Part shown: piece by piece, positions 1 through 64,000 of the stretch
Numbering within the stretch: position 1 is the stretch's first letter
Layout of the letters: the number at the start of each line of letters is the position of its first letter
Virus record (IMG/VR): IMGVR_UViG_3300045131_002929
Location: 82,618-146,617 of that record
From: a virus
Strand: one strand, 5' to 3'
Length of the DNA stretch: 64,000 bases
Program-made: the position numbers and the translations under genes
Notes under the pieces: model-generated
Database searches by the model: none
What the model was told of the DNA's origin: nothing
Seen by the model: the letters and a program-made list of their open reading frames with translations, nothing else

Positions 1-1224
1 TGGTTCGACGACTCGCCGCTGTCCAGCGTGAACGCGGCGTTCGGCGGCGTCTGCCGCTTCTGGTGGTGCTGGATGTACGGCGTCTACTACGGCTTCGTGC
101 CTTTCGACGTAACTTGGCGGACGGGCGAGCCTTTCGAGCAGCGAGGCATGGGCGTCATCCCGATGAAAGGCAAGGACACGTACAATCCCGGCAGGAACGC
201 CGGGAAATGGTGCGACTGCGGCCTGGAGCTCTGGGAGTCGCCGGCCCCGAATCCGGACATATGGCGCGACGGACCGAGCAACTACCCGCGCGACAGGCTC
301 GTGGACTTCGAGGCCGAGGCGGCCGTGGAGTACGACGGCGGATCCCTATACGGGCCGCGCGTGACCGTAAGCAATGACAAAGTCGTGGAGTGGTGCCTGG
401 TGGACGGAGTGTGGCCGCCCGCGCGGCATATGATGGACGGCAGTTTGCGGTACGAGGCGGCATGCCCTGACCCTTATAAGAAGACAAGCGGCGGCACCGG
501 TTATTTCACCACGGGCTTCAACCTGCCCTTCGGCGGCGGGGCCATGTGCGAAGGCGCCAAGAACAGAAGCCTGAAATGTGAATACGATCAGTACGAAGAC
601 GGCGTGGCCGTGGTGCAAGTGCGGCTCAACTCCAGCATGCCCTGGCAGTATGAGCGCATCTTCTGCGTATCCTGCGTCGGCGACTTCTTCCTAGGCTCGA
701 CGCAAGGTTCCATCGGCTCAGTAGGGTGGGTGGCCGAAGGGCCCGGCGAGGTGTCGTGGACGGAGAAAGACAAGATGGGCCGCAAGACGATCAAGCTGTG
801 GAACGCCGGCGAGGCGGGCAGCGTGAGCACGTGGTGGCAGACTCTCGAGATCCGCTCGCTGGCTTCCGGCAGAGGGGCGGCCCGCGTGGAGATCTTCGAG
901 GATCGGACCGATGTGCGCACCGGATCCGAGGGGTCGACGGGCTTCGAGGACATAGAAAACAGCGTGACGGCCTATTCGACCATGGACGCGGTGGCCAGCG
1001 ACGCGTATGTGCCGCCTACGGCGCCTGGCGTGCCGCCTTACGCGGTCCACTCCACGCTCCAGGAAGCCGGATCGCTCACCATAGCAGGTTCGAAGGACCC
1101 CGTGGCGGCCTCGGCTTGGGCGACCGGCCGCAAAGGCGGGTCCAAGGGTCGTTGTTATTTCGCGTTCTCCAAGGTGGCGCTGCCGGCCATGGTCCGGGTA
1201 GCCACTTCTTTCACCTTCAAATAG
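1..1224 (+). CDS. Unknown protein, 5' partial
   Basis: The frame is open from the first base, and the earliest in-frame start (GTG at 28) has no visible ribosome-binding site, so the true start lies upstream of the window. The visible 407 residues are rich in Trp, Tyr, Gly and Cys, with aromatic clusters near the N-terminal side and short beta-strand-like segments afterwards. That composition resembles an extracellular or virion surface protein, but I recognise no family. It is followed after 12 bases by the next gene, which has its own GAAAGGA site, so it looks like the upstream member of a plus-strand operon. Function not assigned. Confidence 0.7.
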   Translation, partial: WFDDSPLSSVNAAFGGVCRFWWCWMYGVYYGFVPFDVTWRTGEPFEQRGMGVIPMKGKDTYNPGRNAGKWCDCGLELWESPAPNPDIWRDGPSNYPRDRLVDFEAEAAVEYDGGSLYGPRVTVSNDKVVEWCLVDGVWPPARHMMDGSLRYEAACPDPYKKTSGGTGYFTTGFNLPFGGGAMCEGAKNRSLKCEYDQYEDGVAVVQVRLNSSMPWQYERIFCVSCVGDFFLGSTQGSIGSVGWVAEGPGEVSWTEKDKMGRKTIKLWNAGEAGSVSTWWQTLEIRSLASGRGAARVEIFEDRTDVRTGSEGSTGFEDIENSVTAYSTMDAVASDAYVPPTAPGVPPYAVHSTLQEAGSLTIAGSKDPVAASAWATGRKGGSKGRCYFAFSKVALPAMVRVATSFTFK

Positions 1225-1236
1225 AAAGGATCGGCC

Positions 1237-1995
1237 ATGTTCTCAATGGGCGAGTTGATTGCGTCGAGGCGGAGCGAGCTGCTGGCCGCCTACCCGGAGA
1301 TCGAGGAGCTGCTGGTGGGCCAGTCGCGCGGCGGATGCTTCAGCTGCTCGGCCCGAAAGGCGCTGAGCGCCGTCCGCGCGCTCGGTAAACGTGTGGACGG
1401 CCTCATACCAGACGAAGTTTTCAAATCCGTCACCGTCGGCGACCTGAAAACAGGCGGGCGGGGAGCCTTCATGGCCGGAAAACCGGAAGCCTACTCGCCT
1501 GACGCGTCGGATATGGACGACGAAGCGCGCGTGGGCTGCCTCGACTGCGTGCTCAAACACCTCGCGCGGGCGCTCGTACTGCTGGAGGAGAGCGAGCTTG
1601 GCTACCCGCAGCACCGCGACCTGGCCATAATCCAGGTGGAAAAAGCCTTGACCCACGCTCCAGATGACGCGGAACTGCGAAAAATAGCCGCCGCCATCAA
1701 CTCAGGAGGCCTTTTCGGCGCTTTCGCCAAGGCTGTAGGCCTGATAAAGACGAAATTGGACTCCGGCAAGGGCGGTAGGTGGCTTTGGATGGCAGTCGGC
1801 CACCTCGGCGAGGCCGAAGCGGAGGCTTTGCTCGACAATCAGATACTCGCGGAGGAGATCAGGCAGTTCAGAGTCGCGCTGATGGGCGGCGTGAAGCTCG
1901 ACATGAAGGCTTTAATGGACAAACTGGAGATGCTCAGACGCCGCCAGCGCGACCTGGAGGCCGCGAACATGCCTAAAAGCGAGTGGAATTCGTAA
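1237..1995 (+). CDS. Unknown protein with GC-x-SC N-terminal domain
   Basis: The ATG follows a GAAAGGA site. The protein has 252 residues. Its first 50 residues carry the pattern YPE...GCFSC..ARKAL, which is repeated in diverged form in the next gene, so the two probably arose by duplication. A second Cys pair (GCLDC) lies near residue 105, followed by a helical region. The Cys pairs could bind a metal, but the spacing is not one I can assign. The C-terminal third is charged and probably helical. No known family recognised; the operon context gives no clear role. Confidence 0.7.
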   Translation: MFSMGELIASRRSELLAAYPEIEELLVGQSRGGCFSCSARKALSAVRALGKRVDGLIPDEVFKSVTVGDLKTGGRGAFMAGKPEAYSPDASDMDDEARVGCLDCVLKHLARALVLLEESELGYPQHRDLAIIQVEKALTHAPDDAELRKIAAAINSGGLFGAFAKAVGLIKTKLDSGKGGRWLWMAVGHLGEAEAEALLDNQILAEEIRQFRVALMGGVKLDMKALMDKLEMLRRRQRDLEAANMPKSEWNS

Positions 1996-2019
1996 AAAAA
2001 TACCTGAAAGGCGGCCGCC

Positions 2020-2238
2020 ATGACTCCGGAACTGATAAAAACGAACAAAAAACTGATTCTGAGCGTGTTTCCGGAGGCGGCCGGGGCCTTCGAGGCCGCC
2101 TCAGGGTGCCGGAGCTGCGGTTCCGCCCGGGCTCTAGGCGCGCTATTTTCTATAATAGCCCGGCTCCCTAAGAAGGGGCGGGCCGTGGATAAGCTGGCCG
2201 GCATCATACCAGCGCTGGTTCTCCGGGACAATCCGTGA
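2020..2238 (+). CDS. Small GC-x-SC protein, paralogue of upstream domain
   Basis: This is a 72-residue protein with a GAAAGG site upstream. The pattern FPEA....GCRSCGSARAL matches the N-terminal domain of the preceding 252-residue protein, so it looks like a stand-alone copy of that domain. Two Cys in a C-x-x-C arrangement suggest metal or redox chemistry, but no further ligands are obvious. It lies 24 bases after the upstream stop and 16 bases before the next gene. Function unknown. Confidence 0.65.
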   Translation: MTPELIKTNKKLILSVFPEAAGAFEAASGCRSCGSARALGALFSIIARLPKKGRAVDKLAGIIPALVLRDNP

Positions 2239-2254
2239 CTCGAAAGGCATTCCG

Positions 2255-2605
2255 ATGGCTTACATAGAGCTAAAACACAGCCTACAGCTTGAAAACGGGC
2301 GCTGGAGGCTGAAAATGTGGACGGCGAAGGCCGTCGACATGTCCGAAAAGGTGTTCGTGTACCAAAAAATGCCTGATTTACCCTACCAGCAGCCCGATCT
2401 GGCCTATTTCGTGAACATAGCTTCGGCCGCGGACATGGCTGACTACCCGGAAGACGCGGCAGGGCCTGATTTTCCGTTTTTCAGGAAAAACGGAGCCGAT
2501 CTCAGCTTCGCGTCGCTGGTCATGGCGGAGCAGGCGGCTGAGTCGGCGGCCGGCGACGCCGGCGCCTTGGCCCGGACAGTGACTAAACTCGACGTCTATA
2601 TATAA
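2255..2605 (+). CDS. Unknown small protein, duplicated family A
   Basis: A 116-residue protein whose ATG follows a GAAAGG site. The central segment VFVYQK...FVNIASAADM.D resembles the segment PFVYDGEDFLNTASCADMLD of the next gene, so I read the two as diverged duplicates. There is no signal peptide, membrane segment or cofactor motif. Short spacing (12 bases to the next gene) indicates co-transcription. No function assigned. Confidence 0.65.
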   Translation: MAYIELKHSLQLENGRWRLKMWTAKAVDMSEKVFVYQKMPDLPYQQPDLAYFVNIASAADMADYPEDAAGPDFPFFRKNGADLSFASLVMAEQAAESAAGDAGALARTVTKLDVYI

Positions 2606-2617
2606 CAGGGGGGCGCC

Positions 2618-2914
2618 ATGGCTTGGTCCATTGATACGAACACCTACGGCTCGGACGAGGAGCGCTCGCCTGGGTTCCGCCTCACTGTGCGGGTCACGGG
2701 CGGCTACCCTTTCGTGTACGACGGCGAAGACTTCCTGAACACGGCTTCCTGCGCCGACATGCTCGACATCCGCTCGGAGGCCGAGGCGGCGGCCGGGCCG
2801 CTCGTCAGGCGGGCGGCCATCGACCTGGTGTTCCGCTGCCCCGACGCCCTGGACGACATGCTGGCCGCGGTGGAGCGCGACCTGGCTATCCTCGAGAGCT
2901 TCGAAAACAGCTAA
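2618..2914 (+). CDS. Unknown small protein, duplicated family A
   Basis: A 98-residue acidic protein starting at an ATG behind a G-rich ribosome-binding site (CAGGGGGG). It shares the FVY....FLNTASCADM segment with the preceding gene. The C-terminal third is probably helical. It is the last plus-strand gene before a convergent minus-strand pair. The 7-base gap between the converging stops sits inside a short palindrome (CAGC-TAAAA-GCTG near 2907-2919), which might act as a weak bidirectional stop. Function unknown. Confidence 0.65.
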   Translation: MAWSIDTNTYGSDEERSPGFRLTVRVTGGYPFVYDGEDFLNTASCADMLDIRSEAEAAAGPLVRRAAIDLVFRCPDALDDMLAAVERDLAILESFENS

Positions 2915-2921
2915 AAGCTGG

Positions 2922-3458
2922 TCATTTGGCGGCGGCCTCGGCCCGCGCCATCTCCTCGTTCAAAGCGGGGTCCGCAGCGCGGGCCGCTTTGATCTCCGCC
3001 AGCATCTCGGCCTCGGCCTGAGCCAGCTGCTCCGGGCTCATGATGTTGTCGTTGAGGATCGGGTTCAGCCCTCTGTCCGACTGCGCCCTGGCCGCTAGGC
3101 AGGCCCTTGACAGCGCCGCCAGCATGTCGTGGTCGGCGGCGGCGCCGCCGGACCGTCTGCCCAGCTCCGTGATGGCCGCGATGCGTTTGGCGGCCTCCGT
3201 CGCCGAGAGCATTCTGAATTTATCCTCGCCGTCGGCCATGTCGACATACTCGGTGACCACGAACCCGCCCCGCGCGAACACGCGCTTTATGTGCACCTTC
3301 TGCTGGTTGTCGGGCGACGCGCGGATCACTCCGGCGAATGACGTCTCGGCCTCCTGGGGCAGGCTTCGATCCTTCAGGATGTTAAAAACCGAACTTGCGC
3401 CTTTCTTGTTTGCGCATGAAGCTTCTTTTCGTGTAGCCTTTACTTTCTGGACGGACAT
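2922..3458 (-). CDS. Unknown protein, minus strand
   Basis: A 178-residue frame whose N-terminal 26 codons overlap, in a different frame, the end of the upstream minus-strand gene. No good internal start codon was seen, so the long overlap may be real or the true start may be a non-standard codon further in. The N-terminus is basic, the middle has a beta-rich stretch (KVHIKRVFARGGFVVTEYVD), and the C-terminal half is helical and Ala/Glu-rich. No family recognised. The pair with the upstream gene forms a small minus-strand unit inside plus-strand genes. Confidence 0.55.
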   Translation of the reverse strand: MSVQKVKATRKEASCANKKGASSVFNILKDRSLPQEAETSFAGVIRASPDNQQKVHIKRVFARGGFVVTEYVDMADGEDKFRMLSATEAAKRIAAITELGRRSGGAAADHDMLAALSRACLAARAQSDRGLNPILNDNIMSPEQLAQAEAEMLAEIKAARAADPALNEEMARAEAAAK

Positions 3459-4305
3459 TGCCAGCCACCTTACTTTTGGGGTTCTCTACTGCCACTACCT
3501 CGCCGGGGTGGAGATTCACCAAGCGCTCCGCGTCCACCTTGGACCACTCGTAGCCTTTGGATATGTTCAAAGCCCTATAATGGGCCGAAGCCTCGAGACC
3601 GTACGCTCCGGAGCATACCGGACTGGACGCGCATACGATTATCCTGCCTATCTTCGACTCCGACAGCGCCAGAAAAGGATTCGGCGTGTACCCCTTCCAG
3701 TTGGAGGGGATCACCATCGACAGCGCGCCGAGGCCCGCGTCGGCGGCCGCGGCCTGGACGGCTGCCGCCGCGTACGGCCTGTCGAACACGAAAAGATCGC
3801 CTATCTCCCTGTCGAAACCTGCGCATATGGAGGCCTTTATGAACGATCTCAGTATTTTTATGAACGTGAACGAGTCGTACAGGATCAGCCCGGAGGCCTG
3901 CATGGGCCGCAGCGACGCCGGGAACACAAGGAAGCTGCCTGCCGGCGACTTGGCTATCATGTCGCACGGGCAGGGCTGGCTCTGCGTCCGCTTCTCCCAC
4001 ACGTAGCTGTAGTCGGGCAGTCCGCGGATGAACTCCAGGGCCTCGCGCCTACTGGCCAGCCCGATGAAGTTCGAGCCTGCGGTCATCACCCGGGACGAGT
4101 AGCGCAGCTTGGCCAGCATGTACGCCGCGTGCGGCTCGTCGACGAGCTCCGCGAGATCATCGCGCCGGGCCTTGAACCAATTCCAGAAGCTGGCCGTGTA
4201 CGCGTCCTGCGAATGCAGACATTTGGGGCAGGCTATGTAGGGCGAAGGCTCACCGCACTTTGGACATAGACCGCCAACGGCTGTAGAGTATCTGAGACGC
4301 TCCAT
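3382..4305 (-). CDS. Unknown protein with N-terminal zinc-ribbon-like Cys motif
   Basis: I start at the ATG at 4305 (MERLRYS), preceded by GGTGA. The frame stays open further upstream, but that extension runs across the start of the divergent gene at 4330 and has no supporting site. The 307-residue protein opens with CPKCG...CPKC, a plausible zinc ribbon, which suggests nucleic acid or protein binding. The rest shows alternating hydrophobic strands and helices with a late basic tail (KRSFMRKQERRK). Family not recognised. The divergent start codons at 4305 and 4330 leave only about 24 bases, so any promoters must lie inside the genes. Confidence 0.6.
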   Translation of the reverse strand: MERLRYSTAVGGLCPKCGEPSPYIACPKCLHSQDAYTASFWNWFKARRDDLAELVDEPHAAYMLAKLRYSSRVMTAGSNFIGLASRREALEFIRGLPDYSYVWEKRTQSQPCPCDMIAKSPAGSFLVFPASLRPMQASGLILYDSFTFIKILRSFIKASICAGFDREIGDLFVFDRPYAAAAVQAAAADAGLGALSMVIPSNWKGYTPNPFLALSESKIGRIIVCASSPVCSGAYGLEASAHYRALNISKGYEWSKVDAERLVNLHPGEVVAVENPKSKVAGNVRPESKGYTKRSFMRKQERRKFGF

Positions 4306-4329
4306 GTCAATCACCCGGAGGATTAAAAA

Positions 4330-5556
4330 ATGCGTGATCAATACGACGATGCGGATAGAGGCCAGCTTTTCAGACTGGGTAAAGTAATCAACATTCCCGA
4401 GTTTGTCAAGACCGCCAGCGTATCGGATCCTGAAGACTTGAAAGGCCTGGCCCCATCCTCGTTCGGCGATCCGGCGCGGCGCAAGTTCCCGCTGGGCAGC
4501 AGGCACGACGCCTGGCTGTCCAGACTGTACTTCGCCAAGAACGCCTCGATGTATAAGGACGCCGGCGAGCGGTCGGCGGTCCGGGCGCGCATAGAGCGCG
4601 CGGCCGGCGTTTGGGGACTGCCCGCCGAGTACGAGACGAACGGCGGGATGCCTAAAAAGGCCAGGCAGCGGTTCTCGATCCCTATCAAGGCCGCCGGCGG
4701 CTGCACCTTGGACTCGCTGGTGCTGGACTCGCCCCGCGATCTCGAGAAGGCCGCCATCCAGATCTTCGACAACAAAGGGCTGTTCACTTTCGACCAACGC
4801 AGCTCCGTGGCCCGCAAAATGTCGCAGCTGCCCATCTGCAAAGAGGCCGCGCTCAGGCCCGACGTCGCGGAATACATGGAAAAGGCCGCCGGATACGGAA
4901 TGGCCTCCAAGTCGGACCTGATGGCCGCCGTAAGCTCACGCGCGCTGCTCTACGACAAGATCGACCCGGCGGTGGCCGCCAGAGCCTCCACGCTGGCCGA
5001 CAAGCTCGCGGAGGCTTCGGACCTCATGCCCGCCGACCTTGGCAAGGTGGCGGCCGTCCTAGGGGCCTGCGACGAGGCCTGCGGACTGAACAGGCACTAC
5101 TCGCGCGGGCTGCAGACTCCGGAGGAGGCGGTCTTCAAATGGACATGCAAGACGGCTTCCGAAGCTTTGCGCGACGGCAAGGTGCGGCTCATGAACGGCC
5201 GCTCGGTGCCTATCGAGAAGCTCTCCGAGGAGGTGCTGGACCGCTATTTCAACGACGTCCAAGGCGAAATCCCGACGGGCAGCCATATGGACAAGCTGGC
5301 CATGGCGGCGAGCCTGCCGCGGCCGGACGCGGACGATCTGCTGAAGTACGCGGAGGTCGACGACCTGAACCAGGAGTCGGCGGACGGCGACCGCCCGCCC
5401 GTGGACAGGGACGCCACGGGCAGGGACGCCGCCCACAAGGCGGGCAAGGCGAAGCGGGACTACGAAGAGGGTCGCGACGAGCCTGCCGCGACGGACTGCA
5501 CCGGCAAGAAGGCCAGCCTGCTGGCCATGTTCGCGAAGGCCGTCACCGATGACTGA
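4330..5556 (+). CDS. Unknown 408-residue phage protein
   Basis: The start follows CCCGGAGG at good spacing. The protein is mostly helical, with several Lys-x-Ala segments (for example FVKTAS near residue 26) and a long hydrophilic, acidic/basic tail after residue 340. It has no catalytic motif I recognise. Its stop overlaps the next start by 8 bases, which implies translational coupling to the 210-residue gene. Proximity to the terminase might suggest a packaging or virion role, but that is inference from position only. Confidence 0.65.
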   Translation: MRDQYDDADRGQLFRLGKVINIPEFVKTASVSDPEDLKGLAPSSFGDPARRKFPLGSRHDAWLSRLYFAKNASMYKDAGERSAVRARIERAAGVWGLPAEYETNGGMPKKARQRFSIPIKAAGGCTLDSLVLDSPRDLEKAAIQIFDNKGLFTFDQRSSVARKMSQLPICKEAALRPDVAEYMEKAAGYGMASKSDLMAAVSSRALLYDKIDPAVAARASTLADKLAEASDLMPADLGKVAAVLGACDEACGLNRHYSRGLQTPEEAVFKWTCKTASEALRDGKVRLMNGRSVPIEKLSEEVLDRYFNDVQGEIPTGSHMDKLAMAASLPRPDADDLLKYAEVDDLNQESADGDRPPVDRDATGRDAAHKAGKAKRDYEEGRDEPAATDCTGKKASLLAMFAKAVTDD

Positions 5557-6181
5557 GAAATATAGAGACGCGGCTGAGGCTTTCGCTGATCCGGAGCTGT
5601 TCGGATCAGCGGCGCTCGTCCTCGCCTACGACATGCTCGGCGACTTCTTCGAATGGGAGCCTGAGACCATCGAGGCGGACCTCCGCGCCAACGGCGCGCG
5701 GCCGGGGCGCGGCTGCATGGACCGGCTTATGGCCGCTGCCACCGTGCGGTCGTCCGCCGCCTTCCACGAGAGTCTGGAGACCTTCATGGACGTCTGCCAC
5801 GCCTTGAACTTCGGCAGGGTGTCGGCTTCCGCGATGTCGAACGCGGACCTGGACGACGTGGCGTGGGGCTGCGTCGAGGCCCGCGTGATAGAAGGCACCG
5901 AGGCCTTCGACGCGAACGGGTTCGCGGACGACGTCAGACTGTACGCTGGGTTCCTGCTCGACAGGGCCGGCTTCGACAAGGCGCCGCGCATACTGGACTT
6001 CGCCGAGCTGCCGCAAGGCCGCGGGGCCGACCTGCCGCTGGACGGCACGCTGCTCGGCGTGTTCGCGTCGAACGTCGCGGAGATGACGGAGCAGCTGGAC
6101 GCCGGCGCGTCGGCCCGGCTGCAGAAGCTGTTCGAGCAGATGCGCCGGCTGCCTTTGCGCTCAGGCAAAGTGCCTAATTAA
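5549..6181 (+). CDS. Unknown 210-residue protein
   Basis: The start overlaps the previous gene by 8 bases. The protein is acidic and mostly helical, with no Cys-rich or nucleotide-binding motif. It ends convergently on the terminase gene; the two stop codons share TTAA (plus-strand TAA at 6179-6181, minus-strand TAA read from 6180-6178). Its role is unknown. Coupling to the preceding gene suggests that both products act together. Confidence 0.6.
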   Translation: MTEKYRDAAEAFADPELFGSAALVLAYDMLGDFFEWEPETIEADLRANGARPGRGCMDRLMAAATVRSSAAFHESLETFMDVCHALNFGRVSASAMSNADLDDVAWGCVEARVIEGTEAFDANGFADDVRLYAGFLLDRAGFDKAPRILDFAELPQGRGADLPLDGTLLGVFASNVAEMTEQLDAGASARLQKLFEQMRRLPLRSGKVPN

Positions 6182-8904
6182 GACCACTGGGCCTGCGCCG
6201 GATCCGTCAGATCCTCCACGTCCAGCGTGGGCGTCAAAGTGTCCACCAGGCTCGGGTACATGCCCCTTATGTGCCATATCGCCGAGCACGCGAAATTCAG
6301 AGCGTGGGCGAAATCGTCAGTGCAGCCGTCCTCCCTGACCATAAGCGTGTACGAGGACCCCCGCGGCGTCTCATGGGTCTCCTGCAGTATGGCCATGAGA
6401 TCCCTCAGAATGTCAGGGCATGTGTCGTACGCCGGCAGTAGGACCTTGCGCCGTTTGATCATCTCGAACAGGATCATCAGCGACCTGGTCTTGTCCATGT
6501 TGTAGCATGACCGGCCGCCCTGGCCTTTGTAGTAGGATATCACCTTGCGCGAGGAAGGCGAGAACACCAGCTGGAACGGGATGACCTGGCTTGCCGGGTA
6601 GCCGGACTGGATGAGGACCGCCTCGCGGATCATGCCCGCGCCGGAGAAGTCGTGGGCGATATAGGCCGCCTTGGACATCTGCGCCAGATCTATCACCCGC
6701 TGCGCCTCCTGCTCCGGCTTCATGCCCATAGGCAGCCGCTCCGAGTACATGCAGATCAAGTCGTCGTTCGGCGGCCTTATGCCGACCAGCGAGACGGCCG
6801 TCGTGGACTCACCCGAGGACCCGAACCCGCTCCAGTCGACACCCATGACGACCGGCCCCATGCACTTCAGATGATCGCCGAGCGCTGAAAGCGTGTTCGG
6901 CTTGCCGTGCGACGCGGCCCTTATGTCCTCTTCCGTGAAAGGCTTGGCGCCCTCGTCGCAAGGCTCGCCGAGGATCTCATTGTTGAACTTGGCCTTGCTG
7001 TAGGCGCGCGGGCCCTCCATCTTGCCGAGCAGATCCTTCCACTTCACCTTGCTCCAGCAGTGGATCGGATGCACCGCCTGCGGCACGTGGTACCCCTCGC
7101 AGACGCCGCGCAGCCGCGGCCGGGCGTGGACGAAGAAGCCCTTGCGGACGTCGAGGTCGGAGCCGCACTTCGCGCAGCAGCAGGTCTCCTTGCCTATCAT
7201 GCGCTCTAGGTCGTGCGCCAGGGAAGCCACGTTCTCCTTGCCGCAGCCGCAGGGGGTCACCCATTCCGCCATGGAGGAAGATTTGAAGAGTTTGGACAGC
7301 GTGTTGGAGTTGGTCAGCGGCGTGCCCGAGAACTGCAGGAAGCCGGCCGTGTCCTCCTGGGCCGACGTGCACTCCTCGATGACGGGCAGGAATTCCTCGT
7401 TGATGTCCTGGGCCTCGTCCACGGCCACCTTGGCCACCGCGAAGCCGCGGAGCCGATCGGGGTCGAGGAAGGCGTACGAGAAGTTCAGCGTGGAGCCGTT
7501 CGCCAGCACCTTCTCATAGATGGACTTCTCGCGGCCCTTGTCGACGAGGGCGCGGGCCGTGTCGGAGCTGGACAGCAGGACGTCCACGTATTTCGTGGAG
7601 AACCGCTTGGCCTGCTCGTAGCGGGGCTGCACGAAAAGAGTGTGGAAGTAAGGAGTGACCGCGCCTTGTATAACTCCTTGACTGGCGAGGCTTAGTGAGT
7701 TATGGCTGACTATTCCGTCTAGGATGAAATTATGATGAGTGTCGACTTCTATGTCCAGTGTAAGCGCTGCCGGTATTGGTTTTATGCTTACTATCTCGTC
7801 CCATCTCACGTCCCCGAACGCCGCGCCTCTTATCTTGCCGGCAGATTCCGGCAGCGGCGGGAATGGTTTGCCTGGTACCTGTAAATAGGATTTGAATAGC
7901 TCCAGCCCCCTTCGCGTCTCTACTCTAACGACGTAAGAATCTAAGCACCTTTTACCATTGCGCGATGTCTTCCGCCTGGTTATGGAGGAAGGTATTCCGA
8001 ATTTAATCAGTAAAGACCTCACGCCCATGGCAAGTTTTCTTGACGCGGAGCTGTAGGAGCACTCCACGGCGCCTCGCGGCGCGTGCGCGCCTATATGGCC
8101 ATCCGTCGCCCACAGCCTTGTGAGAAATAAAACGGTGTCCTCTCTGTTCAGATCAAACGCCCATTCAGGTATGAACTTGGTGTCGGAATAACAACCGAGC
8201 AGCCCGTCCGCCTTCAAGTACTCTACGAAAATAGAATGCCGAAAAAGCCTGACGTGCTTCGCCGTCGTGCCGTATTTGCCGGACACTTCCCCGGCATTCT
8301 CACCCACTAAATCTATAAACTCGTCGAGAGCCTCTCCCGGGCAGGCTGTGAAGACGACGCGGTCTCGATGCGCCATGGACCCGTCGCCTATCAAGTACGC
8401 GGTGACGGCGATTCTAGCCCTGGTCTCTACCCTGCTGGAGAAAGACCCGTGCCTCGCCAGCGACGCCAAACGACTGCCTACCTCCAACTTGGACGCCGCT
8501 TCATACCCGGAATACGTCAACAGCCTGTGGTTCGGCGTGACCGAGAAAGCGGACCCCATACGAGTCTCTATCCGGAGCAAAGGCTGCGTTCCGTTGTCGA
8601 AGATATTGAGTATCCTCTGGGAGTCGGCCTTGAATTCAGGGTCGACGCATGAGACCTCATCACCAACCTTCAGCTCGAACGCTTTTTTATACAAACCATT
8701 GGACAAACGTACTAACTCGTTGATTTCAAGACATTTCCCCATTTGACGTCCGCACATATAGATAAGACGTTTCGGCTGCTCCAATCTGAAGAAAGGCTCG
8801 AACATGAAATGCCGCTCGAGCGTGAGCGATTTGCCGTTCAGTTTGAATAGCCTTAGAAGCGGCACGAGATTGTCCAGTTTCACTTTCGGCTCTTCAGCCA
8901 TCAT
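6178..8904 (-). CDS. terL: Terminase large subunit with intein
   Basis: This 908-codon gene encodes the ATPase/nuclease motor that packages phage DNA through the portal. The Walker A motif GRQMGK-S is interrupted after Lys57 by a 345-residue intein. Once the intein is removed, the protein is about 563 residues, normal for the family. Downstream of the intein I see Walker B with VAVDEAQDIN (the DEAQD acidic pair), a coupling segment FSGTP, a Cys-containing insertion (CGCGKE...CCCAKCG), and the RNase H-like nuclease start VMGVDWSG. The start overlaps the end of the upstream radical SAM gene by 11 bases and has an AGGTG site, so the two are co-transcribed. The Cys cluster looks like a zinc ribbon and is unusual for a terminase. 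Confidence 0.93.
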   Translation of the reverse strand: MMAEEPKVKLDNLVPLLRLFKLNGKSLTLERHFMFEPFFRLEQPKRLIYMCGRQMGKCLEINELVRLSNGLYKKAFELKVGDEVSCVDPEFKADSQRILNIFDNGTQPLLRIETRMGSAFSVTPNHRLLTYSGYEAASKLEVGSRLASLARHGSFSSRVETRARIAVTAYLIGDGSMAHRDRVVFTACPGEALDEFIDLVGENAGEVSGKYGTTAKHVRLFRHSIFVEYLKADGLLGCYSDTKFIPEWAFDLNREDTVLFLTRLWATDGHIGAHAPRGAVECSYSSASRKLAMGVRSLLIKFGIPSSITRRKTSRNGKRCLDSYVVRVETRRGLELFKSYLQVPGKPFPPLPESAGKIRGAAFGDVRWDEIVSIKPIPAALTLDIEVDTHHNFILDGIVSHNSLSLASQGVIQGAVTPYFHTLFVQPRYEQAKRFSTKYVDVLLSSSDTARALVDKGREKSIYEKVLANGSTLNFSYAFLDPDRLRGFAVAKVAVDEAQDINEEFLPVIEECTSAQEDTAGFLQFSGTPLTNSNTLSKLFKSSSMAEWVTPCGCGKENVASLAHDLERMIGKETCCCAKCGSDLDVRKGFFVHARPRLRGVCEGYHVPQAVHPIHCWSKVKWKDLLGKMEGPRAYSKAKFNNEILGEPCDEGAKPFTEEDIRAASHGKPNTLSALGDHLKCMGPVVMGVDWSGFGSSGESTTAVSLVGIRPPNDDLICMYSERLPMGMKPEQEAQRVIDLAQMSKAAYIAHDFSGAGMIREAVLIQSGYPASQVIPFQLVFSPSSRKVISYYKGQGGRSCYNMDKTRSLMILFEMIKRRKVLLPAYDTCPDILRDLMAILQETHETPRGSSYTLMVREDGCTDDFAHALNFACSAIWHIRGMYPSLVDTLTPTLDVEDLTDPAQAQWS
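7699..8733 (-). other. Intein in terminase Walker A, with LAGLIDADG domain
   Basis: A 345-residue in-frame insertion covers residues 58-402 of the terminase. It starts with Cys (CLEINELVRL), has a block-B-like SVTPNHRLL, two LAGLIDADG-type helices (near AYLIGDGSM and LTRLWATDG), and ends in the classic VSHN followed by Ser as the +1 residue. Inteins splice themselves out post-translationally, and the endonuclease domain mobilises the coding sequence. Splicing restores GRQMGK-S. The DNA is noticeably richer in A/T than the flanking terminase sequence, which fits recent acquisition. The motifs look intact, so I expect it to be active. Confidence 0.93.
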
Positions 8905-9577
8905 AGCACCTATGTTTCAGGGCCGCGGCCCATGTTGGCGTAGGCGGGCGGCCCGCCGACGGTATGTCCGCGAGCGGCAGGCAGCTGGCCGCCCGCCACT
9001 CGGCCGGTCCGGAGAAAGGGCAGTGCGCGCAGAGCCGGTCCAGGCCCCAGACCGCCGTCGGCGGCTCCGCGCGGTAAAGGTCGGCCATGCCGAGCAGCCT
9101 GGCCTGCGGCACCGCGCCGCTGCACGGCAGCCACCCGCGCGGATCCAGCGAGAAGCCGCACCGGTAAGGCATCCTGCACGGGGTCGAGGCCAGCCCTAGG
9201 TCGGTAGGCGAGGCGAACACCGGCAGGTGGGCCTTGAGGCGCGGCGGCCGGCCCCCGAGCCGCACCGCCCGGCGCCAGCGGCCCGGGGGCGGCGGCAGGA
9301 CGCCGTTGGTGTCGACCTTCACAGAGCCGACCAGGCCGGCGTCGACGGCGGCCGCCAGCAACTCGGCTATCTCGGCGAAGGCCGGATGCAGCAGCGGCTC
9401 GCCGCCGGCCACCTTCACCCGCTCCGCCCTCGCGCCGGTAGCCGACAACTTATCGATAAATGACGCTATGGCCGCAGGGTCCACCAGTCCCGCGTCGGCG
9501 GGCCGGAGATGGCACAGCCGATTGCAGTCGGGGCAGGCCAGGTTGCAGGCCATGACGATGTTCAATTCCACACGCAC
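8894..9577 (-). CDS. Radical SAM protein with C-terminal Cys cluster
   Basis: This 227-residue protein begins at GTG 9577, behind AGGAAG. Residues 11-18 (CNLACPDC) form the CX3CX2C motif that binds the [4Fe-4S]-SAM cluster, and VAGGEPLLHP is the GGE region that contacts SAM. The C-terminal half has many further Cys (CRMPYRC, LPCSGA, LCAHC, SC, RC), like the auxiliary-cluster (SPASM/twitch) domains of peptide- or protein-modifying radical SAM enzymes. The substrate is unknown. It lies directly upstream of, and overlaps, the terminase, and is divergent from two very small genes that could be partners. A modification role on a peptide, protein or nucleoside is inference. Confidence 0.85.
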   Translation of the reverse strand: MRVELNIVMACNLACPDCNRLCHLRPADAGLVDPAAIASFIDKLSATGARAERVKVAGGEPLLHPAFAEIAELLAAAVDAGLVGSVKVDTNGVLPPPPGRWRRAVRLGGRPPRLKAHLPVFASPTDLGLASTPCRMPYRCGFSLDPRGWLPCSGAVPQARLLGMADLYRAEPPTAVWGLDRLCAHCPFSGPAEWRAASCLPLADIPSAGRPPTPTWAAALKHRCYDG

Positions 9578-9700
9578 TGCTACTTCCTACGGTAGGTTAA
9601 AAATAAGCCGGATCCAGTCATAATATACCAGTCTGCGGACCTAACTATTTTTTTTAACTCCGAACTCTGGCCGGCCCAACAACACGAAAGGAGAGGCAGT
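9578..9700 (+). promoter_or_regulatory. Divergent intergenic region with palindrome
   Basis: This AT-rich stretch separates the minus-strand radical SAM/terminase unit from the plus-strand small ORFs. It contains the palindrome CCTAC-G-GTAGG (9587-9597), close to the radical SAM start, and an AT-rich TATATTATG when read on the minus strand, which could be a -10 box. A T8 run lies at about 9649-9656. No convincing -35 box was found, so a promoter is likely by position but the exact boxes are unsure. Confidence 0.35.
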
Positions 9701-9874
9701 ATGCGTAAAACGGCAAGAAAGGCACAGAGGGTGAGGGGGTTGGAGTTCGCGGACGGATCGAAAGGCCCGGCGCTGTCGACGCCAGGCTTGAAGACGGCCA
9801 GGCGACCGGACAGGAGCGAGGGTGTCAAACCGAACCCCGGCGACGCCGACAGAAGGCGCGGGTCCGGTGGCTGA
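9701..9874 (+). CDS. Small Arg/Lys-rich protein, 57 residues
   Basis: The ATG is preceded by GAAAGGAGAGG at ideal spacing, which is the main support for this ORF. The product is 57 residues and strongly basic (many Arg, plus Lys, Gly, Pro), without a hydrophobic core, so it may be disordered or bind nucleic acid. It is divergent from the radical SAM gene and just ahead of a second small ORF. It could be a substrate of that enzyme or simply an unrelated phage mini-protein; nothing in the sequence decides. Confidence 0.5.
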   Translation: MRKTARKAQRVRGLEFADGSKGPALSTPGLKTARRPDRSEGVKPNPGDADRRRGSGG

Positions 9875-9878
9875 CGCC

Positions 9879-10058
9879 ATGGACAGACTGCTGCGGATGC
9901 TCAACGACGCCGTCGAAGAGCATTCCGCGGACGAGCCCGACGAGCTGTCGGGGGAAGGGGATTTGGAGTCGGAGGAAGCCGGCGGCCAGCCCGTTACGGT
10001 CAATGAATTCCACAACCACGGGGTGGTCGTAATACAGAACAACCACTATTACCGCTAA
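9879..10058 (+). CDS. Small acidic protein, 59 residues
   Basis: I choose ATG 9879, 4 bases after the stop of the previous small ORF; a GTG at 9822 is in frame but would overlap that ORF heavily. The product has 59 residues: an acidic middle (Glu/Asp-rich) and an unusual C-terminus, FHNHGVVVIQNNHYYR. The two small ORFs probably share a transcript. Function unknown. It is the last gene before the 620-base non-coding region. Confidence 0.45.
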   Translation: MDRLLRMLNDAVEEHSADEPDELSGEGDLESEEAGGQPVTVNEFHNHGVVVIQNNHYYR

Positions 10059-10515
10059 AGTTGGCACGGGGTTTGCGTCGCGCGCGAATATAGTATTATC
10101 TTATTTTTAGTATTTAATAATACTCTTAAGATTTATCCTATTTCGCGCGCGTGTGTGTGCACGCCCGCGTACGCGCCTGCGATAAGTATTATTCTTATTA
10201 AAACTATTAAACTGTAAGAATAAGAGTAATACCTTTCTCGCGCGCGTGCATGGGCGCAGGTGCGGGGGCGTGCAGGCCTGGGCGTGCGGGCGCCTTTTAA
10301 GAATAAAAATATATATTTTATTTATGCAGCTTCGCTGCTAATAAATAAAAATATATTACGAAAACGAAGGCGTTTTTGAAAAAGAAATTTGGAAAATTGT
10401 GAAATCGATCGGAGAGCCTCCGCTCGGGTGGGGGCTGCGCCCCCCCTCGCTGGGCTCCGAAGATCGAAGCCATGGGAGCTCGGAGCTCGGAGCTCGGATC
10501 ATTCACAGCTAGCCG
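10059..10515. other. Non-coding region: alternating AT/GC blocks, candidate origin
   Basis: No credible gene lies here. In order: an AT-rich block (10089-10143), a purine-pyrimidine alternating CG/GT block (10143-10181) able to form Z-DNA, a second AT-rich block (10183-10235), a second CG-rich block (10236-10294), and a long AT-rich stretch with a strong hairpin (10306-10358). Then come G/C runs that fold (GGGGGC-TGC-GCCCCC near 10433) and a short GAGCTCG tandem (10476-10498). Easily melted DNA beside repeats, immediately upstream of the replication-recombination operon, is what a replication origin looks like. This is inference, and no named initiator site was recognised. Confidence 0.5.
10306..10358. 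repeat. Long AT-rich inverted repeat with GCAGC-TTC-GCTGC tip
   Basis: The arms GCAGC and GCTGC (10326-10330 and 10334-10338) flank a 3-base loop. They extend outward for about 20 more nearly complementary A/T positions with a short bulge, giving a very stable cruciform or RNA hairpin. No T-tract follows directly that would make it a normal terminator. It sits at the centre of the AT-rich part of the candidate origin. Confidence 0.6.
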
Positions 10516-10647
10516 GCTTCGAAGCCTGGGCTAACATTCAGCTTCGAAGCTTGGGCTAACATTCAGCTTCGAAGCTCGGATCATTCACAGCTAGCCGGCT
10601 TCGAAGCCTGGGCTAACATTCAGCTTCGAAGCCTGGGCTAACATTCA
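10516..10647. repeat. Four 25-bp direct repeats with palindromic core
   Basis: The unit GCTTCGAAGCCTGGGCTAAC plus ATTCA occurs at 10516-10540, 10541-10565 (one mismatch), 10598-10622 and 10623-10647. A degenerate fifth start lies at 10566. Each unit begins with the perfect palindrome GCTTCGAAGC. Pairs of units are also part of a larger 82-bp repeat, with copies beginning at 10491 and 10573 (both AGCTCGGATCATTCACAG). Direct tandem units with no unique spacers rule out CRISPR. Iteron-like initiator binding is the natural hypothesis. They end about 35 bases before the SbcD-like start. Confidence 0.75.
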
Positions 10648-10682
10648 GCTGCGACAACCAACCAACCGAACAAGGAGGCCGA

Positions 10683-11753
10683 ATGTCCAGAATCATCTTC
10701 ATCGGGGACGGCCACATGTCCGAGCTCGCCTGGAAGTCCAGGCCTTCAGCTCGGTGGGACGCGAAGTCCGCCCTGCTGGCCATCGTCGGCGCGGAACGCG
10801 GCAGGGCCGACGCGCTCGTCTTCTGCGGGGACTGCTTCGACAGCAGAAGGCCCTCGCCGGACGAGTTCAAAGCCATGGCGGACTGCCTCGACGGCAGCGG
10901 CCTCAGGGTCCTGCACGTCCAGGGCAACCACGACAAATGCCGCGGCGAAGGCTGGATGAGCCTGCTAGGCTCGGAAAGCCTGCACGGCCGGGTCGTCGAC
11001 GTCAGCGGGGTCAAGCTGGCCGGGGTGGACCACAGCGGCCCGGACGAGCTGGAGGCCGTGCTAGGCGGGATCTGCGACAGCGGGCCTTTCGACGTCCTAG
11101 TCCTGCACCAGGCGCTCAGCGAGGCCGGCAGCAGGGAGCCGGGATGCCTCAGCAAGGCGGACGTCCCGCACTGCGCCCGGATCGGCATGGTGGTCGGCCA
11201 CACCCACAACCCGATGGCCTGCCGGGACTCCGAGGGCCGCTGGGTCGTCAGCCCGGGCTGCACCCACCGGCGCAAGGTGGACGAGCCGCCCGGCACGTAC
11301 GCCGTCCTCGAGGACGGCGCGTTCAGCTCGGAGCGCGTCCAGTGGGGCCGGGAGCTGCTCGAGCTGACCGCCGAGGCGGCCGCGGCCCGCGAGGAGCCCG
11401 CGGCCGATCCGCCGCAGCTGGCCAGAGTGCGCGGGGCCGACCCGCGCACTCTGGCGAAAGCCTGCAACAGGCTGGCCAAGCTCGGCCTGCTGGTCTTCCC
11501 GCAGCTCGAGGCGGGTCCCGGCAGGGAGGCCGTGAAGGTCAGCGTCGGCGAGCTGTGCAGGCTCGAAGACGCGATATCGTCGTTCGCCAGCTCGCCGGAC
11601 ATGGCGGGCTTCCTGCTGGCCGCCTGCTCCGAGGGCGTCAGGGAGGTCGATCACAGGTCGGAGGTCATGCGGTCCGAGCGGGCCGAACTCGAAAGGAGGC
11701 TGGCAGATGCCCAGGCTGTTAGGAATGCGGGCGTCCAATCTGGGCGTCCATGA
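10683..11753 (+). CDS. SbcD/Mre11/gp47-like recombination nuclease subunit
   Basis: This 356-residue metallophosphoesterase carries the full motif set: GDGH (D-x-H), GDCFD, GNHD, a single His in VLHQ, and GHTH. In the SbcCD, Mre11-Rad50 and T4 gp46/47 complexes this subunit cuts DNA using two metal ions, resecting double-strand breaks for recombination-dependent replication. The start follows AAGGAGG. Its end overlaps the ATPase partner gene by 47 bases, so the pair is translationally coupled, as expected for a fixed-ratio complex. Length fits the family. This is the first gene of the replication operon. Confidence 0.92.
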   Translation: MSRIIFIGDGHMSELAWKSRPSARWDAKSALLAIVGAERGRADALVFCGDCFDSRRPSPDEFKAMADCLDGSGLRVLHVQGNHDKCRGEGWMSLLGSESLHGRVVDVSGVKLAGVDHSGPDELEAVLGGICDSGPFDVLVLHQALSEAGSREPGCLSKADVPHCARIGMVVGHTHNPMACRDSEGRWVVSPGCTHRRKVDEPPGTYAVLEDGAFSSERVQWGRELLELTAEAAAAREEPAADPPQLARVRGADPRTLAKACNRLAKLGLLVFPQLEAGPGREAVKVSVGELCRLEDAISSFASSPDMAGFLLAACSEGVREVDHRSEVMRSERAELERRLADAQAVRNAGVQSGRP

Positions 11754-13722
11754 GACGCTCGAGGTGGCGTTCCCGTCGGGGATGACGCTGCTCAGAGGCC
11801 GCAACGGGTCCGGCAAGAGCACGATGCTCGCCGGCCTTTTTTTCGCCTTGGCGGGCGACCACCCCGAGGAGGGCAAGACCAAGGCCTCGCTGCTGGCGTG
11901 GGGCGCCAGGAAAGGCTGGGTCGAGGTCGACTTCGAGGCCGAGGGCAAGGCCTACAAGGTCCGCCGCGCGCTGGACGCGGCCGCCGCGTCGCTGGAGGGC
12001 GGCGAGGCTAAGATCACAGGCGCCAAGAACGTCGACGCCGCGGTGGCCGACCTGCTCGGCATGGACCGCGACTCGCTGCTGCTGGCCGCCTTCATGAGCC
12101 AGCGGGACAGCACGGACATCCTCACGGCCACGGAGTCCAAACGGCTCAGGGAATGGGCGCGGCTGGCCGGCTTCAAGCACGCCGAGCGCGTCAGGGAGCG
12201 GCTGCGGGCGGCCTCGGCCGAGATACCGCCGCGGCAGGACATGGCGCAAAGGCTGGAGGCGCTGCGGGCCAGCTTGGCGGATAACGAGAAAAGAACGGCG
12301 GCGGTGGAAGCCTCGCTAGCGCCCCTGGCAGAAACGGCAGCGGCCGCAAAAGCCGCGGCCCTCGTCTATATACCCTCCGGCATCAAAGCCTCTGAAAAGG
12401 CCCTCAGAATCGCTGAAAACGCCATTAGCCTCGAAAAGACGCTGGTGGGGCTTATGGCGCTGCCGCCTAGGGCCGAGGTCAAACCGCCGCCCGACGCCGG
12501 GCTGCGGGCCAAGGCGGCGGCCTGGTCCAGGGCGTACGAGCTGGCCGGCGCGATCGCCGAGGCGGAGCAGGGCTTGAAGGCCATGCCCGAAGCGGCGGCC
12601 GTCGAGCGGGAGCTGGCCACGGCGCGGCAGGAGGCGGAGGCCGAGACGGTCCGGTCCGGCCTATCCGCCGTCAGGTCCGGCCTGAAGGCGGGCATGACGT
12701 GTCCGGTCTGCGACAGCATCCTGGCAGCCGATCCGGGCCAGATCCTATCGATAGGTTCAAACCACAGGGCGGCGGCGCGCAGGCTGGAGTCGGAGCTCGC
12801 GGCCAGAAGAAAAGCCGACGACAGACTGGCGGGCCTGAGGGCGGATTTCGATAAGTCGGCGGCGATGGCGGCGGGCTTCGACAAAGTGGCGTACGACGCG
12901 GCGATGACGGCCGCGGAGGGCGCGGCGCTCGCGGCGCGGGGCAACAAGGCCCGCGACGAGCTGGAGGCCGAGGTCGTCAGGCTGCACGAGGCGGGCCTGC
13001 GGTTAAAGGATATCGCGGCCGTGCCGGACGACACGCCGGACCCCGCTCTGCTCAGAAAAGCCGCCGACGATGCTTCTATTATTCTAATAGAAGCAAAATC
13101 CGAGCTTAGACACTTGCAAAGCTTGAAGGCGATGCTAGTTTTAGAGCTGTCTGAGATCGAGGCTTGGGAGGCGTTGCGGGCGGTGGAGGACGCGCAGCGG
13201 TCGTTTCTGGAGGGATCCAGGGCGGCGCTCGCTCCGGACGCGGCGCCAAGGGCCGCGGCGGCCGCGCTGGCCGCCCCGCTGGCCCAGGCCGTGTCGGCCC
13301 AGCTGTTCATGATGGGCGCCCCCTTCTCGCTATCGATAACCAGCGAGCTGGAGCCGCGGGCCGTGAAGGACGGCCGTAACGTGTCGCCGAGGGATCTATC
13401 AGGCGGCCAGCGGGCCATGCTGGCGGTGGCCGTGAGGCTGGCGCTGGTCGAGACGCTGGCGGGCGGGGTGCCTTTCCTGGTGCTGGACGAGCCCACGCCG
13501 CATCTCGACGAGCCGAACAGGGAGGCGCTCGCGGCGGCTTTGACGGCCACCAGGGACTCGCTGGCGGCCTCGGGGATCCAGATGATAGTGTGTTCGCACG
13601 AGCAGGAGCTGCTGCCGGCGGCCGACGCCGAGATAGTGTTCCAACAGGTTGGAAAGAAGGTGGCAGATGCTGACGATATCAGGGAACCTCGCGATGGTGG
13701 CGCCGTGGGAGCCGACGCTTGA
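11707..13722 (+). CDS. SbcC/Rad50/gp46-like ATPase subunit
   Basis: This 671-residue SMC-type ATPase is the partner of the upstream nuclease. Visible features are Walker A GRNGSGKS (residues 31-38), long Ala/Glu/Lys-rich coiled-coil arms, a zinc hook CPVC near residue 332, the ABC signature LSGGQRAM near 563, and Walker B FLVLDEPTPHLDE near 595. ATP binding clamps DNA ends and gates the nuclease. The start is ATG behind AAAGGAGG inside the nuclease gene. Its end overlaps the next helicase start by about 56 bases. A locally AT-rich stretch around 13068-13160 stands out against the GC-rich surroundings. Confidence 0.93.
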   Translation: MPRLLGMRASNLGVHETLEVAFPSGMTLLRGRNGSGKSTMLAGLFFALAGDHPEEGKTKASLLAWGARKGWVEVDFEAEGKAYKVRRALDAAAASLEGGEAKITGAKNVDAAVADLLGMDRDSLLLAAFMSQRDSTDILTATESKRLREWARLAGFKHAERVRERLRAASAEIPPRQDMAQRLEALRASLADNEKRTAAVEASLAPLAETAAAAKAAALVYIPSGIKASEKALRIAENAISLEKTLVGLMALPPRAEVKPPPDAGLRAKAAAWSRAYELAGAIAEAEQGLKAMPEAAAVERELATARQEAEAETVRSGLSAVRSGLKAGMTCPVCDSILAADPGQILSIGSNHRAAARRLESELAARRKADDRLAGLRADFDKSAAMAAGFDKVAYDAAMTAAEGAALAARGNKARDELEAEVVRLHEAGLRLKDIAAVPDDTPDPALLRKAADDASIILIEAKSELRHLQSLKAMLVLELSEIEAWEALRAVEDAQRSFLEGSRAALAPDAAPRAAAAALAAPLAQAVSAQLFMMGAPFSLSITSELEPRAVKDGRNVSPRDLSGGQRAMLAVAVRLALVETLAGGVPFLVLDEPTPHLDEPNREALAAALTATRDSLAASGIQMIVCSHEQELLPAADAEIVFQQVGKKVADADDIREPRDGGAVGADA

Positions 13723-15109
13723 GCCTTCGCTCACGGTCAGGCGCAAAATATTCGATCCGCGCTCCAAGACGCCGACTGAGAAGCTCGAGCTGCTGTATTC
13801 GGTCGACAAGTCCGGAGTCGGCGGCTACGTGCCGGCGGGGCTTGCCGAGCGGGTAGCGCGGGCGCTCGTCAAGATGAGGGGCGCGTGTCCGATCAAAGAC
13901 CTGCGCAAGTGGGCGGCGCTGCCGACGCCGGACTGGTCCAGGATAGACCTCACCAAGCTGCGCGACGGCCAGGCCGAGCTGCTGGCCGCGGTGGCTTCGA
14001 GTCATAGCGGCGTCATCGTGGCGCCGCCGGGGTTCGGCAAGAGCACCTGCCTGTGCTTCATGTGCATGGTGTACCCGGACGCCGTCATCGTGGTGGCCAC
14101 GCCGAGGGTGTCCGTCGTGCGGACCATAGCGGACAGGATGAAGACCTTTCCGGCTTTGGACGGCCAGGTGGGCGTCATGTGCACCGGCAGGAACGACGGA
14201 TGGACGAACCGCATCACGGTGACGACGACCAAGGGCATGGAGAAGGCGCGGTACGCCGACTGCGACCTGCTGGTGCTCGACGAGTGCCACTGCGCGGCCG
14301 CTCCGGGGGTATCCACGGCGCTGGCCAAGTTCCACGAGGCCCGCAAGTGGGGGCTTAGCGCGTCGCCCACGGGCCGAGGGGATAACGCCGACCTGCTGCT
14401 GGAGGCTTTGATCGGACCCGTCCGGTTCGAGCATACCTACCAGCAGGCCGTGTCGTCCAAGTCCATCGTGCAGATCGACGCCATGGTGGTGCGCAACAAG
14501 GAGCCGAGCCCCGGCAACTACGGGACGCGGATAGCCATGAAGCGGCACTGCGTGTGGCGCAACAACAAGCGCAACGACCTGATCGCCTCCGCGGCCAGGA
14601 TATGCAGCAATCAAGGCCAGACGCTGATCATGTGCGAGACGGTGGAGCACGTCATGGAGCTGCGCAAGCGGCTGCCTGGCTGGGTCACCGTGTATGCGGC
14701 CTGCGACAAGGCCCGCTACCAGGGCTTCGTAGACAAAGGCATGACGGACGAGCCATTGAAAAGCGCCGACGACCTCATCGAAGTTCAGAAGAAATTTGAG
14801 CGCGGTGAGATCAATAGAGCTATAACCACGATGACATGGCGTGAAGGAGTAGATTTTGTCAAACTAGCCTTCCTGGTGAGGGCCGACTCTATGTCGGGCG
14901 AGATACCGGCCATACAGATAACCGGCCGGCTCAGCCGCACGAACAAAGGCAAAAGCACAGGAATACTGGTGGATTTCCTCGACGAGGCGGACACTCAAAT
15001 GCGCGCCTCGGCCTGGAAAAAGATCAAGCTCTACAAAGCCAAAGGTTGGAACGTCAACGTGATAGACGGTGTGGACAAGCTCAAGAACCTAGTCGAGGTG
15101 GAGTTTTAA
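13667..15109 (+). CDS. UvsW-like superfamily 2 DNA helicase
   Basis: I choose ATG 13667, which has AAGAAGGTGG just upstream; an in-frame TTG at 13649 is less likely. The 480-residue protein has helicase motifs Q/I (APPGFGKST near residue 118), II (DECH near 204), III (LSASPT), V (TTMTWREGVDF) and VI (QITGRLSRT). The N-terminal ~90 residues look like a small substrate-binding domain, as in T4 UvsW. UvsW unwinds recombination intermediates and R-loops, which suits its place behind the gp46/47-like pair. The motif V region (about 14770-14880) is AT-rich relative to the rest. Confidence 0.88.
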   Translation: MLTISGNLAMVAPWEPTLEPSLTVRRKIFDPRSKTPTEKLELLYSVDKSGVGGYVPAGLAERVARALVKMRGACPIKDLRKWAALPTPDWSRIDLTKLRDGQAELLAAVASSHSGVIVAPPGFGKSTCLCFMCMVYPDAVIVVATPRVSVVRTIADRMKTFPALDGQVGVMCTGRNDGWTNRITVTTTKGMEKARYADCDLLVLDECHCAAAPGVSTALAKFHEARKWGLSASPTGRGDNADLLLEALIGPVRFEHTYQQAVSSKSIVQIDAMVVRNKEPSPGNYGTRIAMKRHCVWRNNKRNDLIASAARICSNQGQTLIMCETVEHVMELRKRLPGWVTVYAACDKARYQGFVDKGMTDEPLKSADDLIEVQKKFERGEINRAITTMTWREGVDFVKLAFLVRADSMSGEIPAIQITGRLSRTNKGKSTGILVDFLDEADTQMRASAWKKIKLYKAKGWNVNVIDGVDKLKNLVEVEF

Positions 15110-15110
15110 G

Positions 15111-15611
15111 ATGGACGAGCATGACGAGATGCTGGCGCTGCTCGGCGGTCCCTACAGGATCACGGGCAACCCAGGCTGGCCGGGGCTTAAAGCCAGGCTC
15201 GACGCCATGGGCGCCACCTGGCCGGAGTTCCTGCGCGCGGTCTCGTACGAGGCCGGCGCCTCGAAGCTCGTACCGGGCTTCCTCGTGTCGCCGGCCGCCT
15301 TCGAGCTGTTCGCCAGGGCGCGCGAGACGCAGCTGGCCGAGAATGAGATGCGCTGCCAGATGCAGCGCAGGCGGGTGCTGACCCTTCTCAGGGAAGGCAG
15401 GACCCCTGACGACATAGCGTCGGACGGAACGGAGTGCCTCTGCGCGGTGCTACGCTACTTCCTCGCTAGAATGGCCGAATCGCCCGACGCGGACGCGCTA
15501 AAGGCTGGAGCCAAGCACGAGGATGAGGCCAATCCAGACCTCACCTCGAAAATAGTAGGATGGGACCCAGAATGGCAAGAGTATCTGACAGAACTCCGCC
15601 ACCGCAGCTAG
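15111..15611 (+). CDS. Unknown protein between two helicases
   Basis: A 166-residue protein beginning one base after the helicase stop; its C-terminus overlaps the DnaB-like start by about 40 bases. It is mostly helical, with a central LTLLREGRTPDDIAS segment that could be a helix-turn-helix-like fold. Position between two helicases makes a loader or accessory replication role possible, but there is no recognisable motif and I leave it unassigned. Confidence 0.6.
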   Translation: MDEHDEMLALLGGPYRITGNPGWPGLKARLDAMGATWPEFLRAVSYEAGASKLVPGFLVSPAAFELFARARETQLAENEMRCQMQRRRVLTLLREGRTPDDIASDGTECLCAVLRYFLARMAESPDADALKAGAKHEDEANPDLTSKIVGWDPEWQEYLTELRHRS

Positions 15612-17080
15612 AGCTGACCAAGACCAGCTACGACGTGCTGGCCATGCACGTGGTCAGGGACCCTGTGGTGTTCGCGGAGTTCTGTGAGCGCACCAGCCCG
15701 ACCACGTTCGACAAGGTGCTCTACATGCCGCACGACATGATAGCGGAGGCGGCTGCCAGGGTATACAGGGAGACCAAGGAGCTGCCCGGTCCGCTATTCC
15801 TCCGCAGCAAGCTGCTGGAGGTGCTGAGCGAGCATACGCTGCCTGACGAGGCCAAGGCTGCGACGCTGGCCTTTTTCGACATGGCGGCGGCGGTCGGCGA
15901 GGAGTATCTGACGAGGTCTTGGGCTCTCAAGATACTGTCGGCGGTCATCTCCGCGCAGGTGGCGAAGCGCTCGGGCGAGAAGCTGATGCGCGCGCTGGAG
16001 CAAGGCTCCAACCTGGACCACGCGTTCGAGCAGATCATGGCCGACAAGGACCGGCGCCTGAGCGGAATAGGCTCCAAGAAGTCCGGGATAAACCCGTTCG
16101 AGTGCATGGAGCGGCTCATGGTGAAGTCCGAGTACCACGCGACGGGCGTGGACTTCCTGGACGTGGTGCTAGGCGGCGGGTTCCGGCGCGGCGACCTGGT
16201 CGCGCTGCTCGGCGGAACCAGTGGCGGCAAGACCACCCTGGCGCTGCAGGTGGCGTTCGAGTGGATCCGGCAGGGGCCGGACAGGCACACCGTGGTGTGC
16301 TCGTACGAGCAGCCGGCCGAGGGCGACATAGCCGAGAGGCTGATGACGCTGGCCACCGGCATGCCCTCCTCGAACTTCAGGGGCAGGCCTTTCGCGGATA
16401 TCGACCACGCCGCGATAGACATCTTCAACAAGAGGCTGTCGGCGGACCAGCGGTCGCGCTTCCACTTCAAGGACATGTCGGAGGGGGAGCACGGCAGGCG
16501 CGGCATGGCCGACATCAAGGCGGCGCTGGCCGAGTTCGGCTGCCCGCGGCATGACGGCGCCCCCACGCTGGTCGTGCTGGACTGGCTGCAGCCGCTGCTT
16601 CAGCGGGCCATGTCCGGCTCGGGCCGGGAGGCTTCGGACTCGTCGCAGCTTCGACTGTACGGCGGCATGTTCATGGACGAGCTGAAGTCGTTCAAAAACA
16701 AAGAGAACGTGTGCGTGTTCATAACGCACCAGCTGAGTTCTGAGGCCGCGGCGGCGGCGCCGAGCCGCAAGCCTGTGTGCCAGGACGCCGCCGAGTGGAA
16801 GGGCTTCGCCAATCTTACCGACCTGACGTTCGCGCTCGGGACGCTGTCGGACGAGTATGTGGCGTGGCTCGTGGCGAGCAAGACCCGCGGGATAGCCAAG
16901 CAGTCGCGCTTCCTGAAGCTGAAGGGCGAGCTTTGCCGCTGGGTGGACGCGGAGTCCGAGTACATGGTGTCGTCGTCAGGGAAAGTCGTGTCGAAGGACA
17001 TGGAGATGGAGGACGACTCCGAGCCGCCGCAGAGGCGCGGCGGCTACCGGCCGACTGCGGCCTCGCAGTTCATGCGCTAA
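15572..17080 (+). CDS. DnaB-like replicative DNA helicase
   Basis: I choose ATG 15572; ATG 15560 is an in-frame alternative. The protein has about 502 residues: an N-terminal helical domain (to about 150) and a RecA-fold motor with Walker A GGTSGGKTT near residue 213, a conserved YEQPAEGD segment, Walker B LVVLDW, and ITHQLS. This layout matches the DnaB/gp41 family, which unwinds the replication fork 5'-3' as a hexamer. The adjacent primase supports a primosome. The C-terminal tail is charged and probably disordered. Confidence 0.88.
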   Translation: MARVSDRTPPPQLELTKTSYDVLAMHVVRDPVVFAEFCERTSPTTFDKVLYMPHDMIAEAAARVYRETKELPGPLFLRSKLLEVLSEHTLPDEAKAATLAFFDMAAAVGEEYLTRSWALKILSAVISAQVAKRSGEKLMRALEQGSNLDHAFEQIMADKDRRLSGIGSKKSGINPFECMERLMVKSEYHATGVDFLDVVLGGGFRRGDLVALLGGTSGGKTTLALQVAFEWIRQGPDRHTVVCSYEQPAEGDIAERLMTLATGMPSSNFRGRPFADIDHAAIDIFNKRLSADQRSRFHFKDMSEGEHGRRGMADIKAALAEFGCPRHDGAPTLVVLDWLQPLLQRAMSGSGREASDSSQLRLYGGMFMDELKSFKNKENVCVFITHQLSSEAAAAAPSRKPVCQDAAEWKGFANLTDLTFALGTLSDEYVAWLVASKTRGIAKQSRFLKLKGELCRWVDAESEYMVSSSGKVVSKDMEMEDDSEPPQRRGGYRPTAASQFMR

Positions 17081-17100
17081 CAGAAAGGAACAAATGCCAA

Positions 17101-18156
17101 GTGCTTAACAACCCCCTATATGACGCGCTGCGCAAGCTCTACGGCAAGGTCCAGGTGGCCTGCGAGGGCGAGCAGGGCGTCATCACGGAGACGACGCGCG
17201 GCGATGGATGCCTGATCGCGACCCGCGCGTCGGGCGGCGAGCAGTACAAGCTGAACTGCCCGGTCTGCGGGGACACGCGCGGGCGGCTGTACATCAGCCA
17301 CTGGGCGTACCGCGTCATGACGAAGTCCGAAAAAAGACTGTGCACGAACGGGCTCATGCTCTGCCACAACGAGAAGTGCGACCTGCAGGATGTCAGATCC
17401 GCCATAGGCCGCGCCATCGGCCAGATGGAGGCCGGGACCATCCGACAGTGCGACATCGCGGCGGCCAAGAAGACGAAGATCATGGAACTGCCCGACAACG
17501 CGGTGCCTATCAACTCGATGGACGCGCCGGCGGCCTGCAAGGAGTATCTGGAGGACAGAGGCTTCGCGTTGGAAAGCCTCTACAGGGACTTCAAGGTCCA
17601 CGCCGTCGAGCGGCTGAAGGAATACCCGGAGCACGGCCCGAAGATCATATACCCGGTCTACTGGAACGGGGAGTGCGTCTTCTGGCAGGCCAGGCTTACC
17701 TACACGCCGACCAAGGAGCAGGCCCGGGCAGGGCATCACAAGTACTACATAACCCCTGGCGCGAAGAAGTCCGACTACCTGTACAACAGGGACGGGGCTT
17801 TGAAGTCGCTGGCGGAGGCCAGGCCCGGCGCCACCCGCTTTGTTGTTCTAACAGAAGGTGTTACCGACGTTCAACGCGTCGGGACCTGCGCTATGGCGTT
17901 CTTCGGCAAAGCGCCGTCGACCACCCAGCGGCAGATCATACGCTGGACGCCGCTGCACAGGGCCACCGGCATCCTGCTGCTGGACCCGGACGCGGCCGAC
18001 GACGCGGACGAGTTCATGGCGGAGAACGGCGGCACGAATCTATTCGCGGGCGGGCTGTACAGGGTCGACCTGCAGGACAAGGATCCGGCGGAGCACACCA
18101 CCGGCGAGATATGGAACAAGATAATCAAAGCTGTAAGCGCCGGCCAGGCCGGATAA
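17101..18156 (+). CDS. DNA primase, zinc-binding and TOPRIM
   Basis: I take GTG 17101 as the start, with GAAAGGA 11 bases upstream. An ATG at 17094 opens only a 4-codon ORF that overlaps this GTG. The 351-residue protein contains a zinc-binding region (CPVCG...CHNEKC) and a TOPRIM domain with LTEGVTDV (catalytic Glu) and LLLDPDA (Asp-x-Asp). Such primases make the RNA primers used by the polymerase and work with the DnaB-like helicase encoded just upstream. Length and motif order resemble the primase half of T7 gp4-type proteins, but without a fused helicase. Confidence 0.88.
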   Translation: MLNNPLYDALRKLYGKVQVACEGEQGVITETTRGDGCLIATRASGGEQYKLNCPVCGDTRGRLYISHWAYRVMTKSEKRLCTNGLMLCHNEKCDLQDVRSAIGRAIGQMEAGTIRQCDIAAAKKTKIMELPDNAVPINSMDAPAACKEYLEDRGFALESLYRDFKVHAVERLKEYPEHGPKIIYPVYWNGECVFWQARLTYTPTKEQARAGHHKYYITPGAKKSDYLYNRDGALKSLAEARPGATRFVVLTEGVTDVQRVGTCAMAFFGKAPSTTQRQIIRWTPLHRATGILLLDPDAADDADEFMAENGGTNLFAGGLYRVDLQDKDPAEHTTGEIWNKIIKAVSAGQAG

Positions 18157-18193
18157 CAGGAACGAAACAACAGGAGGAAGAGGGCATGCGAAC

Positions 18194-21100
18194 GTGAACA
18201 TTTCGATGTGGCGAAGCGGATCGAGTCCGCTGACAGGGCCGAGGATAGCGATCGACACGGAGACGGAGCTGATCGTCGACCACAGGACGCCGCCGCTGGT
18301 CCTGATGCAGGTGTACAGCGGCGGGGACACGGTGCACCTGGTCAAGTGGCAGGACGCCAAGGAGTACCTGGACAGGCTGTCGGAGGCCTGCCCAAAGTCC
18401 AGGGTCGTGTTCCACAACGCGCCTTTCGACATCGCCGTGCTGGACGGCCACCAGTGGCTGGAGACGGGCGTGGAGGACGGCCGCATCGGCGACACGATGC
18501 TCAGGTTCGCGCTGTGGAAGCTCGCCACCATGGGCGACTACGTCGCTTTGAACCTGGCGACCGCGGCAAGGGACGTGATCGGCATGCCGCTGAACAAATC
18601 CGAGGACATCCGACTCACGTTCAGCAGGGACATGATCGAGCCGGACGCCGCCCATAAGGAGTATGCCGCCGCCGACGTCATCGCCACCTGGCGGATCGAC
18701 GAGGCGATCCCGAGGAGCGGGACGCAGACGGAGGAGACGCAGGTGAAGGCGGCCATGGCGCTCTACGACATCTCCAGGACGGGCTTGGCCGTGGACGAGC
18801 AGCGAAGGGCCAAGCTGGAGGCCAGGTTCACCAGAAAAGTCGAAGAGACGCTGGAGATCCTGGACGCCAACGGGTACGTGCCCGGCAAGACCGGCAACAA
18901 GGCGGCGCTGCAGACGGCCCTGAAACTGATCGAGACCATGTACGGGATAAAGCTGCCGCGCACGGAGAAGAAGGGCGAGATAAGCGTGTCGAAGGAGGCC
19001 ATGGCCGAGATGTCGGAGGACATCCCGTTCCTGTCAGCGCTGAAGGAGCACGACCATTACAACAAGATCCTGTCAACGTACCTGCAGAAGGGCGTGGCAG
19101 GCGTGGACGGCCGCGTCCACACGCGCTTCAACACCCTGATAAAAACAGGGCGCACGTCGAGCTCAAAACCAAACCTTTTACTGCTCAACGAGTTACAACT
19201 CGCTGCATAATGTTGGAGGTTGTAAAACCCTTTGAATTGCTGGGATATCCTTAGGTCAACACACCACAGCGTGGCCGGCGACGGCGGGCGCGAAGGTTTG
19301 AGAAGAGGTTGACAAAAATACCTAAAAGGTATATAATAGATGTTAGGTATTAACAGGGGACAATCAGCAGGTAAGGGACTATGGTATGCAAGCAGACTCT
19401 CTGATAAGACTCGCGTTGAACGCTAGACTAGGCGACGGTTGTTTCTGGAAGCACCCTGAATGCGTGAACTACAAACTCGTATTCACAGGTACGAATAGAG
19501 ACTGGATCGCCTATAAAGGAAGAATGTTCGACAGGGAACCGAAGCTAGCGAGGAAAGCCGGATCGACTAGAGAAGGTGTATTCAAGAACTCTAAAGATTT
19601 GTGGAGCGTGACCACCCTGGTGGACCCGTTGTTCACCGAGTATAAGCACAAATCTATAGGAGAATGCTTCGACGAGGTTCTTAAAATCGACTTCTACCAC
19701 TGGTTTTTAGACGACGGGTCGGTCATAGAGAGGCGTGATTCATTCAAAGGGCGCCGCATGAACTACAGATACATCCTGTATCTAGGCAGCCTGTTGAGTG
19801 GTGACGCCTCCGACGAGGGCAGCTTCTTCGAAATGGTCGATCGAGTTTTCAAAGACACGCTGGCAGGCGCGAACCATGGAACGATCTCGCAGAACGGGTG
19901 CTCTAAGAACCCATGTAACGACAGGGCGTGGCAGATACCAGTCTGCATCGGACGCGAGCTCGCGATAGGGGCAGGCCGTCTAGGAGTCGAGGGATTCGAG
20001 AGAAAACTCAGATACAACCCATAGTTCAAACTTCAGAGACCATCCCGCAAGGGAGTAGGCGACCCAGGGTGAAGGGCGTCGAAGCAGAGGGGCGGTTCGA
20101 TCCCGCATGATATGGTCCGCTCACCATGGCGACATGGTGAAAGACGCCTGACCCGGGCGTCTCAACAAAAGGCAACAGCTACCAAGGGCCGACGGCATTC
20201 GAGGGATGTACATCCCGGCCGACGGTCACGTGTTCTCGGCCACGGACTACGCGCAGCTGGAGTTATGCGCGCTGGCGCAGCACTGCAAGACGACCTACGG
20301 TAAGTCGAAACTGGCCGAGGTCATCAACGACGGCACGGACGTCCACAAGTTCCTAGCGTCCAAGATATACAACATCGACGTCGGGCAGGTTACGAAAGAT
20401 CAGAGGCAACTGGCTAAGGCAGCCTCATTCGGTCTACCTGGCGGATTAGCCGCCCGGACATTCGTGACGTACGCCAAGGGGTACGGTGTGGACATCGACG
20501 AGCCGAGGGCTCAGGAGGTCAAGGCCATCTGGCTTAAAGCTTTCCCTGAGATGGAGGAGCACCTAAAGCCGATCAGCGTGGAGGACGACTACGGCAGGCC
20601 GTGTTTCACGGCGGTGACGCTGACAGGGAGGAAACGAAGCAACGCCACGTACTGCGAGGCTTGCAACTACGTCTTCCAAGGCCTTAAACTAGCTGCGTGA
20701 GGCCTATAAACGGGGTGAATTCGAAGGAAGCCGACTTGTCTATACCAGGAACACTGGTACGGTAACTTCGAGCCAAACCCCCATGGCGACATGGGGGAAG
20801 CGTGTAACGACTAGGTTCCCGAGTCTCACTGAGACGGTAATGGAGCCCAAGAGCGCCCTGGACCCTTAATAAGGGTTGTGACATAGTCTAAACTGACGCG
20901 AAGACTGGTGTTGCGTCAGAAGCGCCGGATAAAGAGCCGGCGCGGTAATAACATTGGCAGCGGACGGAGCGAAGCTCGCCCTCTGGGAGCTCCGCAAAAA
21001 AGGGTTGCGAATTACAAATTTTATTCATGATGAAGTACTTGCAGAGCTACCCGAAGGCAGCATAGACGATCTCAACCAGGAGGTGCACGACATAGAGCGT

Positions 21101-21271
21101 ACGATGATCGACGCGATGCGGCAGGTACTGCCCGACATCGACGTGAAGGCCGAATCGGCCTTGATGGACCGCTGGTACAAGGCGGATGGCATGAGGGACT
21201 CGGCAGGGCGGCTCGTCGTCATTACCGAGGCTATGATCGAGGCCGAGCAGGCCAAAAAGAAGAAAAAGTAA
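18194..21271 (+). CDS. polA: Family A DNA polymerase, three exons split by two group I introns
   Basis: The exons are 18194-19177, 20173-20685 and 20957-21271, which join to 603 codons. The 3'-5' exonuclease motifs are IAIDTETE, HNAPFDIAVL and YAAADV. After splicing, TGRTSSSKPNL runs into QQLPRADGIRGM, followed by motif A TDYAQLEL, motif B RQLAKAASFGLPGG, FQGL joined to AADGAKLAL, and motif C FIHDEV. All catalytic residues are present, so an active replicative polymerase is expected. Exon 1 begins at a GTG; an ATG at 18186 behind AGGAGG opens only a 3-codon ORF. The first splice point could also be placed one base earlier with the same protein. Without intron removal every piece stops early, so splicing is required. 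Confidence 0.9.
19309..19337 (+). promoter_or_regulatory. Perfect sigma70-type promoter inside intron 1
   Basis: TTGACA at 19309-19314 and TATAAT at 19332-19337 are separated by exactly 17 bases, a perfect match to the bacterial consensus. The spacer holds the palindrome TACCT-AAA-AGGTA, and AATACCT is repeated in inverted form as AGGTATT just downstream of the -10, so an operator or an RNA hairpin is possible. It should drive the endonuclease gene at 19386 independently of the polymerase operon. Confidence 0.85.
19386..20024 (+). CDS. LAGLIDADG homing endonuclease, intron-encoded
   Basis: This 212-residue protein lies wholly inside group I intron 1, behind AGGTAAGGGA. Two LAGLIDADG-like helices are visible: LALNARLGDGCFW near residue 9 and FYHWFLDDGSVI near residue 104, both with the acidic metal-binding residue. 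Such enzymes cut intronless alleles and spread the intron by repair. Codons are more A/T-rich than in the flanking exons, a sign of separate origin. It ends before the intron 3' core, so expression need not block splicing. Confidence 0.88.
   Translation: MQADSLIRLALNARLGDGCFWKHPECVNYKLVFTGTNRDWIAYKGRMFDREPKLARKAGSTREGVFKNSKDLWSVTTLVDPLFTEYKHKSIGECFDEVLKIDFYHWFLDDGSVIERRDSFKGRRMNYRYILYLGSLLSGDASDEGSFFEMVDRVFKDTLAGANHGTISQNGCSKNPCNDRAWQIPVCIGRELAIGAGRLGVEGFERKLRYNP
20686..20956 (+). ncRNA. Group I intron 2 in polA, ORF-less
   Basis: This 271-nt insertion divides FQGL from AADGAKL. The 5' exon ends in U (CTT) and the intron ends in G (ACATTG). Characteristic elements are the P-like ACGGGGTGAATTCGAAGG, R-like GTGTAACGACTAGG and S-like GACATAGTCTAAAC, typical of compact subgroup IA phage introns, plus a hairpin CCCCCATGG-CGA-CATGGGGG. 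No endonuclease gene is present, so it would depend on another enzyme for mobility. The short exon 3 after it begins with an AT-rich stretch. Confidence 0.9.
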
Positions 21272-21290
21272 CCAAACACAGGAGCACCAA

Positions 21291-22613
21291 ATGGCTTACA
21301 AAAGCTCACACACGTCCAATGAGCGCGAGGAGCGCGGGAACTACATGATCAGCAGCCGGTACCCGAACCACTATTTCACAAAACCCAACCAGCAAGGCAT
21401 GAAACGCTGGGAGTTCAGGCTCTACCCGGCATACGACCAGGAGCGCGGCGAGTGGCTGCCGCAGTCGTTCCACGCGGACGGCGATCCGGTCAACGGGATC
21501 GGCGAGTCGTTCCGCGCGTACGAGTGCGCCATGTTCCTCGGCAACAAGATGATCAGCTTCATCAGCGAGACCACTGACTACCCAGAGAAGAACAGCCCGG
21601 CGTACATGTTCGTGAAGCGGATACTCAAGTTCTTCGAGGAGGAGGGCAAGCGCCGCGTCGACCCTGAGTGGCTCAAATGGCGCGACACCTTCAAGCTGTC
21701 CGTCCCGGGCGTCTGCATGCTCACCCAAGGCCTGCTGCTGCACAACCACGAGGGGCCGGTGGCCGACAAGATGGGCAACCCCCGCGGCCCGTGCGTGATC
21801 TACCTCCCAAGGTCGGCCACGATGGACATGGAGCCCAAGCTCACGACGAAGATCCAGCAGAACAAGCCGCTCTCCGCGGAGAACAGCCTGATCGGAGACA
21901 TCACAAGCCCGGAGAAGGGCCGGATCATCGTCATCACGACCACTCCGTCCCAATCCTTCGGCAACAGGCCCGGCAAGAACACGGAGCTGTATGTCATCAA
22001 CTCCGGCGCGGAGTTCCCGCTGGATCCCGACTACTGCCGCCGCAGCTACGTCCCGTGGGCGCAGCTGGTCCAGCTGCACGACGCCAAGTGGCAGATCGGG
22101 AAGCTGGTGGAGACGTTCGACGCCAAGAGCGTGGACTACGCGCTCGGCAAGGATCCGGACTACGGCAAGCTGCTGCCGGAAGGCGTGAAAGGCGCCCACT
22201 GGAACCACCCGAGCGAAGGCGCCCCGGTATCCATGTACCAGCCGCCCGCGCCGCCGGTCTACCAGCAGCCCGTGTATCAACAGCCCGCGTATCAACAGCC
22301 GCCGGCGCCGCCCGTCTACCAACAGCCGGCGTACCAACAACCAGCCCCCGCCGCCTACCAGCAGCCGGTTCCGCCCGCCGCCTACCAGCAGCAGGCTCCC
22401 GCCGCCTACCACCCGCAGCAGCCGGTTCCGCCGGCCGCCTACCAGCAGCCGGCCTACTCGCCAAACGTGGTCGTCGACGCGGACGGCGATGTCACGGTCA
22501 TGGACGAGGGCGCGCAGCACGTGGCCCCGCCGGCGAACCCGGCCGCCAACGAGCTGCTCCGGTCCATCATGGAGGAGCGCGAGCGTCAGATGAAGGCCCA
22601 GGGCCTGAAGTAG
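21291..22613 (+). CDS. Probable ssDNA-binding protein with Pro/Gln/Tyr repeat tail
   Basis: This 440-residue protein sits between the polymerase and the recombinase, where phages often place their single-strand binding protein. The N-terminal ~300 residues form a mixed beta domain without a motif I can name. Residues about 315-390 are a low-complexity array of YQQP(A/V) and PAAYQQP units. The C-terminus is charged (EERERQMKAQGLK) rather than the acidic tail of classical SSB. The role as SSB is inferred from position only; a structural or recombination accessory role is equally possible. An inverted repeat follows its stop. Confidence 0.55.
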   Translation: MAYKSSHTSNEREERGNYMISSRYPNHYFTKPNQQGMKRWEFRLYPAYDQERGEWLPQSFHADGDPVNGIGESFRAYECAMFLGNKMISFISETTDYPEKNSPAYMFVKRILKFFEEEGKRRVDPEWLKWRDTFKLSVPGVCMLTQGLLLHNHEGPVADKMGNPRGPCVIYLPRSATMDMEPKLTTKIQQNKPLSAENSLIGDITSPEKGRIIVITTTPSQSFGNRPGKNTELYVINSGAEFPLDPDYCRRSYVPWAQLVQLHDAKWQIGKLVETFDAKSVDYALGKDPDYGKLLPEGVKGAHWNHPSEGAPVSMYQPPAPPVYQQPVYQQPAYQQPPAPPVYQQPAYQQPAPAAYQQPVPPAAYQQQAPAAYHPQQPVPPAAYQQPAYSPNVVVDADGDVTVMDEGAQHVAPPANPAANELLRSIMEERERQMKAQGLK

Positions 22614-22620
22614 CAGCCAC

Positions 22621-22646
22621 GGCCGGCGGGCCCGCAGCCGCCGGCC
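22621..22646 (+). terminator. GC-rich hairpin after the SSB-like gene
   Basis: GGCCGGCGG and CCGCCGGCC form a 9-bp stem with an 8-base loop, directly after the stop of the 440-residue protein. Only TATTT follows, so it is a weak rho-independent terminator at best; it could also protect the upstream mRNA end or reduce read-through into the recombinase gene. Confidence 0.4.
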
Positions 22647-22668
22647 TATTTCCAAACATGAGGCTTAC

Positions 22669-23868
22669 ATGGGTTTCTTCGAAAGTTACATAGAGGAGGC
22701 GCGGAAGAAGTTCGGCGACGACAAGCTTCTCGTCGGCAAGGAGGAGGATCAAGACCTGTTCGGGGTCGAGCTGCCCTCCTTTTCGCTCCAGTATCTGATC
22801 CACAGCAACATTCTGCCGATGTCCAAAATCATCGGCCTGGCCGGGCCGCCCGCCTCGTTCAAGTCGGCCATGGGGTTCGAGATCCTGAAGTGGCACGCGC
22901 AGGCCGGCGGCTACGGCCACCTGATCGAGACGGAGAACAAGCTGAACCCCGCGTTCCGGGACAGCGTCCTCGGCAAGGAGGCGGCCAGAGCCGTGAAGAC
23001 CGACACTGTGGACAGCGTGGAGCAGGCCCAGATGCTGTTCAGCAACGCGCTGAAGTACTACAGGTCCAAATGCCCGGGCAAGGACATCCCGTTCGCCGTC
23101 GACGTGGACTCGCTAGGCGCGTCGGCCGCGGCGGCGATGCTCGACGAGATCGAAAAGACGGGCCACGCGTCCAGGACGTACCCGGAGGCGGCGCTGCTCT
23201 GGACTTTCTATTTCAAGAAGATCAGCTCCGACATCATCGGACTGCCTTTCACGGTCGTGTTCACGAACCACCTGAAGGAGAAGATGGACAGCAAGGTGGC
23301 GTTCGCCGAGAAGCCGACCACCAAACAGGGCGGCGTGGCCCAGGACTTCCACGCGATGTACTACCTGTACTTCACGCGGGTGGCCGACATCAACCTGGCT
23401 TCCAGGGAGGGCGCGCTGATCAGCATCAAGGCCCATAAATGCGGCACGGGTCCGGCCCGGCGCAAGATCGAGGTGCCTGTCCTGTGGCATTTCGAGGAGG
23501 ACCCCGAGACCGGCAAGACCAGGCAGATCACCACATGGGACTGGCACGCCTCCACGGCCAAGCTGATGGTGTCGGAGCAGATCGTAGGCAGGATCCGCGA
23601 CGTCTCGGACGTCACGGTGCAGTCCAATAGGTACTCCTCGAAAAGGCTCGGCGTGGCCAGCGTGTCCGACACGGAGCTCGGCGCGGCGCTGTGGGCGGAC
23701 AAGGCCTACATGAAGGAGCTGCGCCAGGCTACCGGGTTCCCTGAGTGGCGAGTATGGTCCAAGCCGGAGGTCAAGCAGGCTAAACCGGAAAAGGCGGAGA
23801 AGCCTGCCGCGGCCAAGAAGCCGAAGGCCGAGAAGCAGTCGGAGCCGGCGAATGGCGCGGACGCCTGA
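22669..23868 (+). CDS. RecA/UvsX-like recombinase
   Basis: A 399-residue RecA-fold protein with Walker A GPPASFKS near residue 64, a conserved acidic segment HLIETENKL, a Walker-B-like PFAVDVDSLGA, and FTNHLKEK followed by a flexible KPTTKQGG loop. This pattern is that of UvsX/RecA recombinases, which coat ssDNA and drive strand exchange. With the gp46/47-like and UvsW-like genes upstream it completes a T4-like recombination-dependent replication set. The C-terminal ~40 residues are Lys/Glu/Ala-rich and probably disordered. The end overlaps the next gene by 17 bases. Confidence 0.85.
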   Translation: MGFFESYIEEARKKFGDDKLLVGKEEDQDLFGVELPSFSLQYLIHSNILPMSKIIGLAGPPASFKSAMGFEILKWHAQAGGYGHLIETENKLNPAFRDSVLGKEAARAVKTDTVDSVEQAQMLFSNALKYYRSKCPGKDIPFAVDVDSLGASAAAAMLDEIEKTGHASRTYPEAALLWTFYFKKISSDIIGLPFTVVFTNHLKEKMDSKVAFAEKPTTKQGGVAQDFHAMYYLYFTRVADINLASREGALISIKAHKCGTGPARRKIEVPVLWHFEEDPETGKTRQITTWDWHASTAKLMVSEQIVGRIRDVSDVTVQSNRYSSKRLGVASVSDTELGAALWADKAYMKELRQATGFPEWRVWSKPEVKQAKPEKAEKPAAAKKPKAEKQSEPANGADA

Positions 23869-24316
23869 GGGGTTCTTCGACGGGTGGGACGCGGCCAAGG
23901 CGAAGACCAAGGCCGCGGCCACCCTGAGCTACGGCGCGAAGGCGCTGGAGAAGGTCTGGCCGGGCTGCGTGGAGCGCAGGCGGCTGAAGGAAGGGGCCAA
24001 CCCCTTCCAGGAGGCATACCACAAAACAGGCGCCCGCGTGTTCGACGAGATGACGGCGTTCAAGGCGGACGCCAGGATACAAACACTGCTAAAAGGCTTT
24101 TTCAAGTCCGAACTGTGGAAAAAGTTCGCCGAACGGCTTGAAGAATCCAAAGAAGCGGCTATCGTCTTCAACGTCGTCGGCGCCGGCGATTGGGTGGTGC
24201 ACGCCAGGCGGAACTGGCGCAGGCCCGACGCGGGCCGCCCGCTGATCATGTATAGCGGCTCCGAGGGCGGAACCGTGGTGATACAGGAAATGGCTCAACT
24301 CGTCGAAAGGCAGTAG
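23852..24316 (+). CDS. Unknown 154-residue protein, coupled to recombinase
   Basis: The start lies inside the recombinase end, suggesting coupled translation. The N-terminal half is basic and helical (Lys/Ala-rich) and the C-terminal part contains Trp-rich strands (GAGDWVVHARRNWRRP). A DNA- or recombinase-binding helper such as a mediator protein would fit the position, but there is no supporting motif. Confidence 0.6.
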   Translation: MARTPEGFFDGWDAAKAKTKAAATLSYGAKALEKVWPGCVERRRLKEGANPFQEAYHKTGARVFDEMTAFKADARIQTLLKGFFKSELWKKFAERLEESKEAAIVFNVVGAGDWVVHARRNWRRPDAGRPLIMYSGSEGGTVVIQEMAQLVERQ

Positions 24317-24319
24317 ACA

Positions 24320-25153
24320 ATGGGAGAGATCGTAAAAACCGAGCTGGCAGGGACGCAGGATCTGAAATCCGAGGCCGTGGGCAGGGAGACGCTGGAGAAG
24401 CTGCGCGAGATCGCCTCAGGCAGCCACAAGCATGAGAGCTACCAGGCTCTTGTGGAGTACCACAGGCGGCACATGCGCGGCTTCTACCGGAAAGCCATGG
24501 TGGCGCGGTGGGAGCTTGGCCACGACCTGTTGAAGATCAGGAACGGATCCGTGTACGGCGAGAAGACGCTGGAGAAGTTCGTCGAGGACCTGAACGACCC
24601 TTCGTTCTCCACTAAGCTGGCTTACGCCTGCGCCCAGTTCGCCGAGATGTTCTCCCCTGAGGAGCTCTGCGAGACCATGCGCTACGAGCATGTGTACTGG
24701 GGCGTCGTGACCCGGCTCATGCGCGTCAAGGACCGCGAGGACAGGCGCAGGCTGATGAAGGCTCTGGACTCAGGCGAGATACAGGCGTCCAAGCTCGACG
24801 AGGAGCTGCGCCGGATGAAGGATTCCGCGGAGGAGTCCGAAGCGCCGGACGAGGATCTCGGCGATTCGCGCGTGGAGAGCGGCGAGGCCGGCCAGTCGGA
24901 AAACCCGCAGGAGCGGAAGACCGTCACGAAAGGCTTCAGACAGCTCATAGAGCACTGCGCCCTGCTCCGCAAAGCATGCAAGCAGGCCATGAAGGATCTC
25001 CAGAATCTGGACCTGGTGGCGGACAACGACGAGAAGTACGAAGAGGCCGTCGAAGTCATGTGCGACGCCGTGGAGGAAGCCTCCGCCGCCATCGAGCTGC
25101 TCTCGGAGTATAAGACCGAGGCCGCGCGCTACGCCACCCCCTCAAGAAGTTAG
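24320..25153 (+). CDS. Unknown helical protein, 277 residues
   Basis: It begins 3 bases after the upstream stop. The N-terminal ~150 residues are helical with aromatic and basic positions (YHRRHMRGFYRKAMVARWELGH), vaguely like the N-terminal domain of YhcG/DUF1016 proteins, but I am not confident. A hydrophilic acidic linker follows (about 165-200), then a second helical domain. The gene continues the same operon. Function unknown. Confidence 0.6.
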   Translation: MGEIVKTELAGTQDLKSEAVGRETLEKLREIASGSHKHESYQALVEYHRRHMRGFYRKAMVARWELGHDLLKIRNGSVYGEKTLEKFVEDLNDPSFSTKLAYACAQFAEMFSPEELCETMRYEHVYWGVVTRLMRVKDREDRRRLMKALDSGEIQASKLDEELRRMKDSAEESEAPDEDLGDSRVESGEAGQSENPQERKTVTKGFRQLIEHCALLRKACKQAMKDLQNLDLVADNDEKYEEAVEVMCDAVEEASAAIELLSEYKTEAARYATPSRS

Positions 25154-25162
25154 GAGGCGGCG

Positions 25163-25696
25163 ATGTCAGGCCCAGCTTTGCGAAGATGCCTGTTGTGCCG
25201 CCTGCGGTTCTGTTCGAGCTGCTCAGGCGAGCGGTACTGTCCGACATGTAGGAAAAGACATAAGACAAGGTTGCAGTCCGGCGTGGAGGTCATACCGTGC
25301 ACGGCCTCCATGGAGCGGCACATGCAGACCGTCGAGCTGTTCGGGGCGGGCAAACTGGAGATGGACCCGAGCCCCGAGCTGCTGACGCGGGTGGACAGGT
25401 TCCTGGCCGACCCTGGAGCCGACTTCGACGACTCCGAGATATATGACCTGATCGACAAAGCCTCTAAACCCAAACGAAGGAGCACGCGAACATGGGCCAC
25501 GAAGAAGATCGCAAGGAAGCCGGAACTGGCTCCGCCCGCTCCTCCGCCGCCGAAGGCTCCGGAGCCGCCGGCGGTGGCGGTCGAGCCCGGCGAGTCCATC
25601 ACGGCGTCCGCCGGCACTCTCACGAAAGTACGCAGAGTCCGCGCCGGCAAGGCGCGGCAGTTCGCGGCCTGGGATGACGACATGCTCTGCGGCTGA
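25163..25696 (+). CDS. Zinc-ribbon protein with Pro/Ala linker
   Basis: This 177-residue protein opens with a Cys-rich segment CLLCRLRFCSSC...CPTC, very likely binding one or two zinc ions. A Pro/Ala-rich linker (APPAPPPPKAPEPP) spans about residues 125-140, and the tail is basic then acidic. The start has AGGAGG. Its end overlaps the next gene by 23 bases. Zinc ribbon plus flexible linker suggests an adaptor in nucleic acid or protein binding; no specific role can be given. Confidence 0.65.
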   Translation: MSGPALRRCLLCRLRFCSSCSGERYCPTCRKRHKTRLQSGVEVIPCTASMERHMQTVELFGAGKLEMDPSPELLTRVDRFLADPGADFDDSEIYDLIDKASKPKRRSTRTWATKKIARKPELAPPAPPPPKAPEPPAVAVEPGESITASAGTLTKVRRVRAGKARQFAAWDDDMLCG

Positions 25697-26663
25697 CGAG
25701 GCCCCCAGGCTGCGCCACGCCGAGGCGGCGAGACTGCGCGACGAGGTTTTCAAGGCCCTGCGCGCGGAGGGGCTGGCGGGCGACAAGCCCACGGCCCCGG
25801 ACTGCAGAGCGCTGGCTTTGGCGGCTTGCGCGGCCTTAGGGCTGCATGGCGCGATGACCGCCAAAGCCGCCGCCGACACGCTGCTGCACAGGTTGTTCGG
25901 CAAGCCGGTCACGGCCAAGCTGCTATACGCGGCCGCGGCCGCCCTGGCCGGCAACAGGGACGCCCTCGAGGCGGGCGACGCCATCGCCGAGTGGGACGGC
26001 CGCGCGGAGACCTGGACGGCGCTAGAGGTCATAGACGTCGTAAAGGCGGGCCCGGGCCGCCGCGAGGTGGCCATGCTGGCGGCCACGGGCGCCCCGGCGG
26101 GCATTGTATTCAGACCGACGCTCACTGACAGGTACGCCCAGTTCCTGCTCCGCGAGATCGGCTATCCCAAGTTCAAACCATGCTCCGCCAGGGAACTGTT
26201 CGGGCTATGGCTCACCTGCAGGGTCCGAATGGACGGGACGCGGCCTAGGCTCGCCTCGGTGTGCGCCTCGCCGGCGCAGCGCAAGCGCACCGCCGCCATC
26301 AGGGCCATAAGGCACGGCGGGTGTCCTTTCAACAAGCCCACGGAGTGCGAGGACTGCTTCCGCGGACTGGACGCGTGCCCCGGGGCCGTAAGGCCGGTAT
26401 CGTTGGAGAGGACGGAATGCGCCGCCTGCGGCCGCCAGCTATGGCTGGAGCCGGGCGCCGTCAAAGAATGCTACAAATGTTCAGAAAGGATGGCGAACCA
26501 TGATTCGATTCAGACCGAAGGACCAGCCGAACGGGCCTATGTACATGCCGGCGGCGGATGTGACGCGGATGCTGCCGAAGGCTGTGTCGGCGTCGCTGCG
26601 GGGGCTGGAGGGCCGGGAGGCGATCCAGCCGGACTTGAGGACGCTGGCCGCGAGGCTGGCTGA
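25674..26663 (+). CDS. Unknown protein with two Cys clusters; long 3' overlap
   Basis: The 329-residue frame is Ala-rich and helical for its first ~190 residues, then has two Cys groups: CPFN....CEDC...DACPG and CAACG...CYKC. They look like zinc sites. The last ~55 codons overlap the next gene in another frame and encode a Gly/Ala-rich tail with little character, which may be a by-product of the overlap. A frameshift or sequencing error near the end would shorten the protein to about 275 residues. Function unknown. Confidence 0.55.
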   Translation: MTTCSAADEAPRLRHAEAARLRDEVFKALRAEGLAGDKPTAPDCRALALAACAALGLHGAMTAKAAADTLLHRLFGKPVTAKLLYAAAAALAGNRDALEAGDAIAEWDGRAETWTALEVIDVVKAGPGRREVAMLAATGAPAGIVFRPTLTDRYAQFLLREIGYPKFKPCSARELFGLWLTCRVRMDGTRPRLASVCASPAQRKRTAAIRAIRHGGCPFNKPTECEDCFRGLDACPGAVRPVSLERTECAACGRQLWLEPGAVKECYKCSERMANHDSIQTEGPAERAYVHAGGGCDADAAEGCVGVAAGAGGPGGDPAGLEDAGREAG

Positions 26664-26967
26664 ATTCATACATTCCGCCTACGACCCGAAGGCTTCGTGG
26701 GAGGCGGCCGCCCTGCCAAGCGTAGGCAGGCTCGAGGACGGGATAAGCGAAGAGGCGTTCAACGCTTTCCTCAGGCAGTTCCTGGCCGCCATGCTCGACC
26801 TCTACTGGCACAGCGCCAGGGAGTGCCCGGCGGATCCGACGCTGCCGAAGGACGTGGAGTCGGCGCTGTCGTTCGCGGCCGTGCTGCGGACCATGCCGAA
26901 GAAGCTGCGCGAGGAGTATCTCGAGCATGCCCGTTCCGTGAACTCGCTGCCGGGGCGCCTGGACTGA
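26500..26967 (+). CDS. Unknown 155-residue protein
   Basis: The ATG is preceded by AGAAAGG at slightly long spacing. The protein has 155 residues and is mainly helical, with an aromatic helix FNAFLRQFLAAMLDLYWH. It overlaps the preceding frame by 164 bases, unusually long for this genome, but its composition is the more normal of the two in the overlap. It ends 1 base before the next start. Function unknown. Confidence 0.6.
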   Translation: MIRFRPKDQPNGPMYMPAADVTRMLPKAVSASLRGLEGREAIQPDLRTLAARLAEFIHSAYDPKASWEAAALPSVGRLEDGISEEAFNAFLRQFLAAMLDLYWHSARECPADPTLPKDVESALSFAAVLRTMPKKLREEYLEHARSVNSLPGRLD

Positions 26968-26968
26968 C

Positions 26969-27625
26969 ATGTCGGACACCATAGGCGACGCGTGGAGCAG
27001 GAAGTTCCGCGTGGACCCGAGGCGGCGCGCATGCCTGAGTTTCGCTACGGACGGGCTTGGATCCGACTCCGTGCCGATACAGATAGGCGTAAGGATAGGC
27101 GGCGAGACCGGGTTGTGGTATGTGACGGGCGGCGACCCGCGCAGAAACGCCGACATCACCAGGATCCTGAGCGACGAGTACAACAGCAAGGCGCTCGCCG
27201 TCGACGACGCCGTAGGCGAGCTGGCGGCTTTCATGGCCAAGCGCGGCGACCCGCAGCTCATTCTGCTCAACTCGCTCAAATGGAATAAGAAGACGCTGCC
27301 TGTGATGCTGCCGCGGCTGTGGGCCCTGCTCAAAGGCAGGGCGCTCATCGGCCTCGGCGACGCCGTATGCGCGTACAAGCACGACGGCTTCGAGCTTTCC
27401 GAATCCCCGACCCTGCAGGCGGGGGCCGACAAGGCGGCCTCGCTGTTCGCCGGACTGCCCGGCTACAGCAAGCGCAGGCTCCGCGAGCTCTGCGAGGAGG
27501 CCGGCGTCGAGGCCGCGATCGTGCGGTCCGAGGAGTTCAGACCATGGGCCACGCTATGCGAGAGCACGCTCCTGCGCCTGGACGCCCTCTATGAGGCGCA
27601 TCTGGCCGAGCCACTTAAATTATAG
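26969..27625 (+). CDS. Unknown protein, possible degenerate DnaQ-like fold
   Basis: A 218-residue protein. The opening ACLSFATDGLGSDSVPIQIG has the look of the first exonuclease strand of DEDD (DnaQ) enzymes, where D-x-E would be expected; here the acidic pair is missing. A final helix ESTLLRLDALYEAH could match the last motif. If the resemblance is real, the protein would be catalytically dead or have another role. I rate this as weak and otherwise call the protein unknown. It is the last gene before the putative virion operon. Confidence 0.5.
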   Translation: MSDTIGDAWSRKFRVDPRRRACLSFATDGLGSDSVPIQIGVRIGGETGLWYVTGGDPRRNADITRILSDEYNSKALAVDDAVGELAAFMAKRGDPQLILLNSLKWNKKTLPVMLPRLWALLKGRALIGLGDAVCAYKHDGFELSESPTLQAGADKAASLFAGLPGYSKRRLRELCEEAGVEAAIVRSEEFRPWATLCESTLLRLDALYEAHLAEPLKL

Positions 27626-27663
27626 CCGGGCCAGGGCATAATACATTGAGCGGAGTCCCTAAG

Positions 27664-27825
27664 ATGTCGGACCACGACGTCAACGAGCAGATGCGGATCG
27701 TCACGGGGCTGCTCTCGATCCTAGGCAAGATCGGGACGGCCTCCAAGGAGGCGACCAAGAACAGGCCCGCGGACGAGCGGGCCAGACAGACGGCTAAAAA
27801 AATCAAAAAGGGAGAACGGCGATGA
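27664..27825 (+). CDS. Small basic protein, 53 residues
   Basis: The ORF encodes 53 residues, with an amphipathic helix (MRIVTGLLSILGKIG) and a Lys/Arg-rich tail (TAKKIKKGERR). A GCGGAG site lies upstream, and the stop overlaps the next start as ATGA, the coupling style seen throughout this genome. An AT-rich CATAAT (27639-27644) upstream may be a -10 box. Function unknown. Confidence 0.55.
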   Translation: MSDHDVNEQMRIVTGLLSILGKIGTASKEATKNRPADERARQTAKKIKKGERR

Positions 27826-28181
27826 GCAGCAATCTATGGAAACGCATCGAGTCCAAAGCAACACGCGGCGTCGGCAGGGGCGACTGGGTCTGCGGCCGCA
27901 TAATGGAGGACGTCCTGGAGTTGGGCCGGATCCATCCAAGCGGCATCGTCCAGGATATTCTGGCGAAGGCCGCGCAACTGCATGCGGATGTCCTGGCCGA
28001 GCACAAAGACAGAATGTCGTGCTCGATGAGTCTGTTGGCGGCCAAGCCGGCGAGCGCCATGCCGCGGGCCCTGGCCGCGGCGGATGACGCTGTCGCCAAG
28101 AAGCTGAGGGGCGCGGTTGAAAAAGCGAGCAAGTCGGAGTCCGGCATCAACAACCTCGGGCAAGCCTTCCCGAAGGCCTAG
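27822..28181 (+). CDS. Unknown 119-residue protein
   Basis: Coupled by ATGA to the small upstream ORF. The protein is helical, with an N-terminal basic stretch and a hydrophobic segment around residue 65. A strong terminator follows, so the two small genes form a complete short transcription unit at the head of the virion module. Not recognised; scaffold or decoration functions cannot be excluded. Confidence 0.6.
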   Translation: MSSNLWKRIESKATRGVGRGDWVCGRIMEDVLELGRIHPSGIVQDILAKAAQLHADVLAEHKDRMSCSMSLLAAKPASAMPRALAAADDAVAKKLRGAVEKASKSESGINNLGQAFPKA

Positions 28182-28204
28182 GCCTTCGAGGCTCCGCTCA
28201 AAGA

Positions 28205-28231
28205 AAACAGGGGCGACCCTGTTTTTTTTTA
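28205..28231 (+). terminator. Rho-independent terminator
   Basis: AAAACAGGG pairs with CCCTGTTTT around the tetraloop GCGA, and the stem runs into a T9 tract. This is a textbook intrinsic terminator, ending the 27664-28181 transcript just ahead of the 28235 start. Confidence 0.9.
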
Positions 28232-28234
28232 GCC

Positions 28235-28672
28235 ATGCTGGACAACAGAATGTTCAATGTGTTCGTGGAGGAGTGCTCGGTGGCCAGACGGGTGCTCGGC
28301 ATGGGCTTCGTTCGGGTGTCTTATCTGTTCGGACTGCCGCCGGACTTCCCGACAGGCTCCGAGGCCGGCAGCTTCATGGTCAAGGGCTGCGGCAAGGCGT
28401 TGGTGTTTCTGAACCCGGATCCCGGCGACGCCGTAAGGACCGAGGAGGACGTGAAGTATCTGGCTTGGCACGAGATGCTCGAGCTGCTGCTCACCCACAG
28501 GCTCAAGATGTTCGCGGCGGACGCGGCGCGGGGCAAGTTCGACAGGGCGGCGTGGGAGCGGCGCGTGCACGAGGTGGTGCACAGCCTGATAGGCGCGCTG
28601 AAGCCGGATCTCATGGACTCCGTGCTGGACGTCGAGCCGCAGGCGCGCCGGGACGAGGAAACCGAGCTATAG
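28235..28672 (+). CDS. Unknown protein with HEMLE motif, possible metalloprotein
   Basis: A 145-residue protein starting 3 bases after a terminator T-tract, so its own promoter must lie upstream of, or inside, that terminator. The helix AWHEMLELLLTH resembles a zinc-peptidase helix (HExxH), but the second His is replaced by Glu, with another His five residues later. A modified metal site is possible; activity is uncertain. The C-terminal tail is acidic. Nothing else recognised. Confidence 0.6.
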   Translation: MLDNRMFNVFVEECSVARRVLGMGFVRVSYLFGLPPDFPTGSEAGSFMVKGCGKALVFLNPDPGDAVRTEEDVKYLAWHEMLELLLTHRLKMFAADAARGKFDRAAWERRVHEVVHSLIGALKPDLMDSVLDVEPQARRDEETEL

Positions 28673-28729
28673 TTATAACTGACGGGACATCGAATCCGAC
28701 AGGCTGCCTACGAACGAGGGGGCGTTTCT

Positions 28730-29710
28730 ATGTATAAGGTCAGCGAGAACGAGGGTGGACTACTTGCAGGGCTGGCCTCCCTGATGCAGCTCGGCGATCC
28801 GGGCACGCCCACCATTCCGGGACACGACGACAAAAGCAGGTACATAGGCGACCTGATCATGCAGGCCAGGGCGCTACGCTATCTGGAGCGGCAGAAGCAG
28901 AGCGCGGCCAGCATGCGCGAGATACAAGTGTTCCCGGACATCAACGCGGACAAGCGGTACAAGGGCCTGCTGAACAAGCGCAGCGAGGAGGCCGCGGGCA
29001 TCGAGAAGCTGGCGATAGGCCCGCTGGCCGCGCTGCCTTGGATGTTCGGCGGCCCGCTGATGGCCTACTTCGGCTACCAAGGCGCGAAGGACGCGCTGCA
29101 CTCGGGCTCGGCCGCGATAGCCGACCTGCGCAGAGGCGACATCGACGCGGCGGTCGGCGACGCGGGCTGGACGGCCTTCGACCTGGCGACGACGCTGCCG
29201 ACCGGCGGTTTCCTGCTCAGGGCGCTAGGCAAGGGGCTCAAGGCGGGCGCCGTGTCGAGCAAGGCCGGCCGGGCGCTGATGAGCGGCGACAAGGCGCTGC
29301 TGCAGGCTGCCGAGGCCGCCACGCGGAAGAATCTGGAACATATGGCGGGCAGCGGCCAGGCTAAGAAATGGACGGCCCTGCACGCGAAGCCCACCGGCCT
29401 GCTGAACTGGCCGCAGAAGCTGCTCGAGAACAGCGTCGGCGGCGACGTCAACGCCGCGGGCAGGATGTGGGGCGCGGGCCGCAAGCTCGACGAGAACCTA
29501 GCCCTCAGGGCGCTGGATCTGCCGAACAGACTCGGCTTCATGCCGGCTTACCTAGGCGTGAGCATGGGTGTGCCGATGGTCATGGGCGAGCGCGGGTATG
29601 AGAAGAGGGAACGCGAGCTGGCCGCCGACAGCGAGCAGGCTCGCGAGAAGCGGAAGCGGAAATTGGCCGAGCAGATGGGCATACCATACTTCGAGGCCGC
29701 TGGCAATTAA
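28730..29710 (+). CDS. Putative virion protein with hydrophobic central domain
   Basis: A 326-residue protein in the portal-containing module, behind GAGGGGG. The N-terminal ~95 residues are charged and end at IEKLA. Then come hydrophobic segments (IGPLAALPWMFGGPLMAYFGY and another near GFLLRALGKGL), Ala/Gly-rich helices, and a basic tail (EKRKRKLAEQMG). The split at EKLA followed by a membrane-like part resembles other proteins of this module. Function inferred only from context; internal virion or membrane protein are options. Confidence 0.6.
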   Translation: MYKVSENEGGLLAGLASLMQLGDPGTPTIPGHDDKSRYIGDLIMQARALRYLERQKQSAASMREIQVFPDINADKRYKGLLNKRSEEAAGIEKLAIGPLAALPWMFGGPLMAYFGYQGAKDALHSGSAAIADLRRGDIDAAVGDAGWTAFDLATTLPTGGFLLRALGKGLKAGAVSSKAGRALMSGDKALLQAAEAATRKNLEHMAGSGQAKKWTALHAKPTGLLNWPQKLLENSVGGDVNAAGRMWGAGRKLDENLALRALDLPNRLGFMPAYLGVSMGVPMVMGERGYEKRERELAADSEQAREKRKRKLAEQMGIPYFEAAGN

Positions 29711-29725
29711 CGGAAAGGATGTCCA

Positions 29726-30349
29726 ATGGGAATCAAAGCTGAGATGGTTGATCTCGCAGCCAGGATCGCGATGGGAGGCGTCCACGCGGCTCCTTTCGGC
29801 GCGATAGGCGGAGTGTCGGGCGTCATGAATTCGGACTCGACGGGCGGCGCGCTCGTCGGCGGCCCGCTCGGCGCGCTGGGCGGGGCCGGGGTCGGCTTCT
29901 TGGGCGGCGCGCTGGGCCGCGGCCACGAGGCAGGCACTATACAGGCCCTCAAAGCCCTGGAGTCGATCGCGGCAGGCGGTGCCGGCGGCGTGGTCAACGA
30001 GGACTTCTCGGACGACACCTCGCACAAGGTGCTGTCGGGCATGCTGCTCGGCGGCGGCCTCAGGGCCGGGCGCGAGCTAGGCAAAGGCGTAGGCAGGCTG
30101 ACAGGCGCGAGCGGCGAGGGGGCGGCCAAGTCCGTAGCCAAAGAGATACCGGAGGGCGAGGCCGCCAAGGGAATAGGCGCGGGCGGCCACCTGGCCAGCT
30201 TCCTGACCTCGGCCCTGGCGATGCCGGTGGCAGGCGCGGCCGGCATGGGCCTCGGCCGTAAGGTCGAGCAGCAGCACAAGGAAAGAAGAGCCGATAAGGA
30301 TCAGCATAGAAGGCTGGTCGATATGCTGATGGCGAAACGTAGCAAGTAA
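29726..30349 (+). CDS. Glycine-zipper-like hydrophobic protein
   Basis: This 207-residue protein follows the previous gene by 15 bases, with a GGAAAGGA site. It contains repeated small-residue segments (GGALVGGPLGALGGAGVGFLGGALG) like the glycine zippers of membrane-inserting proteins, a second Gly/Ala membrane-like region near residue 165, and a strongly basic tail. Phage proteins with such zippers sometimes help DNA cross membranes. That role is a guess here. A terminator follows. Confidence 0.6.
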   Translation: MGIKAEMVDLAARIAMGGVHAAPFGAIGGVSGVMNSDSTGGALVGGPLGALGGAGVGFLGGALGRGHEAGTIQALKALESIAAGGAGGVVNEDFSDDTSHKVLSGMLLGGGLRAGRELGKGVGRLTGASGEGAAKSVAKEIPEGEAAKGIGAGGHLASFLTSALAMPVAGAAGMGLGRKVEQQHKERRADKDQHRRLVDMLMAKRSK

Positions 30350-30367
30350 GACGAGCGTTCATATCTT

Positions 30368-30408
30368 AAAAGCGCGTTTCCGCTATTGCGGGGGCGCGCT
30401 TTTTTTTA
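30368..30408 (+). terminator. Rho-independent terminator
   Basis: AAAAGCGCG (30368-30376) pairs with CGCGCTTTT around an inner CCGC-TATT-GCGG hairpin, and the right arm runs into a T8 tract. It ends the 28730-30349 transcript and lies about 12 bases before the next start, as with the 28205 terminator. Confidence 0.85.
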
Positions 30409-30420
30409 TCGAGGTGGAAT

Positions 30421-30669
30421 ATGAAAACAAACGACGTCCGGGCCATGATGGCCGGAGCGGAGAAGGCGGGCCGGCTCGTCGCCGGCGGCGCGGCGGCCGT
30501 GGCGAAGGCCCACGACGAGATGCTGACCAGGGGCAGGCTGCGGGCCGCGCTTTCGCTGGCGGGCGGCATTCTGGACCTGATGGGCCACGGAGATAGCCGG
30601 CGGCCGCAGCAGGTGGAGATCATCGAAGCGCGCGTCATAGACGCCGAGCCGAAAACGAGGAAAAAATGA
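30421..30669 (+). CDS. Small Ala/Gly-rich protein, 82 residues
   Basis: The start follows GAGGTGG, immediately after a terminator. The 82 residues form probable amphipathic helices (GRLVAGGAAAVAKAHDEML and ALSLAGGILDLMG) with a basic C-terminus (AEPKTRKK). Terminators on both sides make this a nearly isolated cistron. Function unknown; a small membrane-active or virion protein is possible. Confidence 0.6.
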   Translation: MKTNDVRAMMAGAEKAGRLVAGGAAAVAKAHDEMLTRGRLRAALSLAGGILDLMGHGDSRRPQQVEIIEARVIDAEPKTRKK

Positions 30670-30678
30670 GCGTACGCG

Positions 30679-30706
30679 GGCGGAGTGGCGGCTCCGCCTT
30701 TTTTTT
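30679..30706 (+). terminator. Rho-independent terminator
   Basis: GGCGGAG pairs with CTCCGCC across a 6-base loop, followed directly by T8. A strong intrinsic terminator just after the 82-residue gene. Confidence 0.9.
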
Positions 30707-31018
30707 AACTGGCCCGGCCGGACTGGACAAAGGTAGTGGGCGGGGTTATCTTCATACAAGCCACCCATTCCGTTGTCGGGTGGAGACCGATGTTATAGGA
30801 TGCGGATTATGATTCAGCGGTTTGACCGTTCATAAAAACCAAGTGGACTGTCTATCCGCAAAGAAAACAAAATCAAGCATCATAAGCGCGGAAGACGGAT
30901 AGGGCAAAAAAACAGGGCCGGCTAGGCCCGAAGTCACGCCTGCGGACAGCTATGAAGCTGGTGGAAGCAGGAACTTAACCGATACGCACTTGTGCGTATC
31001 AGAAAGCAGGAACTCGAA
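30707..31018 (+). ncRNA. Non-coding stretch with candidate structured RNA
   Basis: No gene is visible here. The part from about 30851 folds well: CTATCCG (30852-30858) with CGGATAG (30896-30902); GGGCC-GGCTA-GGCCC (30915-30929); CCTGC (30939-30943) with GCAGG (30967-30971), enclosing CAGCT-ATGA-AGCTG; and a perfect hairpin GATACGCAC-TT-GTGCGTATC (30981-31000). The string GCAGGAAC occurs twice (30967, 31006), on either side of the last hairpin. The upstream part (30720-30850) shows no clear structure. It could be a regulatory leader, a phage ncRNA or a transposon-end RNA; I did not match it to a known family. Confidence 0.5.
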
Positions 31019-31351
31019 ATGTCAAACTGGAACATGAGGCGGGCGGCTTATCTGACCGGTTATATGAGCGGCGGAATGAGCAAGCAGGCCGATAACGCGA
31101 AGACGATGACAAACCTCGAGGAGATGGGCACCTCAGTATCAGGCAAGGCCCTGGGTGCCGTGCAGGGCATCGACGAGCAGCAGCTCGCCAAGCTGGTCAT
31201 GGCGATCGTCGGGGCGGGCGGCGGAAAACTCGCGTCCAACTACCTTATGCCTAAGTTCATCCAGGACAGCCCCTACGGCGGGATCGCCGACCTCGCCGCT
31301 GTCGGCGGCGGCGGGCTGGCCGGATACATGGCGGCAGGAAACAAAGCCTAA
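31019..31351 (+). CDS. Putative virion protein with N-terminal GYMSGG motif
   Basis: I choose ATG 31019; GCAGGAA precedes it. The 110-residue protein begins RRAAYLTGYMSGGMSKQA, closely matching the start of the next gene, and then has a hydrophobic Gly/Ala C-terminal half (AIVGAGGGKLAS, AAVGGGGLAGYMAAG). The shared N-terminal tag suggests common targeting or processing (see findings). The candidate RNA lies in its leader. Confidence 0.65.
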   Translation: MSNWNMRRAAYLTGYMSGGMSKQADNAKTMTNLEEMGTSVSGKALGAVQGIDEQQLAKLVMAIVGAGGGKLASNYLMPKFIQDSPYGGIADLAAVGGGGLAGYMAAGNKA

Positions 31352-31371
31352 GAAAAAAAGAGGACCGGCAT

Positions 31372-32544
31372 ATGATGACCGACTTCGAGAAAGCGGCGTT
31401 CTACGCCGGCTATACCTCCGGCGGGCTGCGCAAGACGGCTGCCGGAAGTTCTACCAACACCGATGCGGCCGACGCGCCGGTGATAGGCGGTCAGCAGGTC
31501 GACGAGGTGAAACAGGCCGGAGCCCCGCCACCGAAGCCTCAGCAGCAGCAGCAGCAGCAGCAGGCCGCCGGCAGTCCCTCTGTGCCGACGACGGAGGGGC
31601 CGTCCTGGCTGGAGCGCAACGGCGAGACCGTCAGCAAGATAGGTGTGCCGCTGCTCGGCGCGTGGCTGACCAACCAACTCTTCGGCAGCAAAGTGATGTC
31701 AGGGGCGGCCGGACTAGGCATCTACAGCATGCTGCCGAGCAACTTCAATTTGTTCGGGAAGGGGTCAAGCGCGCCTGGCGGCATTTCAAACGTGGAAAAG
31801 GCAGAGCAGATTCAAAAGAGTCAACAGCAGAACACGGCAGCCGTGGGTGGAAATCCTAAAGCCACGACGGCTGATAGGAAAACGGCCGCGCGGGCCTCCA
31901 TGAACAGCGACATAGACGTTCTCAACACCAAGGCTGACACGGTACTGGCTGTTCTTAACGACAAGCAGGTCACACTCCAGGATAAAGATGTGGCCGCCAG
32001 CAACGGACGCGAGATCAAGGATTTCGTCGAGTCGGCCCTGGCTAACGGGGGCGTTCCAAAGGCTTTCTTTGATCCTGGTAAATCTAAAATATGGGCGGCG
32101 TACTCGGCTATGTACCCAGGACCAGCTTCCAGTATCCTAAATGCACTGAATAAAAAACAAGGATACATGCCGAATGACCCGAATGGGTCGATCACAGGCC
32201 AAGGCGATGAGATGCGCTACTCGTCCCGCCCATTCAGAACGTCAACAAAATGGCCTGGTCTATACCGCGATTCGGCCATACAGGGTTTCCACGGACTTGG
32301 TTTGACGAACGGAGACCAGTCTAGCGAGCTTGGCGATCCTGCGCTGCCTTACTGGATCAGGCATACTTTGGGAGGTGCGGCCAGCGCGGCGGATACAGTA
32401 GAGCCGTATATAACAATGACGCACCCGGTAGGATGGGTCAAGGCGGCTCTTCGTGAAAATCCGTTGGATATGAGCAAGCAGACTGTTATACCCAACACAC
32501 AGCTGTACAACTACTTATATCCAGACGCCATAAAGTATAAATAG
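31372..32544 (+). CDS. Putative virion protein with GYTSGG tag and Gln tract
   Basis: A 390-residue protein. Residues 5-20 (FEKAAFYAGYTSGGLR) match the N-terminus of the upstream 110-residue protein. A Gln8 tract near residue 57 marks a flexible linker, then a hydrophobic segment (VPLLGAWLTNQLFG), and a long soluble C-terminal domain. Codons from about 31760 onward are visibly more A/T-rich than in neighbours, which could reflect a separately acquired domain. No enzymatic motif seen. Confidence 0.65.
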   Translation: MMTDFEKAAFYAGYTSGGLRKTAAGSSTNTDAADAPVIGGQQVDEVKQAGAPPPKPQQQQQQQQAAGSPSVPTTEGPSWLERNGETVSKIGVPLLGAWLTNQLFGSKVMSGAAGLGIYSMLPSNFNLFGKGSSAPGGISNVEKAEQIQKSQQQNTAAVGGNPKATTADRKTAARASMNSDIDVLNTKADTVLAVLNDKQVTLQDKDVAASNGREIKDFVESALANGGVPKAFFDPGKSKIWAAYSAMYPGPASSILNALNKKQGYMPNDPNGSITGQGDEMRYSSRPFRTSTKWPGLYRDSAIQGFHGLGLTNGDQSSELGDPALPYWIRHTLGGAASAADTVEPYITMTHPVGWVKAALRENPLDMSKQTVIPNTQLYNYLYPDAIKYK

Positions 32545-32556
32545 AAAGTATCAAGT

Positions 32557-33120
32557 ATGACGCAGTACAGGGGCTTCACGCAGGTGGCCGGCGACGACTT
32601 CTACGCCGAGGATCCGATCAACGGGATGACAGTCATCCCGGCCGAGCACGGCGAGGGCGGCGTGGACACGCCGGACGGGCCGCGCAGGTACCCTCAAGTC
32701 AAAGTCAAGAAGGTGGAGATCGTGGACGGCCAGGACCATGTGGTGGAGGAGGTCAGCGTATGCGGCCCTTCTTTCGCAGATGGTGGAAAATCGCCGGCCG
32801 ACCATAGGAAAGCGAAGCAGCCGAAAGGCCGGGCCGCGAAGGCGCAGACCGAGCCCGCGGCCAGGGAGGGCGTCAAGCTCACCCAGGTGAAGATAATAGG
32901 GCCCTTCGGAACGGCCGCGATACCCTGCGAGAGGGTGTTCCAGGATGGGAACATGCTTGTGCTCGTGACGCCGCCCGACGGCGCGTTCATATCGCCGCCC
33001 GCCTCCGACGAGACGGTGATCGTGTCGTGGGCCGGGCGCGAGCTGGAGGCGTACCCTGTGGACGTGGCTTTCCAGGATCCGTCGGACGGTAGAAGGTTCA
33101 TGGTTCTCATAACAGGATGA
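32557..33120 (+). CDS. Unknown protein next to portal
   Basis: A 187-residue protein with a beta-rich start, a basic Lys/Ala linker near residues 82-100 (KAKQPKGRAAKAQ) and a second beta-rich half with ...VTPPDGAFISPPASDETVIV. It ends 4 bases before the portal gene and is surely co-transcribed. Position suggests a virion component (head completion or similar), but nothing specific is recognisable. Confidence 0.6.
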   Translation: MTQYRGFTQVAGDDFYAEDPINGMTVIPAEHGEGGVDTPDGPRRYPQVKVKKVEIVDGQDHVVEEVSVCGPSFADGGKSPADHRKAKQPKGRAAKAQTEPAAREGVKLTQVKIIGPFGTAAIPCERVFQDGNMLVLVTPPDGAFISPPASDETVIVSWAGRELEAYPVDVAFQDPSDGRRFMVLITG

Positions 33121-33124
33121 CAGC

Positions 33125-34933
33125 ATGCCCTCCAATATATTCACGAACGACCTCAGGCTTACCAGCCCCCATTGGCGCGAGTACGGCTCCCCTTTCTCTA
33201 CATACGCAAGAGCTTTATATCCGACGACTTTAGAAGAAGTTTTTAATTGGTCGGAATTTCTGTGGCTTCATAACGGTTTGTATTCCAAGGCTTTACAAAG
33301 AGCGGTCCGTTATTTCATAACGCAGATCGAGGTCACAGGCGTCCGCGACTACAAGATCCGCCGCAAGTACTCCGACTACCTATGCGACAAGCTCGGGATC
33401 ATGAACATGCTGGCCCAGGTCGGCGACGACCACGTAGCTTACGGCAACGCCTTCGTCTCCATGTTCAAACCTTTCAACCGGAACCTGATCTGCCCGAAAT
33501 GCGGACTGTACCGACCGGCTGAGGTCGTGGACTACAGCTTCACGGGCTTCCAGTTCGTGGCCAAATGCTCCAAGTGCCACGTCAAAGGCCCGCAGGACGT
33601 CAAAGACATCCCGACGTCCACCGACGATCTCAGACTCATCCGCTGGAACCCGCGGTCCATCGAGCTCGAGTACCACTCGCTGTCCGGCGAGAAGCGCTTC
33701 TTCTATGAGCCGCACGCCAAGGTCAAAGGCGCGATCAACAGGGGCGACCGCATCGTGGTTGAGAACACCCCGATGGAGATGCTCGAGGCGGTCAAGAACA
33801 ACCAGAAGTTCCTGTTCAACCGAGGCGAGATCTACCACATGGCCAGCGGCGTGCCCGCGTCCTTCGTCGACGACACCGCCGGCTGGGGCCTGCCGCCCTT
33901 CCTGCCCAACTTCGAGCAGGTGGTGCAGCTGCAGATGCTGACTCGGTTCAACGAGGCCATCATGATGGACTACCTCGTGCCGCTTCGGCTGTTCTCGCCC
34001 GGATCGCGCGGCGGCGAGGCCGGCGACCCGCTGATCAACATCGACACAGGCCGTTTCATGCGGTCCATCGAGAACATGGTCAGGCAGCACCGCAGGGACC
34101 CGACGTCCTACCATTCCGTGCCCTACCCGGTGAACTATCAGGCCATCGGCGGCGAGGCCAAGCAGCTCGCGCCGGTGGAGATGCTCGAATACGCCACCGG
34201 CTCCCTGCTCAGCTCCATGGGCATACCGCAGGAGCTGTACAAGGAGTCGCTGGGCGCGGGCGGGCCGCCGATCGGCCTGCGCATGTTCGAGCGCAGCTGG
34301 ACTGGCTTCGCGTCCGATCTGAACCGCTTTCTGGACTGGGTGACCGGCAAATGCGTGGAGCACCTCATGTGGGAGGACGTCCGCGTGAGGCTCGTCAAGA
34401 CCTCCATCTACGAGGACGACGAGGTCCGCCAGACCAAGCTGAATCTGCTCGGCGCCAACAAAGTCTCCAACACGACGGCCTTCATGGCCTTCAACATCGA
34501 CTATGAGTACGAGGTCGACAAGATCCTCGACGAGCAGGCCATGTTCGACGAGAAGGTGGCGGAGATGCAGAAGAAACAGCAGGACGCGCAGCAGAACATG
34601 CAGATGATGGCGACGCCAGGCCCAGCGCCCGCGGCGGGCGGCCCGCCAGCCCAAGGTGGCGGCCCAGGCGGCGCGGCAGCCCCGGCGGCCCCCTCGCCAG
34701 GCGGTGGCGGCGGCACGCTGGAGGACATGGACATGCAGGCGGACCAGACCGCACAGCAGATCATAGCCATGCCTTCTGGACAAAGGCGCTCCCAGCTGCT
34801 AAACTTAAAGAAGACGAACGACGCGCTGCACGCGCTGGTCGTCTCGAAGATACAAGCCTACGAGAACCAGGCCGGCCAGACCGGCGTCAATATGACCAGG
34901 CAGGGGCAGATCCCTGTGGGGCAGCAACAATAA
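33125..34933 (+). CDS. Portal protein with zinc-ribbon insertion
   Basis: This 602-residue protein resembles large-phage portals: an N-terminal region rich in aromatic helices, a central block SYHSVPYPVNYQAIGGEAK then LLSSMGIPQELY, and a Gln/Gly/Pro-rich C-terminal tail. Portals form the dodecameric ring through which the terminase pumps DNA. Unusually, residues about 122-152 contain CPKCG...CSKC, a likely zinc ribbon. The first ~45 codons after the start (33195-33322) are distinctly A/T-rich compared with the rest of the gene. The assignment rests on this pattern and on context, not on a database search. Confidence 0.75.
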   Translation: MPSNIFTNDLRLTSPHWREYGSPFSTYARALYPTTLEEVFNWSEFLWLHNGLYSKALQRAVRYFITQIEVTGVRDYKIRRKYSDYLCDKLGIMNMLAQVGDDHVAYGNAFVSMFKPFNRNLICPKCGLYRPAEVVDYSFTGFQFVAKCSKCHVKGPQDVKDIPTSTDDLRLIRWNPRSIELEYHSLSGEKRFFYEPHAKVKGAINRGDRIVVENTPMEMLEAVKNNQKFLFNRGEIYHMASGVPASFVDDTAGWGLPPFLPNFEQVVQLQMLTRFNEAIMMDYLVPLRLFSPGSRGGEAGDPLINIDTGRFMRSIENMVRQHRRDPTSYHSVPYPVNYQAIGGEAKQLAPVEMLEYATGSLLSSMGIPQELYKESLGAGGPPIGLRMFERSWTGFASDLNRFLDWVTGKCVEHLMWEDVRVRLVKTSIYEDDEVRQTKLNLLGANKVSNTTAFMAFNIDYEYEVDKILDEQAMFDEKVAEMQKKQQDAQQNMQMMATPGPAPAAGGPPAQGGGPGGAAAPAAPSPGGGGGTLEDMDMQADQTAQQIIAMPSGQRRSQLLNLKKTNDALHALVVSKIQAYENQAGQTGVNMTRQGQIPVGQQQ

Positions 34934-34943
34934 GGAGCCTAAA

Positions 34944-35804
34944 ATGGCCGACACATGGACCATGTACAAGCAAGCGTCGCGCGCGTTGAGCAAAAAAGCC
35001 GGGGCCAGCAGGCCGCAGCCGGCCGTCAAGCGGATCGCCAAGTCGGCCGCCGAGTCCGCGGCATGCCCGGCCATCAACAAGATCGCCTTCATGGAAGGCT
35101 ACATGAGCAAGCGCGCCGCATCATTGTTGGACGGGGCCAAAAAGTTTTTTGGTGTGGGCGGCGGCGGGGGCGGTGGCGGCGGGGGCGGCTTGACACGGGA
35201 AGTGGTGAATCAGTATTCCCACTTCGTCGAGCCGAGCACGTTAGATGCCCTCAAAGTTTTGAAAAAGGCTAGGATACAAGCAGTAGGCGATCCAGCGGAT
35301 ACCGCGTTCAAGGTCGCCTACAACAATGCCGACACGCAGACACAGGCTGCATACGACTTACTGTTCCGTAAGTATAAGAATGGGCTCAGAGCAGAAGACT
35401 TAAAAATCGGGCATGCGCTGGGGGAGGGCGAAGGCTTCGAACACCTCAGCGACGCACAGAAAGACGTTGTCTACACGCACAACCCAAAGATGGGCGCGAA
35501 AAGACCGGCGCATATAAGGGCCCGCGCTATGAACGCGAATCCCCTGGACGCTTTCGGTAAGAAGCACAATATAGATCCTTCTGATGATGCGGAGTTGGCT
35601 CTGCTTTTCAACACCAACCCCGCCACCCGGATCGAGTACGAAGACATCTTTAAGCAGATGAAAACGGATGACGCCATAGCGGCGGCCTCGGAGAAGCCGA
35701 GCATGCTCGGGCCTTTGGCCATGGGCGCCGGCGTGACCGGCGCAGGCGTGGTCGGCGGCGGCCTGATGTTCGGGGGCGGCAGCAAGAACGGCGACCTCGC
35801 TTAA
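34944..35804 (+). CDS. Putative virion protein with poly-Gly linker
   Basis: A 286-residue protein starting 10 bases after the portal. It has a basic N-terminus, then NKIAFMEGYMSKRA (a variant of the tag seen in the 31 kb proteins), a run of 12 Gly near residue 72, and a soluble helical domain. Near the C-terminus is a Gly-rich hydrophobic segment (GPLAMGAGVTGAGVVGGGLMFGGG). The poly-Gly run is encoded by GGC/GGG/GGT triplets that could slip. A terminator follows. Confidence 0.6.
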   Translation: MADTWTMYKQASRALSKKAGASRPQPAVKRIAKSAAESAACPAINKIAFMEGYMSKRAASLLDGAKKFFGVGGGGGGGGGGGLTREVVNQYSHFVEPSTLDALKVLKKARIQAVGDPADTAFKVAYNNADTQTQAAYDLLFRKYKNGLRAEDLKIGHALGEGEGFEHLSDAQKDVVYTHNPKMGAKRPAHIRARAMNANPLDAFGKKHNIDPSDDAELALLFNTNPATRIEYEDIFKQMKTDDAIAAASEKPSMLGPLAMGAGVTGAGVVGGGLMFGGGSKNGDLA

Positions 35805-35828
35805 AGCTCCGTAGAGAAGTTCCAGCAG

Positions 35829-35854
35829 GGGCCAAGCGCGGCCCCTTTCTTTTA
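35829..35854 (+). terminator. Rho-independent terminator
   Basis: GGGGCC and GGCCCC pair around AAGCGC, followed by TTTCTTTT. It ends the portal transcript shortly before the next start at 35875. Confidence 0.85.
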
Positions 35855-35874
35855 ACTCTTCCCGCGGAACCCCC

Positions 35875-36795
35875 ATGCCAGACATCCCCAAAGACGAAGC
35901 GGCGCCCTGGTCGCTCAACTCCGCGCTGAACGCCTGGAACGGAGCCACGGGCAACTCGCCCCTCGTGCAGGGCCTGGCCCTCGGGCTGCCCACATACTTC
36001 CTCACCAAATGGCTAGGGCAGAAAGCCGAGTGGGAGTACGCCCAAAGGGCCGCGGAAGCCATCGACGACCCGGAGGAGCGGGCCAAGTTCCTGGCGGACT
36101 CGTACAACGGCAAGGCCTCCGGCAGGCTGGCCGCCATCTTAGGCTCCGGCGTCGGCCTTTCGCCTCTGCTTTTCAACACAGGCAACATCGTCAACTCGCT
36201 GAAAAGCGACAACCCGCTCGGCAACCTGGGCAAATCCGTGCTATCCTACGCGCCGGTCGACAGCTGGAGCTTCGGCGGCTCTAAGGCGCCGGCCGCGCCG
36301 CCTAAGGAAGGGAAGACCCCGGGCATTGAGAAAAATGAGGCTGAGATCGAGAAGCTGGCCGACTACTACATGCGCGACCCGTACCCTACTGAGCGCCGGT
36401 CGGCCTCGGACATGACGCTCGGCAGATCGTTCGTCATGCCGATCATCCGCCCGCCGATGTTCCTGCACGAGCAGGACATCCCGCAGCACAACTCCATGGA
36501 GCTGCTGGCGACCCAGCAGCCGGTGCTCGGCGGCCATCTGACGCACACGCTGACGAACGGGCTGGCCAACGCGGAGCCGGGCGGGTCGGGCATGATCAGC
36601 ACTTCGGACATATTCCACGGCTTGGTCGGCGCCGGCGTGGGCGCCGCGGCCGGCTGGGGCCTGGCCCATGTCATGGGCACCATCTTCGCCCAGCCGCCGG
36701 CTTTGAAGAATAAAATGGCCCAGTACGGGGCCATCGGCGGGGCTATACTAAACTCTGGGCTGGTGCCGAAGGCGGCCGGCTACCTTCTTAAGTAG
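35875..36795 (+). CDS. Putative virion protein, 306 residues
   Basis: The start follows CCCGCGGAA. The protein has an amphipathic start, a segment PLVQGLALGLPTYFLTKWLG that may be membrane-inserted, an IEKLADYYMRDPYP stretch near residue 157, and a hydrophobic C-terminal third (LVGAGVGAAAGWGLAHVMG; YGAIGGAILNSG). It fits the pattern of small hydrophobic proteins in this module. Function unknown. A GC-rich inverted repeat (GGCCGG/CCGGCC) lies after its stop but has no T-tract. Confidence 0.6.
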   Translation: MPDIPKDEAAPWSLNSALNAWNGATGNSPLVQGLALGLPTYFLTKWLGQKAEWEYAQRAAEAIDDPEERAKFLADSYNGKASGRLAAILGSGVGLSPLLFNTGNIVNSLKSDNPLGNLGKSVLSYAPVDSWSFGGSKAPAAPPKEGKTPGIEKNEAEIEKLADYYMRDPYPTERRSASDMTLGRSFVMPIIRPPMFLHEQDIPQHNSMELLATQQPVLGGHLTHTLTNGLANAEPGGSGMISTSDIFHGLVGAGVGAAAGWGLAHVMGTIFAQPPALKNKMAQYGAIGGAILNSGLVPKAAGYLLK

Positions 36796-36866
36796 GCCGG
36801 CTCGGACCGGCCTGCGGGCAATCAACAGACGCGCGTCTCGGCGTGTCGGAAAGGCGGCTGATCGAA

Positions 36867-37097
36867 ATGGCTGACGTGAACGCATTAAACAGAGTGCTGC
36901 TGCCTACTGCGGTGGGCTCGCTGGCGGGGTACGGAGTCGGCTCCATGGACGCGCCGACGTCCGAGGACGTCAAGATCGCGCTTACCGAGCACAGCCGCAA
37001 GCGCATAGAGGAGGCGATGGACTCGCTGGTCAGGACGCGCAGGGTCGAGGAGCTCAAACGAAAGGTGCTAGGCGATGGCCAGACCCTCAGGCTTTGA
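36867..37097 (+). CDS. Small protein, 76 residues
   Basis: I choose ATG 36867, behind GGAAAGGCGG. The protein has a hydrophobic N-terminal segment (LLPTAVGSLAGYGVGS) and a charged helical C-terminus. Its end overlaps the next gene by 23 bases. Function unknown; the same hydrophobic-then-charged layout recurs among its neighbours. Confidence 0.55.
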   Translation: MADVNALNRVLLPTAVGSLAGYGVGSMDAPTSEDVKIALTEHSRKRIEEAMDSLVRTRRVEELKRKVLGDGQTLRL

Positions 37098-37398
37098 CGC
37101 CAAGTACGGCGCGCAGTGGTTCGACGGGCTGCCTTTCAAAGGCGCCCCCATGGACATAAAGAAAGGCGACCCCGACGACAAGCAGCCCGTGCTCAAGCGC
37201 GACGTGAAGATAAGGCAGTTCGACACCTCCTCGCCCGAGGATATGGCCGCATGGCAGGGCGTGATGCAGCAGGTGGCCGACGGCCTGTCGGTCGTCTCGT
37301 TCGAGGAGAAGCAGTATGTGCCCGAAACCAAATCCTGGCGGGTATTGGTCAGGTGGTTCGAGGAGTACTACACCAACCCGGAGACACCCCCGAAATGA
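37075..37398 (+). CDS. Unknown 107-residue protein
   Basis: The start lies inside the previous gene and the stop overlaps the next start as ATGA. The protein is soluble, with aromatic strands at its end (SWRVLVRWFEEYY). It has no motif I can name. Coupling on both sides places it in the operon leading to the RNA polymerase gene. Confidence 0.6.
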   Translation: MARPSGFDAKYGAQWFDGLPFKGAPMDIKKGDPDDKQPVLKRDVKIRQFDTSSPEDMAAWQGVMQQVADGLSVVSFEEKQYVPETKSWRVLVRWFEEYYTNPETPPK

Positions 37399-38270
37399 AT
37401 CCACTCATAGCAGATCAGGTGGCAGGCGTAGGCCAAGGCCTGCTGGACGCCTCCAAAGCGAACAAAGAATATGTCGACAAGGCCATAACGGCCGGCGGGC
37501 TGTCCGCCCTCGCGTCCGTGCTGATGGGCCTCGCCATGCGGCAGGGCAAGAAGAAGCCGGACCAGGGCAAGAAGCTCAGCGAGAGCCTGCAGCTCGGCGA
37601 CCTGTACTCCGATTCGGCCGATCCCGCGGAGGCTATGCGGCGGATATACAAGGCCGGCGGCGAGAAGACCGCCATGGACAAGGCGGACCTGCTGGTCGGC
37701 GGCACCGGGCTGGCCATGGCGTCGGCGGCGCCCGCGGTCATGTTCGCGAACGTCATGAAGCAGCGCAAATCGGAATCCGCGTTGGACGTCTCCAAGAAAA
37801 AGCTGCACGACGCCTTGGCGCGCTACCACCATCTGCTCAAGAAGGAGACGCTGTCGGGCTCCGGGGTCGAGGTGGACGAGCTCAAGGATAAGGCGCACGC
37901 CATAGTCAAAGAGGGGGCCGAGAAGCTGAGCGTGCCGATGGCGACGCTGCTTAGCGGACTCGGAATAGCGGGCGGCGCGGGCGGTTTCAACATAGCGTAC
38001 GACCAGGGCGCCAAACGGACGGAAGGCGCGGTGGCCATGAAGAAGATGCGCGAGGCCATCGAAAAGCAGCAGCGGCTGCAGGGCGCGCCGGCCACGGCGG
38101 ACGTCGGCATGACGCCCGAGGAGATGATAGCCTACGAGGCCCTGCGCAGGGAGCATTCCGGCAAAGGCCGCAAGGCGCGCGTGGCCCAGCCCGCCGCGGA
38201 GGATCAGCGGAGTTCGGTGTCGGCCAGTCCGGACGACCCCGCCTTGAAGGATTTATTGGCGTCCGTCTAA
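37395..38270 (+). CDS. Putative virion protein, 291 residues
   Basis: ATG overlaps the upstream stop. The protein has two hydrophobic segments (about 35-50 and 115-130), a GGEKTAMDK stretch near residue 95, long basic helices, and a third Gly/Ala-rich hydrophobic part (LLSGLGIAGGAGGFNIAY). It ends 15 bases before the RNA polymerase start. The architecture repeats that of other proteins in the module; function unknown. Confidence 0.6.
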   Translation: MNPLIADQVAGVGQGLLDASKANKEYVDKAITAGGLSALASVLMGLAMRQGKKKPDQGKKLSESLQLGDLYSDSADPAEAMRRIYKAGGEKTAMDKADLLVGGTGLAMASAAPAVMFANVMKQRKSESALDVSKKKLHDALARYHHLLKKETLSGSGVEVDELKDKAHAIVKEGAEKLSVPMATLLSGLGIAGGAGGFNIAYDQGAKRTEGAVAMKKMREAIEKQQRLQGAPATADVGMTPEEMIAYEALRREHSGKGRKARVAQPAAEDQRSSVSASPDDPALKDLLASV

Positions 38271-38285
38271 AATAGGTGCTATGCC

Positions 38286-41200
38286 ATGGCGGAACCCAAG
38301 CAAGAGCTGCCCGGGCTTGTCGGCCTGAACGACTACGACGCCCGCCGCAAGCTCATATTCGACTACGCGCTCGAGGGCGTCAAGACCAAATTCCCGGTGG
38401 AGAACACCCAGGTCAGACTGAAGGTCGACAACCTGGCGTACGACGACGATAAGAATTTCACGCCGATGGACCAGAAAGAGGCGCTGCTCAGCGGCGGCTC
38501 GCTGGGGCGCAAGCTGAAGGGCAACTGGGTTCTCGAGGATCTGAAGACCGGCGAAGTGCTGGGCCGGACCTCCAAGAAGACCATAGCCAACATCCCATGG
38601 CTCACCGACCGCGGAACTTTCATACGCAACGGCTCCGAGTCGAGCATCGTCAACCAGATGCGGCTGGTGCCCGGCGTCTTCGTCAAGAACACGGAGGACG
38701 GCAGGGTGGAGACCCATGTGAACGTCAAGCCCGGCACAGGCCATATGTTCAAAGTGTCGATGGACCCGGCCGATCCAGTGTTCGAGGTGATGGTCAAAGG
38801 CCGTAAGATCAAGATGTACCCGCTGCTCAAGGCGCTGGGGGTGCAGGACGCCGACATGGAGGCCGCGTGGGGCACCGAGATCCTCGACAAGAACCGCAAG
38901 CGCGACGACACGCGGTCGGCGGTGTCCGCCGCGCAGACGTTCGGCGCTTTCCGCAGGATCAACAAAACGGCGGACGAGGCCCCGAAGCCGCCGGCGCCGG
39001 AGCAGCCGGAGCTCGGCATAGAGGACGTGGCCGCCGCCTTTCAGAAGATGGAGCTCGACCCTGAGTCGGTCAGCTCCACTCTCGGCAAACCCTACGCCAA
39101 CGTGTCGCCGGCGCTGCTGCTCGACGCCACGAAGAAGATGATCCTGCTCAACAGGGGCATGGCCGAGGCCGACGACCGCGACTCGCTGGAATTCCAGCGG
39201 GTACACATGGCGCATGACTTCATCAAGGAGCGGATCGTCAAGGATTCCGGCGGCATGATCTCCAAGATGTTGTGGAAGGCCACCGCGAAGCGGTCGCCGG
39301 ACGCCATACCGGGCGGTGCGCTGGACAAGCATGTCGACGCCCTCTTCAACTCCGGTGGGCTCACCCAGTACGTCGAGGAGATCAACCCGCTGGATCCCTA
39401 CGACCAGGCGCAGCGGCTGACTCGGCTCGGCGAGGGCGCGCTGGGCGACGCCGTGCCCGACGAGGCGCGCGCAGTGCAGCCCACCTTCCGCGGCTACGTG
39501 GATCCGATACGCAGCCCGCAGAGCTCGGCGGTAGGCCTGGACATGCGCATGGCCCACGGCGTGAAGGTCGGAGCCGACGGCCTGCTGTACAGGGAGATGG
39601 TCAACGCCAAGACGGGCGCCGTGGAGTGGGTCAGCTCGACCAAGGCGGCGCGTTCCGTCATAGGCTTTCCGGAGGCCCTTAAAAGCAAAGACGACTATGT
39701 CCCGGCCACGGTCAAGGCCGAGGGCCTGCAGTATGTGCATAAGGGCACGGTGGACTACGTGATGCGGAGCCCCGGCGACCTTTTCTCGACAATAAGCAAT
39801 CTAGTGCCGATGGTGTCCGGGACGAAAGGCCAGCGGCTGCTCATGGGCGCCAGCTACCACCTGAGCGCGCTGCCGCTGCTGCACCGGGAGGCGCCGCTGG
39901 TCAGATCGGCGCTGCCCGACGGCTCGGATTCGCACAAGGCGCTGGCGCCTTACGCCGGCGTGGTCAGGGCGTCCGAGCCCGGCTTCGTGGAGAGCGTGGG
40001 CAAGGAGTCCATAAAAATCAAAGGCAACGACGGCAAGGTCAAAGAATACCCGCTGTACCACAACTTCCCTTTCGCCCGCAAATCCAGCATGTCCAACTCG
40101 GCGAGCGTGGAGAAGGGCCAGGCCGTCAAGACCGGCGACCTGCTGGCCACGAGCAACTTCTCCGACAAGAAGGGCGAGGTGGCCCTGGGTTTGAATCTGA
40201 GATGCGCGTACATGCCTTACAAAGGCTACCTGCACGAGGACGCCATAGTAGTCTCCGAGTCGGCGGCTAAAAAGCTCACGTCCGAGATGATGACGTCCGT
40301 CAAGATGCGCGACTCCGAGGGCGTGGAGCCTGGCCTGGCTTCGCACATGTCCAGCTTCCCCTCGGCGTTCAACGAGGCGCAGAGGCAGACCATAGGTCCC
40401 GACGGGCTGGTGAAGGTCGGCACCGTCGTCAGGCCGGGCGACCCACTGATCCTGGCCGTGAAGCGGCAGGCGCCGACGGTCGGCTCCATGGGGCGCAGGC
40501 TGACCACCGACCACGCCGTGACATGGGACCACCATGACGCCGGCGTCGTCACGGACTCCCGCAAGACCAAGGAGGGATGGCGCGTGCAGGTACGGGCCAA
40601 CTCCGCCGCGCAGCCGGGCGACAAACTTTGCTATTCGGACGACACCGAGATGCTCACGTCGCGGGGATGGAAGCGCGTCTCCAGCATTGACACTGCCGAC
40701 TATCTGGCTTCCAGGACCGAGGCCGGCGAGCTGGAATACGTGCAGCCGATGGCTATAGTGGACTACGAGTACGAAGGGCCGATGCACCTGGTGGAGACGA
40801 CGCAGGTGTCGCTGATGGTCACGCCCGAGCACAGCCACCTGGCCAAGCGGCGCGGCGCGGACGCTTTCGAGCTCATCCCGGCGGCCGAGCTGTTCGGAAC
40901 CAGATACAGGCTCAAGAAGGACGCCAAATGGAAAGGGTCTTCGCCTGAGTACGTGGACATGCCCGCCTACACGAGAAAAGCAGGCCAGGGCGGCGCGGGC
41001 GAATTGCTCGTGAAGGGCCGCAGGCTGAGTGTGGACGCCTATATGTTCCTACTAGGAGCCTACCTTTCAGAGGGTAACTGCTTCGCCTACGACGGCAACT
41101 ACGGCATAGAGATAACGCAGATCACCGAGCCCAACCGGAGCGACATGCTCGCCAAGCTGAGGGAGTTGGGGATCAAATTCAACGAGGTTAACAATAAGAC

Positions 41201-44200
41201 GAAGGTACGGCTGTACGGGAAGGACCTGGCGCTGCACTTCGAGCAGTTCGGCCGCTCGCACGAGAAGTTCATACCCGACTGGGTCTTCGACTGCGCCAAG
41301 CAGGACCTGGAAACGCTTTATGAGTGGCTGATGTGGGTCGACGGATGCCGCGTATCTACAAGCCACTCGTACTGCACGACATCCGAAAGACTGGCAGGCG
41401 ACATCCAGCGGCTCTGCCTGCACATAGGCCTGGCCGGCACGTTGAAGCGCAGAGACGCGACAGTGGGCGAGATCAAAGGTAAAACTTATGCTCTCAGGCC
41501 GCGGTACGACATCTCGATATACAGACAGAAGCTGGAGCCCGAGATCAACCACGGGCACTGCAAGCGCCAGAAAGGCCAGCGCGAGGAGTGGGCGGCCTAC
41601 TCGGGCCGCGTGTACTGCCCATCACTGCCGAGAAACCACACCGTGTATGTGCGGCGCAACGGCAAGACCTGCTGGTCGGGCAACTGCGGCAGGCACGGAA
41701 ATAAAGGTGTCATAGGGCTCATACTCCCGGACGAGCAGATGCCGAAGGACGCGCAAGGCAGGCCGCTGGAGGTTCTGCTCAACCCCTACGGCGTATCCGG
41801 CCGGACGAATTCCGCGCAGATGATAGAGGCCGCGCTGGGCAAGGTCGCGGCCAAGACGGGCAGGCCCTACGTCATGCCGCTGTTCGGCGACGATCCGGAC
41901 GGCTCGCTCATCAGTTTCGCCAAGGCCGAGCTGGCCAAGGCCGGCCTGCGGGACAAGGAGGACGTGTTCGACCCTTCGCTGAACAAGAATTTGAAAGACG
42001 TGTTCGTCGGCAGCCTTTACATGCACAAACTGCAGCATACGGCCGAGGCCAAGGCTGGCGGGCGGTCGTTCGGCGGATACACCCAGGACAAGCTGCCTTC
42101 CACTGGCGGGCATGACGGTGGTAAGCGTATTGGTAGTATGGAATGCGGGGCAATGTTCTCGCATGGCGCCATGGAGAATCTGAAGGACATGAAGCTGATC
42201 AAAGGCCAGGAGAACTACGACTACTGGCGCGACGTCAAGCTAGGCCGGACGCCGGTCATGCCGCGCGGCAGCTTCCTGTATGACAAATTCAGGGCGCAGA
42301 TGCGGTCGGCCGGCATTAACCTGGAGGACCGCGGCGCGAAGACGCATATATTCGCGATGACGAACGACCAGGCCAAAGAGCTTACGCAGGGCCGCGAGGT
42401 CCAGAACACGGACACCTACGACGCCAAGAAGTTCACGCCGATAAAAGGCGGGATGTTCGACGAGGCGCTGACCGGCGGCGCTGAAGGCAATCTGTTCGCC
42501 ATGGTCAAGCTGGACGAGCCGGTTCTGAACCCGATCATGGAGGATTCGGTACGGCGCATACTCGGCGTCACCATCAAGGATCTGGAGGCGCTGGCCTCCG
42601 GCGACAAGCCCTACAAGGACATGTACGGCGGCAAAGCCTTGAAAGCCAGGCTCGCGGACGTCAATCTGGACATGGAGCTGCTGAAGGCCCGCAACGCTGC
42701 GAAAGGCTCTTCCGGCGCCACGCGCGACGCGGCCGTCAAGAAGATAAGAGCCATAATGTCGATGAAGGAGCATGGCGTTCGGCCGCAGGATTTCATGATG
42801 GACGCCGTGCCCGTGCTGCCGCCGTCGTTCCGGCCGATAACCACGATGGACGGCGAGAACAAGGCCGCCGACGCCAACTACATGTACCGCGAGCTCATGT
42901 TCGCCAGGAACGACCTGCGCGACGCGGCCGCCATACTGCCCGACAAGGATCTGACCGACGCCCGCCGCAAGGTGATAGGGTCGTACAAGTCGCTCGTGGG
43001 CCTGCAGGACACCGACAACGCGGAGCTGTCCGACAAGAAGGTCGGCGGCATACTGGCCACCGTCTTCGGCAAGAGCTCGCCCAAAGTCGGCCAATTCCAC
43101 CGGCGCATGATAGGCATGTCGCAGGATCTCACCACCCGCGCGCCGATCATACCGGATCCGACGCTCCGGGTGGACCAGGTCGGCCTGCCTTTCAACCGCG
43201 CGTGGGAGCTCTACGAGCCTTTCGTCGTCAGGCGGCTCGTGCGCGGCGGCATGCCGGCCACGCAGGCCGCGAAGGCCGTGGCCGACCGCACGGGCCAGGC
43301 CGAGGCCGCCCTGCAGGAATGCGTGCGCGAGCGGCCGGTCATGATAAACAGGGCGCCCACCATGCACAAGCACAGCATAGTGGGCATGTGGCCGCTGCTG
43401 GTCAAGGGCGACTCCATGAAGGTGCCCAACGGAATCCTGGCCCCTATGGGGGCTGACTATGACGGCAACTGCGCCGACTTTAACACAGAACTTAAATTAA
43501 GATTATCAAAGTCCGCGCTTGAGACCTTCGCCGGTCTAGGGTACATTGTCGGTGTCGATGGGACACTAACAAAGGAGACCTGCATGCAGACGGCGGACAC
43601 AAAGGTGGCGATCAAGGCCGAAGGCGTGGTAGCTACCACGCGTATAGGGGAATTCCCCCGCGCTGGCGTACCTGGCAAGGACAGGAACGGGGCGGACGTG
43701 TACGAGGTTCCGGCAGGCGTCGAGGTTCTGACTCTCGACCCGGCTACGCTGAATCCTATATTCTCCGAGGTGACCACGTTCACGGAGGAGAAAGACTGCC
43801 CGTGCGTCGAAGTCGCAACCGACACGCAGTGCGTCATAGTCAGCGACAACGAGTCGCTGTGCGTGTTCGACCACGCCTCGGGCGCGCTCTCGAAGATGGC
43901 GCCGAAGTCTTCCGTGGGCATGTTCTCGCCTTCCGTGCGGGCCATGACCACCGGCGAGGACAAGCACTCCAGGGATCTAGGGTGGTGGGTAGGCGCCTTC
44001 GTGTCGGACGGATGGGTGTCTGGAAATTATGTCGGATACGCCAAGTCCGAGAAGGTTAAAAGGGACGAGTTCGTGCGCATCACCAGGGAGCTGGTGCACG
44101 ACAACTTCAACAGCCGAGAGCACGCCGCCTCCAAGGGCGTCGATAAACTCGGCGACAGCGTTAAACTGCATTTGAACGGCCGCGAGCTGGTCGACGCCGT

Positions 44201-45203
44201 GCGTGGCATGGGTTTCGTGGAGGACGGGCCGGATAGACAGGCTCTCCGCAAGCGCATACCGCCGAAAATGATCTTCGAGGGTTCGGACGAGTTCGCCTGG
44301 GGGTTGTTGTCCGGATTGCTGGACGGGGACGGTACGGTGGCCGTCAACATGCACACCGGCAAGCCCAGGTACACGCTGCGCTTCAGCACCTCGAGCAAGA
44401 GCCTGGTGGAGGGGGTGCGCGCGCTTTGCTGGCGCCTCGGGCTGCGCTGCTGCGTCAGCACCACCCCGCCCAGGGGGCATAGCAAGGAGGCGTACGTCGT
44501 GCTTCCCTCCGTGGTCGACGTACGGCCGCACGCCGGCAAATTAAGCTGCGTCGGGGCTTTAGAGCGCGAGAGGGTGGCAGGCCTGGCGGCGGCCACACTG
44601 CGCCAGGACATCAGGGACTACATACCGCTCACGCTCGATGAGGCGAAGAACTTGAAAATCAGGGCAAAGGATCTGGCCGAGAAGGCGGTGGTGTCGGCGC
44701 TTGATAAAAGGAAAGCCACGCCTTGGTTGAACAGGCAGTATCTAGCCAGGTTGATCGCCGGCGACTTCGCGCTTGAGAAGGCCTTCGAGGCCCGCATGAA
44801 TCCGCGGATACGCTGGGAGCACATAGAACGAGTGACAGACGCCGGCCGACGGGACGTGTACGACTTCGGCGTTCCCGGCTCCAAGGTGTTCGCCGTCGAC
44901 AAGGGCCTGATCATCTGGGACACGCTCACCATCCATGTGCCAGTGTCTGACCTGGCCGTCAAAGAGACCGTGCGCAAGATGATGCCGAACAGGATGCTGC
45001 TGTCCGGGCGCGATTTCAAGCTCACGTACAAGACAGGCCACGAGTACGTGCACGGGGCCTGGCTGGCCACGAAGCCGCCGAAGGAAGGCAAGGCCGTCGA
45101 GTTCGACACCGCCGCCGACGCGAAGGCGGCTTTCCGCGACGGCAAGATAGATGTGGACACGCCTATAAGAATTCGAAGCAGGGACATAGGGGGTGCCCGG
45201 TGA
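38286..45203 (+). CDS. Multisubunit-type RNA polymerase, beta fused to N-terminal beta-prime, two inteins
   Basis: The 2305-codon frame encodes one chain. The beta part includes LHEDAIVVSES near residue 650 and GDKL-CGRHGNKGVIG, split by intein 1. The beta-prime part includes the G-RRMIGMSQDLTTRAP region, INRAPTMHKHSIVGMWPLLV near 1690, and GADYDG, the counterpart of NADFDGD that holds the catalytic Mg ion, split by intein 2. Removal of both inteins leaves about 1469 residues. The chain ends at a point like E. coli beta-prime ~540, so bridge helix and trigger loop must be encoded elsewhere. Placement among virion genes suggests a packaged polymerase for early transcription, as in phiKZ-like phages. 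The stop overlaps the next GTG. Confidence 0.88.
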   Translation: MAEPKQELPGLVGLNDYDARRKLIFDYALEGVKTKFPVENTQVRLKVDNLAYDDDKNFTPMDQKEALLSGGSLGRKLKGNWVLEDLKTGEVLGRTSKKTIANIPWLTDRGTFIRNGSESSIVNQMRLVPGVFVKNTEDGRVETHVNVKPGTGHMFKVSMDPADPVFEVMVKGRKIKMYPLLKALGVQDADMEAAWGTEILDKNRKRDDTRSAVSAAQTFGAFRRINKTADEAPKPPAPEQPELGIEDVAAAFQKMELDPESVSSTLGKPYANVSPALLLDATKKMILLNRGMAEADDRDSLEFQRVHMAHDFIKERIVKDSGGMISKMLWKATAKRSPDAIPGGALDKHVDALFNSGGLTQYVEEINPLDPYDQAQRLTRLGEGALGDAVPDEARAVQPTFRGYVDPIRSPQSSAVGLDMRMAHGVKVGADGLLYREMVNAKTGAVEWVSSTKAARSVIGFPEALKSKDDYVPATVKAEGLQYVHKGTVDYVMRSPGDLFSTISNLVPMVSGTKGQRLLMGASYHLSALPLLHREAPLVRSALPDGSDSHKALAPYAGVVRASEPGFVESVGKESIKIKGNDGKVKEYPLYHNFPFARKSSMSNSASVEKGQAVKTGDLLATSNFSDKKGEVALGLNLRCAYMPYKGYLHEDAIVVSESAAKKLTSEMMTSVKMRDSEGVEPGLASHMSSFPSAFNEAQRQTIGPDGLVKVGTVVRPGDPLILAVKRQAPTVGSMGRRLTTDHAVTWDHHDAGVVTDSRKTKEGWRVQVRANSAAQPGDKLCYSDDTEMLTSRGWKRVSSIDTADYLASRTEAGELEYVQPMAIVDYEYEGPMHLVETTQVSLMVTPEHSHLAKRRGADAFELIPAAELFGTRYRLKKDAKWKGSSPEYVDMPAYTRKAGQGGAGELLVKGRRLSVDAYMFLLGAYLSEGNCFAYDGNYGIEITQITEPNRSDMLAKLRELGIKFNEVNNKTKVRLYGKDLALHFEQFGRSHEKFIPDWVFDCAKQDLETLYEWLMWVDGCRVSTSHSYCTTSERLAGDIQRLCLHIGLAGTLKRRDATVGEIKGKTYALRPRYDISIYRQKLEPEINHGHCKRQKGQREEWAAYSGRVYCPSLPRNHTVYVRRNGKTCWSGNCGRHGNKGVIGLILPDEQMPKDAQGRPLEVLLNPYGVSGRTNSAQMIEAALGKVAAKTGRPYVMPLFGDDPDGSLISFAKAELAKAGLRDKEDVFDPSLNKNLKDVFVGSLYMHKLQHTAEAKAGGRSFGGYTQDKLPSTGGHDGGKRIGSMECGAMFSHGAMENLKDMKLIKGQENYDYWRDVKLGRTPVMPRGSFLYDKFRAQMRSAGINLEDRGAKTHIFAMTNDQAKELTQGREVQNTDTYDAKKFTPIKGGMFDEALTGGAEGNLFAMVKLDEPVLNPIMEDSVRRILGVTIKDLEALASGDKPYKDMYGGKALKARLADVNLDMELLKARNAAKGSSGATRDAAVKKIRAIMSMKEHGVRPQDFMMDAVPVLPPSFRPITTMDGENKAADANYMYRELMFARNDLRDAAAILPDKDLTDARRKVIGSYKSLVGLQDTDNAELSDKKVGGILATVFGKSSPKVGQFHRRMIGMSQDLTTRAPIIPDPTLRVDQVGLPFNRAWELYEPFVVRRLVRGGMPATQAAKAVADRTGQAEAALQECVRERPVMINRAPTMHKHSIVGMWPLLVKGDSMKVPNGILAPMGADYDGNCADFNTELKLRLSKSALETFAGLGYIVGVDGTLTKETCMQTADTKVAIKAEGVVATTRIGEFPRAGVPGKDRNGADVYEVPAGVEVLTLDPATLNPIFSEVTTFTEEKDCPCVEVATDTQCVIVSDNESLCVFDHASGALSKMAPKSSVGMFSPSVRAMTTGEDKHSRDLGWWVGAFVSDGWVSGNYVGYAKSEKVKRDEFVRITRELVHDNFNSREHAASKGVDKLGDSVKLHLNGRELVDAVRGMGFVEDGPDRQALRKRIPPKMIFEGSDEFAWGLLSGLLDGDGTVAVNMHTGKPRYTLRFSTSSKSLVEGVRALCWRLGLRCCVSTTPPRGHSKEAYVVLPSVVDVRPHAGKLSCVGALERERVAGLAAATLRQDIRDYIPLTLDEAKNLKIRAKDLAEKAVVSALDKRKATPWLNRQYLARLIAGDFALEKAFEARMNPRIRWEHIERVTDAGRRDVYDFGVPGSKVFAVDKGLIIWDTLTIHVPVSDLAVKETVRKMMPNRMLLSGRDFKLTYKTGHEYVHGAWLATKPPKEGKAVEFDTAADAKAAFRDGKIDVDTPIRIRSRDIGGAR
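40629..41684 (+). other. Intein 1 in RNA polymerase beta (GDKL/CGRHGNKG site)
   Basis: Residues 782-1133 (352 aa). It begins with Cys (CYSDDTEMLTSRGW), has block-B-like MVTPEHSHL, LAGLIDADG-type helices near FLLGAYLSEGN and LYEWLMWVDG, and ends GKTCWSGN followed by the +1 Cys of CGRHGNKG. The penultimate residue is Gly rather than the usual His. Splicing restores a universally conserved beta motif. Judged by motifs it should be active and mobile. Confidence 0.9.
43470..44921 (+). other. Intein 2 in RNA polymerase beta-prime catalytic motif, atypical junction
   Basis: Residues 1729-2212 (484 aa). It begins with Cys directly after GADYDGN, includes LAGLIDADG-like helices near VGAFVSDGW and LLSGLLDGDG, and ends with an F-block DVYDFGVPGSKVFAVDKG followed by LIIWD and the +1 residue Thr. 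Thus His-Asn of ordinary inteins is replaced by Trp-Asp. A second Cys-start-like segment (CMQTADTKVAI) lies about 46 residues into the element, so the exact N-boundary is not certain. The first 40 bases are strikingly AT-rich. See findings for the consequence at the catalytic Asp triad. Confidence 0.8.
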
Positions 45204-46801
45204 GCTCCGAACAGTCGTCGATCATCCATTTCGTGCCGGCCGAGGCCGAGGCCGACGTCAAGTCGAACGGGCTTATGACCGCGCAGGCCCTGTCGGCGGC
45301 CGGCCGGCCGGAGGGCGCGCGCCACCTGGCCAGCTATCTGGCGAAGATGAAGTTCAAGCCGGAGGCCAAAGCGGCCTACGACAAGGCGCTGGCGGGCGTG
45401 GCCGCCCCTACGGAGGATGAAAAGGCCGTGGCGGCCATGAAAGCCGTCCGCGGCGACACGCTGGCCGACTCCGGCGGCGACTGGGTGTATGGGTTCACCA
45501 AGGGGCAGGCGGAGCGCGTCCGCGGCATACTCGCGCGCAACCGCTCCAAGTGGCTGGACGGCAGGGTGCCGTACGAGATAGACCTGGCCGGCCTGAAAGC
45601 GGCGGATCTGCTCATGAAGGCCGAGAACACGGAGGCGCGCCAGATACTCGCCCAGCGCATAAAGGCCAATCGGCTGGCGGGCAGATCGCTGCTGCACGGC
45701 ATAGAGCATCCGCGGATCATGGTCAAGGGCGGCGTGGTGCCGCCTAGATTTCTGAAAAGGATCGAGATGCTCAAAGAGGGCGGCGATACGTTAGAGAAGA
45801 CACCCCAACTCTCAAAATCGGGACATAATGGAATGGACACACCCTTCGACCTGTATCTGACGAAAATGGCGGCGGCGCCACGGGTTAAACCCACGTTCGC
45901 AGCCGGCGGCCTCGGCGCCTCAGTGCCTGCCGAGGTTAAAAAGAAGCTGCTCGGCACGCCCGGCAAGGCGAAGCGGAAAGTCGACTTCGAAGAGCTGGTC
46001 GACAAAGGGGCGGTAGCCGATCCTTTCCGCAAACAGGCCGGGTGGCGTGAAGAGGCGGCCGGGTTGAAGGATGGCGTGGCCGACTGGGTGAAACGCACAT
46101 CCCAATGGGCGCGAGACCCGCTAAGCTTAAAAGCCCTCGCCGCCGCGCCGGGCAGGATACTCAACGACCCCGACGCGATGAAAATGGCGAAGACCGAGAT
46201 AGGGCCTTCTGCGGCGAGCCTCGCAAGGGTGATAGACGACAAGGCCGAGCTTAACAAAAAATGGAAGCCGGCGGTGGACGCGGCGCCCGATACACAACTT
46301 ATCGACAGAGCGCAAAAAGCCTATGCCAATCCAGTAGTCCGCGAGTTCGCGGCCAAGTCCGATCTGGATAAGCTGCGGACAGGCATAGAAGGCATTCCGG
46401 CCGGGTACGGCGCCTATAACACGTACAACCACGCGGCCGGCTGGCTTACTCGGAATTATCCGAACGCGACGGCCGTGCTAGACACCGTAGCGCCTAAATG
46501 GTCACCTAAGGCAAGGGAGTGGGTGGCGGAGCGGACCATCGACAAAGCCAAGGCCGGCGAGGCTCAAATGGCGGCGGCGCTGGACCAGAATAAGGGTAAA
46601 CTGGATATGGCGCAAAACCTGGCGCCTTTCTTCCCCATGTGGGAAGGTTTGAAAGGGGCGGCCGTCGGCGGGGCCAAGCAGCTGTGGGCGGGGGCGCCTG
46701 GATTCATAGAAAAGACGCAGGCCGGCGCGCTGCGCGCCGGCGAGCCGCTGGGCGGAATAGACAGGCGCGCGCTGGCGCCTATGCGAAATCAAGCTAGCTA
46801 A
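45200..46801 (+). CDS. Unknown 533-residue protein following RNA polymerase
   Basis: GTG start overlapping the polymerase stop (GTGA). The N-terminal IIHFVPAEAEADVKSNGLM resembles the opening strand and helix of ADP-ribosyltransferase-like folds (H...GL), but no catalytic Glu is evident, so I leave it unassigned. A DLYLTKMAAAP stretch lies near residue 217, and the C-terminal half is long, basic and helical (possible DNA-binding or structural). It is not the missing beta-prime C-terminal half: no trigger-loop or bridge-helix motif was found. Confidence 0.6.
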   Translation: MSSEQSSIIHFVPAEAEADVKSNGLMTAQALSAAGRPEGARHLASYLAKMKFKPEAKAAYDKALAGVAAPTEDEKAVAAMKAVRGDTLADSGGDWVYGFTKGQAERVRGILARNRSKWLDGRVPYEIDLAGLKAADLLMKAENTEARQILAQRIKANRLAGRSLLHGIEHPRIMVKGGVVPPRFLKRIEMLKEGGDTLEKTPQLSKSGHNGMDTPFDLYLTKMAAAPRVKPTFAAGGLGASVPAEVKKKLLGTPGKAKRKVDFEELVDKGAVADPFRKQAGWREEAAGLKDGVADWVKRTSQWARDPLSLKALAAAPGRILNDPDAMKMAKTEIGPSAASLARVIDDKAELNKKWKPAVDAAPDTQLIDRAQKAYANPVVREFAAKSDLDKLRTGIEGIPAGYGAYNTYNHAAGWLTRNYPNATAVLDTVAPKWSPKAREWVAERTIDKAKAGEAQMAAALDQNKGKLDMAQNLAPFFPMWEGLKGAAVGGAKQLWAGAPGFIEKTQAGALRAGEPLGGIDRRALAPMRNQAS

Positions 46802-46814
46802 CGAGGTATTGAAA

Positions 46815-47120
46815 ATGGGAACTCCGTTCGACAATCAGTTGGAAGACATGGCCCGCGAAGGCCTGAGGAAAAGGGCCGAACTGGAAAAGCAGGCCTTATG
46901 GCCCGCGCTCCTGCTTAACGGAATACCGCTGGCTGCGATGCTGTACGGCGGGCTCAAAGGCATAGGCGCGTGGGGCGATCTATGGGGCGGGCTCAAAGGC
47001 ACTCTAGGCGAAGGGTTCAAAAGTCTACAGGGCACGCTGGGCAAGGATAACGCGCCTTTCCTGCACGGAGTGGTCAAACCGCCGCCGGCCGGAACCGCCA
47101 AGCCGGGCACGGTCAAATAG
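46815..47120 (+). CDS. Small putative membrane or virion protein, 97-102 residues
   Basis: I use ATG 46815, although an in-frame TTG lies 6 bases upstream. The N-terminus is charged and ends at LEKQA, followed by a hydrophobic segment LWPALLLNGIPLAAMLYGGL and a Gly-rich tail. The sequence again combines a charged leader, an EKxA stretch and a membrane-like part. Last gene of the virion module before a terminator. Function unknown. Confidence 0.6.
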   Translation: MGTPFDNQLEDMAREGLRKRAELEKQALWPALLLNGIPLAAMLYGGLKGIGAWGDLWGGLKGTLGEGFKSLQGTLGKDNAPFLHGVVKPPPAGTAKPGTVK

Positions 47121-47169
47121 CGCTCAAAAAAGAAAGCCAGTCTGGCATAATAGAATGTAGGCTCGATTT

Positions 47170-47200
47170 AGCCGTTCCGTTTTCGGAACGGCTTTTCTGT
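47170..47200 (+). terminator. Rho-independent terminator
   Basis: AGCCGTTCCG pairs with CGGAACGGCT around a T4 loop, followed by TTTCTGTTTTT. A strong terminator closing the virion module. Just upstream at 47149 is CATAAT in the context CTGG-CATAATAG, a possible -10 box, which would place a promoter directly ahead of the terminator. Confidence 0.88.
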
Positions 47201-47234
47201 TTTTAACGGCAACAACAAAACAAGAGGGGGACCT

Positions 47235-47405
47235 ATGAAGGAAGTGCTGTGGGGCGAGTACAAGCGGGCGGCCGACGACGCGGCTTATTGCGCGCGCGTG
47301 CTGGAGCGGGTGTGGTCAACGCCTGACAAGACGGAGTGGGCCGCCAGGGCGGCGGCCGCCGAGGCCAAGGCTGACGCCGCCTGGGGCATGTGGGCGGCGG
47401 CATGA
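47235..47405 (+). CDS. Small Ala/Trp-rich protein, 56 residues
   Basis: ATG follows AAGAGGGGG. Encodes 56 residues, mostly Ala with Trp and charged residues, probably one long helix (AAARAAAAEAKADAAWG). First gene of the accessory region. Too short to assign, but the ribosome-binding site and GC-rich codons support it. Confidence 0.5.
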   Translation: MKEVLWGEYKRAADDAAYCARVLERVWSTPDKTEWAARAAAAEAKADAAWGMWAAA

Positions 47406-47439
47406 GCAACTGACTCAAACGGAAAGAAAGGAAAAAAAG

Positions 47440-47718
47440 ATGACGCAAGATTCCGACGACATTACGCTGCTCGAGGACTATTCGGGCATGATCAAGTCCG
47501 GCGACTACGCGGACGCTGCGCACTTGCTGGCCGCGGGGAACGGCTTCTCGGCCCACTGGACGGGCACGGCCGTCGACCTGGACATGCTCGACGCGGCCGC
47601 GGCCGCGGACTTTCTGAAGTGGTTCGCGGGCTCGATCCACGGACTGAACGAGCGCGAGCTCATCGACAACCTGTGGCCAGCCAAGGGCGAGGATCCCGAC
47701 GACATGGACATCGAGTAA
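47440..47718 (+). CDS. Unknown acidic protein, 92 residues
   Basis: ATG behind GAAAGAAAGG. A 92-residue strongly acidic protein with a hydrophobic middle and tail DPDDMDIE. DNA-mimic inhibitors are typically small and acidic, but this is only an analogy and no family match was seen. Confidence 0.55.
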   Translation: MTQDSDDITLLEDYSGMIKSGDYADAAHLLAAGNGFSAHWTGTAVDLDMLDAAAAADFLKWFAGSIHGLNERELIDNLWPAKGEDPDDMDIE

Positions 47719-47729
47719 AGGAGCGGACG

Positions 47730-48113
47730 ATGGAGATCAAACTGACAAGGCTTGATAAGCCGGCGTTCATACCGGTGAGCGGGATGTCGTTCCACGGCTC
47801 GGCCGAGCTTATCGGCTGGTACGTGGCCGAAGCCACGGACCGCGGCAACATCCTGGCCGAGATCGACCCGGCCGACCTGGCCAAGGTAGGCATGGGCGAC
47901 CACGTGGACCGCGACGTGCCGCTGGTGGCGGTCATTTACACGGACGAGGACTACGTCAAGCACCTCGTCATCAAGTACCTGCTGGTCAACTACTCCAGCA
48001 AATACCACTACACGCTGGAAATGGCTATGGGCCAAGGGTCGGCCCATTTGAACAGCATGGTGCAGGCGCAGCTGACCCGCATGGGGGATCTTTGGTCGGA
48101 CGCGCTGAAGTGA
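47730..48113 (+). CDS. Unknown 127-residue protein
   Basis: I choose ATG 47730, behind AAAGGAGCGG. The protein is mostly beta/alpha with a hydrophobic DVPLVAVIYTDEDYVKHLVI segment and a helical end. No motif recognised. Spacing of 11 bases to the previous gene indicates the same transcript. Confidence 0.55.
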   Translation: MEIKLTRLDKPAFIPVSGMSFHGSAELIGWYVAEATDRGNILAEIDPADLAKVGMGDHVDRDVPLVAVIYTDEDYVKHLVIKYLLVNYSSKYHYTLEMAMGQGSAHLNSMVQAQLTRMGDLWSDALK

Positions 48114-48122
48114 CGGGCGGCC

Positions 48123-48776
48123 ATGTTTGATCTTAAGTTCCTTGAGATCGACTGCCCGGACCCGCTGTTCCTGCCTTTGCGCGGGACCGCCCACCTGAGC
48201 GTGGCCCGCAGCTTCATCCAGATGAGCTGCGCCGGCGGCGGCCCGGAGTGGGACTACGAGCTGGGCCGCAACGACTGCGACGCCCTGGCCTTCGAGCTGG
48301 CCGCGGCGGGCGTCGCCGAGCTGATGGTGGACAAGCCGGTCAGGCGGGCCGCGATGCAGCCGGGCCAGGCCTGCGTCAGGCTGCGGCCGACGCGGTCGGT
48401 CCGCAGGACCGTGATGGAGGCGCTGGACGAGGACCATAGCCGCTATGTCTACTACGAGGTCGGCAACGGCGACCTGGACGTGGTGGCGCGGATCACGCAG
48501 GCCGTGTGGCTGCCCGGCCAGGGCTACCAGCAGTTGCTGTACGCCACGGCCCATGCCGTGCACCTGACGCGGGTGCCGGCGGTCATGCTGGCGGTCGGCG
48601 ACAGCCAATATTACAGCCCGCGCAGCACGCTGCCGATGCGCGGCGCCGGGCCGCCGGTGCTGCTGGATGAGCTGCGCGACGCGGTGGCCGGCATGACCGC
48701 CGGCTGGCTTACGCTAAGGGGCGGGCCCAAAACGGGCGAGCGGATGGCCGCGACGGTACGATTATTAACAATGTAA
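48123..48776 (+). CDS. Unknown 217-residue protein
   Basis: A soluble protein with Cys, aromatic and Arg-rich stretches (RLRPTRSVRRTVMEAL) and C-terminal MAATVRLLTM, which only weakly recalls the RRLGxM endings of the 61-63 kb paralogues. It sits directly upstream of the MoxR-type ATPase with 14 bases between, so may belong to that system. No function assigned. Confidence 0.55.
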   Translation: MFDLKFLEIDCPDPLFLPLRGTAHLSVARSFIQMSCAGGGPEWDYELGRNDCDALAFELAAAGVAELMVDKPVRRAAMQPGQACVRLRPTRSVRRTVMEALDEDHSRYVYYEVGNGDLDVVARITQAVWLPGQGYQQLLYATAHAVHLTRVPAVMLAVGDSQYYSPRSTLPMRGAGPPVLLDELRDAVAGMTAGWLTLRGGPKTGERMAATVRLLTM

Positions 48777-48790
48777 ACGGGAGTTTTATT

Positions 48791-50083
48791 ATGGATATCA
48801 CGCACGCGCAGCTCAAGTCGTTCATCCCCGCCGGCCGCCGCGCCGGCCAGGCCATCTTCCTCGCCGGCGCCCCGGGCATCGGCAAATCGCAGGCCATCCG
48901 CGAGGAGGCCGTCGCCAGGGCCAAGGAGATCGGCCGCGAGTTCATCGAATGGAACAAGCAGTCATACGAGATGAAGTGCCTGCTCGCGGACGGCGCCGAG
49001 GCCGCCCGCTACTACGTATATGTGGACCTGCGCCTGGGCCAGATGGACCTGGGCCAATTGTTCATACAGGCGCTCAACGACAAAAAATATATGCAGATGA
49101 AATACCTGGACGCCTTCGTGGCCCTGAGCCACAAGGACGTCGAGGGCATGTTGTTTCTGGACGAGTTCAACCTGGCCAGCCGGGTGGTCATGGGGTCGTG
49201 CTACCAGCTGATCCTGGACAAGGGCATCGGCTCGCTGACGCTGGCGCCGGGGGTGCAGATCGTGGCCGCGGGCAACCGCAAGGCCGACATGTGCAACGTG
49301 ACGCAGATGCCGCCGGCGCTAGTCAACCGGATGGCGATGTTCACGCTGGACAAGCCGACCACGTCGGCCTGGATCGACTGGGCCTGCGCCCATTCCATCC
49401 GGCCCGACATCATGAGCTTCCTGCTACAGCACCCGGACCTGCTCACGGCGGAGCCGTCCAAGACCGGGGCCAACGACGCCAGCTTCGCCACGCCGCGCAG
49501 CTGGGAGGCGACCAGCAACATGCTTGACGCCCTGGCCTACGCCAAGGCGGACAAGGATGGCGAGCCGGTCCGGCGCGAGCTGACGATGGACGACGCCATG
49601 CTGGCGGCCGCGTCGCTGGTGGGCGACAGCCACGCCACGATGTTCGCGGCCTTCTGCATGAACACGCAGACGCTGGACGCCGACGCCATCCTGGCCCGGC
49701 CCGAGTCCGTCAACAATGTTGGCCGCCGGCCCGACGGCAGCGTGGACTTTTCCGTAAGGTGGTCCATCGTGGCCGCCGTGGCCGACCGCGTCAAGACGGA
49801 GGCGTCGCGCAAGACGAAGGCCACCGTGGTCCTGAAGCGGGCCGTCCTGGTGGCCAGCGCGATCGAGGAGGGCGAGCTGGCCGTGGAGCTGTGCCGCTTC
49901 CTACGGGTGTGCGGCGGCCTGGAGCCGTTCAAGAACGCGGTGATGAGCCTGGCGCACGGCGTCGGCCCGCAGACGCCCCCGGACTCGCCGGACATACCGG
50001 CCGCGTATAAGGCCGACTTCGCGATCTTCGCCAGGCTCATGCGGCTGGCGAACATACAGGAAATGGCGAAAAACGTGGAGTGA
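48791..50083 (+). CDS. MoxR-type AAA+ ATPase
   Basis: A 430-residue ATPase with Walker A GAPGIGKS near residue 27, Walker B MLFLDEFN near 118, sensor 1 IVAAGNR near 156, and a C-terminal helical lid. MoxR ATPases usually work with a von Willebrand A partner to remodel or insert metals into proteins. The next gene encodes exactly such a partner. The substrate in this phage is unknown. Both could act as a host-takeover or virion-assembly device. Confidence 0.85.
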   Translation: MDITHAQLKSFIPAGRRAGQAIFLAGAPGIGKSQAIREEAVARAKEIGREFIEWNKQSYEMKCLLADGAEAARYYVYVDLRLGQMDLGQLFIQALNDKKYMQMKYLDAFVALSHKDVEGMLFLDEFNLASRVVMGSCYQLILDKGIGSLTLAPGVQIVAAGNRKADMCNVTQMPPALVNRMAMFTLDKPTTSAWIDWACAHSIRPDIMSFLLQHPDLLTAEPSKTGANDASFATPRSWEATSNMLDALAYAKADKDGEPVRRELTMDDAMLAAASLVGDSHATMFAAFCMNTQTLDADAILARPESVNNVGRRPDGSVDFSVRWSIVAAVADRVKTEASRKTKATVVLKRAVLVASAIEEGELAVELCRFLRVCGGLEPFKNAVMSLAHGVGPQTPPDSPDIPAAYKADFAIFARLMRLANIQEMAKNVE

Positions 50084-50085
50084 CT

Positions 50086-51462
50086 ATGGCCAAAACAAAT
50101 CCGGATAGCTTGGTCAAGTTCGGCGGGCCGCACGCGGACTGGGTGCGGCTCAAGGCGTCGGCGGCCGAGATCATCGTGTTCGCGAAGGCGGCGCTGCTGG
50201 ACAAGCACCCGTTCTTCGGCGGCCTGACCGCGGGCATGCGGGCCGTGGTCGACCCGGGCACGCCCACGATGGGCGTGGCCGCCACGGACACGCTGTATTA
50301 CAACCCCGATTTCGTGCGCAGCCTGTCCGCGCCGGAGGCCGTGGGCGTCATGGCCCACGAGGTCATGCACGTGGCGCTGAAGCACGTGCTGCGCGCGCCG
50401 AAGATGGACCGGACGTGGAACATATCCGCGGACCTGGTGATCAACGCCATGCTGCTGCATGTCGGATTCAAGCTGCCGGCGGGCGGCGTGCTGCCGGACG
50501 GCGACGACAAGTACGCGTTCACGGCGGACCCGGCCAAGTGCGCCGCCCACGTGTTCCCCGACTGGGCCGGCTTCGAGCTCGCGCAGGGCGCGGCCGGCGT
50601 GACGATATCGAACTGCCGCGCCCGCCACATGGAGGAGGTGCACCGGCTGTTTACGGCCGTGTGCCGCGACGACCCGGACCAGCGCGGCGATGGCGACGGC
50701 AAGGCGGGCGAAGGCGAGGGCAAGGGCGACGGCGACCTGCCGGGCCGGCCCATCGACTCGCATGACTGGCGGCCGCCAGCCGACGAGGCCGAGCATGCCA
50801 AGGCGGAGCGGGCCGTCAACATGCGGGTGGCGCAGGCCGTGGACGCCGCCAAGCGCAAGGGCAGCATGCCCGGCGACTTGGAGCTCATGGTGACCGCCCT
50901 GCTGGAGCCCAAGGTGCGCTGGCAGGACGTGCTGCGCAACTACATGACGGCGGCGCTGTCCGACGAGCAGACGTGGGCCCGGCCGGGGCGGAGCTCGTTC
51001 GGGCTGGGCATGTACATGCCGGGCAAGGCCCGCGACGGCGGCGTCGAGTGCGTGATCCACATCGACACCAGCGGCTCGTGCTTCCAGCAGGGCCCGGAGT
51101 TCCTGTCGGAGGTCGTCGGCATCATGCGCGACGCGCAGGCCACCGGCCACCTGCTAATGTGCGACGCGGCCATCGCCGGGGAGTGGGACCTTGAGAGCCT
51201 GGACGCGGCCTTCGCGATGCCCAGCATCAAGGGCGGCGGCGGGACCAGCCACAAGCCGGTCGTGGACTGGATCCTGGAGCGGGCGCCGGACTGCAAGCTG
51301 CTGGTCACGCTGACCGACGGCTGCAGCGACATGCCCACGACGCTGCCGCTGCTGGGCCGCCATACGAGCGTGATCATCGCGCTGCCGGTCGACTGCGTGG
51401 GCACGGCCCCGCGGCTGGACCATCTCGGCACGGTGCTGCCCATTGAGTCCGACGCGTGCTGA
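50086..51462 (+). CDS. VWA-domain protein with HExxH metallopeptidase-like domain
   Basis: I take ATG 50086; a GTG at 50080 overlaps the previous stop. The 458-residue protein has GVMAHEVMHVALKH near residue 90 (HExxH plus a later His, a zinc-binding helix), a charged Gly/Asp/Lys-rich linker (about 200-225), and a C-terminal VWA domain with the MIDAS-like IDTSGSC (D-x-S-G-S) and later Thr/Asp positions (VTLTDGCSD). This layout matches the DUF2201-type VWA-like proteins paired with MoxR ATPases. It should bind metal and partner with the preceding ATPase. Confidence 0.82.
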   Translation: MAKTNPDSLVKFGGPHADWVRLKASAAEIIVFAKAALLDKHPFFGGLTAGMRAVVDPGTPTMGVAATDTLYYNPDFVRSLSAPEAVGVMAHEVMHVALKHVLRAPKMDRTWNISADLVINAMLLHVGFKLPAGGVLPDGDDKYAFTADPAKCAAHVFPDWAGFELAQGAAGVTISNCRARHMEEVHRLFTAVCRDDPDQRGDGDGKAGEGEGKGDGDLPGRPIDSHDWRPPADEAEHAKAERAVNMRVAQAVDAAKRKGSMPGDLELMVTALLEPKVRWQDVLRNYMTAALSDEQTWARPGRSSFGLGMYMPGKARDGGVECVIHIDTSGSCFQQGPEFLSEVVGIMRDAQATGHLLMCDAAIAGEWDLESLDAAFAMPSIKGGGGTSHKPVVDWILERAPDCKLLVTLTDGCSDMPTTLPLLGRHTSVIIALPVDCVGTAPRLDHLGTVLPIESDAC

Positions 51463-52019
51463 TAGAGCTGCGCGACGCGGCCGGGCTGGCGTACGAGCTG
51501 ATAAGGGTCGACCGCGGCGTGGCGCTGCGCTGGCCGGGGCCGGGGCTGCTGTTCATGCCGTTCCTGCTGGACGCCGGCCACGAGGCGGAGGCGGCGGAGC
51601 GCGTGACCTGGCGGCTGCACTCGCGGGCGCTGGCCCGGCTGTGGCTGGGCGGCGCGGCGCGGGTCAGGCTGCCCGGCCGGCCCGAGCTGACGTGCGCCAC
51701 CGACCTGACAGCCATGCTCGAGAAGTCCGAGGCGCTGCCGCCGCCGGCGTCGCCGCCGGACGCCTACGCGGTGTACGAGGAGTACGGCGAGGTGCGGCGG
51801 GTGTGGCTGAAGCGCGGCGGCTACTCGTCGACCTGCGCGCCCGTGCTGGCCACGCTGGCCCGCGACGGCCAGGGCGGCGACACGGCGCTATGGCCCACGG
51901 AGCCCACGCCGATGCGCGAGCGGCCGGGGCGGGTCACGGCCTGCCGCGGCAGGCGGGCCGCCGACGCGATGCTGCTACTAGAGAGGGAAGAGGCGCGTAC
52001 GCTATTGGGCGAAATGTGA
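51456..52019 (+). CDS. Unknown protein with C-terminal LLGEM ending
   Basis: GTG start overlaps the VWA gene's stop by 7 bases. The 187-residue protein is Arg/Ala/Gly-rich and ends ADAMLLLEREEARTLLGEM, similar to the C-termini of four genes at 61.5-63.7 kb (ADMAVLRTRLARRRLGAM). It may be a distant member of that paralogous family. Function unknown. Confidence 0.55.
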   Translation: MLIELRDAAGLAYELIRVDRGVALRWPGPGLLFMPFLLDAGHEAEAAERVTWRLHSRALARLWLGGAARVRLPGRPELTCATDLTAMLEKSEALPPPASPPDAYAVYEEYGEVRRVWLKRGGYSSTCAPVLATLARDGQGGDTALWPTEPTPMRERPGRVTACRGRRAADAMLLLEREEARTLLGEM

Positions 52020-52039
52020 AAAAGTAAAGGGGATTGGCG

Positions 52040-52087
52040 ATGAGCGACGCACTTGCGCGTAGCAGAAAGGTAGCAGTAGTAGCATGA
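52040..52087 (+). CDS. 15-residue mini-ORF
   Basis: ATG 52040 opens 15 codons (MSDALARSRKVAVVA), and its stop overlaps the next mini-ORF start as ATGA. GGGGATTGG precedes it. Such short relays between genes recur in this genome. Real translation is unproven. Confidence 0.25.
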   Translation: MSDALARSRKVAVVA

Positions 52088-52158
52088 CGCAAACGATAAA
52101 GCTGACGCTGATGTGCGACGTGTCGTGCGGCGAGCTGAACGCGCAAACCAAACAATAA
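52084..52158 (+). CDS. 24-residue mini-ORF with CxxxC
   Basis: ATG overlaps the preceding mini-ORF stop. Encodes MTQTIKLTLMCDVSCGELN plus five more residues. AGAAAGG lies about 20 bases upstream, and it ends 9 bases before the next gene. It could be a real micro-protein or only a translational bridge. Confidence 0.3.
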   Translation: MTQTIKLTLMCDVSCGELNAQTKQ

Positions 52159-52167
52159 GGAGTCAAA

Positions 52168-52419
52168 ATGGCCAAGATCATAACTGACAAGGAATTGCTA
52201 AAGGTGCTGGGTGGCATCATGAGTGCCACGGATGACAGGCAGACGTACTCGCGGCTGCTGGAGGATCTGGCGACCGTGGCGGCCGACTACACCGGCTGCG
52301 AGGTGGGCACGGTGAGCCCGCCCGACGACATCGTGGCCGCGTGGACCGTGGGCATAAGGGCGGGCGACGACCCGCTGCCGGAATTCTGGGCTAAATATGA
52401 CAAGGACGGCGAACTATGA
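52168..52419 (+). CDS. Unknown acidic 83-residue protein
   Basis: ATG behind AATAAGGAG. A soluble, acidic protein of 83 residues with a central YTGCEVGTVS segment. Its stop overlaps the next start as ATGA. It begins a long chain of coupled small genes running to about 57.7 kb. Function unknown. Confidence 0.55.
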   Translation: MAKIITDKELLKVLGGIMSATDDRQTYSRLLEDLATVAADYTGCEVGTVSPPDDIVAAWTVGIRAGDDPLPEFWAKYDKDGEL

Positions 52420-52595
52420 TCGAGGTAAGAATCGAGCGGGTGTTCGAGATCGTAATCGGCGACACCAGCGCCAAGCTGAGCGAGTCGGAGGCGCGCGACC
52501 TGGAGACCTGCCTGGCGGTCGCGCTGGCCATGCCGGCCAAGGTGGCCAAGCGCGGGCCGGGCAGGCCGCGGAAGCCGAAAGGCGGCGCGCAATGA
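52416..52595 (+). CDS. Small protein with AT-hook-like tail, 59 residues
   Basis: ATGA overlap on both sides. The 59 residues comprise a short alpha/beta part and the basic tail KRGPGRPRKPKGG, which matches the GRP core of AT-hooks that bind the minor groove of A/T-rich DNA. A DNA-binding role is likely; in a GC-rich phage an AT-hook could target AT-rich control regions or host DNA. Not matched to a known protein. Confidence 0.55.
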   Translation: MIEVRIERVFEIVIGDTSAKLSESEARDLETCLAVALAMPAKVAKRGPGRPRKPKGGAQ

Positions 52596-52840
52596 CTACG
52601 CCGCGCACGCTGACGATCATCCGCGACGACAAGTGCTGCTCGTCCGAGTGCCGTTGGCTGTGGGCCAGCACGTGCCTGCTGTTCCGGGACAACGGCGAGC
52701 CGCAGCACCTGTTCAAGAACGGCGACAGCCACACCCCATGCCCGGACTGCGACTACGCCATGGAGAACCTGGCGGACTTCCGGGCGCGGCGGCAGGCGCA
52801 GCAGGACGTCCTCGAGGACAACCTGGCGGTGTTTATATGA
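52592..52840 (+). CDS. Cys-rich small protein, 82 residues
   Basis: ATGA overlap with the previous gene. Contains CCSSEC, a further Cys, and CPDC, so probably a zinc-binding fold, followed by a charged helix. One of several Cys-rich mini-proteins in this region. Function unknown. Confidence 0.6.
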   Translation: MTTPRTLTIIRDDKCCSSECRWLWASTCLLFRDNGEPQHLFKNGDSHTPCPDCDYAMENLADFRARRQAQQDVLEDNLAVFI

Positions 52841-53655
52841 CTGAGACGGACTATAAGACACTGGCCAGCGATCTGGCGCTAAAGCTCGTCACGGAGCAGG
52901 CCAAGCGCGAGGCCGCCTTGTTGCGGTACGCGGCCGCCGAGAAGGCGCTGGCCGAGGAGAAGGCGGCCCGGCAGGAGATGCAGACGCTCTGGTCCGCTAC
53001 GCTGAGGAGCCAGGCGGCTAGCGCGGCCAGCGCCGCCGAGAAGGCCCTGGCCGAGGAGCAGGTCAGGCTCAAGGACGTGAAGAGGGAGCTGGCGGCTAAG
53101 CAGGCCAAGTGCGAGGCCATGGCGCGGGAGCTGGTGGATGAGCATGCCCTTATGATGGAGGCCAAGGGCCTGCGCGAGAATGCCGAGGAGGCGTTGGCCA
53201 GGGAGACGGCCCGGGCCGAGGCCGCCGAGCAGGCGCTGAAGGCACTGAAGGCGCTGACCGAGAAGATGGCCACCGAGAAGTTCCGGCACGAGGTCGACGA
53301 GAGGGCCTCCACCACCATCGACTGGATGAATGCCTCTGACGAGCTGGAGGCCGCGCTGCGCGCTGAGGCCGCCGCTGCCGTCGATGAGGCCCTCGAGAGG
53401 GCCGACCGGCTGACCGGCCGGTGGACGGCCGTCCCGCTCGTGGACGCGGATGGCAACCCGACCGCATGGCCCAACTACGCGGTCAGCATCGCTGGCGAGG
53501 ATGGCGCGGCAGCCATAGCGGCCGACATATCCACCCTAAAGGCCCACGAGCAGGCCATCACCGATGCATGCACGGAGCAGCTGCTCAAGAATATGGGCTT
53601 GACGTCGAATCCGCCGCCCACGTCCATCGGAGTCGACGTCAGGAGCGTAGGGTGA
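52837..53655 (+). CDS. Coiled-coil protein, 272 residues
   Basis: ATG overlaps the upstream stop. Residues about 15-180 are a long Ala/Glu/Lys/Leu heptad-like coiled coil, followed by a smaller globular end (WTAVPLVDADGNPTAWPNYA). The stop overlaps the next GTG. Coiled coils often mediate oligomerisation; no partner can be named. Confidence 0.6.
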   Translation: MTETDYKTLASDLALKLVTEQAKREAALLRYAAAEKALAEEKAARQEMQTLWSATLRSQAASAASAAEKALAEEQVRLKDVKRELAAKQAKCEAMARELVDEHALMMEAKGLRENAEEALARETARAEAAEQALKALKALTEKMATEKFRHEVDERASTTIDWMNASDELEAALRAEAAAAVDEALERADRLTGRWTAVPLVDADGNPTAWPNYAVSIAGEDGAAAIAADISTLKAHEQAITDACTEQLLKNMGLTSNPPPTSIGVDVRSVG

Positions 53656-53867
53656 ACGACGGCTGGCTGGTCGCCGTGCTCAAGGCCAAGGCCGAGTACG
53701 AGCAAGCGGCGACGCAGGCCAAGGCCGCGGACTCGGCCGACCTGTATCGCATCAGGTCGATCTACGCGGCGATGGAGAAGCGGCAAGCGGCCGTGCTGGC
53801 CAAGGCCCGCGCGTGGGCGCAGGCCGTGCGTGATAGCAAACAAGACGAAGAAGGGAGCGCGGTGTGA
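53652..53867 (+). CDS. Small helical protein, 71 residues
   Basis: GTG overlaps the upstream stop. A 71-residue Ala/Lys/Arg-rich helical protein with a charged tail (KQDEEGSAV). Its stop overlaps the next ATG as TGATG. Function unknown. Confidence 0.5.
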   Translation: MNDGWLVAVLKAKAEYEQAATQAKAADSADLYRIRSIYAAMEKRQAAVLAKARAWAQAVRDSKQDEEGSAV

Positions 53868-54457
53868 TGGAAATGACGGTGACGAAGACGCACGAGGCCG
53901 GCTACGCCCAGGCGCTGCACGGCCTGGGGCTGCCCAAGGGGCTTACGAGCCGGGTCAGCCCCGAGGCGGTCGCCGAGTCGCTGGCTATGGCCGCGGGCGG
54001 CGACACGCTGGGCGACAGGCTGATCCGCGTGTCGGTGAAGTGCGCCAGGGCGGGCAACGGCCATGAGTCGTACCTGGAGCTGATCCAGACGTGGTGGCTG
54101 ATCCGCGCGCCGCTGTTCTTCTGGCGGCAGATGGACCGCTACCGGATGAAGTCGCAGATTTCGGAGTCGACGATGCATACGCTGCGCGGCCAGGAGCTGG
54201 GCCAGGGCGACTTCCTGCACAGGCTCGACGAGGCCGAGCTGGATCGGCTGAACGCCATGATACGGGACCCGACCGCGGACAGCGAGGCCATCGCCGCCAG
54301 GCTGCCCAACGGGTTCATGCAGTCGCGGGCGGTGTGCGCCAACTACCGCGAGCTGGCCGCCATCATGCGCCAGCGCAAGGAGCATAAACTGGGGGTCTGG
54401 CGGACGCTCACCGACGAGGTGGCGCGCCAAGTGGACCACCCGGAACTACTTACATAG
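53867..54457 (+). CDS. Phage protein with HESYL/QMDRYRM/SESTMHT pattern
   Basis: ATG chosen at the TGATG overlap. The 196-residue protein has the segments GNGHESYLELIQ, FFWRQMDRYRM and QISESTMHTL. I have seen this pattern in widespread phage proteins that look distantly like flavin-dependent thymidylate synthase (ThyX), where a similar RYR/S-x-S motif contacts substrate. The resemblance is weak, and key ThyX signatures are not complete. Proximity to dUTPase would suit a nucleotide role. Confidence 0.5.
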   Translation: MEMTVTKTHEAGYAQALHGLGLPKGLTSRVSPEAVAESLAMAAGGDTLGDRLIRVSVKCARAGNGHESYLELIQTWWLIRAPLFFWRQMDRYRMKSQISESTMHTLRGQELGQGDFLHRLDEAELDRLNAMIRDPTADSEAIAARLPNGFMQSRAVCANYRELAAIMRQRKEHKLGVWRTLTDEVARQVDHPELLT

Positions 54458-54466
54458 GACAGCGAC

Positions 54467-54910
54467 ATGAGCGGACAAAAGAAACTCGTCATCGAATTCG
54501 CCATGGCGCCGGGCTGCGAGGACCTGGTGCCGACGCAGGCCAACCCGGACGACACCGGCTGGGACGTCAAACTGTCGATGGACTGGCTGGTCCGGGCCAA
54601 CGTGCCGACCGTCATGCCGACGGGCGTCGTGGCGCACCCGCCGGCCGGCTACGGCTTCACGCTGCGGCCCCGCAGCGGCCACACGTCGCGCGGGCAGCTG
54701 GTGCAGCTGGGCACGATAGACCACGGCTACGTCGGTGAGATCGGCGTCATCATGTTCTCCAACCGGCACATCCAGTTCCACCGCGGCGACAGCGTCGCCC
54801 AGCTGGTGCTGGAAAAGGTGCACGCCGCGACGGCCGTGGTCGTGCCGTGGGACACTAAACGCGAGACGGCCCGCGGCGCCAAGGGCTTCGGCAGCAGCGA
54901 CGCGCCATGA
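54467..54910 (+). CDS. dut: dUTP diphosphatase
   Basis: A 147-residue trimeric-type dUTPase. The five motifs are readable in order: DTGWDVKLS (motif 1), RPRSGHTSRG (2), GTIDHGYVGEIG (3), GDSVAQLVLEK (4) and RGAKGFGSS (5). It hydrolyses dUTP to dUMP and pyrophosphate, limiting uracil in DNA and supplying dUMP. Length fits the family. Motif 3 has His where Ser/Asp is common. The stop overlaps the next start as ATGA. Confidence 0.93.
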   Translation: MSGQKKLVIEFAMAPGCEDLVPTQANPDDTGWDVKLSMDWLVRANVPTVMPTGVVAHPPAGYGFTLRPRSGHTSRGQLVQLGTIDHGYVGEIGVIMFSNRHIQFHRGDSVAQLVLEKVHAATAVVVPWDTKRETARGAKGFGSSDAP

Positions 54911-55128
54911 AAGTCAAGCATAACGGCGTCATGGTGGACGTCTGCGAGAAGGGCTGCCCGGGCTACGCGTGCTTCTGGCCGCGCACCGACCCGGGCGTGT
55001 TCACGCAGGGCCAGGGCTACAAGTCGCGCGGCAGCGGCCCGGCGGGCTGGCTGTGCGGCACCCGGGAGATCCACGGATGCCCGGACAAGCCGGTGAGGAC
55101 AACAACCACAACCAAGGAAAAGCTATGA
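54907..55128 (+). CDS. Cys-rich small protein, 73 residues
   Basis: ATGA overlap on both sides. Four or five Cys (CEKGCPGYAC, WLCG, HGC), a Pro/Gly-rich middle and a Thr/Lys-rich tail (TTTTTKEKL). Likely metal-binding. Function unknown. Confidence 0.5.
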   Translation: MKVKHNGVMVDVCEKGCPGYACFWPRTDPGVFTQGQGYKSRGSGPAGWLCGTREIHGCPDKPVRTTTTTKEKL

Positions 55129-55325
55129 ACGAGAACAGGATGGCGAAGCTGCGGGACCTGCTGCGCGTGCAGGACCTCGACGGAAACTGGGACGCCAGCA
55201 GTTACATGCGCGGGCTGCGGAACGGGCTGGAGCTGGCGTTGGCCGTGCTCGAGGACCGCGAGCCGGCCTACAAGGAGGCCGCCGCCTTCAAGGCTATCAA
55301 GGAACGCGAGGCGACCGCGCCATGA
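55125..55325 (+). CDS. Small protein, 66 residues
   Basis: ATG overlaps the upstream stop and has AAGGAAAAG upstream. Helical, charged, 66 residues. The stop overlaps the ATG of a 10-codon mini-ORF (55322-55354), which leads to the next gene. Function unknown. Confidence 0.5.
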   Translation: MNENRMAKLRDLLRVQDLDGNWDASSYMRGLRNGLELALAVLEDREPAYKEAAAFKAIKEREATAP

Positions 55326-55354
55326 GCATCCTGGCGAAGGAGGCGGCTCCGTGA
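55322..55354 (+). CDS. 10-residue bridging mini-ORF
   Basis: MSILAKEAAP: its ATG overlaps the preceding stop (ATGA), and its stop overlaps the following GTG start (GTGA). It also contains the GAAGGAGG ribosome-binding site for the downstream gene. Probably a translational relay rather than a functional peptide. Confidence 0.3.
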   Translation: MSILAKEAAP

Positions 55355-55587
55355 AAGATCCACTGTCCAGGATCGCCAAGCTGTGCAGAGACAACATAGC
55401 GGCGTTCGGCAAGAGCTACGACCCGCGCTACCCGGCCAAGCCGGGCCAGGCCAAGGGCCGGCCGATGACCGGCGCCAAGGCGGAGGGCGCCGGAGTGGCC
55501 GCGTGCGCCGAGGAGGTGCTCGCGGAGATACGGGCCATCAGGCGGGAGAACAGGCGGCAGGCGGATAGTCAAAAGGAGCTTAGATGA
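55351..55587 (+). CDS. Unknown basic 78-residue protein
   Basis: GTG start with GAAGGAGG 12 bases upstream. A helical, Lys/Arg-rich protein with one Cys pair spread over the sequence and a basic amphipathic end (IRAIRRENRRQ). The stop overlaps the next ATG. Function unknown. Confidence 0.5.
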   Translation: MKDPLSRIAKLCRDNIAAFGKSYDPRYPAKPGQAKGRPMTGAKAEGAGVAACAEEVLAEIRAIRRENRRQADSQKELR

Positions 55588-55934
55588 AGACCACCGTAAT
55601 CAAGATAACCCGATTGGAGATCGAAAACAACCGCGGCCAGAAACTGCAGCTGGATCCGGACGAGGCGTTGGCCCTGGCCGACAAGCTGCCGGCGATCCTG
55701 GTGGACATGGGCATCGACACGGACATCAAGCGGCAGGCCGCGGCGCTCGAGACGATCTGCCCGTGGTGCGGCGGCAGGAAGAAGCCGGATCACCATATCT
55801 GCAAAAAGTGTGCCGCAGCCCTCGACGACGGCATCCACACCGAAATCGCTCAGGCCAAACACAAACATTCCATGGACGAGGCCGCGTACCACGCCGCTGT
55901 CAAGGAGATTTGGAAGCGCGAGGCCGCGCGATGA
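55584..55934 (+). CDS. Zinc-ribbon protein, 116 residues
   Basis: ATGA coupling on both sides. CPWCG...CKKC at residues about 62-82 is a clear zinc ribbon; the N-terminal half is beta-alpha and the C-terminal helix carries many Lys/His. Function unknown. One of the series of zinc-ribbon genes here. Confidence 0.6.
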   Translation: MKTTVIKITRLEIENNRGQKLQLDPDEALALADKLPAILVDMGIDTDIKRQAAALETICPWCGGRKKPDHHICKKCAAALDDGIHTEIAQAKHKHSMDEAAYHAAVKEIWKREAAR

Positions 55935-56011
55935 GCGACGACGCGCCGCTGACCATCGAGTCGGACGGCGGCGTGCTGATGCACGGCGGCCGCACGGTCC
56001 GCATCCAGTGA
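55931..56011 (+). CDS. 26-residue mini-ORF
   Basis: ATG overlaps the upstream stop and its stop overlaps the next GTG. Encodes MSDDAPLTIESDGGVLMHGG plus six residues. The coupling on both ends supports translation; the product may be a micro-protein. Confidence 0.35.
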   Translation: MSDDAPLTIESDGGVLMHGGRTVRIQ

Positions 56012-56403
56012 CGACGGACATCGACGGCGCGCCCATCGACGAGCACGGCTACGAATATCTGCGGCCGGGCTATCCGGGGGCGGACGCCACCTGGCAGGTG
56101 TGGGTGCCGCCGGGCGGGTGGCTATCCTGCGCGGACTACGGCGCCGACTGCGAGGATAGGACGCGGCGCAGGGCGTCCGCCGAGATCGACAAGCCGCGGA
56201 CTCCCTGGGACCAGCTGGACACGTGCAGGACCTACTACGTGACCTGCCCGTACTGCGGCCACGAGGACCGCGACGGCGGGGAGCTGTTCGGGTCCAGCTA
56301 CGACGACGAGGACGCGGAGAACGAATGCCACAAATGCAACAAGCTGTACTACATCAGCCGCCAGGTGGAGGCGGTCTACTCAACGAAAAGGAAAGGAGAA
56401 TAA
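56008..56403 (+). CDS. Zinc-ribbon protein, 131 residues
   Basis: I choose GTG 56008, at the GTGA junction. The N-terminal half is Gly/Trp-rich (YPGADATWQVWVPPGGWL). The C-terminal half has CPYCGHED...CHKC with about 30 residues between pairs, typical of a zinc ribbon. A GAAAGGAG site for the next gene sits at its end. Function unknown. Confidence 0.55.
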   Translation: MTTDIDGAPIDEHGYEYLRPGYPGADATWQVWVPPGGWLSCADYGADCEDRTRRRASAEIDKPRTPWDQLDTCRTYYVTCPYCGHEDRDGGELFGSSYDDEDAENECHKCNKLYYISRQVEAVYSTKRKGE

Positions 56404-56405
56404 GC

Positions 56406-56783
56406 ATGAACGATGAAGTGCTATCAGCGTGGGCGCGGAATAGAATCAAACAGCTGGAGGAGGAAAACCAGCGGCTGAAAGTCGAAAAGATCCGCGGGGA
56501 GCCCGAGCCGCGGATAGGCGCCCTGCGGTCGCAGCCGCGCGACGGCCACATTATCGTGCAGATATATCGCGGCCAAGCCATAGGGTGGGAGGACGTAATG
56601 GCTCCGTTGGACGCTCCGGGCAAACTGTCGGCCGACAAGCAATTTGAGTTGCGCGCCCACGTGGCCGCCACGCTGATGGCGGGCATGCTCTCGCGCCAGG
56701 GCGAGTACGTCGGCATGGTGGCGGACTCCGTGCGGATGGCCGACGAGCTGCTGGCCGAGCTGGCCGGGCAGGTGGCGCCATGA
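56406..56783 (+). CDS. Unknown protein with N-terminal coiled coil, 125 residues
   Basis: ATG behind GAAAGGAG. The first ~30 residues form a leucine-zipper-like helix (IKQLEEENQRLKVEK), then a small globular domain and a helical tail. The stop overlaps the next start. A dimeric regulator is plausible, but nothing confirms it. Confidence 0.55.
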   Translation: MNDEVLSAWARNRIKQLEEENQRLKVEKIRGEPEPRIGALRSQPRDGHIIVQIYRGQAIGWEDVMAPLDAPGKLSADKQFELRAHVAATLMAGMLSRQGEYVGMVADSVRMADELLAELAGQVAP

Positions 56784-57355
56784 CTGACAAATGGGCTGCG
56801 TTCTTGGAGGCCACGGCGGCCGCGGCCGAGGCCGCCGACGAGCTTACACGCGAGCTCGACGACGGCAGCGGCATGCCGACAAGCGCGGCCGCCGAGCTGC
56901 GGGCCGAGCGCGACCGACTGAGCACACTGGCCGACGAGGCGTGGGACGCGTTCGTTCAAGGCGATCCGCCGTGGCCGGCGGGCATGCCGCGGTGTCCGTT
57001 CTGCGGCTGCGCCACGGGCTACATCCCCGTGCAGGGCTGGGGCTGCCTGCTGGTGGAGTGCTGCGTGGACCGTGGCGGCTGCGGCGCCCGCGGCCCCTGG
57101 CGGGATAGCGTCTCGGAGGCCGTCGCCGAGTGGCGCAAGGTCTGCGAGCGTGCGAGCGTGGTCATAAAGCACTGCGACGGCAGAGTGCGCGGCGTGTTGG
57201 CGAACACGTCGGCCATCGACGTGCTGCTGGTGGACGACAGCGAATGCCCGGCGGACATGTCGCCGGCCGAGGTGGCCGAGACGATGGCCGAAATCGCGGC
57301 CAACCACCGCGTCGAGCTGCCGGTGGACACGCCGTGGGTGGCCGATGCGCTCTAA
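56780..57355 (+). CDS. Lar-like restriction-alleviation zinc-ribbon protein
   Basis: ATGA overlap. A 191-residue protein. Residues about 73-115 read CPFCG...WGCLLVEC...CGARGPWRDSVSEAVAEWR, which is the Lar-family pattern (CPFCG, aromatic strand, C, CGA, SxxEAxxxW). Lar proteins were first linked to relief of host type I restriction by altering modification activity. The N-terminal helical ~65 residues and the C-terminal ~75 residues are extra to the standard ~60-residue Lar domain, so the protein may have a broader role. Confidence 0.65.
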   Translation: MTDKWAAFLEATAAAAEAADELTRELDDGSGMPTSAAAELRAERDRLSTLADEAWDAFVQGDPPWPAGMPRCPFCGCATGYIPVQGWGCLLVECCVDRGGCGARGPWRDSVSEAVAEWRKVCERASVVIKHCDGRVRGVLANTSAIDVLLVDDSECPADMSPAEVAETMAEIAANHRVELPVDTPWVADAL

Positions 57356-57686
57356 CAAGTGCTCGCTGTGCGGCGTCGAGGCCGCTGTCACGTACGGCGT
57401 GAGCCGGCGGGCCACGCGCAAGGCGTTGCGGGCCATGGGCGCGCCGACCGCCGACATCGTCTGCCTGTGCGGGCCGTGCATGGACAAGGCCGCCGAGCTG
57501 GGCTCGAACCGGCCCGTGCCGGCGGCGGAGCTGTGGGAGCTGGGCGGCCACGCGGCCGAGCTGGCCCGCATGGTCGAGGCGTGCGCGCCGCTGCGGCCGG
57601 ATGGGCTTACTGGCGAACAGGCGTCGGCCGTAAGGGCCGCCGCCTACGAGCTGCGGGAGCGGCTGTCGCGGTTCCTGCGCCGATAA
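57345..57686 (+). CDS. Cys-rich protein, 113 residues
   Basis: The start lies inside the preceding gene. The N-terminus has CSLCG and CLCGPC, a likely zinc site, followed by Ala/Leu-rich helices and an Arg-rich end (RERLSRFLRR). Function unknown. Confidence 0.55.
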   Translation: MRSNKCSLCGVEAAVTYGVSRRATRKALRAMGAPTADIVCLCGPCMDKAAELGSNRPVPAAELWELGGHAAELARMVEACAPLRPDGLTGEQASAVRAAAYELRERLSRFLRR

Positions 57687-57708
57687 CAAATCAAACAAAG
57701 GGGATCGT

Positions 57709-58104
57709 ATGGGAATTCACGTAGGATTCGCATCGTTCCGGGACAGCGAGATCACGGAGCGGGAGGAGCTGCGGGCGGAGAACGCCAAGCTGCGGGCCGC
57801 CGCGGCGGCGCAGCCCGACCCAACCAAGTTCAGGATAATGGACCGCCGGCTCAGCGCGGACGGCAAATACACGGCGCTGGTGGCCATCTACGACGGCTGC
57901 ACGAACTACGAGGGCGTCAAGCTCCTCATCATGCGGGGCAACTGGCTCGACCGCAAGGTGGACCGGCTGGATCCGCATTTCAATCCTGGGTCGGCCGTGG
58001 TGGCCCGCTTCAGCCCGGACCAGGCGGGCACTGATCTCGCGTCGGATCTGTTCGGGTTCCGCGTGGGTCGGTTGGCCGACACCCGGATGTGGGACGCCAC
58101 TTGA
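57709..58104 (+). CDS. Unknown 131-residue protein
   Basis: ATG behind AAAGGGG. Helical N-terminus (EREELRAENAKLRAAAAA) and a beta-rich remainder. It is the last gene before the strong promoter at 58101, which overlaps its stop codon. Function unknown. Confidence 0.55.
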   Translation: MGIHVGFASFRDSEITEREELRAENAKLRAAAAAQPDPTKFRIMDRRLSADGKYTALVAIYDGCTNYEGVKLLIMRGNWLDRKVDRLDPHFNPGSAVVARFSPDQAGTDLASDLFGFRVGRLADTRMWDAT

Positions 58105-58129
58105 CAAAATATCGAAGTGGCTTTATAGT
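58101..58129 (+). promoter_or_regulatory. Near-consensus sigma70-type promoter
   Basis: TTGACA (58101-58106) and TATAGT (58124-58129) are 17 bases apart, so transcription should start near 58136. The downstream genes are a small putative DNA-binding protein and the Bro-N antirepressor. It overlaps the end of the upstream gene, so this unit can be transcribed separately and early by host polymerase. Confidence 0.85.
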
Positions 58130-58225
58130 GTACCCCGTGCTACGATAGAGCGGCTTCATAGCATAGGCCCTTCTATGCAAACGAAGCGTAACAATGATGA
58201 ACAATGTGTAACTAGGTGCAATCCC

Positions 58226-58435
58226 ATGAAACTCGCTGAATACACGTCAATGTGCGTGTCGAAGCGCAGCCAGCGACTGGCCCACGCCATAGCGGAGCAC
58301 GAGGGCCGCAAGGTGTACAAGGCCATGGAAGTGGCGCTGGACGACTACGTGGCCCGTAACGGCATACCGCTGCCTGAGGCCAAGCCCGTAAAAGCCAAGC
58401 AGGCACCGATGGTGCAGGCCGAACTGGAATTTTAA
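58226..58435 (+). CDS. Small putative ribbon-helix-helix-like DNA-binding protein
   Basis: I choose ATG 58226 (AGGTGCAATCCC upstream); ATG 58175 in frame would add 17 residues. The ~69-residue product has a beta-like start (KLAEYTSMCVSKR) and two helices (SQRLAHAIAEHEGRK; YKAMEVALDDYVA), a layout of Arc/MetJ-type (RHH) regulators. It is directly behind the strong promoter, so it might regulate that promoter or host genes. No close match recognised. Confidence 0.45.
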   Translation: MKLAEYTSMCVSKRSQRLAHAIAEHEGRKVYKAMEVALDDYVARNGIPLPEAKPVKAKQAPMVQAELEF

Positions 58436-58467
58436 CTAACGTCAAAAACAACAGAAAGGAACGGACA

Positions 58468-59292
58468 ATGGCGAACAGCAGCGAGATGATGGCCCCGGCC
58501 ACCTCCAAGTGGGCGTTCGAGGGCAGGCAGATGAGGATCGAAATGATCGACGGCGAGCCATGGTTCGTCGCCAAAGACGTGTGTGAGTGTCTGGGGTTGG
58601 GTAATCCGACTGAGGCTCTCAAGCGACTGGACGATGAGGAGAGCACCCTCATTTCAATTGAGGGTGCCAGCAACGGCCTGCCGGTAAACGCCGTCAACGA
58701 GTCCGGCCTTTACAACCTGATCCTCGGGAGCCGCAAGCCGGAGGCCAAGCGGTTCAAGCGGTGGGTCACCCACGAGGTGCTGCCCAGCATCCGCAAGCAT
58801 GGCGGCTACATCCTCGAAAGCAAACTGACGGAGATGCAGCGCGACCCGCGGGTCATGGGCAAGCTGTACATGGACCTGGCGGACGAGATGGACAAGCGCA
58901 AGGCCGCGGAGCGCAGGCTGGACGAGATGACGGTCGTCGCCACGGAGCAGGACGGCGTCATCCAGCGGCTGCTGCCCAAAGCGCAGTACATGGATCAGGT
59001 GCTCCAGCCGGACAACCTGCTCAGCGTCAACGTGGCGGCCGCGGACCTGGGCGTGTCGGCCATCAAGCTGAACAAGTTCATGGTGGCCCACAAGCTGGTC
59101 TACAAGCAGGGCAAGGTCTACATCCCGGGCGAGAAGATCAAAGACAAAGGCTTCTTCGACTACAAAAGCCACGTCATCGCCTTGGAGGGCGGCCAGTCCA
59201 AGACGGTCGAGCACCTCTACCTGACGCAGACCGGCCGCAAGTTCGTGGCCGAGCTGTTCGACAAAGAGCGCGGCCCTAAGCTGAGCGCGTGA
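58468..59292 (+). CDS. Bro-N / KilA-C type antirepressor
   Basis: This 274-residue protein starts behind GAAAGGA. Residues about 13-110 are a Bro-N domain (WAFEGRQMRIEMIDGEPWFVA, then VNESGLYNLILGSRKPEA and RFKRWVTHEVLPSIRKHGGY). The C-terminal part (from about 175) is a KilA-C/ANT domain, typical of phage antirepressors (DNA-binding proteins that inactivate repressors or control early genes). It is expected to be in one transcript with the promoter at 58101. A truncated Bro-N copy follows immediately. Confidence 0.88.
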   Translation: MANSSEMMAPATSKWAFEGRQMRIEMIDGEPWFVAKDVCECLGLGNPTEALKRLDDEESTLISIEGASNGLPVNAVNESGLYNLILGSRKPEAKRFKRWVTHEVLPSIRKHGGYILESKLTEMQRDPRVMGKLYMDLADEMDKRKAAERRLDEMTVVATEQDGVIQRLLPKAQYMDQVLQPDNLLSVNVAAADLGVSAIKLNKFMVAHKLVYKQGKVYIPGEKIKDKGFFDYKSHVIALEGGQSKTVEHLYLTQTGRKFVAELFDKERGPKLSA

Positions 59293-59293
59293 C

Positions 59294-59479
59294 ATGAGCA
59301 AAGACGACGTGAACATGAGCGACTGGTGGTTCGAGGGCAAGCTGGTCCGCGTGGAAAACATAGACGGCGCGCCCTGGTTCGCCGCCAAAGACCTGCGGGC
59401 CATCCACGGTTGGCCGCGGGGCGCTGAGATGACGCTGCCCGCCTGCGAGCGCAGGCCCGCGCCGGAGGCCGGCCGATGA
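59294..59479 (+). CDS. Truncated Bro-N-like protein, 61 residues
   Basis: Begins one base after the antirepressor stop. The segment WWFEGKLVRVENIDGAPWFA copies the first two strands of the upstream Bro-N domain (WAFEGRQMRIEMIDGEPWFV), then the similarity ends, and the rest is a short Arg/Pro-rich tail. It looks like a partial duplication. It may be a defective remnant, or a small regulator that competes with the full-length protein. The stop overlaps the next start as ATGA. Confidence 0.6.
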   Translation: MSKDDVNMSDWWFEGKLVRVENIDGAPWFAAKDLRAIHGWPRGAEMTLPACERRPAPEAGR

Positions 59480-59832
59480 GCGGCCTGCGCACGCGCATGC
59501 AGGACTGCGATGACGCCCTGGTCGTCATGCGCGAGCTGGAGGTCGAGCACGAGTTCGACATCCACGGCAACAGGGAGATGCTGGCGGTGGCCTACAACAT
59601 CAGCCACGACAACCTCGAGCTGGTGGCGCTGTCCCGCGGCCCGGGAGCCGGCGACGACCGGGTGGTGTGCGACGACGAGGCGTTCCTCCCCGTCGAGGTG
59701 CTGGCCATGGCCGCCCACGAGCTGGATCGGATCGCGCGGACGGAACAAGTCCACGAGGATGAGTACAGACAGCTGCGCGACTACGTGCAGGACATCGTCG
59801 CCAGGCGCGACGACGAGGAGGACCTCGAATGA
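59476..59832 (+). CDS. Unknown acidic 118-residue protein
   Basis: ATGA overlap at both ends. Acidic (Asp/Glu-rich) with a conserved-looking ELEVEHEFDIHGNREM region. Function unknown. Confidence 0.5.
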   Translation: MSGLRTRMQDCDDALVVMRELEVEHEFDIHGNREMLAVAYNISHDNLELVALSRGPGAGDDRVVCDDEAFLPVEVLAMAAHELDRIARTEQVHEDEYRQLRDYVQDIVARRDDEEDLE

Positions 59833-60113
59833 GCGGCGGGTCATTCGACCATCAGAACTATCGGCTGATCGACATGGCCGACACGCTCGACGCGTTCGCC
59901 TACCGCTGCGCCAAAGGCGAGCAGGATGAGTATGGCAACCGCTGGCGGGCCGAGGCGCGGACGCTGGCCAAGATGCGCAAGACGGCCAAAGAGCTGCGGG
60001 TGCTGGAGCGCAAGCTGCACCTGATCGACTACTGGATGGCCGGCGACAGCAGCGAGGATAGCATTCACGCCGGGTGGCGGGAATGCGAGAAACCTGTATC
60101 GGAAGGCAACTAA
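59829..60113 (+). CDS. Unknown phage protein of MSGGSFDH type, 94 residues
   Basis: Starts MSGGSFDHQNYRL, an N-terminus common to a family of small uncharacterised phage proteins that begin MSGGSxDY. The rest is helical, basic then acidic. Overlaps the previous gene as ATGA. Function unknown. Confidence 0.55.
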   Translation: MSGGSFDHQNYRLIDMADTLDAFAYRCAKGEQDEYGNRWRAEARTLAKMRKTAKELRVLERKLHLIDYWMAGDSSEDSIHAGWRECEKPVSEGN

Positions 60114-60132
60114 CACAGCAAGGGAGAGTAAT

Positions 60133-61443
60133 ATGAGCAACACAGTGATCAACGGCAGCAAGAATGACAACGGCGGCGACAAGAGCTACGAGGAGTTAGT
60201 GGCAAAAGAGGCCAGACGTATCAAATTGATGGTGCTCACCGGAGTGAGCAATAAGTATGAGGGTCCGTTCGTATTGCCTTTCGGGTCTGATCTGCCGCCG
60301 CTGCCTAAAGGGTATTTCTGGATGACACCACCACTGGCTCAGGCCATGTTGTCCAATTCCATCGGCAACCGCAAGGCGAAACGGGGCAAGGTCGAAGCCA
60401 TGAAGCGCGACGCGCTTGCCGGGCTTAAGGCTGATCGCGGTGAGCATCGTCAGGGCGCCCCTAGCGGCCAGTGGTCCGGCTACGCAGGCACCCCGATACG
60501 GATCGACGAGCTGGGCCGGTCGCTGAACGGGCACAATAGGTTCCTGGTCGTGATTGAGCTAGGTGTCTGCATAATGCTGCCGGGCATAGACATCGTGCCC
60601 ACGTCGCAGCTGAACCACCGCGGCTGGCTGCCCGGCGAGGATATCGGAACCGTGCGGTCAAAGGCGGACAGTCTGAAGCAGGACAGTCACGTGGTGGCTG
60701 CCGCCGAGCTGCTGTTCGATCTGGCCACCAACATCAGGGGGCAGTACACGACTGAGGGTGAGATTGAAGCCGTGATCGAGGCGTTTCAACCGGAACTGGA
60801 TCAGATCGATCTAGCCTTTAGCAAGCGGAAGGGGGTATCCACGGCGGCGATACAGGCCGCGGTGGTCCTCGCCGGCACGCCGGACGCCTTCGAGCAGTAT
60901 CGGGCTTTTTGCTCGGACTGCAACGAGCGCCACGGCGTCAGGCTGACCAGTAAGCTAACACTATTGAAGAATCTCCTAACGGGGGCGACTGTCCCCAAAA
61001 ACGAAGGTGACAAGGAGATCTTCTCCGCGGAGGCCGGCAAGTCCCTCTGCGGCAGGAAACGTCAACGGGCTGACGCGGAAACACCGGACGTCGTGGACGT
61101 GGCTGCCTTCAACAGGGATATCCTTGAGAAGGCCACCCGTGGCCAGCGCGGTAATCTCAAAAAGATGGCCGTGGCCTACATGGCCTTCAAAAACAGCAAA
61201 CGCCTTACGCTGCAACGCAGCGAGGCGGACATCCTGAATGCCTTGCAGGAGATGCGCGGCATCGTCGTCAGGCGATTACGCACCCGTCTGCCGAGCAGCG
61301 TGCTGGCCAAACCGAAAGACCCCGTGCTTAGGGGGCCGGCCATCTCGAAGACCGGAGGGGCTAAAGGGGTGGTCGAGCCCCCTAACGAGACCAAAGGTCT
61401 TAAAGATATGATCGATCATCATAACGAGTCAGACGCGCAATAA
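60133..61443 (+). CDS. ParB-like protein, 436 residues
   Basis: ATG behind AAGGGAGAG. The segment from about 70 to 165 has the pattern of phage ParB-like/Srx-fold proteins: ANR..R...V..., ...GQWSGYAGTPIRIDELG followed by LNGHNRFLVVIELGV (the D/NGxHR loop). The remaining ~270 residues are mostly helical, with a basic C-terminus. ParB folds hydrolyse CTP or DNA and can bind DNA, but in phages their roles are varied. Codons are more A/T-rich than in neighbours, hinting at separate origin. Confidence 0.6.
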   Translation: MSNTVINGSKNDNGGDKSYEELVAKEARRIKLMVLTGVSNKYEGPFVLPFGSDLPPLPKGYFWMTPPLAQAMLSNSIGNRKAKRGKVEAMKRDALAGLKADRGEHRQGAPSGQWSGYAGTPIRIDELGRSLNGHNRFLVVIELGVCIMLPGIDIVPTSQLNHRGWLPGEDIGTVRSKADSLKQDSHVVAAAELLFDLATNIRGQYTTEGEIEAVIEAFQPELDQIDLAFSKRKGVSTAAIQAAVVLAGTPDAFEQYRAFCSDCNERHGVRLTSKLTLLKNLLTGATVPKNEGDKEIFSAEAGKSLCGRKRQRADAETPDVVDVAAFNRDILEKATRGQRGNLKKMAVAYMAFKNSKRLTLQRSEADILNALQEMRGIVVRRLRTRLPSSVLAKPKDPVLRGPAISKTGGAKGVVEPPNETKGLKDMIDHHNESDAQ

Positions 61444-61464
61444 ACGATATAAAAGGAGGCCCCC

Positions 61465-61845
61465 ATGGCCATCGATGCTCTTTGCGTAAACGCAGTCCGC
61501 CGGCCCGGGCTCAGGATGCCGGACTACGCCAAGGCGGCGCCGCGCGGCGAGTGGATCGTGACGTCGGATCCGCCGAAGGTCTACGCGCCGGACAGGCTGC
61601 GGCTGTTCGTCACGGGGCGCGGGCTGCCCCGCTGGGCCGAGCACAACACGGCGTTCGGCGACGCGTGGGGCCGGCCGCTGGACAAGCCGGCCAGCCGGGA
61701 CTACCTGGCGCTGGTCGTGGAGGGCACCGCGTGGCTGCCCGCTTTCGGGACGACCTGCGGCGTCGAGGTGGTCCAGGCCCCCACGGCGGCCGACATGGCC
61801 GTGCTGCGCACGCGGCTGGCCCGCCGCCGGCTGGGGGCCATGTAG
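61465..61845 (+). CDS. RRRLGxM-family paralogue 1, 126 residues
   Basis: ATG behind AAAAGGAGG. The visible pattern is GEWIV, LRLFVTGRGLPRW in the middle, and the C-terminus ADMAVLRTRLARRRLGAM at the stop. Three following genes share the W-x-V start, a G-R-G-x-P-R-W-like middle and the same C-terminus. Basic and probably soluble. Family unknown to me. Confidence 0.55.
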   Translation: MAIDALCVNAVRRPGLRMPDYAKAAPRGEWIVTSDPPKVYAPDRLRLFVTGRGLPRWAEHNTAFGDAWGRPLDKPASRDYLALVVEGTAWLPAFGTTCGVEVVQAPTAADMAVLRTRLARRRLGAM

Positions 61846-61846
61846 C

Positions 61847-62218
61847 GTGCCGCTGGATGTCTGCGAGGGCGCGTGGCGGCTAGACTGCCACGACCACGTC
61901 GACTGGGGCGACAGCTACGTGGAGGTGGCGGCCATCTACCTGACCAAGTCGCGCGGCGCGCCCCGGTGGCGGCTCCACCGGGACATGCCCCTGGCCGACT
62001 GCCTGGCCCGCCTGGGCGACATGCGGCCATGGGCCGGCCCGGCCATAACCTGTGCCATGTCGGACATGCTGCTGGCGCCCGACGCTGACTTCATGGAGCT
62101 CCGGTCGGCCGGCCAGCGCACCCGGCGCAGGCTGCTGGCCACGCTGCGGCCGCCGACGCCGGCGGCCGTGAAGGCCATCCACGCGGCGGCGGCCCGGTTC
62201 AGGCTGGGCGCCATGTGA
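61847..62218 (+). CDS. RRRLGxM-family paralogue 2, 123 residues
   Basis: GTG start one base after the previous stop. Contains GAWRLDCHDHVD and YLTKSRGAPRWRL (middle motif), and ends KAIHAAAARFRLGAM. Same layout as its neighbours. Function unknown. Confidence 0.55.
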   Translation: MPLDVCEGAWRLDCHDHVDWGDSYVEVAAIYLTKSRGAPRWRLHRDMPLADCLARLGDMRPWAGPAITCAMSDMLLAPDADFMELRSAGQRTRRRLLATLRPPTPAAVKAIHAAAARFRLGAM

Positions 62219-62241
62219 CAAACCAAGAAAGGAATCGACCA

Positions 62242-62871
62242 ATGACCATCGACATGATGCTGCGGGCGGCGTGGGCCGCCCTGCCGAAGTCGGATCCGCG
62301 GCGGGCGCTGCCGCAGTGGGCCACGAGCGATGCGACGGCCTTGACCTGCAGCCACCTGTTCGGCCCGGGCTACGCCGCGTGCCGCCTGGCCAACGGCTAC
62401 AAGGAATGCTATCAGTTCACCCTGATCAACGCGGCCGGACGGTGGCGGTTCCACAGAATGTGCATGGAGCTCAAGGACTACGCGGCCATGCACCTGGCGT
62501 GGCCCGGCCGTAAGTCCGCCGACGCGGTCAAGCTGGCCAAGCCGCGGGCCTACCTAGGCGCGTGGCGCGTGAAGACGCAGGCCGTCGAGGACTACCCGTA
62601 CGAGCGGATCGAGCACCTGACGTTCATAGGCAGGGGCAACGCCCGGCGGCCGGCCTGGGTCCAAAGCGACGCGATGGACAACAGCGACGGCTGGATGACG
62701 GGCAAGCCCAAGGCCAGCGCCCTGATGGAGGACATGGTGGCCGAGGGCGCCGCCGGCCCGGGCCGGGCGGGCGAGATCGTGCTGGAGTTCGAGCAGCTCG
62801 AGGCCCCGAGCGCCGCGACGCTGGCCGCGCTGCGCCGGTGCGTGGCCAGGCGCCGCCTGGGGACCATGTGA
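62242..62871 (+). CDS. RRRLGxM-family paralogue 3, 209 residues
   Basis: ATG behind AGAAAGGA. The N-terminal ~95 residues are specific to this protein; from about residue 105 the family pattern appears (GAWRVKTQAVED, FIGRGNARRPAWV) and it ends LAALRRCVARRRLGTM. The extra N-terminal domain contains Cys, Trp and a basic helix. The stop overlaps the next ATG as TGATG. Function unknown. Confidence 0.55.
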   Translation: MTIDMMLRAAWAALPKSDPRRALPQWATSDATALTCSHLFGPGYAACRLANGYKECYQFTLINAAGRWRFHRMCMELKDYAAMHLAWPGRKSADAVKLAKPRAYLGAWRVKTQAVEDYPYERIEHLTFIGRGNARRPAWVQSDAMDNSDGWMTGKPKASALMEDMVAEGAAGPGRAGEIVLEFEQLEAPSAATLAALRRCVARRRLGTM

Positions 62872-63662
62872 TGCTCGCCGACGACTTGGCGGCGCAGGCC
62901 GCCCAGGCCATGGGGCTGGCCGCGCGCCAGTCCAACTGGTGGAGCAGCGAGCGCATGCCGGCCCCGGCCTTGCACGCCGCGCGGCAGGCCGCCGTGGTCG
63001 ACTACGTCGTGCGGCCGGGCTGGGCCGCGTGGACGTACATCGACAAGCGGGGCGAGACCAGGGCGGCCCAGCTGAGCCTGATCGCCTACAGGCTGCCCGG
63101 CGACCGCTACGAGGTGCGCGCCACGGCCGCCGAGCTTGCTGACTTCGACCGCATGTGGCTGGCCGACCACCCCGGCGGCAAGCCGACCGAGCGGCCGCAG
63201 CCCAGGCAGCCCAAGCCGCCGCCCGAGCTGCGCGCCCTGTGGCGCGTGGAATGCGATCGCGAGACCGCGGCGGACGGCTCCACGCGGAGCAAGGTGTTCC
63301 TGGTCGCGCTGACGGGCCCGGCCGGCATGGCCGCGGCCGCGGCGTGGGCGATCAACTACGAGCCGGACCCCGTGTCCGCGATCGGCATGTGCCGCATGAA
63401 CATAGCCGCCGACCACCGCATACACGGCGGCAGGCCGCCGAAGGACTGCTGCTGCCTGGGCAGGTGGCCGGGCATCATGGACGCCGGCCGCCGGCCGACG
63501 CCGGCCGACCTGGCCCGGCTGATGGACGAGGGCAGGGCGCACTTCGGATCCGCCAGGGACGCGGTCGAGTACACCCTGGTGGCCACGCTTATGGCCCCGG
63601 ACGCGAAATTGGCCGCGGCGCTGCGCCGCAGATTGGCGCGACGCACACTAACTAGAATGTGA
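62871..63662 (+). CDS. RRRLGxM-family paralogue 4, 263 residues
   Basis: Overlaps the previous gene by one base. The longest member: an N-terminal domain, a Pro/Arg-rich linker near residue 105, then LRALWRVECDRETAADG, and the C-terminus LAAALRRRLARRTLTRM. A CCCLG Cys cluster near residue 188 may bind metal. The final motif differs slightly (TLTRM for RLGAM). Function unknown. Confidence 0.55.
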   Translation: MLADDLAAQAAQAMGLAARQSNWWSSERMPAPALHAARQAAVVDYVVRPGWAAWTYIDKRGETRAAQLSLIAYRLPGDRYEVRATAAELADFDRMWLADHPGGKPTERPQPRQPKPPPELRALWRVECDRETAADGSTRSKVFLVALTGPAGMAAAAAWAINYEPDPVSAIGMCRMNIAADHRIHGGRPPKDCCCLGRWPGIMDAGRRPTPADLARLMDEGRAHFGSARDAVEYTLVATLMAPDAKLAAALRRRLARRTLTRM

Positions 63663-63674
63663 AGGGATTTTAAT

Positions 63675-64000
63675 ATGGCAAGCAATGTGGCTCATGGCAA
63701 GACCAAGGACTACGCGGTGCTGGACAACTTCGTATACAACGCCGTGCCGCGCGACATGGCGCGCGACGGCACCGGCTGCGGCGGGTTCAGCGGCGCCTGC
63801 GGCTGGCCGAAAGGCGAGCCGTTGTTTCACGTTAAAGACGGCATCCTGCACAGCTACCGCATGCCCATCGGCATGCGGTGCAAGGGCGGCTTCGTGGTGG
63901 CGTCGGACTACGGTCAAAGCAGGAGCACGACCCGCCACATAGCCCGGTACCGCGCGTTCATCGGCGCGGGATGCTCGCCTGGCGGCGTGCCGGTGTCGGC
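63675..64000 (+). CDS. Unknown protein, 3' partial
   Basis: ATG 63675 (GAAGGGATTT upstream) opens a frame that runs past the end of the window; about 108 residues are visible. Gly/Cys-rich start (GTGCGGFSGACGWPKGEP), then YRMPIGMRCKGGF. The Cys pairs could bind metal. No family recognised. Confidence 0.6.
   Translation, partial: MASNVAHGKTKDYAVLDNFVYNAVPRDMARDGTGCGGFSGACGWPKGEPLFHVKDGILHSYRMPIGMRCKGGFVVASDYGQSRSTTRHIARYRAFIGAGCSPGGVPVS

Follow-up and report, generated by a model that had tools for sequence, protein, structure and literature searches.

The 64,000-nucleotide stretch analysed here (the window) is the final part of a 146,617-base virus record. On its plus strand lies an open reading frame (ORF) that runs from an ATG start to a stop codon with no internal stops. 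Within this single chain, Pfam detects Rpb2_6 (E 1e-42), Rpb1_1 (2e-9), Rpb1_2 (1e-9) and LAGLIDADG_3 (9e-13). The Rpb2 domain comes first and is followed by Rpb1 domains 1 and 2, while the LAGLIDADG domain lies within the second of two inserts. A profile of the exteins, built from this chain and two relatives, was compared with the PDB and matched cellular β (best E 2.8e-114) and cellular β′ (E 2.5e-64) far above chance. Both barrel regions can be aligned to those of cellular β and β′, as in multi-subunit, bacterial-like RNA polymerases (RNAPs). The ORF fuses the whole of β and the first part of β′ in one chain (β–β′N), with the junction near position 42330. The chain ends at about E. coli β′ residue 537, an endpoint that follows from an alignment extending to E. 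coli residue 506 at profile position 1494 of 1525. Zinc-binding site 1 (CxC...CxxC) is absent near the start of β′ in extein 2, where the sequence reads GGMFDEALTGGAEGNLFAMV; among the relatives described below, this region contains CxC...CxxC in 1 of 147.

Table 1 Features of the RNAP genes and their putative partner. Plain coordinates are positions in the window; those with G000:C1 are positions in the whole record.
Feature	Position	Strand	Description
β–β′N fusion precursor ORF	38286..45203	+	2305 aa; exteins 1469 aa with both inteins out
Extein 1	38286..40628	+	β, N terminus to GDKL
Intein 1	40629..41684 (aa 782-1133)	+	352 aa; Cys1, block B TPEH, SGN end, +1 Cys
Extein 2	41685..43469	+	C-terminal β, short β–β′ linker, N-terminal β′ to GADYDGN
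AAC codon (Asn)	43467..43469	+	at the third metal-binding Asp of DxDGD
Intein 2	43470..44921 (aa 1729-2212)	+	484 aa; Cys1, LAGLIDADG domain
Extein 3 and stop codon	44922..45203	+	final 93 aa of β′N (TLTIHVPVS...)
σ-like protein	G000:C1:72064-72861 (L284)	+	265 aa
β′C precursor ORF	G000:C1:21534-24533	-	999 aa; bridge helix and trigger loop
Intein 3	within the β′C ORF	-	Cys1, TAEH, SN end, +1 Ser; bridge helix cut at GYL/.../SKQLKHAAHREVV

Both inteins interrupt catalytic motifs. Intein 1 sits in the β motif GDKL/CGRHGNKG, and its tblastn match is an insert in the thymidylate synthase of Corynebacterium phage P1201. Intein 2 lies between GADYDGN/CADFNTELK and GLIIWD/TLTIHVP in the DPBB (DxDGD) motif of β′. 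Of the class 1 traits it keeps C1 and T+1, but it has SDNE in place of TxxH in block B and ends in ...IIWD in place of HN, with Trp as the penultimate residue and Asp as the last. Class 3 splicing was rejected for this intein, as position 4 of block F is Asp and not Cys (VYDFGV). The fold and the endonuclease domain identify it as a LAGLIDADG intein (Pfam; Foldseek E 2e-19 to the TliVMA intein). Its structure model has a mean pLDDT of 69.6 with the first ~70 residues poorly modelled, and supports an intein fold, not the junction geometry. Searches with intein 2 alone, by patterns and tblastn, found no relatives, and sequence searches found no solved structure; its relatives were obtained through extein and intein-alignment searches. 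A full alignment of the inteins at this site yielded no stretch conserved enough for scanning. Most of them begin with an N-terminal extension of ~40-95 residues ahead of the usual intein start (window 43470-43590 in intein 2), whose strand-helix pattern resembles that of the extein following the motif. Another strand that resembles block A (CMQTADTKV) lies further in and was considered as the true start of intein 2; this was not adopted, since in L093 and L191 the inteins of this site have no such extension and begin immediately at Ser.

The rest of β′ is encoded elsewhere in the record. A search with Rpb1 domain 5 found a single gene on the minus strand, at G000:C1 ~22.3-24.0 kb, whose ORF matches Rpb1_5, LAGLIDADG_3 and Hint. 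With intein 3 removed, this chain (β′C) is 606 aa long, carries the bridge helix and trigger loop motifs GYLSKQLKHAAHREVV and TQAVISSKHTGG, and matches cellular β′ from about E. coli residue 552 on, the start being extrapolated. The two chains thus cover consecutive parts of β′, separated by ~15 residues. The second zinc site is present, and its residues C228/C283/C290/C293 are invariant across β′C. The initial annotation of this locus had proposed a single-chain β/β′N fusion that stops at about E. coli β′ residue 540, two inteins in GDKL/CGRHGNKG and GADYDG, and a missing half encoded elsewhere in the genome, all of which agree with the present results; it contained neither the third intein nor the two features discussed below, the Asn that stands in for the third catalytic Asp and an intein with a terminal Asp. 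It also held that a full-length separate β′ would refute its reading; neither such a gene nor a second β domain was found in the 146.6-kb record, which is probably incomplete since the records of relatives span 185-229 kb. A second copy of DPBB-A was considered and dropped, as the record contains only one, along with one β. No match to α was found in the record. The β′C gene lies ~97 kb from β–β′N on the opposite strand, whereas in relatives it follows β–β′N after a few kb on the same strand, so an assembly error or a rearrangement is possible. Close relatives of β–β′N and of β′C occur together in the same contigs (L093 and L094).

The same plan was recovered by tblastn in cultured phage isolates, namely Salmonella phage Arash and Vibrio phages D69, D148 and D181. 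In pattern scans of IMG/VR, the whole chain recovered 103 relatives and the β′ DPBB region 410; the best 80 of the 103 and the best 80 of the 410 were carried into the analysis, and further sets were added. Across the IMG/VR contigs and these isolates, the polymerase is encoded as a full β–β′ chain, as β–β′N plus β′C, or as three chains. Before duplicates were removed, 118 loci had β–β′N, 92 a single β–β′ chain (~2000-2100 aa, longer with inteins) and 18 a separate frame for β′N; a few of these 18 may be genes split by an intein or an endonuclease. Complete single-chain β–β′ proteins of ~2000-2100 aa that can be aligned to cellular RNAP occur in phage contigs L020, L041, L065, L175 and others. 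In a FastTree phylogeny of 178 DPBB-region sequences, β–β′N forms approximately one clade (111 tips, support 0.99) in which the three-chain forms are nested. Five architecture changes are enough on this tree, which was rooted by midpoint only and does not give their direction. Most β–β′N members have β′C on the same locus, usually a few kb downstream and on the same strand. All ten relatives' records of 185-229 kb contain one β′C and one β, the latter spread over two frames in one of them, and no α was found in these ten. The two-chain plan is conserved, and the initial view that fused chains are rare does not hold given hundreds of relatives with the fusion.

Comparison with known enzymes places this RNAP nearest to those of Arash (gp206 and gp216, OQ632216) and D69/D148/D181, which consist of a ~1525-aa β–β′N and a ~606-aa β′C. 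Identity to the source record is 31% for β–β′N and 25% for β′C. The two genes of these isolates lie no more than about 5 kb apart on one strand; inteins are absent from Arash and D69, and in Vibrio phage D181 the gene is interrupted by a homing endonuclease gene. Their motif reads AADYDGD with the third Asp in place, in contrast to GADYDGN in the precursor of the source record. The annotation of the Arash pair goes no further than ‘RNA polymerase subunit beta’, and the D69 proteins are listed as hypothetical. The mReC phage RNAPs, from IMG/VR contigs, likewise have β and β′ that are readily aligned to the cellular enzymes (PMC7481178). They are characterised by contigs that encode both β and β′ with NADxDGD; the source record encodes both subunits, but its precursor motif is GADYDGN. 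The main text of that paper mentions fusion for crAssphage only and does not mention inteins (PMC7481178). The position of the break in β′ has precedents as well. It follows the DPBB in the phiKZ vRNAP and nvRNAP and in cyanobacteria (PMC7598289), and in AR9 the DYDGD motif is close to the C-terminal end of β′N (PMC9209446); the initial annotation had taken the break for one unlike phiKZ-like split points, and this has to be revised. The phiKZ and AR9 enzymes share with the one described here the absence of α and the split just after the DPBB, but they also divide β, consist of 4-5 chains and come as two enzymes in each phage. In the source record β is unbroken and joined to β′N, and there is one β in the record and in each of the 10 relatives' records, which may be partial. 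In cyanobacteria, γ aligns to β′N and β′ to β′C, whereas β is a separate chain and γ extends ~65 residues further. The crAss-like RNAP also has β and β′ parts in one chain, but it and YonO are too divergent for COG models, while the enzyme described here matches cellular profiles strongly. Inteins in the RNAPs of eukaryotes and viruses are located close to the active centre, at the sites of highest conservation (PMC1635734). Those are in genes of the second-largest subunit, and the paper describes none at β′ DxDGD where the third Asp is Asn. A literature search with a scope mostly outside subscription journals found no description of β–β′N fusions in phages, which is weak evidence of novelty.

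The strong match to cellular β/β′ profiles could suggest a fragment of cellular rpoBC or an artefact instead of a phage enzyme. However, the window carries a terminase, a DnaB-like helicase, a UvsX-like recombinase and a phage DNA polymerase, a gene content that rules out cellular contamination, and the fused plan is common to phage isolates and hundreds of viral contigs. We therefore regard a cellular origin as extremely improbable. The large terminase ORF (window 6178-8904, minus strand, 908 aa) matches terminases only over residues 420-885. Its residues 56-308 weakly match phrog_30356, a family also matched by the polymerase intein region, and thus this ORF probably carries an intein as well.

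The record also encodes a σ-like protein. This protein matches phrog_351 (‘RNA polymerase sigma factor’) with E 1.7e-15, Sigma70_r3 barely above the cut-off and, weakly, Sigma70_r4 at G000:C1:72748-72819. The gene is present in this record and in several relatives, and its 266-aa frame is 33-35% identical to ORFs in three relatives. This protein probably guides the core to phage promoters.

We then propose a two-chain, phage-encoded RNAP core of bacterial type that lacks α and has β–β′N as its larger chain, a reading to which we give a probability of roughly 0.8. The two inteins would be excised from the 2305-aa precursor after translation to give the mature 1469-aa β–β′N, and removal of the bridge-helix intein from the 999-aa precursor would leave the ~606-aa β′C. 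We infer that the two chains assemble into a catalytic core covering β and β′ nearly without a gap, which the σ-like protein would take to phage promoters. Several observations speak against this proposal: Asn at the third catalytic Asp is expected to harm catalysis, intein 2 has no block B His, penultimate His or terminal Asn, and β′C lies far from β–β′N on the opposite strand of a probably incomplete record.

The precursor reads DYDGN before intein 2, where RNAPs have the third catalytic Asp. DGD is found at this site in all 146 distinct intein-free relatives; in the motif counts, the single ‘H’ is a motif elsewhere in L264 and the extra ‘N’ is the source record itself. Twenty distinct sequences, the source record among them, were found to carry an intein at the DPBB site; 12 of these inteins end in Asn, seven end in Asp and one is cut off at a contig end. 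The Asp-ended inteins terminate in WD (source record), YD (L191), FD (L028) or QD (L102, L178, L182 and L252), and all seven have Cys or Ser at position 1. They are preceded by Asn in the source record and L191 and by Asp in the other five, whereas all 13 remaining DPBB-site inteins are preceded by Asp. Asn at the third Asp thus occurs with 2 of the 7 Asp-ended inteins versus 0 of 159 other sequences (hypergeometric p 0.0015, shared ancestry being ignored). Every DPBB-site intein with a visible C terminus is followed by Thr at +1, versus 43 of 147 intein-free relatives. The source record and L191 are far apart in the host-protein tree, while their inteins cluster together in a weakly supported tree; support in the intein tree is too weak to tell a single from a repeated origin of the Asp termini.

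One possible explanation is that intein 2 undergoes ordinary class 1 splicing at N/C and D/T, which would give a mature DxDGN enzyme with Asn as third ligand, perhaps slower or using another metal. The conserved Cys or Ser at position 1 and Thr at +1 favour this ordinary register and hence a DGN product. Asp-terminated inteins are moreover accepted, Asp cyclization being assumed for them ‘although other mechanisms are possible’ (PMC4031507). We consider ordinary splicing a serious candidate that still falls short of probable: it leaves the confinement of Asn to Asp-terminated inteins unexplained, and it sits poorly with an Asp that is kept in every intein-free relative and ahead of every other intein. 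That confinement, seen in two distant phages with AAC as the Asn codon in both, argues for a splicing product to which the terminal Asp is important. The third Asp might accordingly be restored in a non-standard way, either through a junction shifted by one residue (DG/N...W/D), which would yield GADYDGDTLTIHV, the exact family consensus, or through conversion of Asn to Asp during or after splicing. However, the shift has no known chemistry, with Asn at position 1 and Asp at +1, and the conserved Cys/Ser and Thr point to the ordinary register. There are also only two cases, which may not be independent since their inteins group in a weakly supported tree. Restoration of either kind appears rather doubtful.

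It is likewise tempting to speculate that the active site is at once blocked by the intein and completed by it, with the third catalytic Asp supplied by splicing as the intein's own terminal Asp or by Asn-to-Asp conversion, but we hold this to be unlikely. The Asn could also be a sequence or assembly error, or mark a copy that is inactive or decaying. One G-to-A change would be enough, the record is a metagenome contig, and it is the single copy of this phage known here. An error or a decaying copy of this kind seems improbable to us, since the distant contig L191 has the same change with the same intein class, and the 2305-aa ORF has no stop and otherwise keeps its conserved motifs.

Together, our results suggest that an α-less, bacterial-like RNAP in one or two chains is the norm in a large group of mostly uncultured phages, which comprises related one-, two- and three-chain forms and cultured members open to testing. 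The inteins at the catalytic triad pose a testable question, namely whether an RNAP works with DxDGN or splicing supplies the missing Asp. The outcome would be new in both cases, to RNAP catalysis or to protein splicing.

Inteins with further sites and features occur among the relatives. The protein of L056 has an intein in the trigger loop (TQLSMN/C...HN/SFHTGG). One subfamily of DPBB-site inteins (L199, L119, L204, L210, L211, L213-L218 and L220) has DDD[PE]RAVYG at block B, the C terminus LSN/T and neither the block B His nor the penultimate His. Cys or Ser is absent from position 1 in 11 of its 12 members, which have Q, K, E, D or F instead. The lack of a first nucleophile and the Ser at the penultimate position make the subfamily class 2-like, but its +1 residue is Thr, and judging from these motifs it is possibly a new splicing variant.

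Follow-up and report, generated by a model that had tools for sequence, protein, structure and literature searches.

Canonical inteins carry a Thr-x-x-His motif in block B, a His in block F and a His-Asn pair at their C-terminal end. A terminal Asp is an accepted variant of the intein end, and Asp-terminal inteins are regarded as class 1 variants in which the third step is cyclisation of the Asp, "although other mechanisms are possible" (PMC4031507). The Asp triad in the DxDGD loop of multisubunit RNA polymerases has been described as absolutely conserved, and in YonO, a single-chain relative of these enzymes, changing all three Asp residues to Asn abolishes extension (PMC5467207). Despite this described conservation, a mobile element encoding Asn at the third position of the triad has spread through phages, as set out below.

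The DNA examined in this study (the window, 64,000 nucleotides) lies inside a viral record of 146,617 bases, and all coordinates given for it are window positions on the plus strand. An open reading frame at 38286-45203 encodes a 2305-aa fusion of RNA polymerase beta with the N-terminal part of beta', interrupted by two inteins; it matches the Pfam families RNA_pol_Rpb2_6, Rpb1_1 and Rpb1_2 as well as NCBIfam rpoB/rpoC models, and a later part of beta' is encoded in another region of that record (~22.3-24.0 kb, minus strand). The intein in the beta part (40629-41684; GDKL/C...SGN/CGRHGNKG in the translation) looks ordinary. More intein sites are present in the phage polymerase genes of L006 (4893-5306 and 6858-8000) and L003 (5802-6896), with junctions reading PE/C...CGN/S in beta and RIG/C...VSN/S in beta'. 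The other intein of the window interrupts the beta' catalytic NADFDGD loop, downstream of the Rpb1_2 match, and the translation reads ...LAPMGADYDGN-CADFNTELKL...FAVDKGLIIWD-TLTIHVPVSDLAVKE, bearing out the original prediction of an Asn-Cys junction at the start and a Trp-Asp/Thr junction at the end. The N-extein ends in GADYDGN (43449-43469), where an Asn codon (AAC, 43467-43469) stands in for the third catalytic Asp. Read in the canonical register, the intein extends over 43470-44921, from Cys1 (43470-43472) to Asp484 (GAC, 44919-44921), and the C-extein (44922-45203, read TLTIHVPV) begins with Thr(+1) at 44922-44924. Block G ends in Trp-Asp (44916-44921) in place of His-Asn, and in all ten members of the clade described below an aromatic residue (Trp, Tyr or Phe) precedes the Asp. 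A normal His-Asn boundary, which had been raised as a way out of the anomaly, was sought with an intein profile and was not seen; the terminal Asp aligns exactly with the terminal Asn of other inteins (intein profile, DnaB intein blocks F and G).

When databases were scanned with alignments that comprised the window intein and its relatives, the signature turned up in nine more independent lineages (L084, L091, L092, L094, L095, L097, L098, L101 and L104), the window being the tenth. All ten read D[FY]DGN/C at the start and [WYF]D/T at the end, and every relative returned by one scan with the block B peptide alone, which holds no junction residue, had this signature as well. Because four junction residues recur in ten lineages, the signature of the window reflects neither chance nor assembly error. 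Nine of the lineages have open frames of 484-507 aa, and the mini-intein L095, which has no endonuclease domain yet keeps the signature, has one of 290 aa; identity to the window intein is 29-41%. The codons vary across the ten members (AAC in six and AAT in four for the Asn; GAC in eight and GAT in two for the terminal Asp) while the residues do not, so both residues appear to be held by selection. In the intein tree the clade with Asn at -1 is monophyletic (99/96), and the only site at which it has been seen so far is the catalytic loop of beta' (DxDGD^T), in one phage group. The window intein had no match in the phage-isolate collection. Two members, L097 and L098, combine a phage-type polymerase with this intein on contigs binned as Lentisphaera and Thermoplasmata genomes, and these contigs are probably misbinned or integrated phage.

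The insertion has the attributes of an intein, being in frame in a conserved protein, missing from relatives, and endowed with a Hint fold and blocks A, B, F and G; Pfam, profile and model agree on a Hint fold with a LAGLIDADG endonuclease, and the LAGLIDADG_3 domain itself lies at 44301-44492 (Pfam, E 8.9e-13). An AlphaFold model of the window intein (pLDDT 78, falling to ~40-50 at the junctions) matches intein and homing-endonuclease structures, the best being the TliVMA intein (7qss, E 1.8e-19), and a model of the L095 mini-intein also matches solved inteins (Foldseek). The active site is remodelled. Block B (43842-43856) reads Ser-Asp-Asn-Glu-Ser in place of Thr-x-x-His, with the Glu codon at 43851-43853, and is SxNES in 10/10 clade members. 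Block F (44862-44885) has Asp at F:4 (44862-44864) and Lys (44883-44885) at the usual His position, which is Lys in nine members and Gln in L104; blocks F and G were placed in register through their profile alignment with the DnaB intein. Among the inteins compared at this loop, both catalytic His positions are replaced (B10 His to Glu, block F to Lys) in the Asn(-1) clade alone, so the chemistry of the clade probably differs. With respect to the recognised types, the window intein has the class 1 nucleophiles at residue 1 and +1 and lacks the block B Thr-x-x-His and the His-Asn end; its Cys1 and Thr(+1) do not fit class 2 (KlbA type, Ala1 and Cys+1), and its Cys1 and F:4 Asp do not fit class 3. 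It agrees with the Asp-terminal inteins in having Asp at the canonical Asn position (profile and clade alignments), and it is not a naturally split intein, as it occupies one open frame in the window, with an internal start. A block A beginning at that internal Met (MQTADTKV) was considered and dropped, since relatives have a normal block A at Cys1 (CVDYDSEI, CLDFDTEI).

Several other inteins occupy the same loop. The L009 intein resembles the window intein in its insertion loop, intein motifs and Thr(+1) but is canonical, with Ser1, a TEDH block B, a His-Asn end and DGD at -1. Ten sister lineages (L020, L128-L130 and L134-L139) have Asp at -1 and a terminal Asp, with Ser, Cys or Ala as residue 1 and a block B that is mostly SxDHS. 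A further clade of fifteen in the tree has Asp at -1 and a Ser-Asn end, and its residue 1 is hypervariable (Tyr, Leu, Asp, Lys, Gln, Phe and others). A clade of inteins without a conserved N-terminal nucleophile and with a Ser-Asn end, Thr(+1) and Asp at F:4 was seen in L112-L118, L121, L123, L125-L127, L143 and L145; by these residues its members fall outside the definitions of class 2 and class 3, and the Asp at -1 might take part in their chemistry. Split inteins also occur at this loop (L003, 9783-9999; L028, 10420-10584), with an N-part of ~21-25 aa and a non-nucleophilic residue 1 (Tyr, Leu). L003 has a stop before the internal Met position, and L028 has a stop, a promoter-like TTGACA-16-TATAGT (sigma-70-like) and a ribosome site between the halves; both are split by sequence because the stop precedes the internal start. 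Asp-terminal inteins, which are rare at other sites, are common at this one loop. Across the inteins compared here, Asn(-1) occurs only where the terminal residue is Asp, and the change from Asp(-1) to Asn happened once, together with the change of His to Glu in block B; since the Asn arose once, its correlation with Glu and Lys represents one evolutionary event. The idea that the terminal Asp compensates for Asn(-1) was weakened by the ten Asp/Asp sisters: because Asp-terminal inteins with a DGD flank share the site, the terminal Asp need not be a compensation.

The intein-less relatives indicate where the Asn came from. The beta' tree held 65 distinct sequences, 53 of them with an empty intein site, and all 53 read DGD at the loop. 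Intein-less relatives with DGN, which according to the original prediction would make the Asn an ancestral feature of the polymerase, were looked for, and there were none among these 53. Among the closest intein-less relatives, L004-L006 read LDFDGDTMTIHVP, and Salmonella phage Arash and Vibrio phage D181 read AADYDGDA. The residue after DGD is Thr in nine and Ala in 42 of the 53 empty sites, and the +1 residue is Thr in all ten clade members. The hosts of the clade are scattered among intein-less phages, with at least four changes forced by well supported branches and six by parsimony, and the two trees together show a single origin of the intein followed by repeated horizontal gain. Since the scattered hosts have intein-less relatives that are all DGD, and gains number at least four, the Asn arrives with the intein and is not ancestral. 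Repeated gain among DGD phages also makes it unlikely that the insertion is crippling. The close empty relatives with which L084 is nested, L085 and L088, allow only one placement of its inserted DNA, between the Gly and Asp codons of the empty site, and this leaves every host residue unchanged.

The explanation that we tentatively favour is that of a functional Asp-terminal intein which splices in the canonical register and whose Asn(-1) is turned into Asp, so that the mature polymerase would carry DGD. We infer from the sequences that the intein is excised and the exteins ligated by steps of the following kind. Cys1 would take the N-extein as a thioester and Thr(+1) would then take it as an ester; the bond after the terminal Asp would be cut, giving DGN-T as the first product; and Asn(-1) would become Asp during splicing or right after it. 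One possible route is that the side-chain amide of Asn(-1), near the Asp-Thr bond in the branched intermediate, takes over the role of the missing terminal Asn, in which case imide hydrolysis would yield Asp at -1 of the polymerase and an amide on the intein. The canonical register is consistent with Cys1, the terminal Asp and Thr(+1), which are fixed in 10/10 members, and with the position of that Asp at the canonical Asn. Continuity also favours it, because the Asp(-1) sisters keep this register and would give DGD-T without an extra step. In addition, the mature enzyme is not expected to be a triad mutant, given at least four gains in DGD phages and ten lasting lineages. Against conversion, free deamidation at an Asn-Thr bond is slow and yields iso-Asp. 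In the limited literature searched, no report of an intein converting an extein Asn was found, and an incomplete literature search likewise returned no description of Asn at -1 of the polymerase triad. Conversion was absent from the options of the original prediction and fits at least as well as the two that remain of them, a non-standard boundary and a tolerated Asn.

The first of these two, which we consider possible but on the unlikely side, displaces both junctions by one residue upstream (43467-44918), so that the excised segment runs from Asn to Trp, Tyr or Phe and the host Asp starts the C-extein. Removal would then be scarless and give DGD-T directly, and the X-Asp bond could open by an N-to-O acyl shift onto the Asp side chain. 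The unique fit of the L084 insertion between the Gly and Asp codons speaks for this reading; relatives with DGD/S...xD/T junctions, which give the same product either way, could have been a stepping stone, and the restriction of Asn(-1) to inteins with a terminal Asp is in keeping with it. However, it requires new chemistry at both junctions together, Cys, the terminal Asp and Thr occupy canonical catalytic positions, and none of the ten Asp/Asp sisters departs from Asp(-1), a constancy not expected of a residue that had become part of the intein. Thus, the insertion footprint favours the displaced register, and the aligned catalytic residues together with the Asp/Asp continuity favour the canonical one. 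It is rather probable that one or the other form of host-editing splicing operates here, either coupled Asn-to-Asp conversion or a shift of both junctions by one residue, and either form would fall outside classes 1, 2 and 3.

The second remaining option, canonical splicing to DGN-T in a polymerase that works with Asn as its third ligand, is improbable. Of all the readings it needs the least elaborate chemistry, splicing of Asp-terminal inteins has precedent (PMC4031507), and the other two Asp residues of the triad are intact in every clade member. Against it stand the uniform DGD of the empty relatives, the need for each of the at least four gains to have created a triad mutant in a DGD phage, and the dead triple Asn mutant of YonO (PMC5467207), although data on the third position only were not found in the literature searched.

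The internal start bears on a further reading. Within the intein, a Shine-Dalgarno sequence (AAAGGAG, 43571-43577) lies six bases before an ATG (43584-43586) at a Met that is invariant in the clade; its duplex energy is -8.7, and as good a score is reached at only one of the 75 other in-frame ATGs of the polymerase reading frame. All ten members have this Met, 20-39 residues downstream of Cys1 and usually with a strong Shine-Dalgarno sequence, which is missing in L094, L097 and L098, and 14 sites at the Met position outscore the 713 in-frame ATGs located elsewhere in these genes (Mann-Whitney p ~1e-4). A Shine-Dalgarno sequence and ATG inside the intein were also seen in L092 (9088), L095 (9115), L104 (7989), L020 (10525) and L027 (10447). 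In L095, which lacks an endonuclease, expression of that enzyme alone cannot explain the internal start. GC content drops to 48% between Cys1 and the internal Met, compared to 63-65% around this segment, and a similar drop is seen in most relatives, in agreement with the AT-rich start noted earlier. An intron or bypass element at this AT-rich start was rejected: Rfam gave nothing above threshold for L003 and nothing credible for the window, and the frame stays open in all clade members. If no splicing took place, the internal start would give a separate chain, freed by C-terminal cleavage, and a two-chain polymerase. The invariant Met with its mostly strong Shine-Dalgarno sequence, present also in the mini-intein, and the related L003 and L028, truly split at the loop (L028 with the promoter-like sequence), point in this direction, but the frame is open through the junction in 10/10 members, Cys1 is fixed, and a break within the catalytic loop itself would be unusual; we regard this as quite improbable. 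A dead or decaying intein, the "defective" option of the original prediction, is very improbable, for although the canonical His residues of blocks B and F and the His-Asn end are all lost, long open frames persist in ten divergent lineages, including the endonuclease-less mini-intein, with the signature and new residues fixed at the lost positions.

The clade is thus apparently a working, new variant of protein splicing and not a broken one. A DGD product would mean that inteins can carry out side-chain chemistry on the host protein or splice at junctions that have moved, in either case a catalytic mode new to them and potentially useful as a tool; a DGN product would mean that a residue regarded as absolutely conserved can be dispensed with. 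Inteins of archaeal and eukaryotic RNA polymerases likewise sit at highly conserved polymerase sites near the active centre; the new ones reported in PMC1635734 are in second-largest subunits at other sites, with no such Asn/Asp junction described in the part consulted. The Asp-terminal intein of Amitai et al. 2004 (via PMC4031507) also has a nucleophilic residue 1, a terminal Asp and a nucleophilic +1 residue; in contrast to it, the inteins described here have Asn at -1 where the host needs Asp, an SxNES block B and a block F Lys, and have so far been seen at the polymerase catalytic loop only. Class 3 inteins, which are of phage origin, are similarly phage-borne with an altered active site, but they have no residue 1 nucleophile and carry Cys at F:4, whereas the present clade has Cys1 and Asp at F:4.
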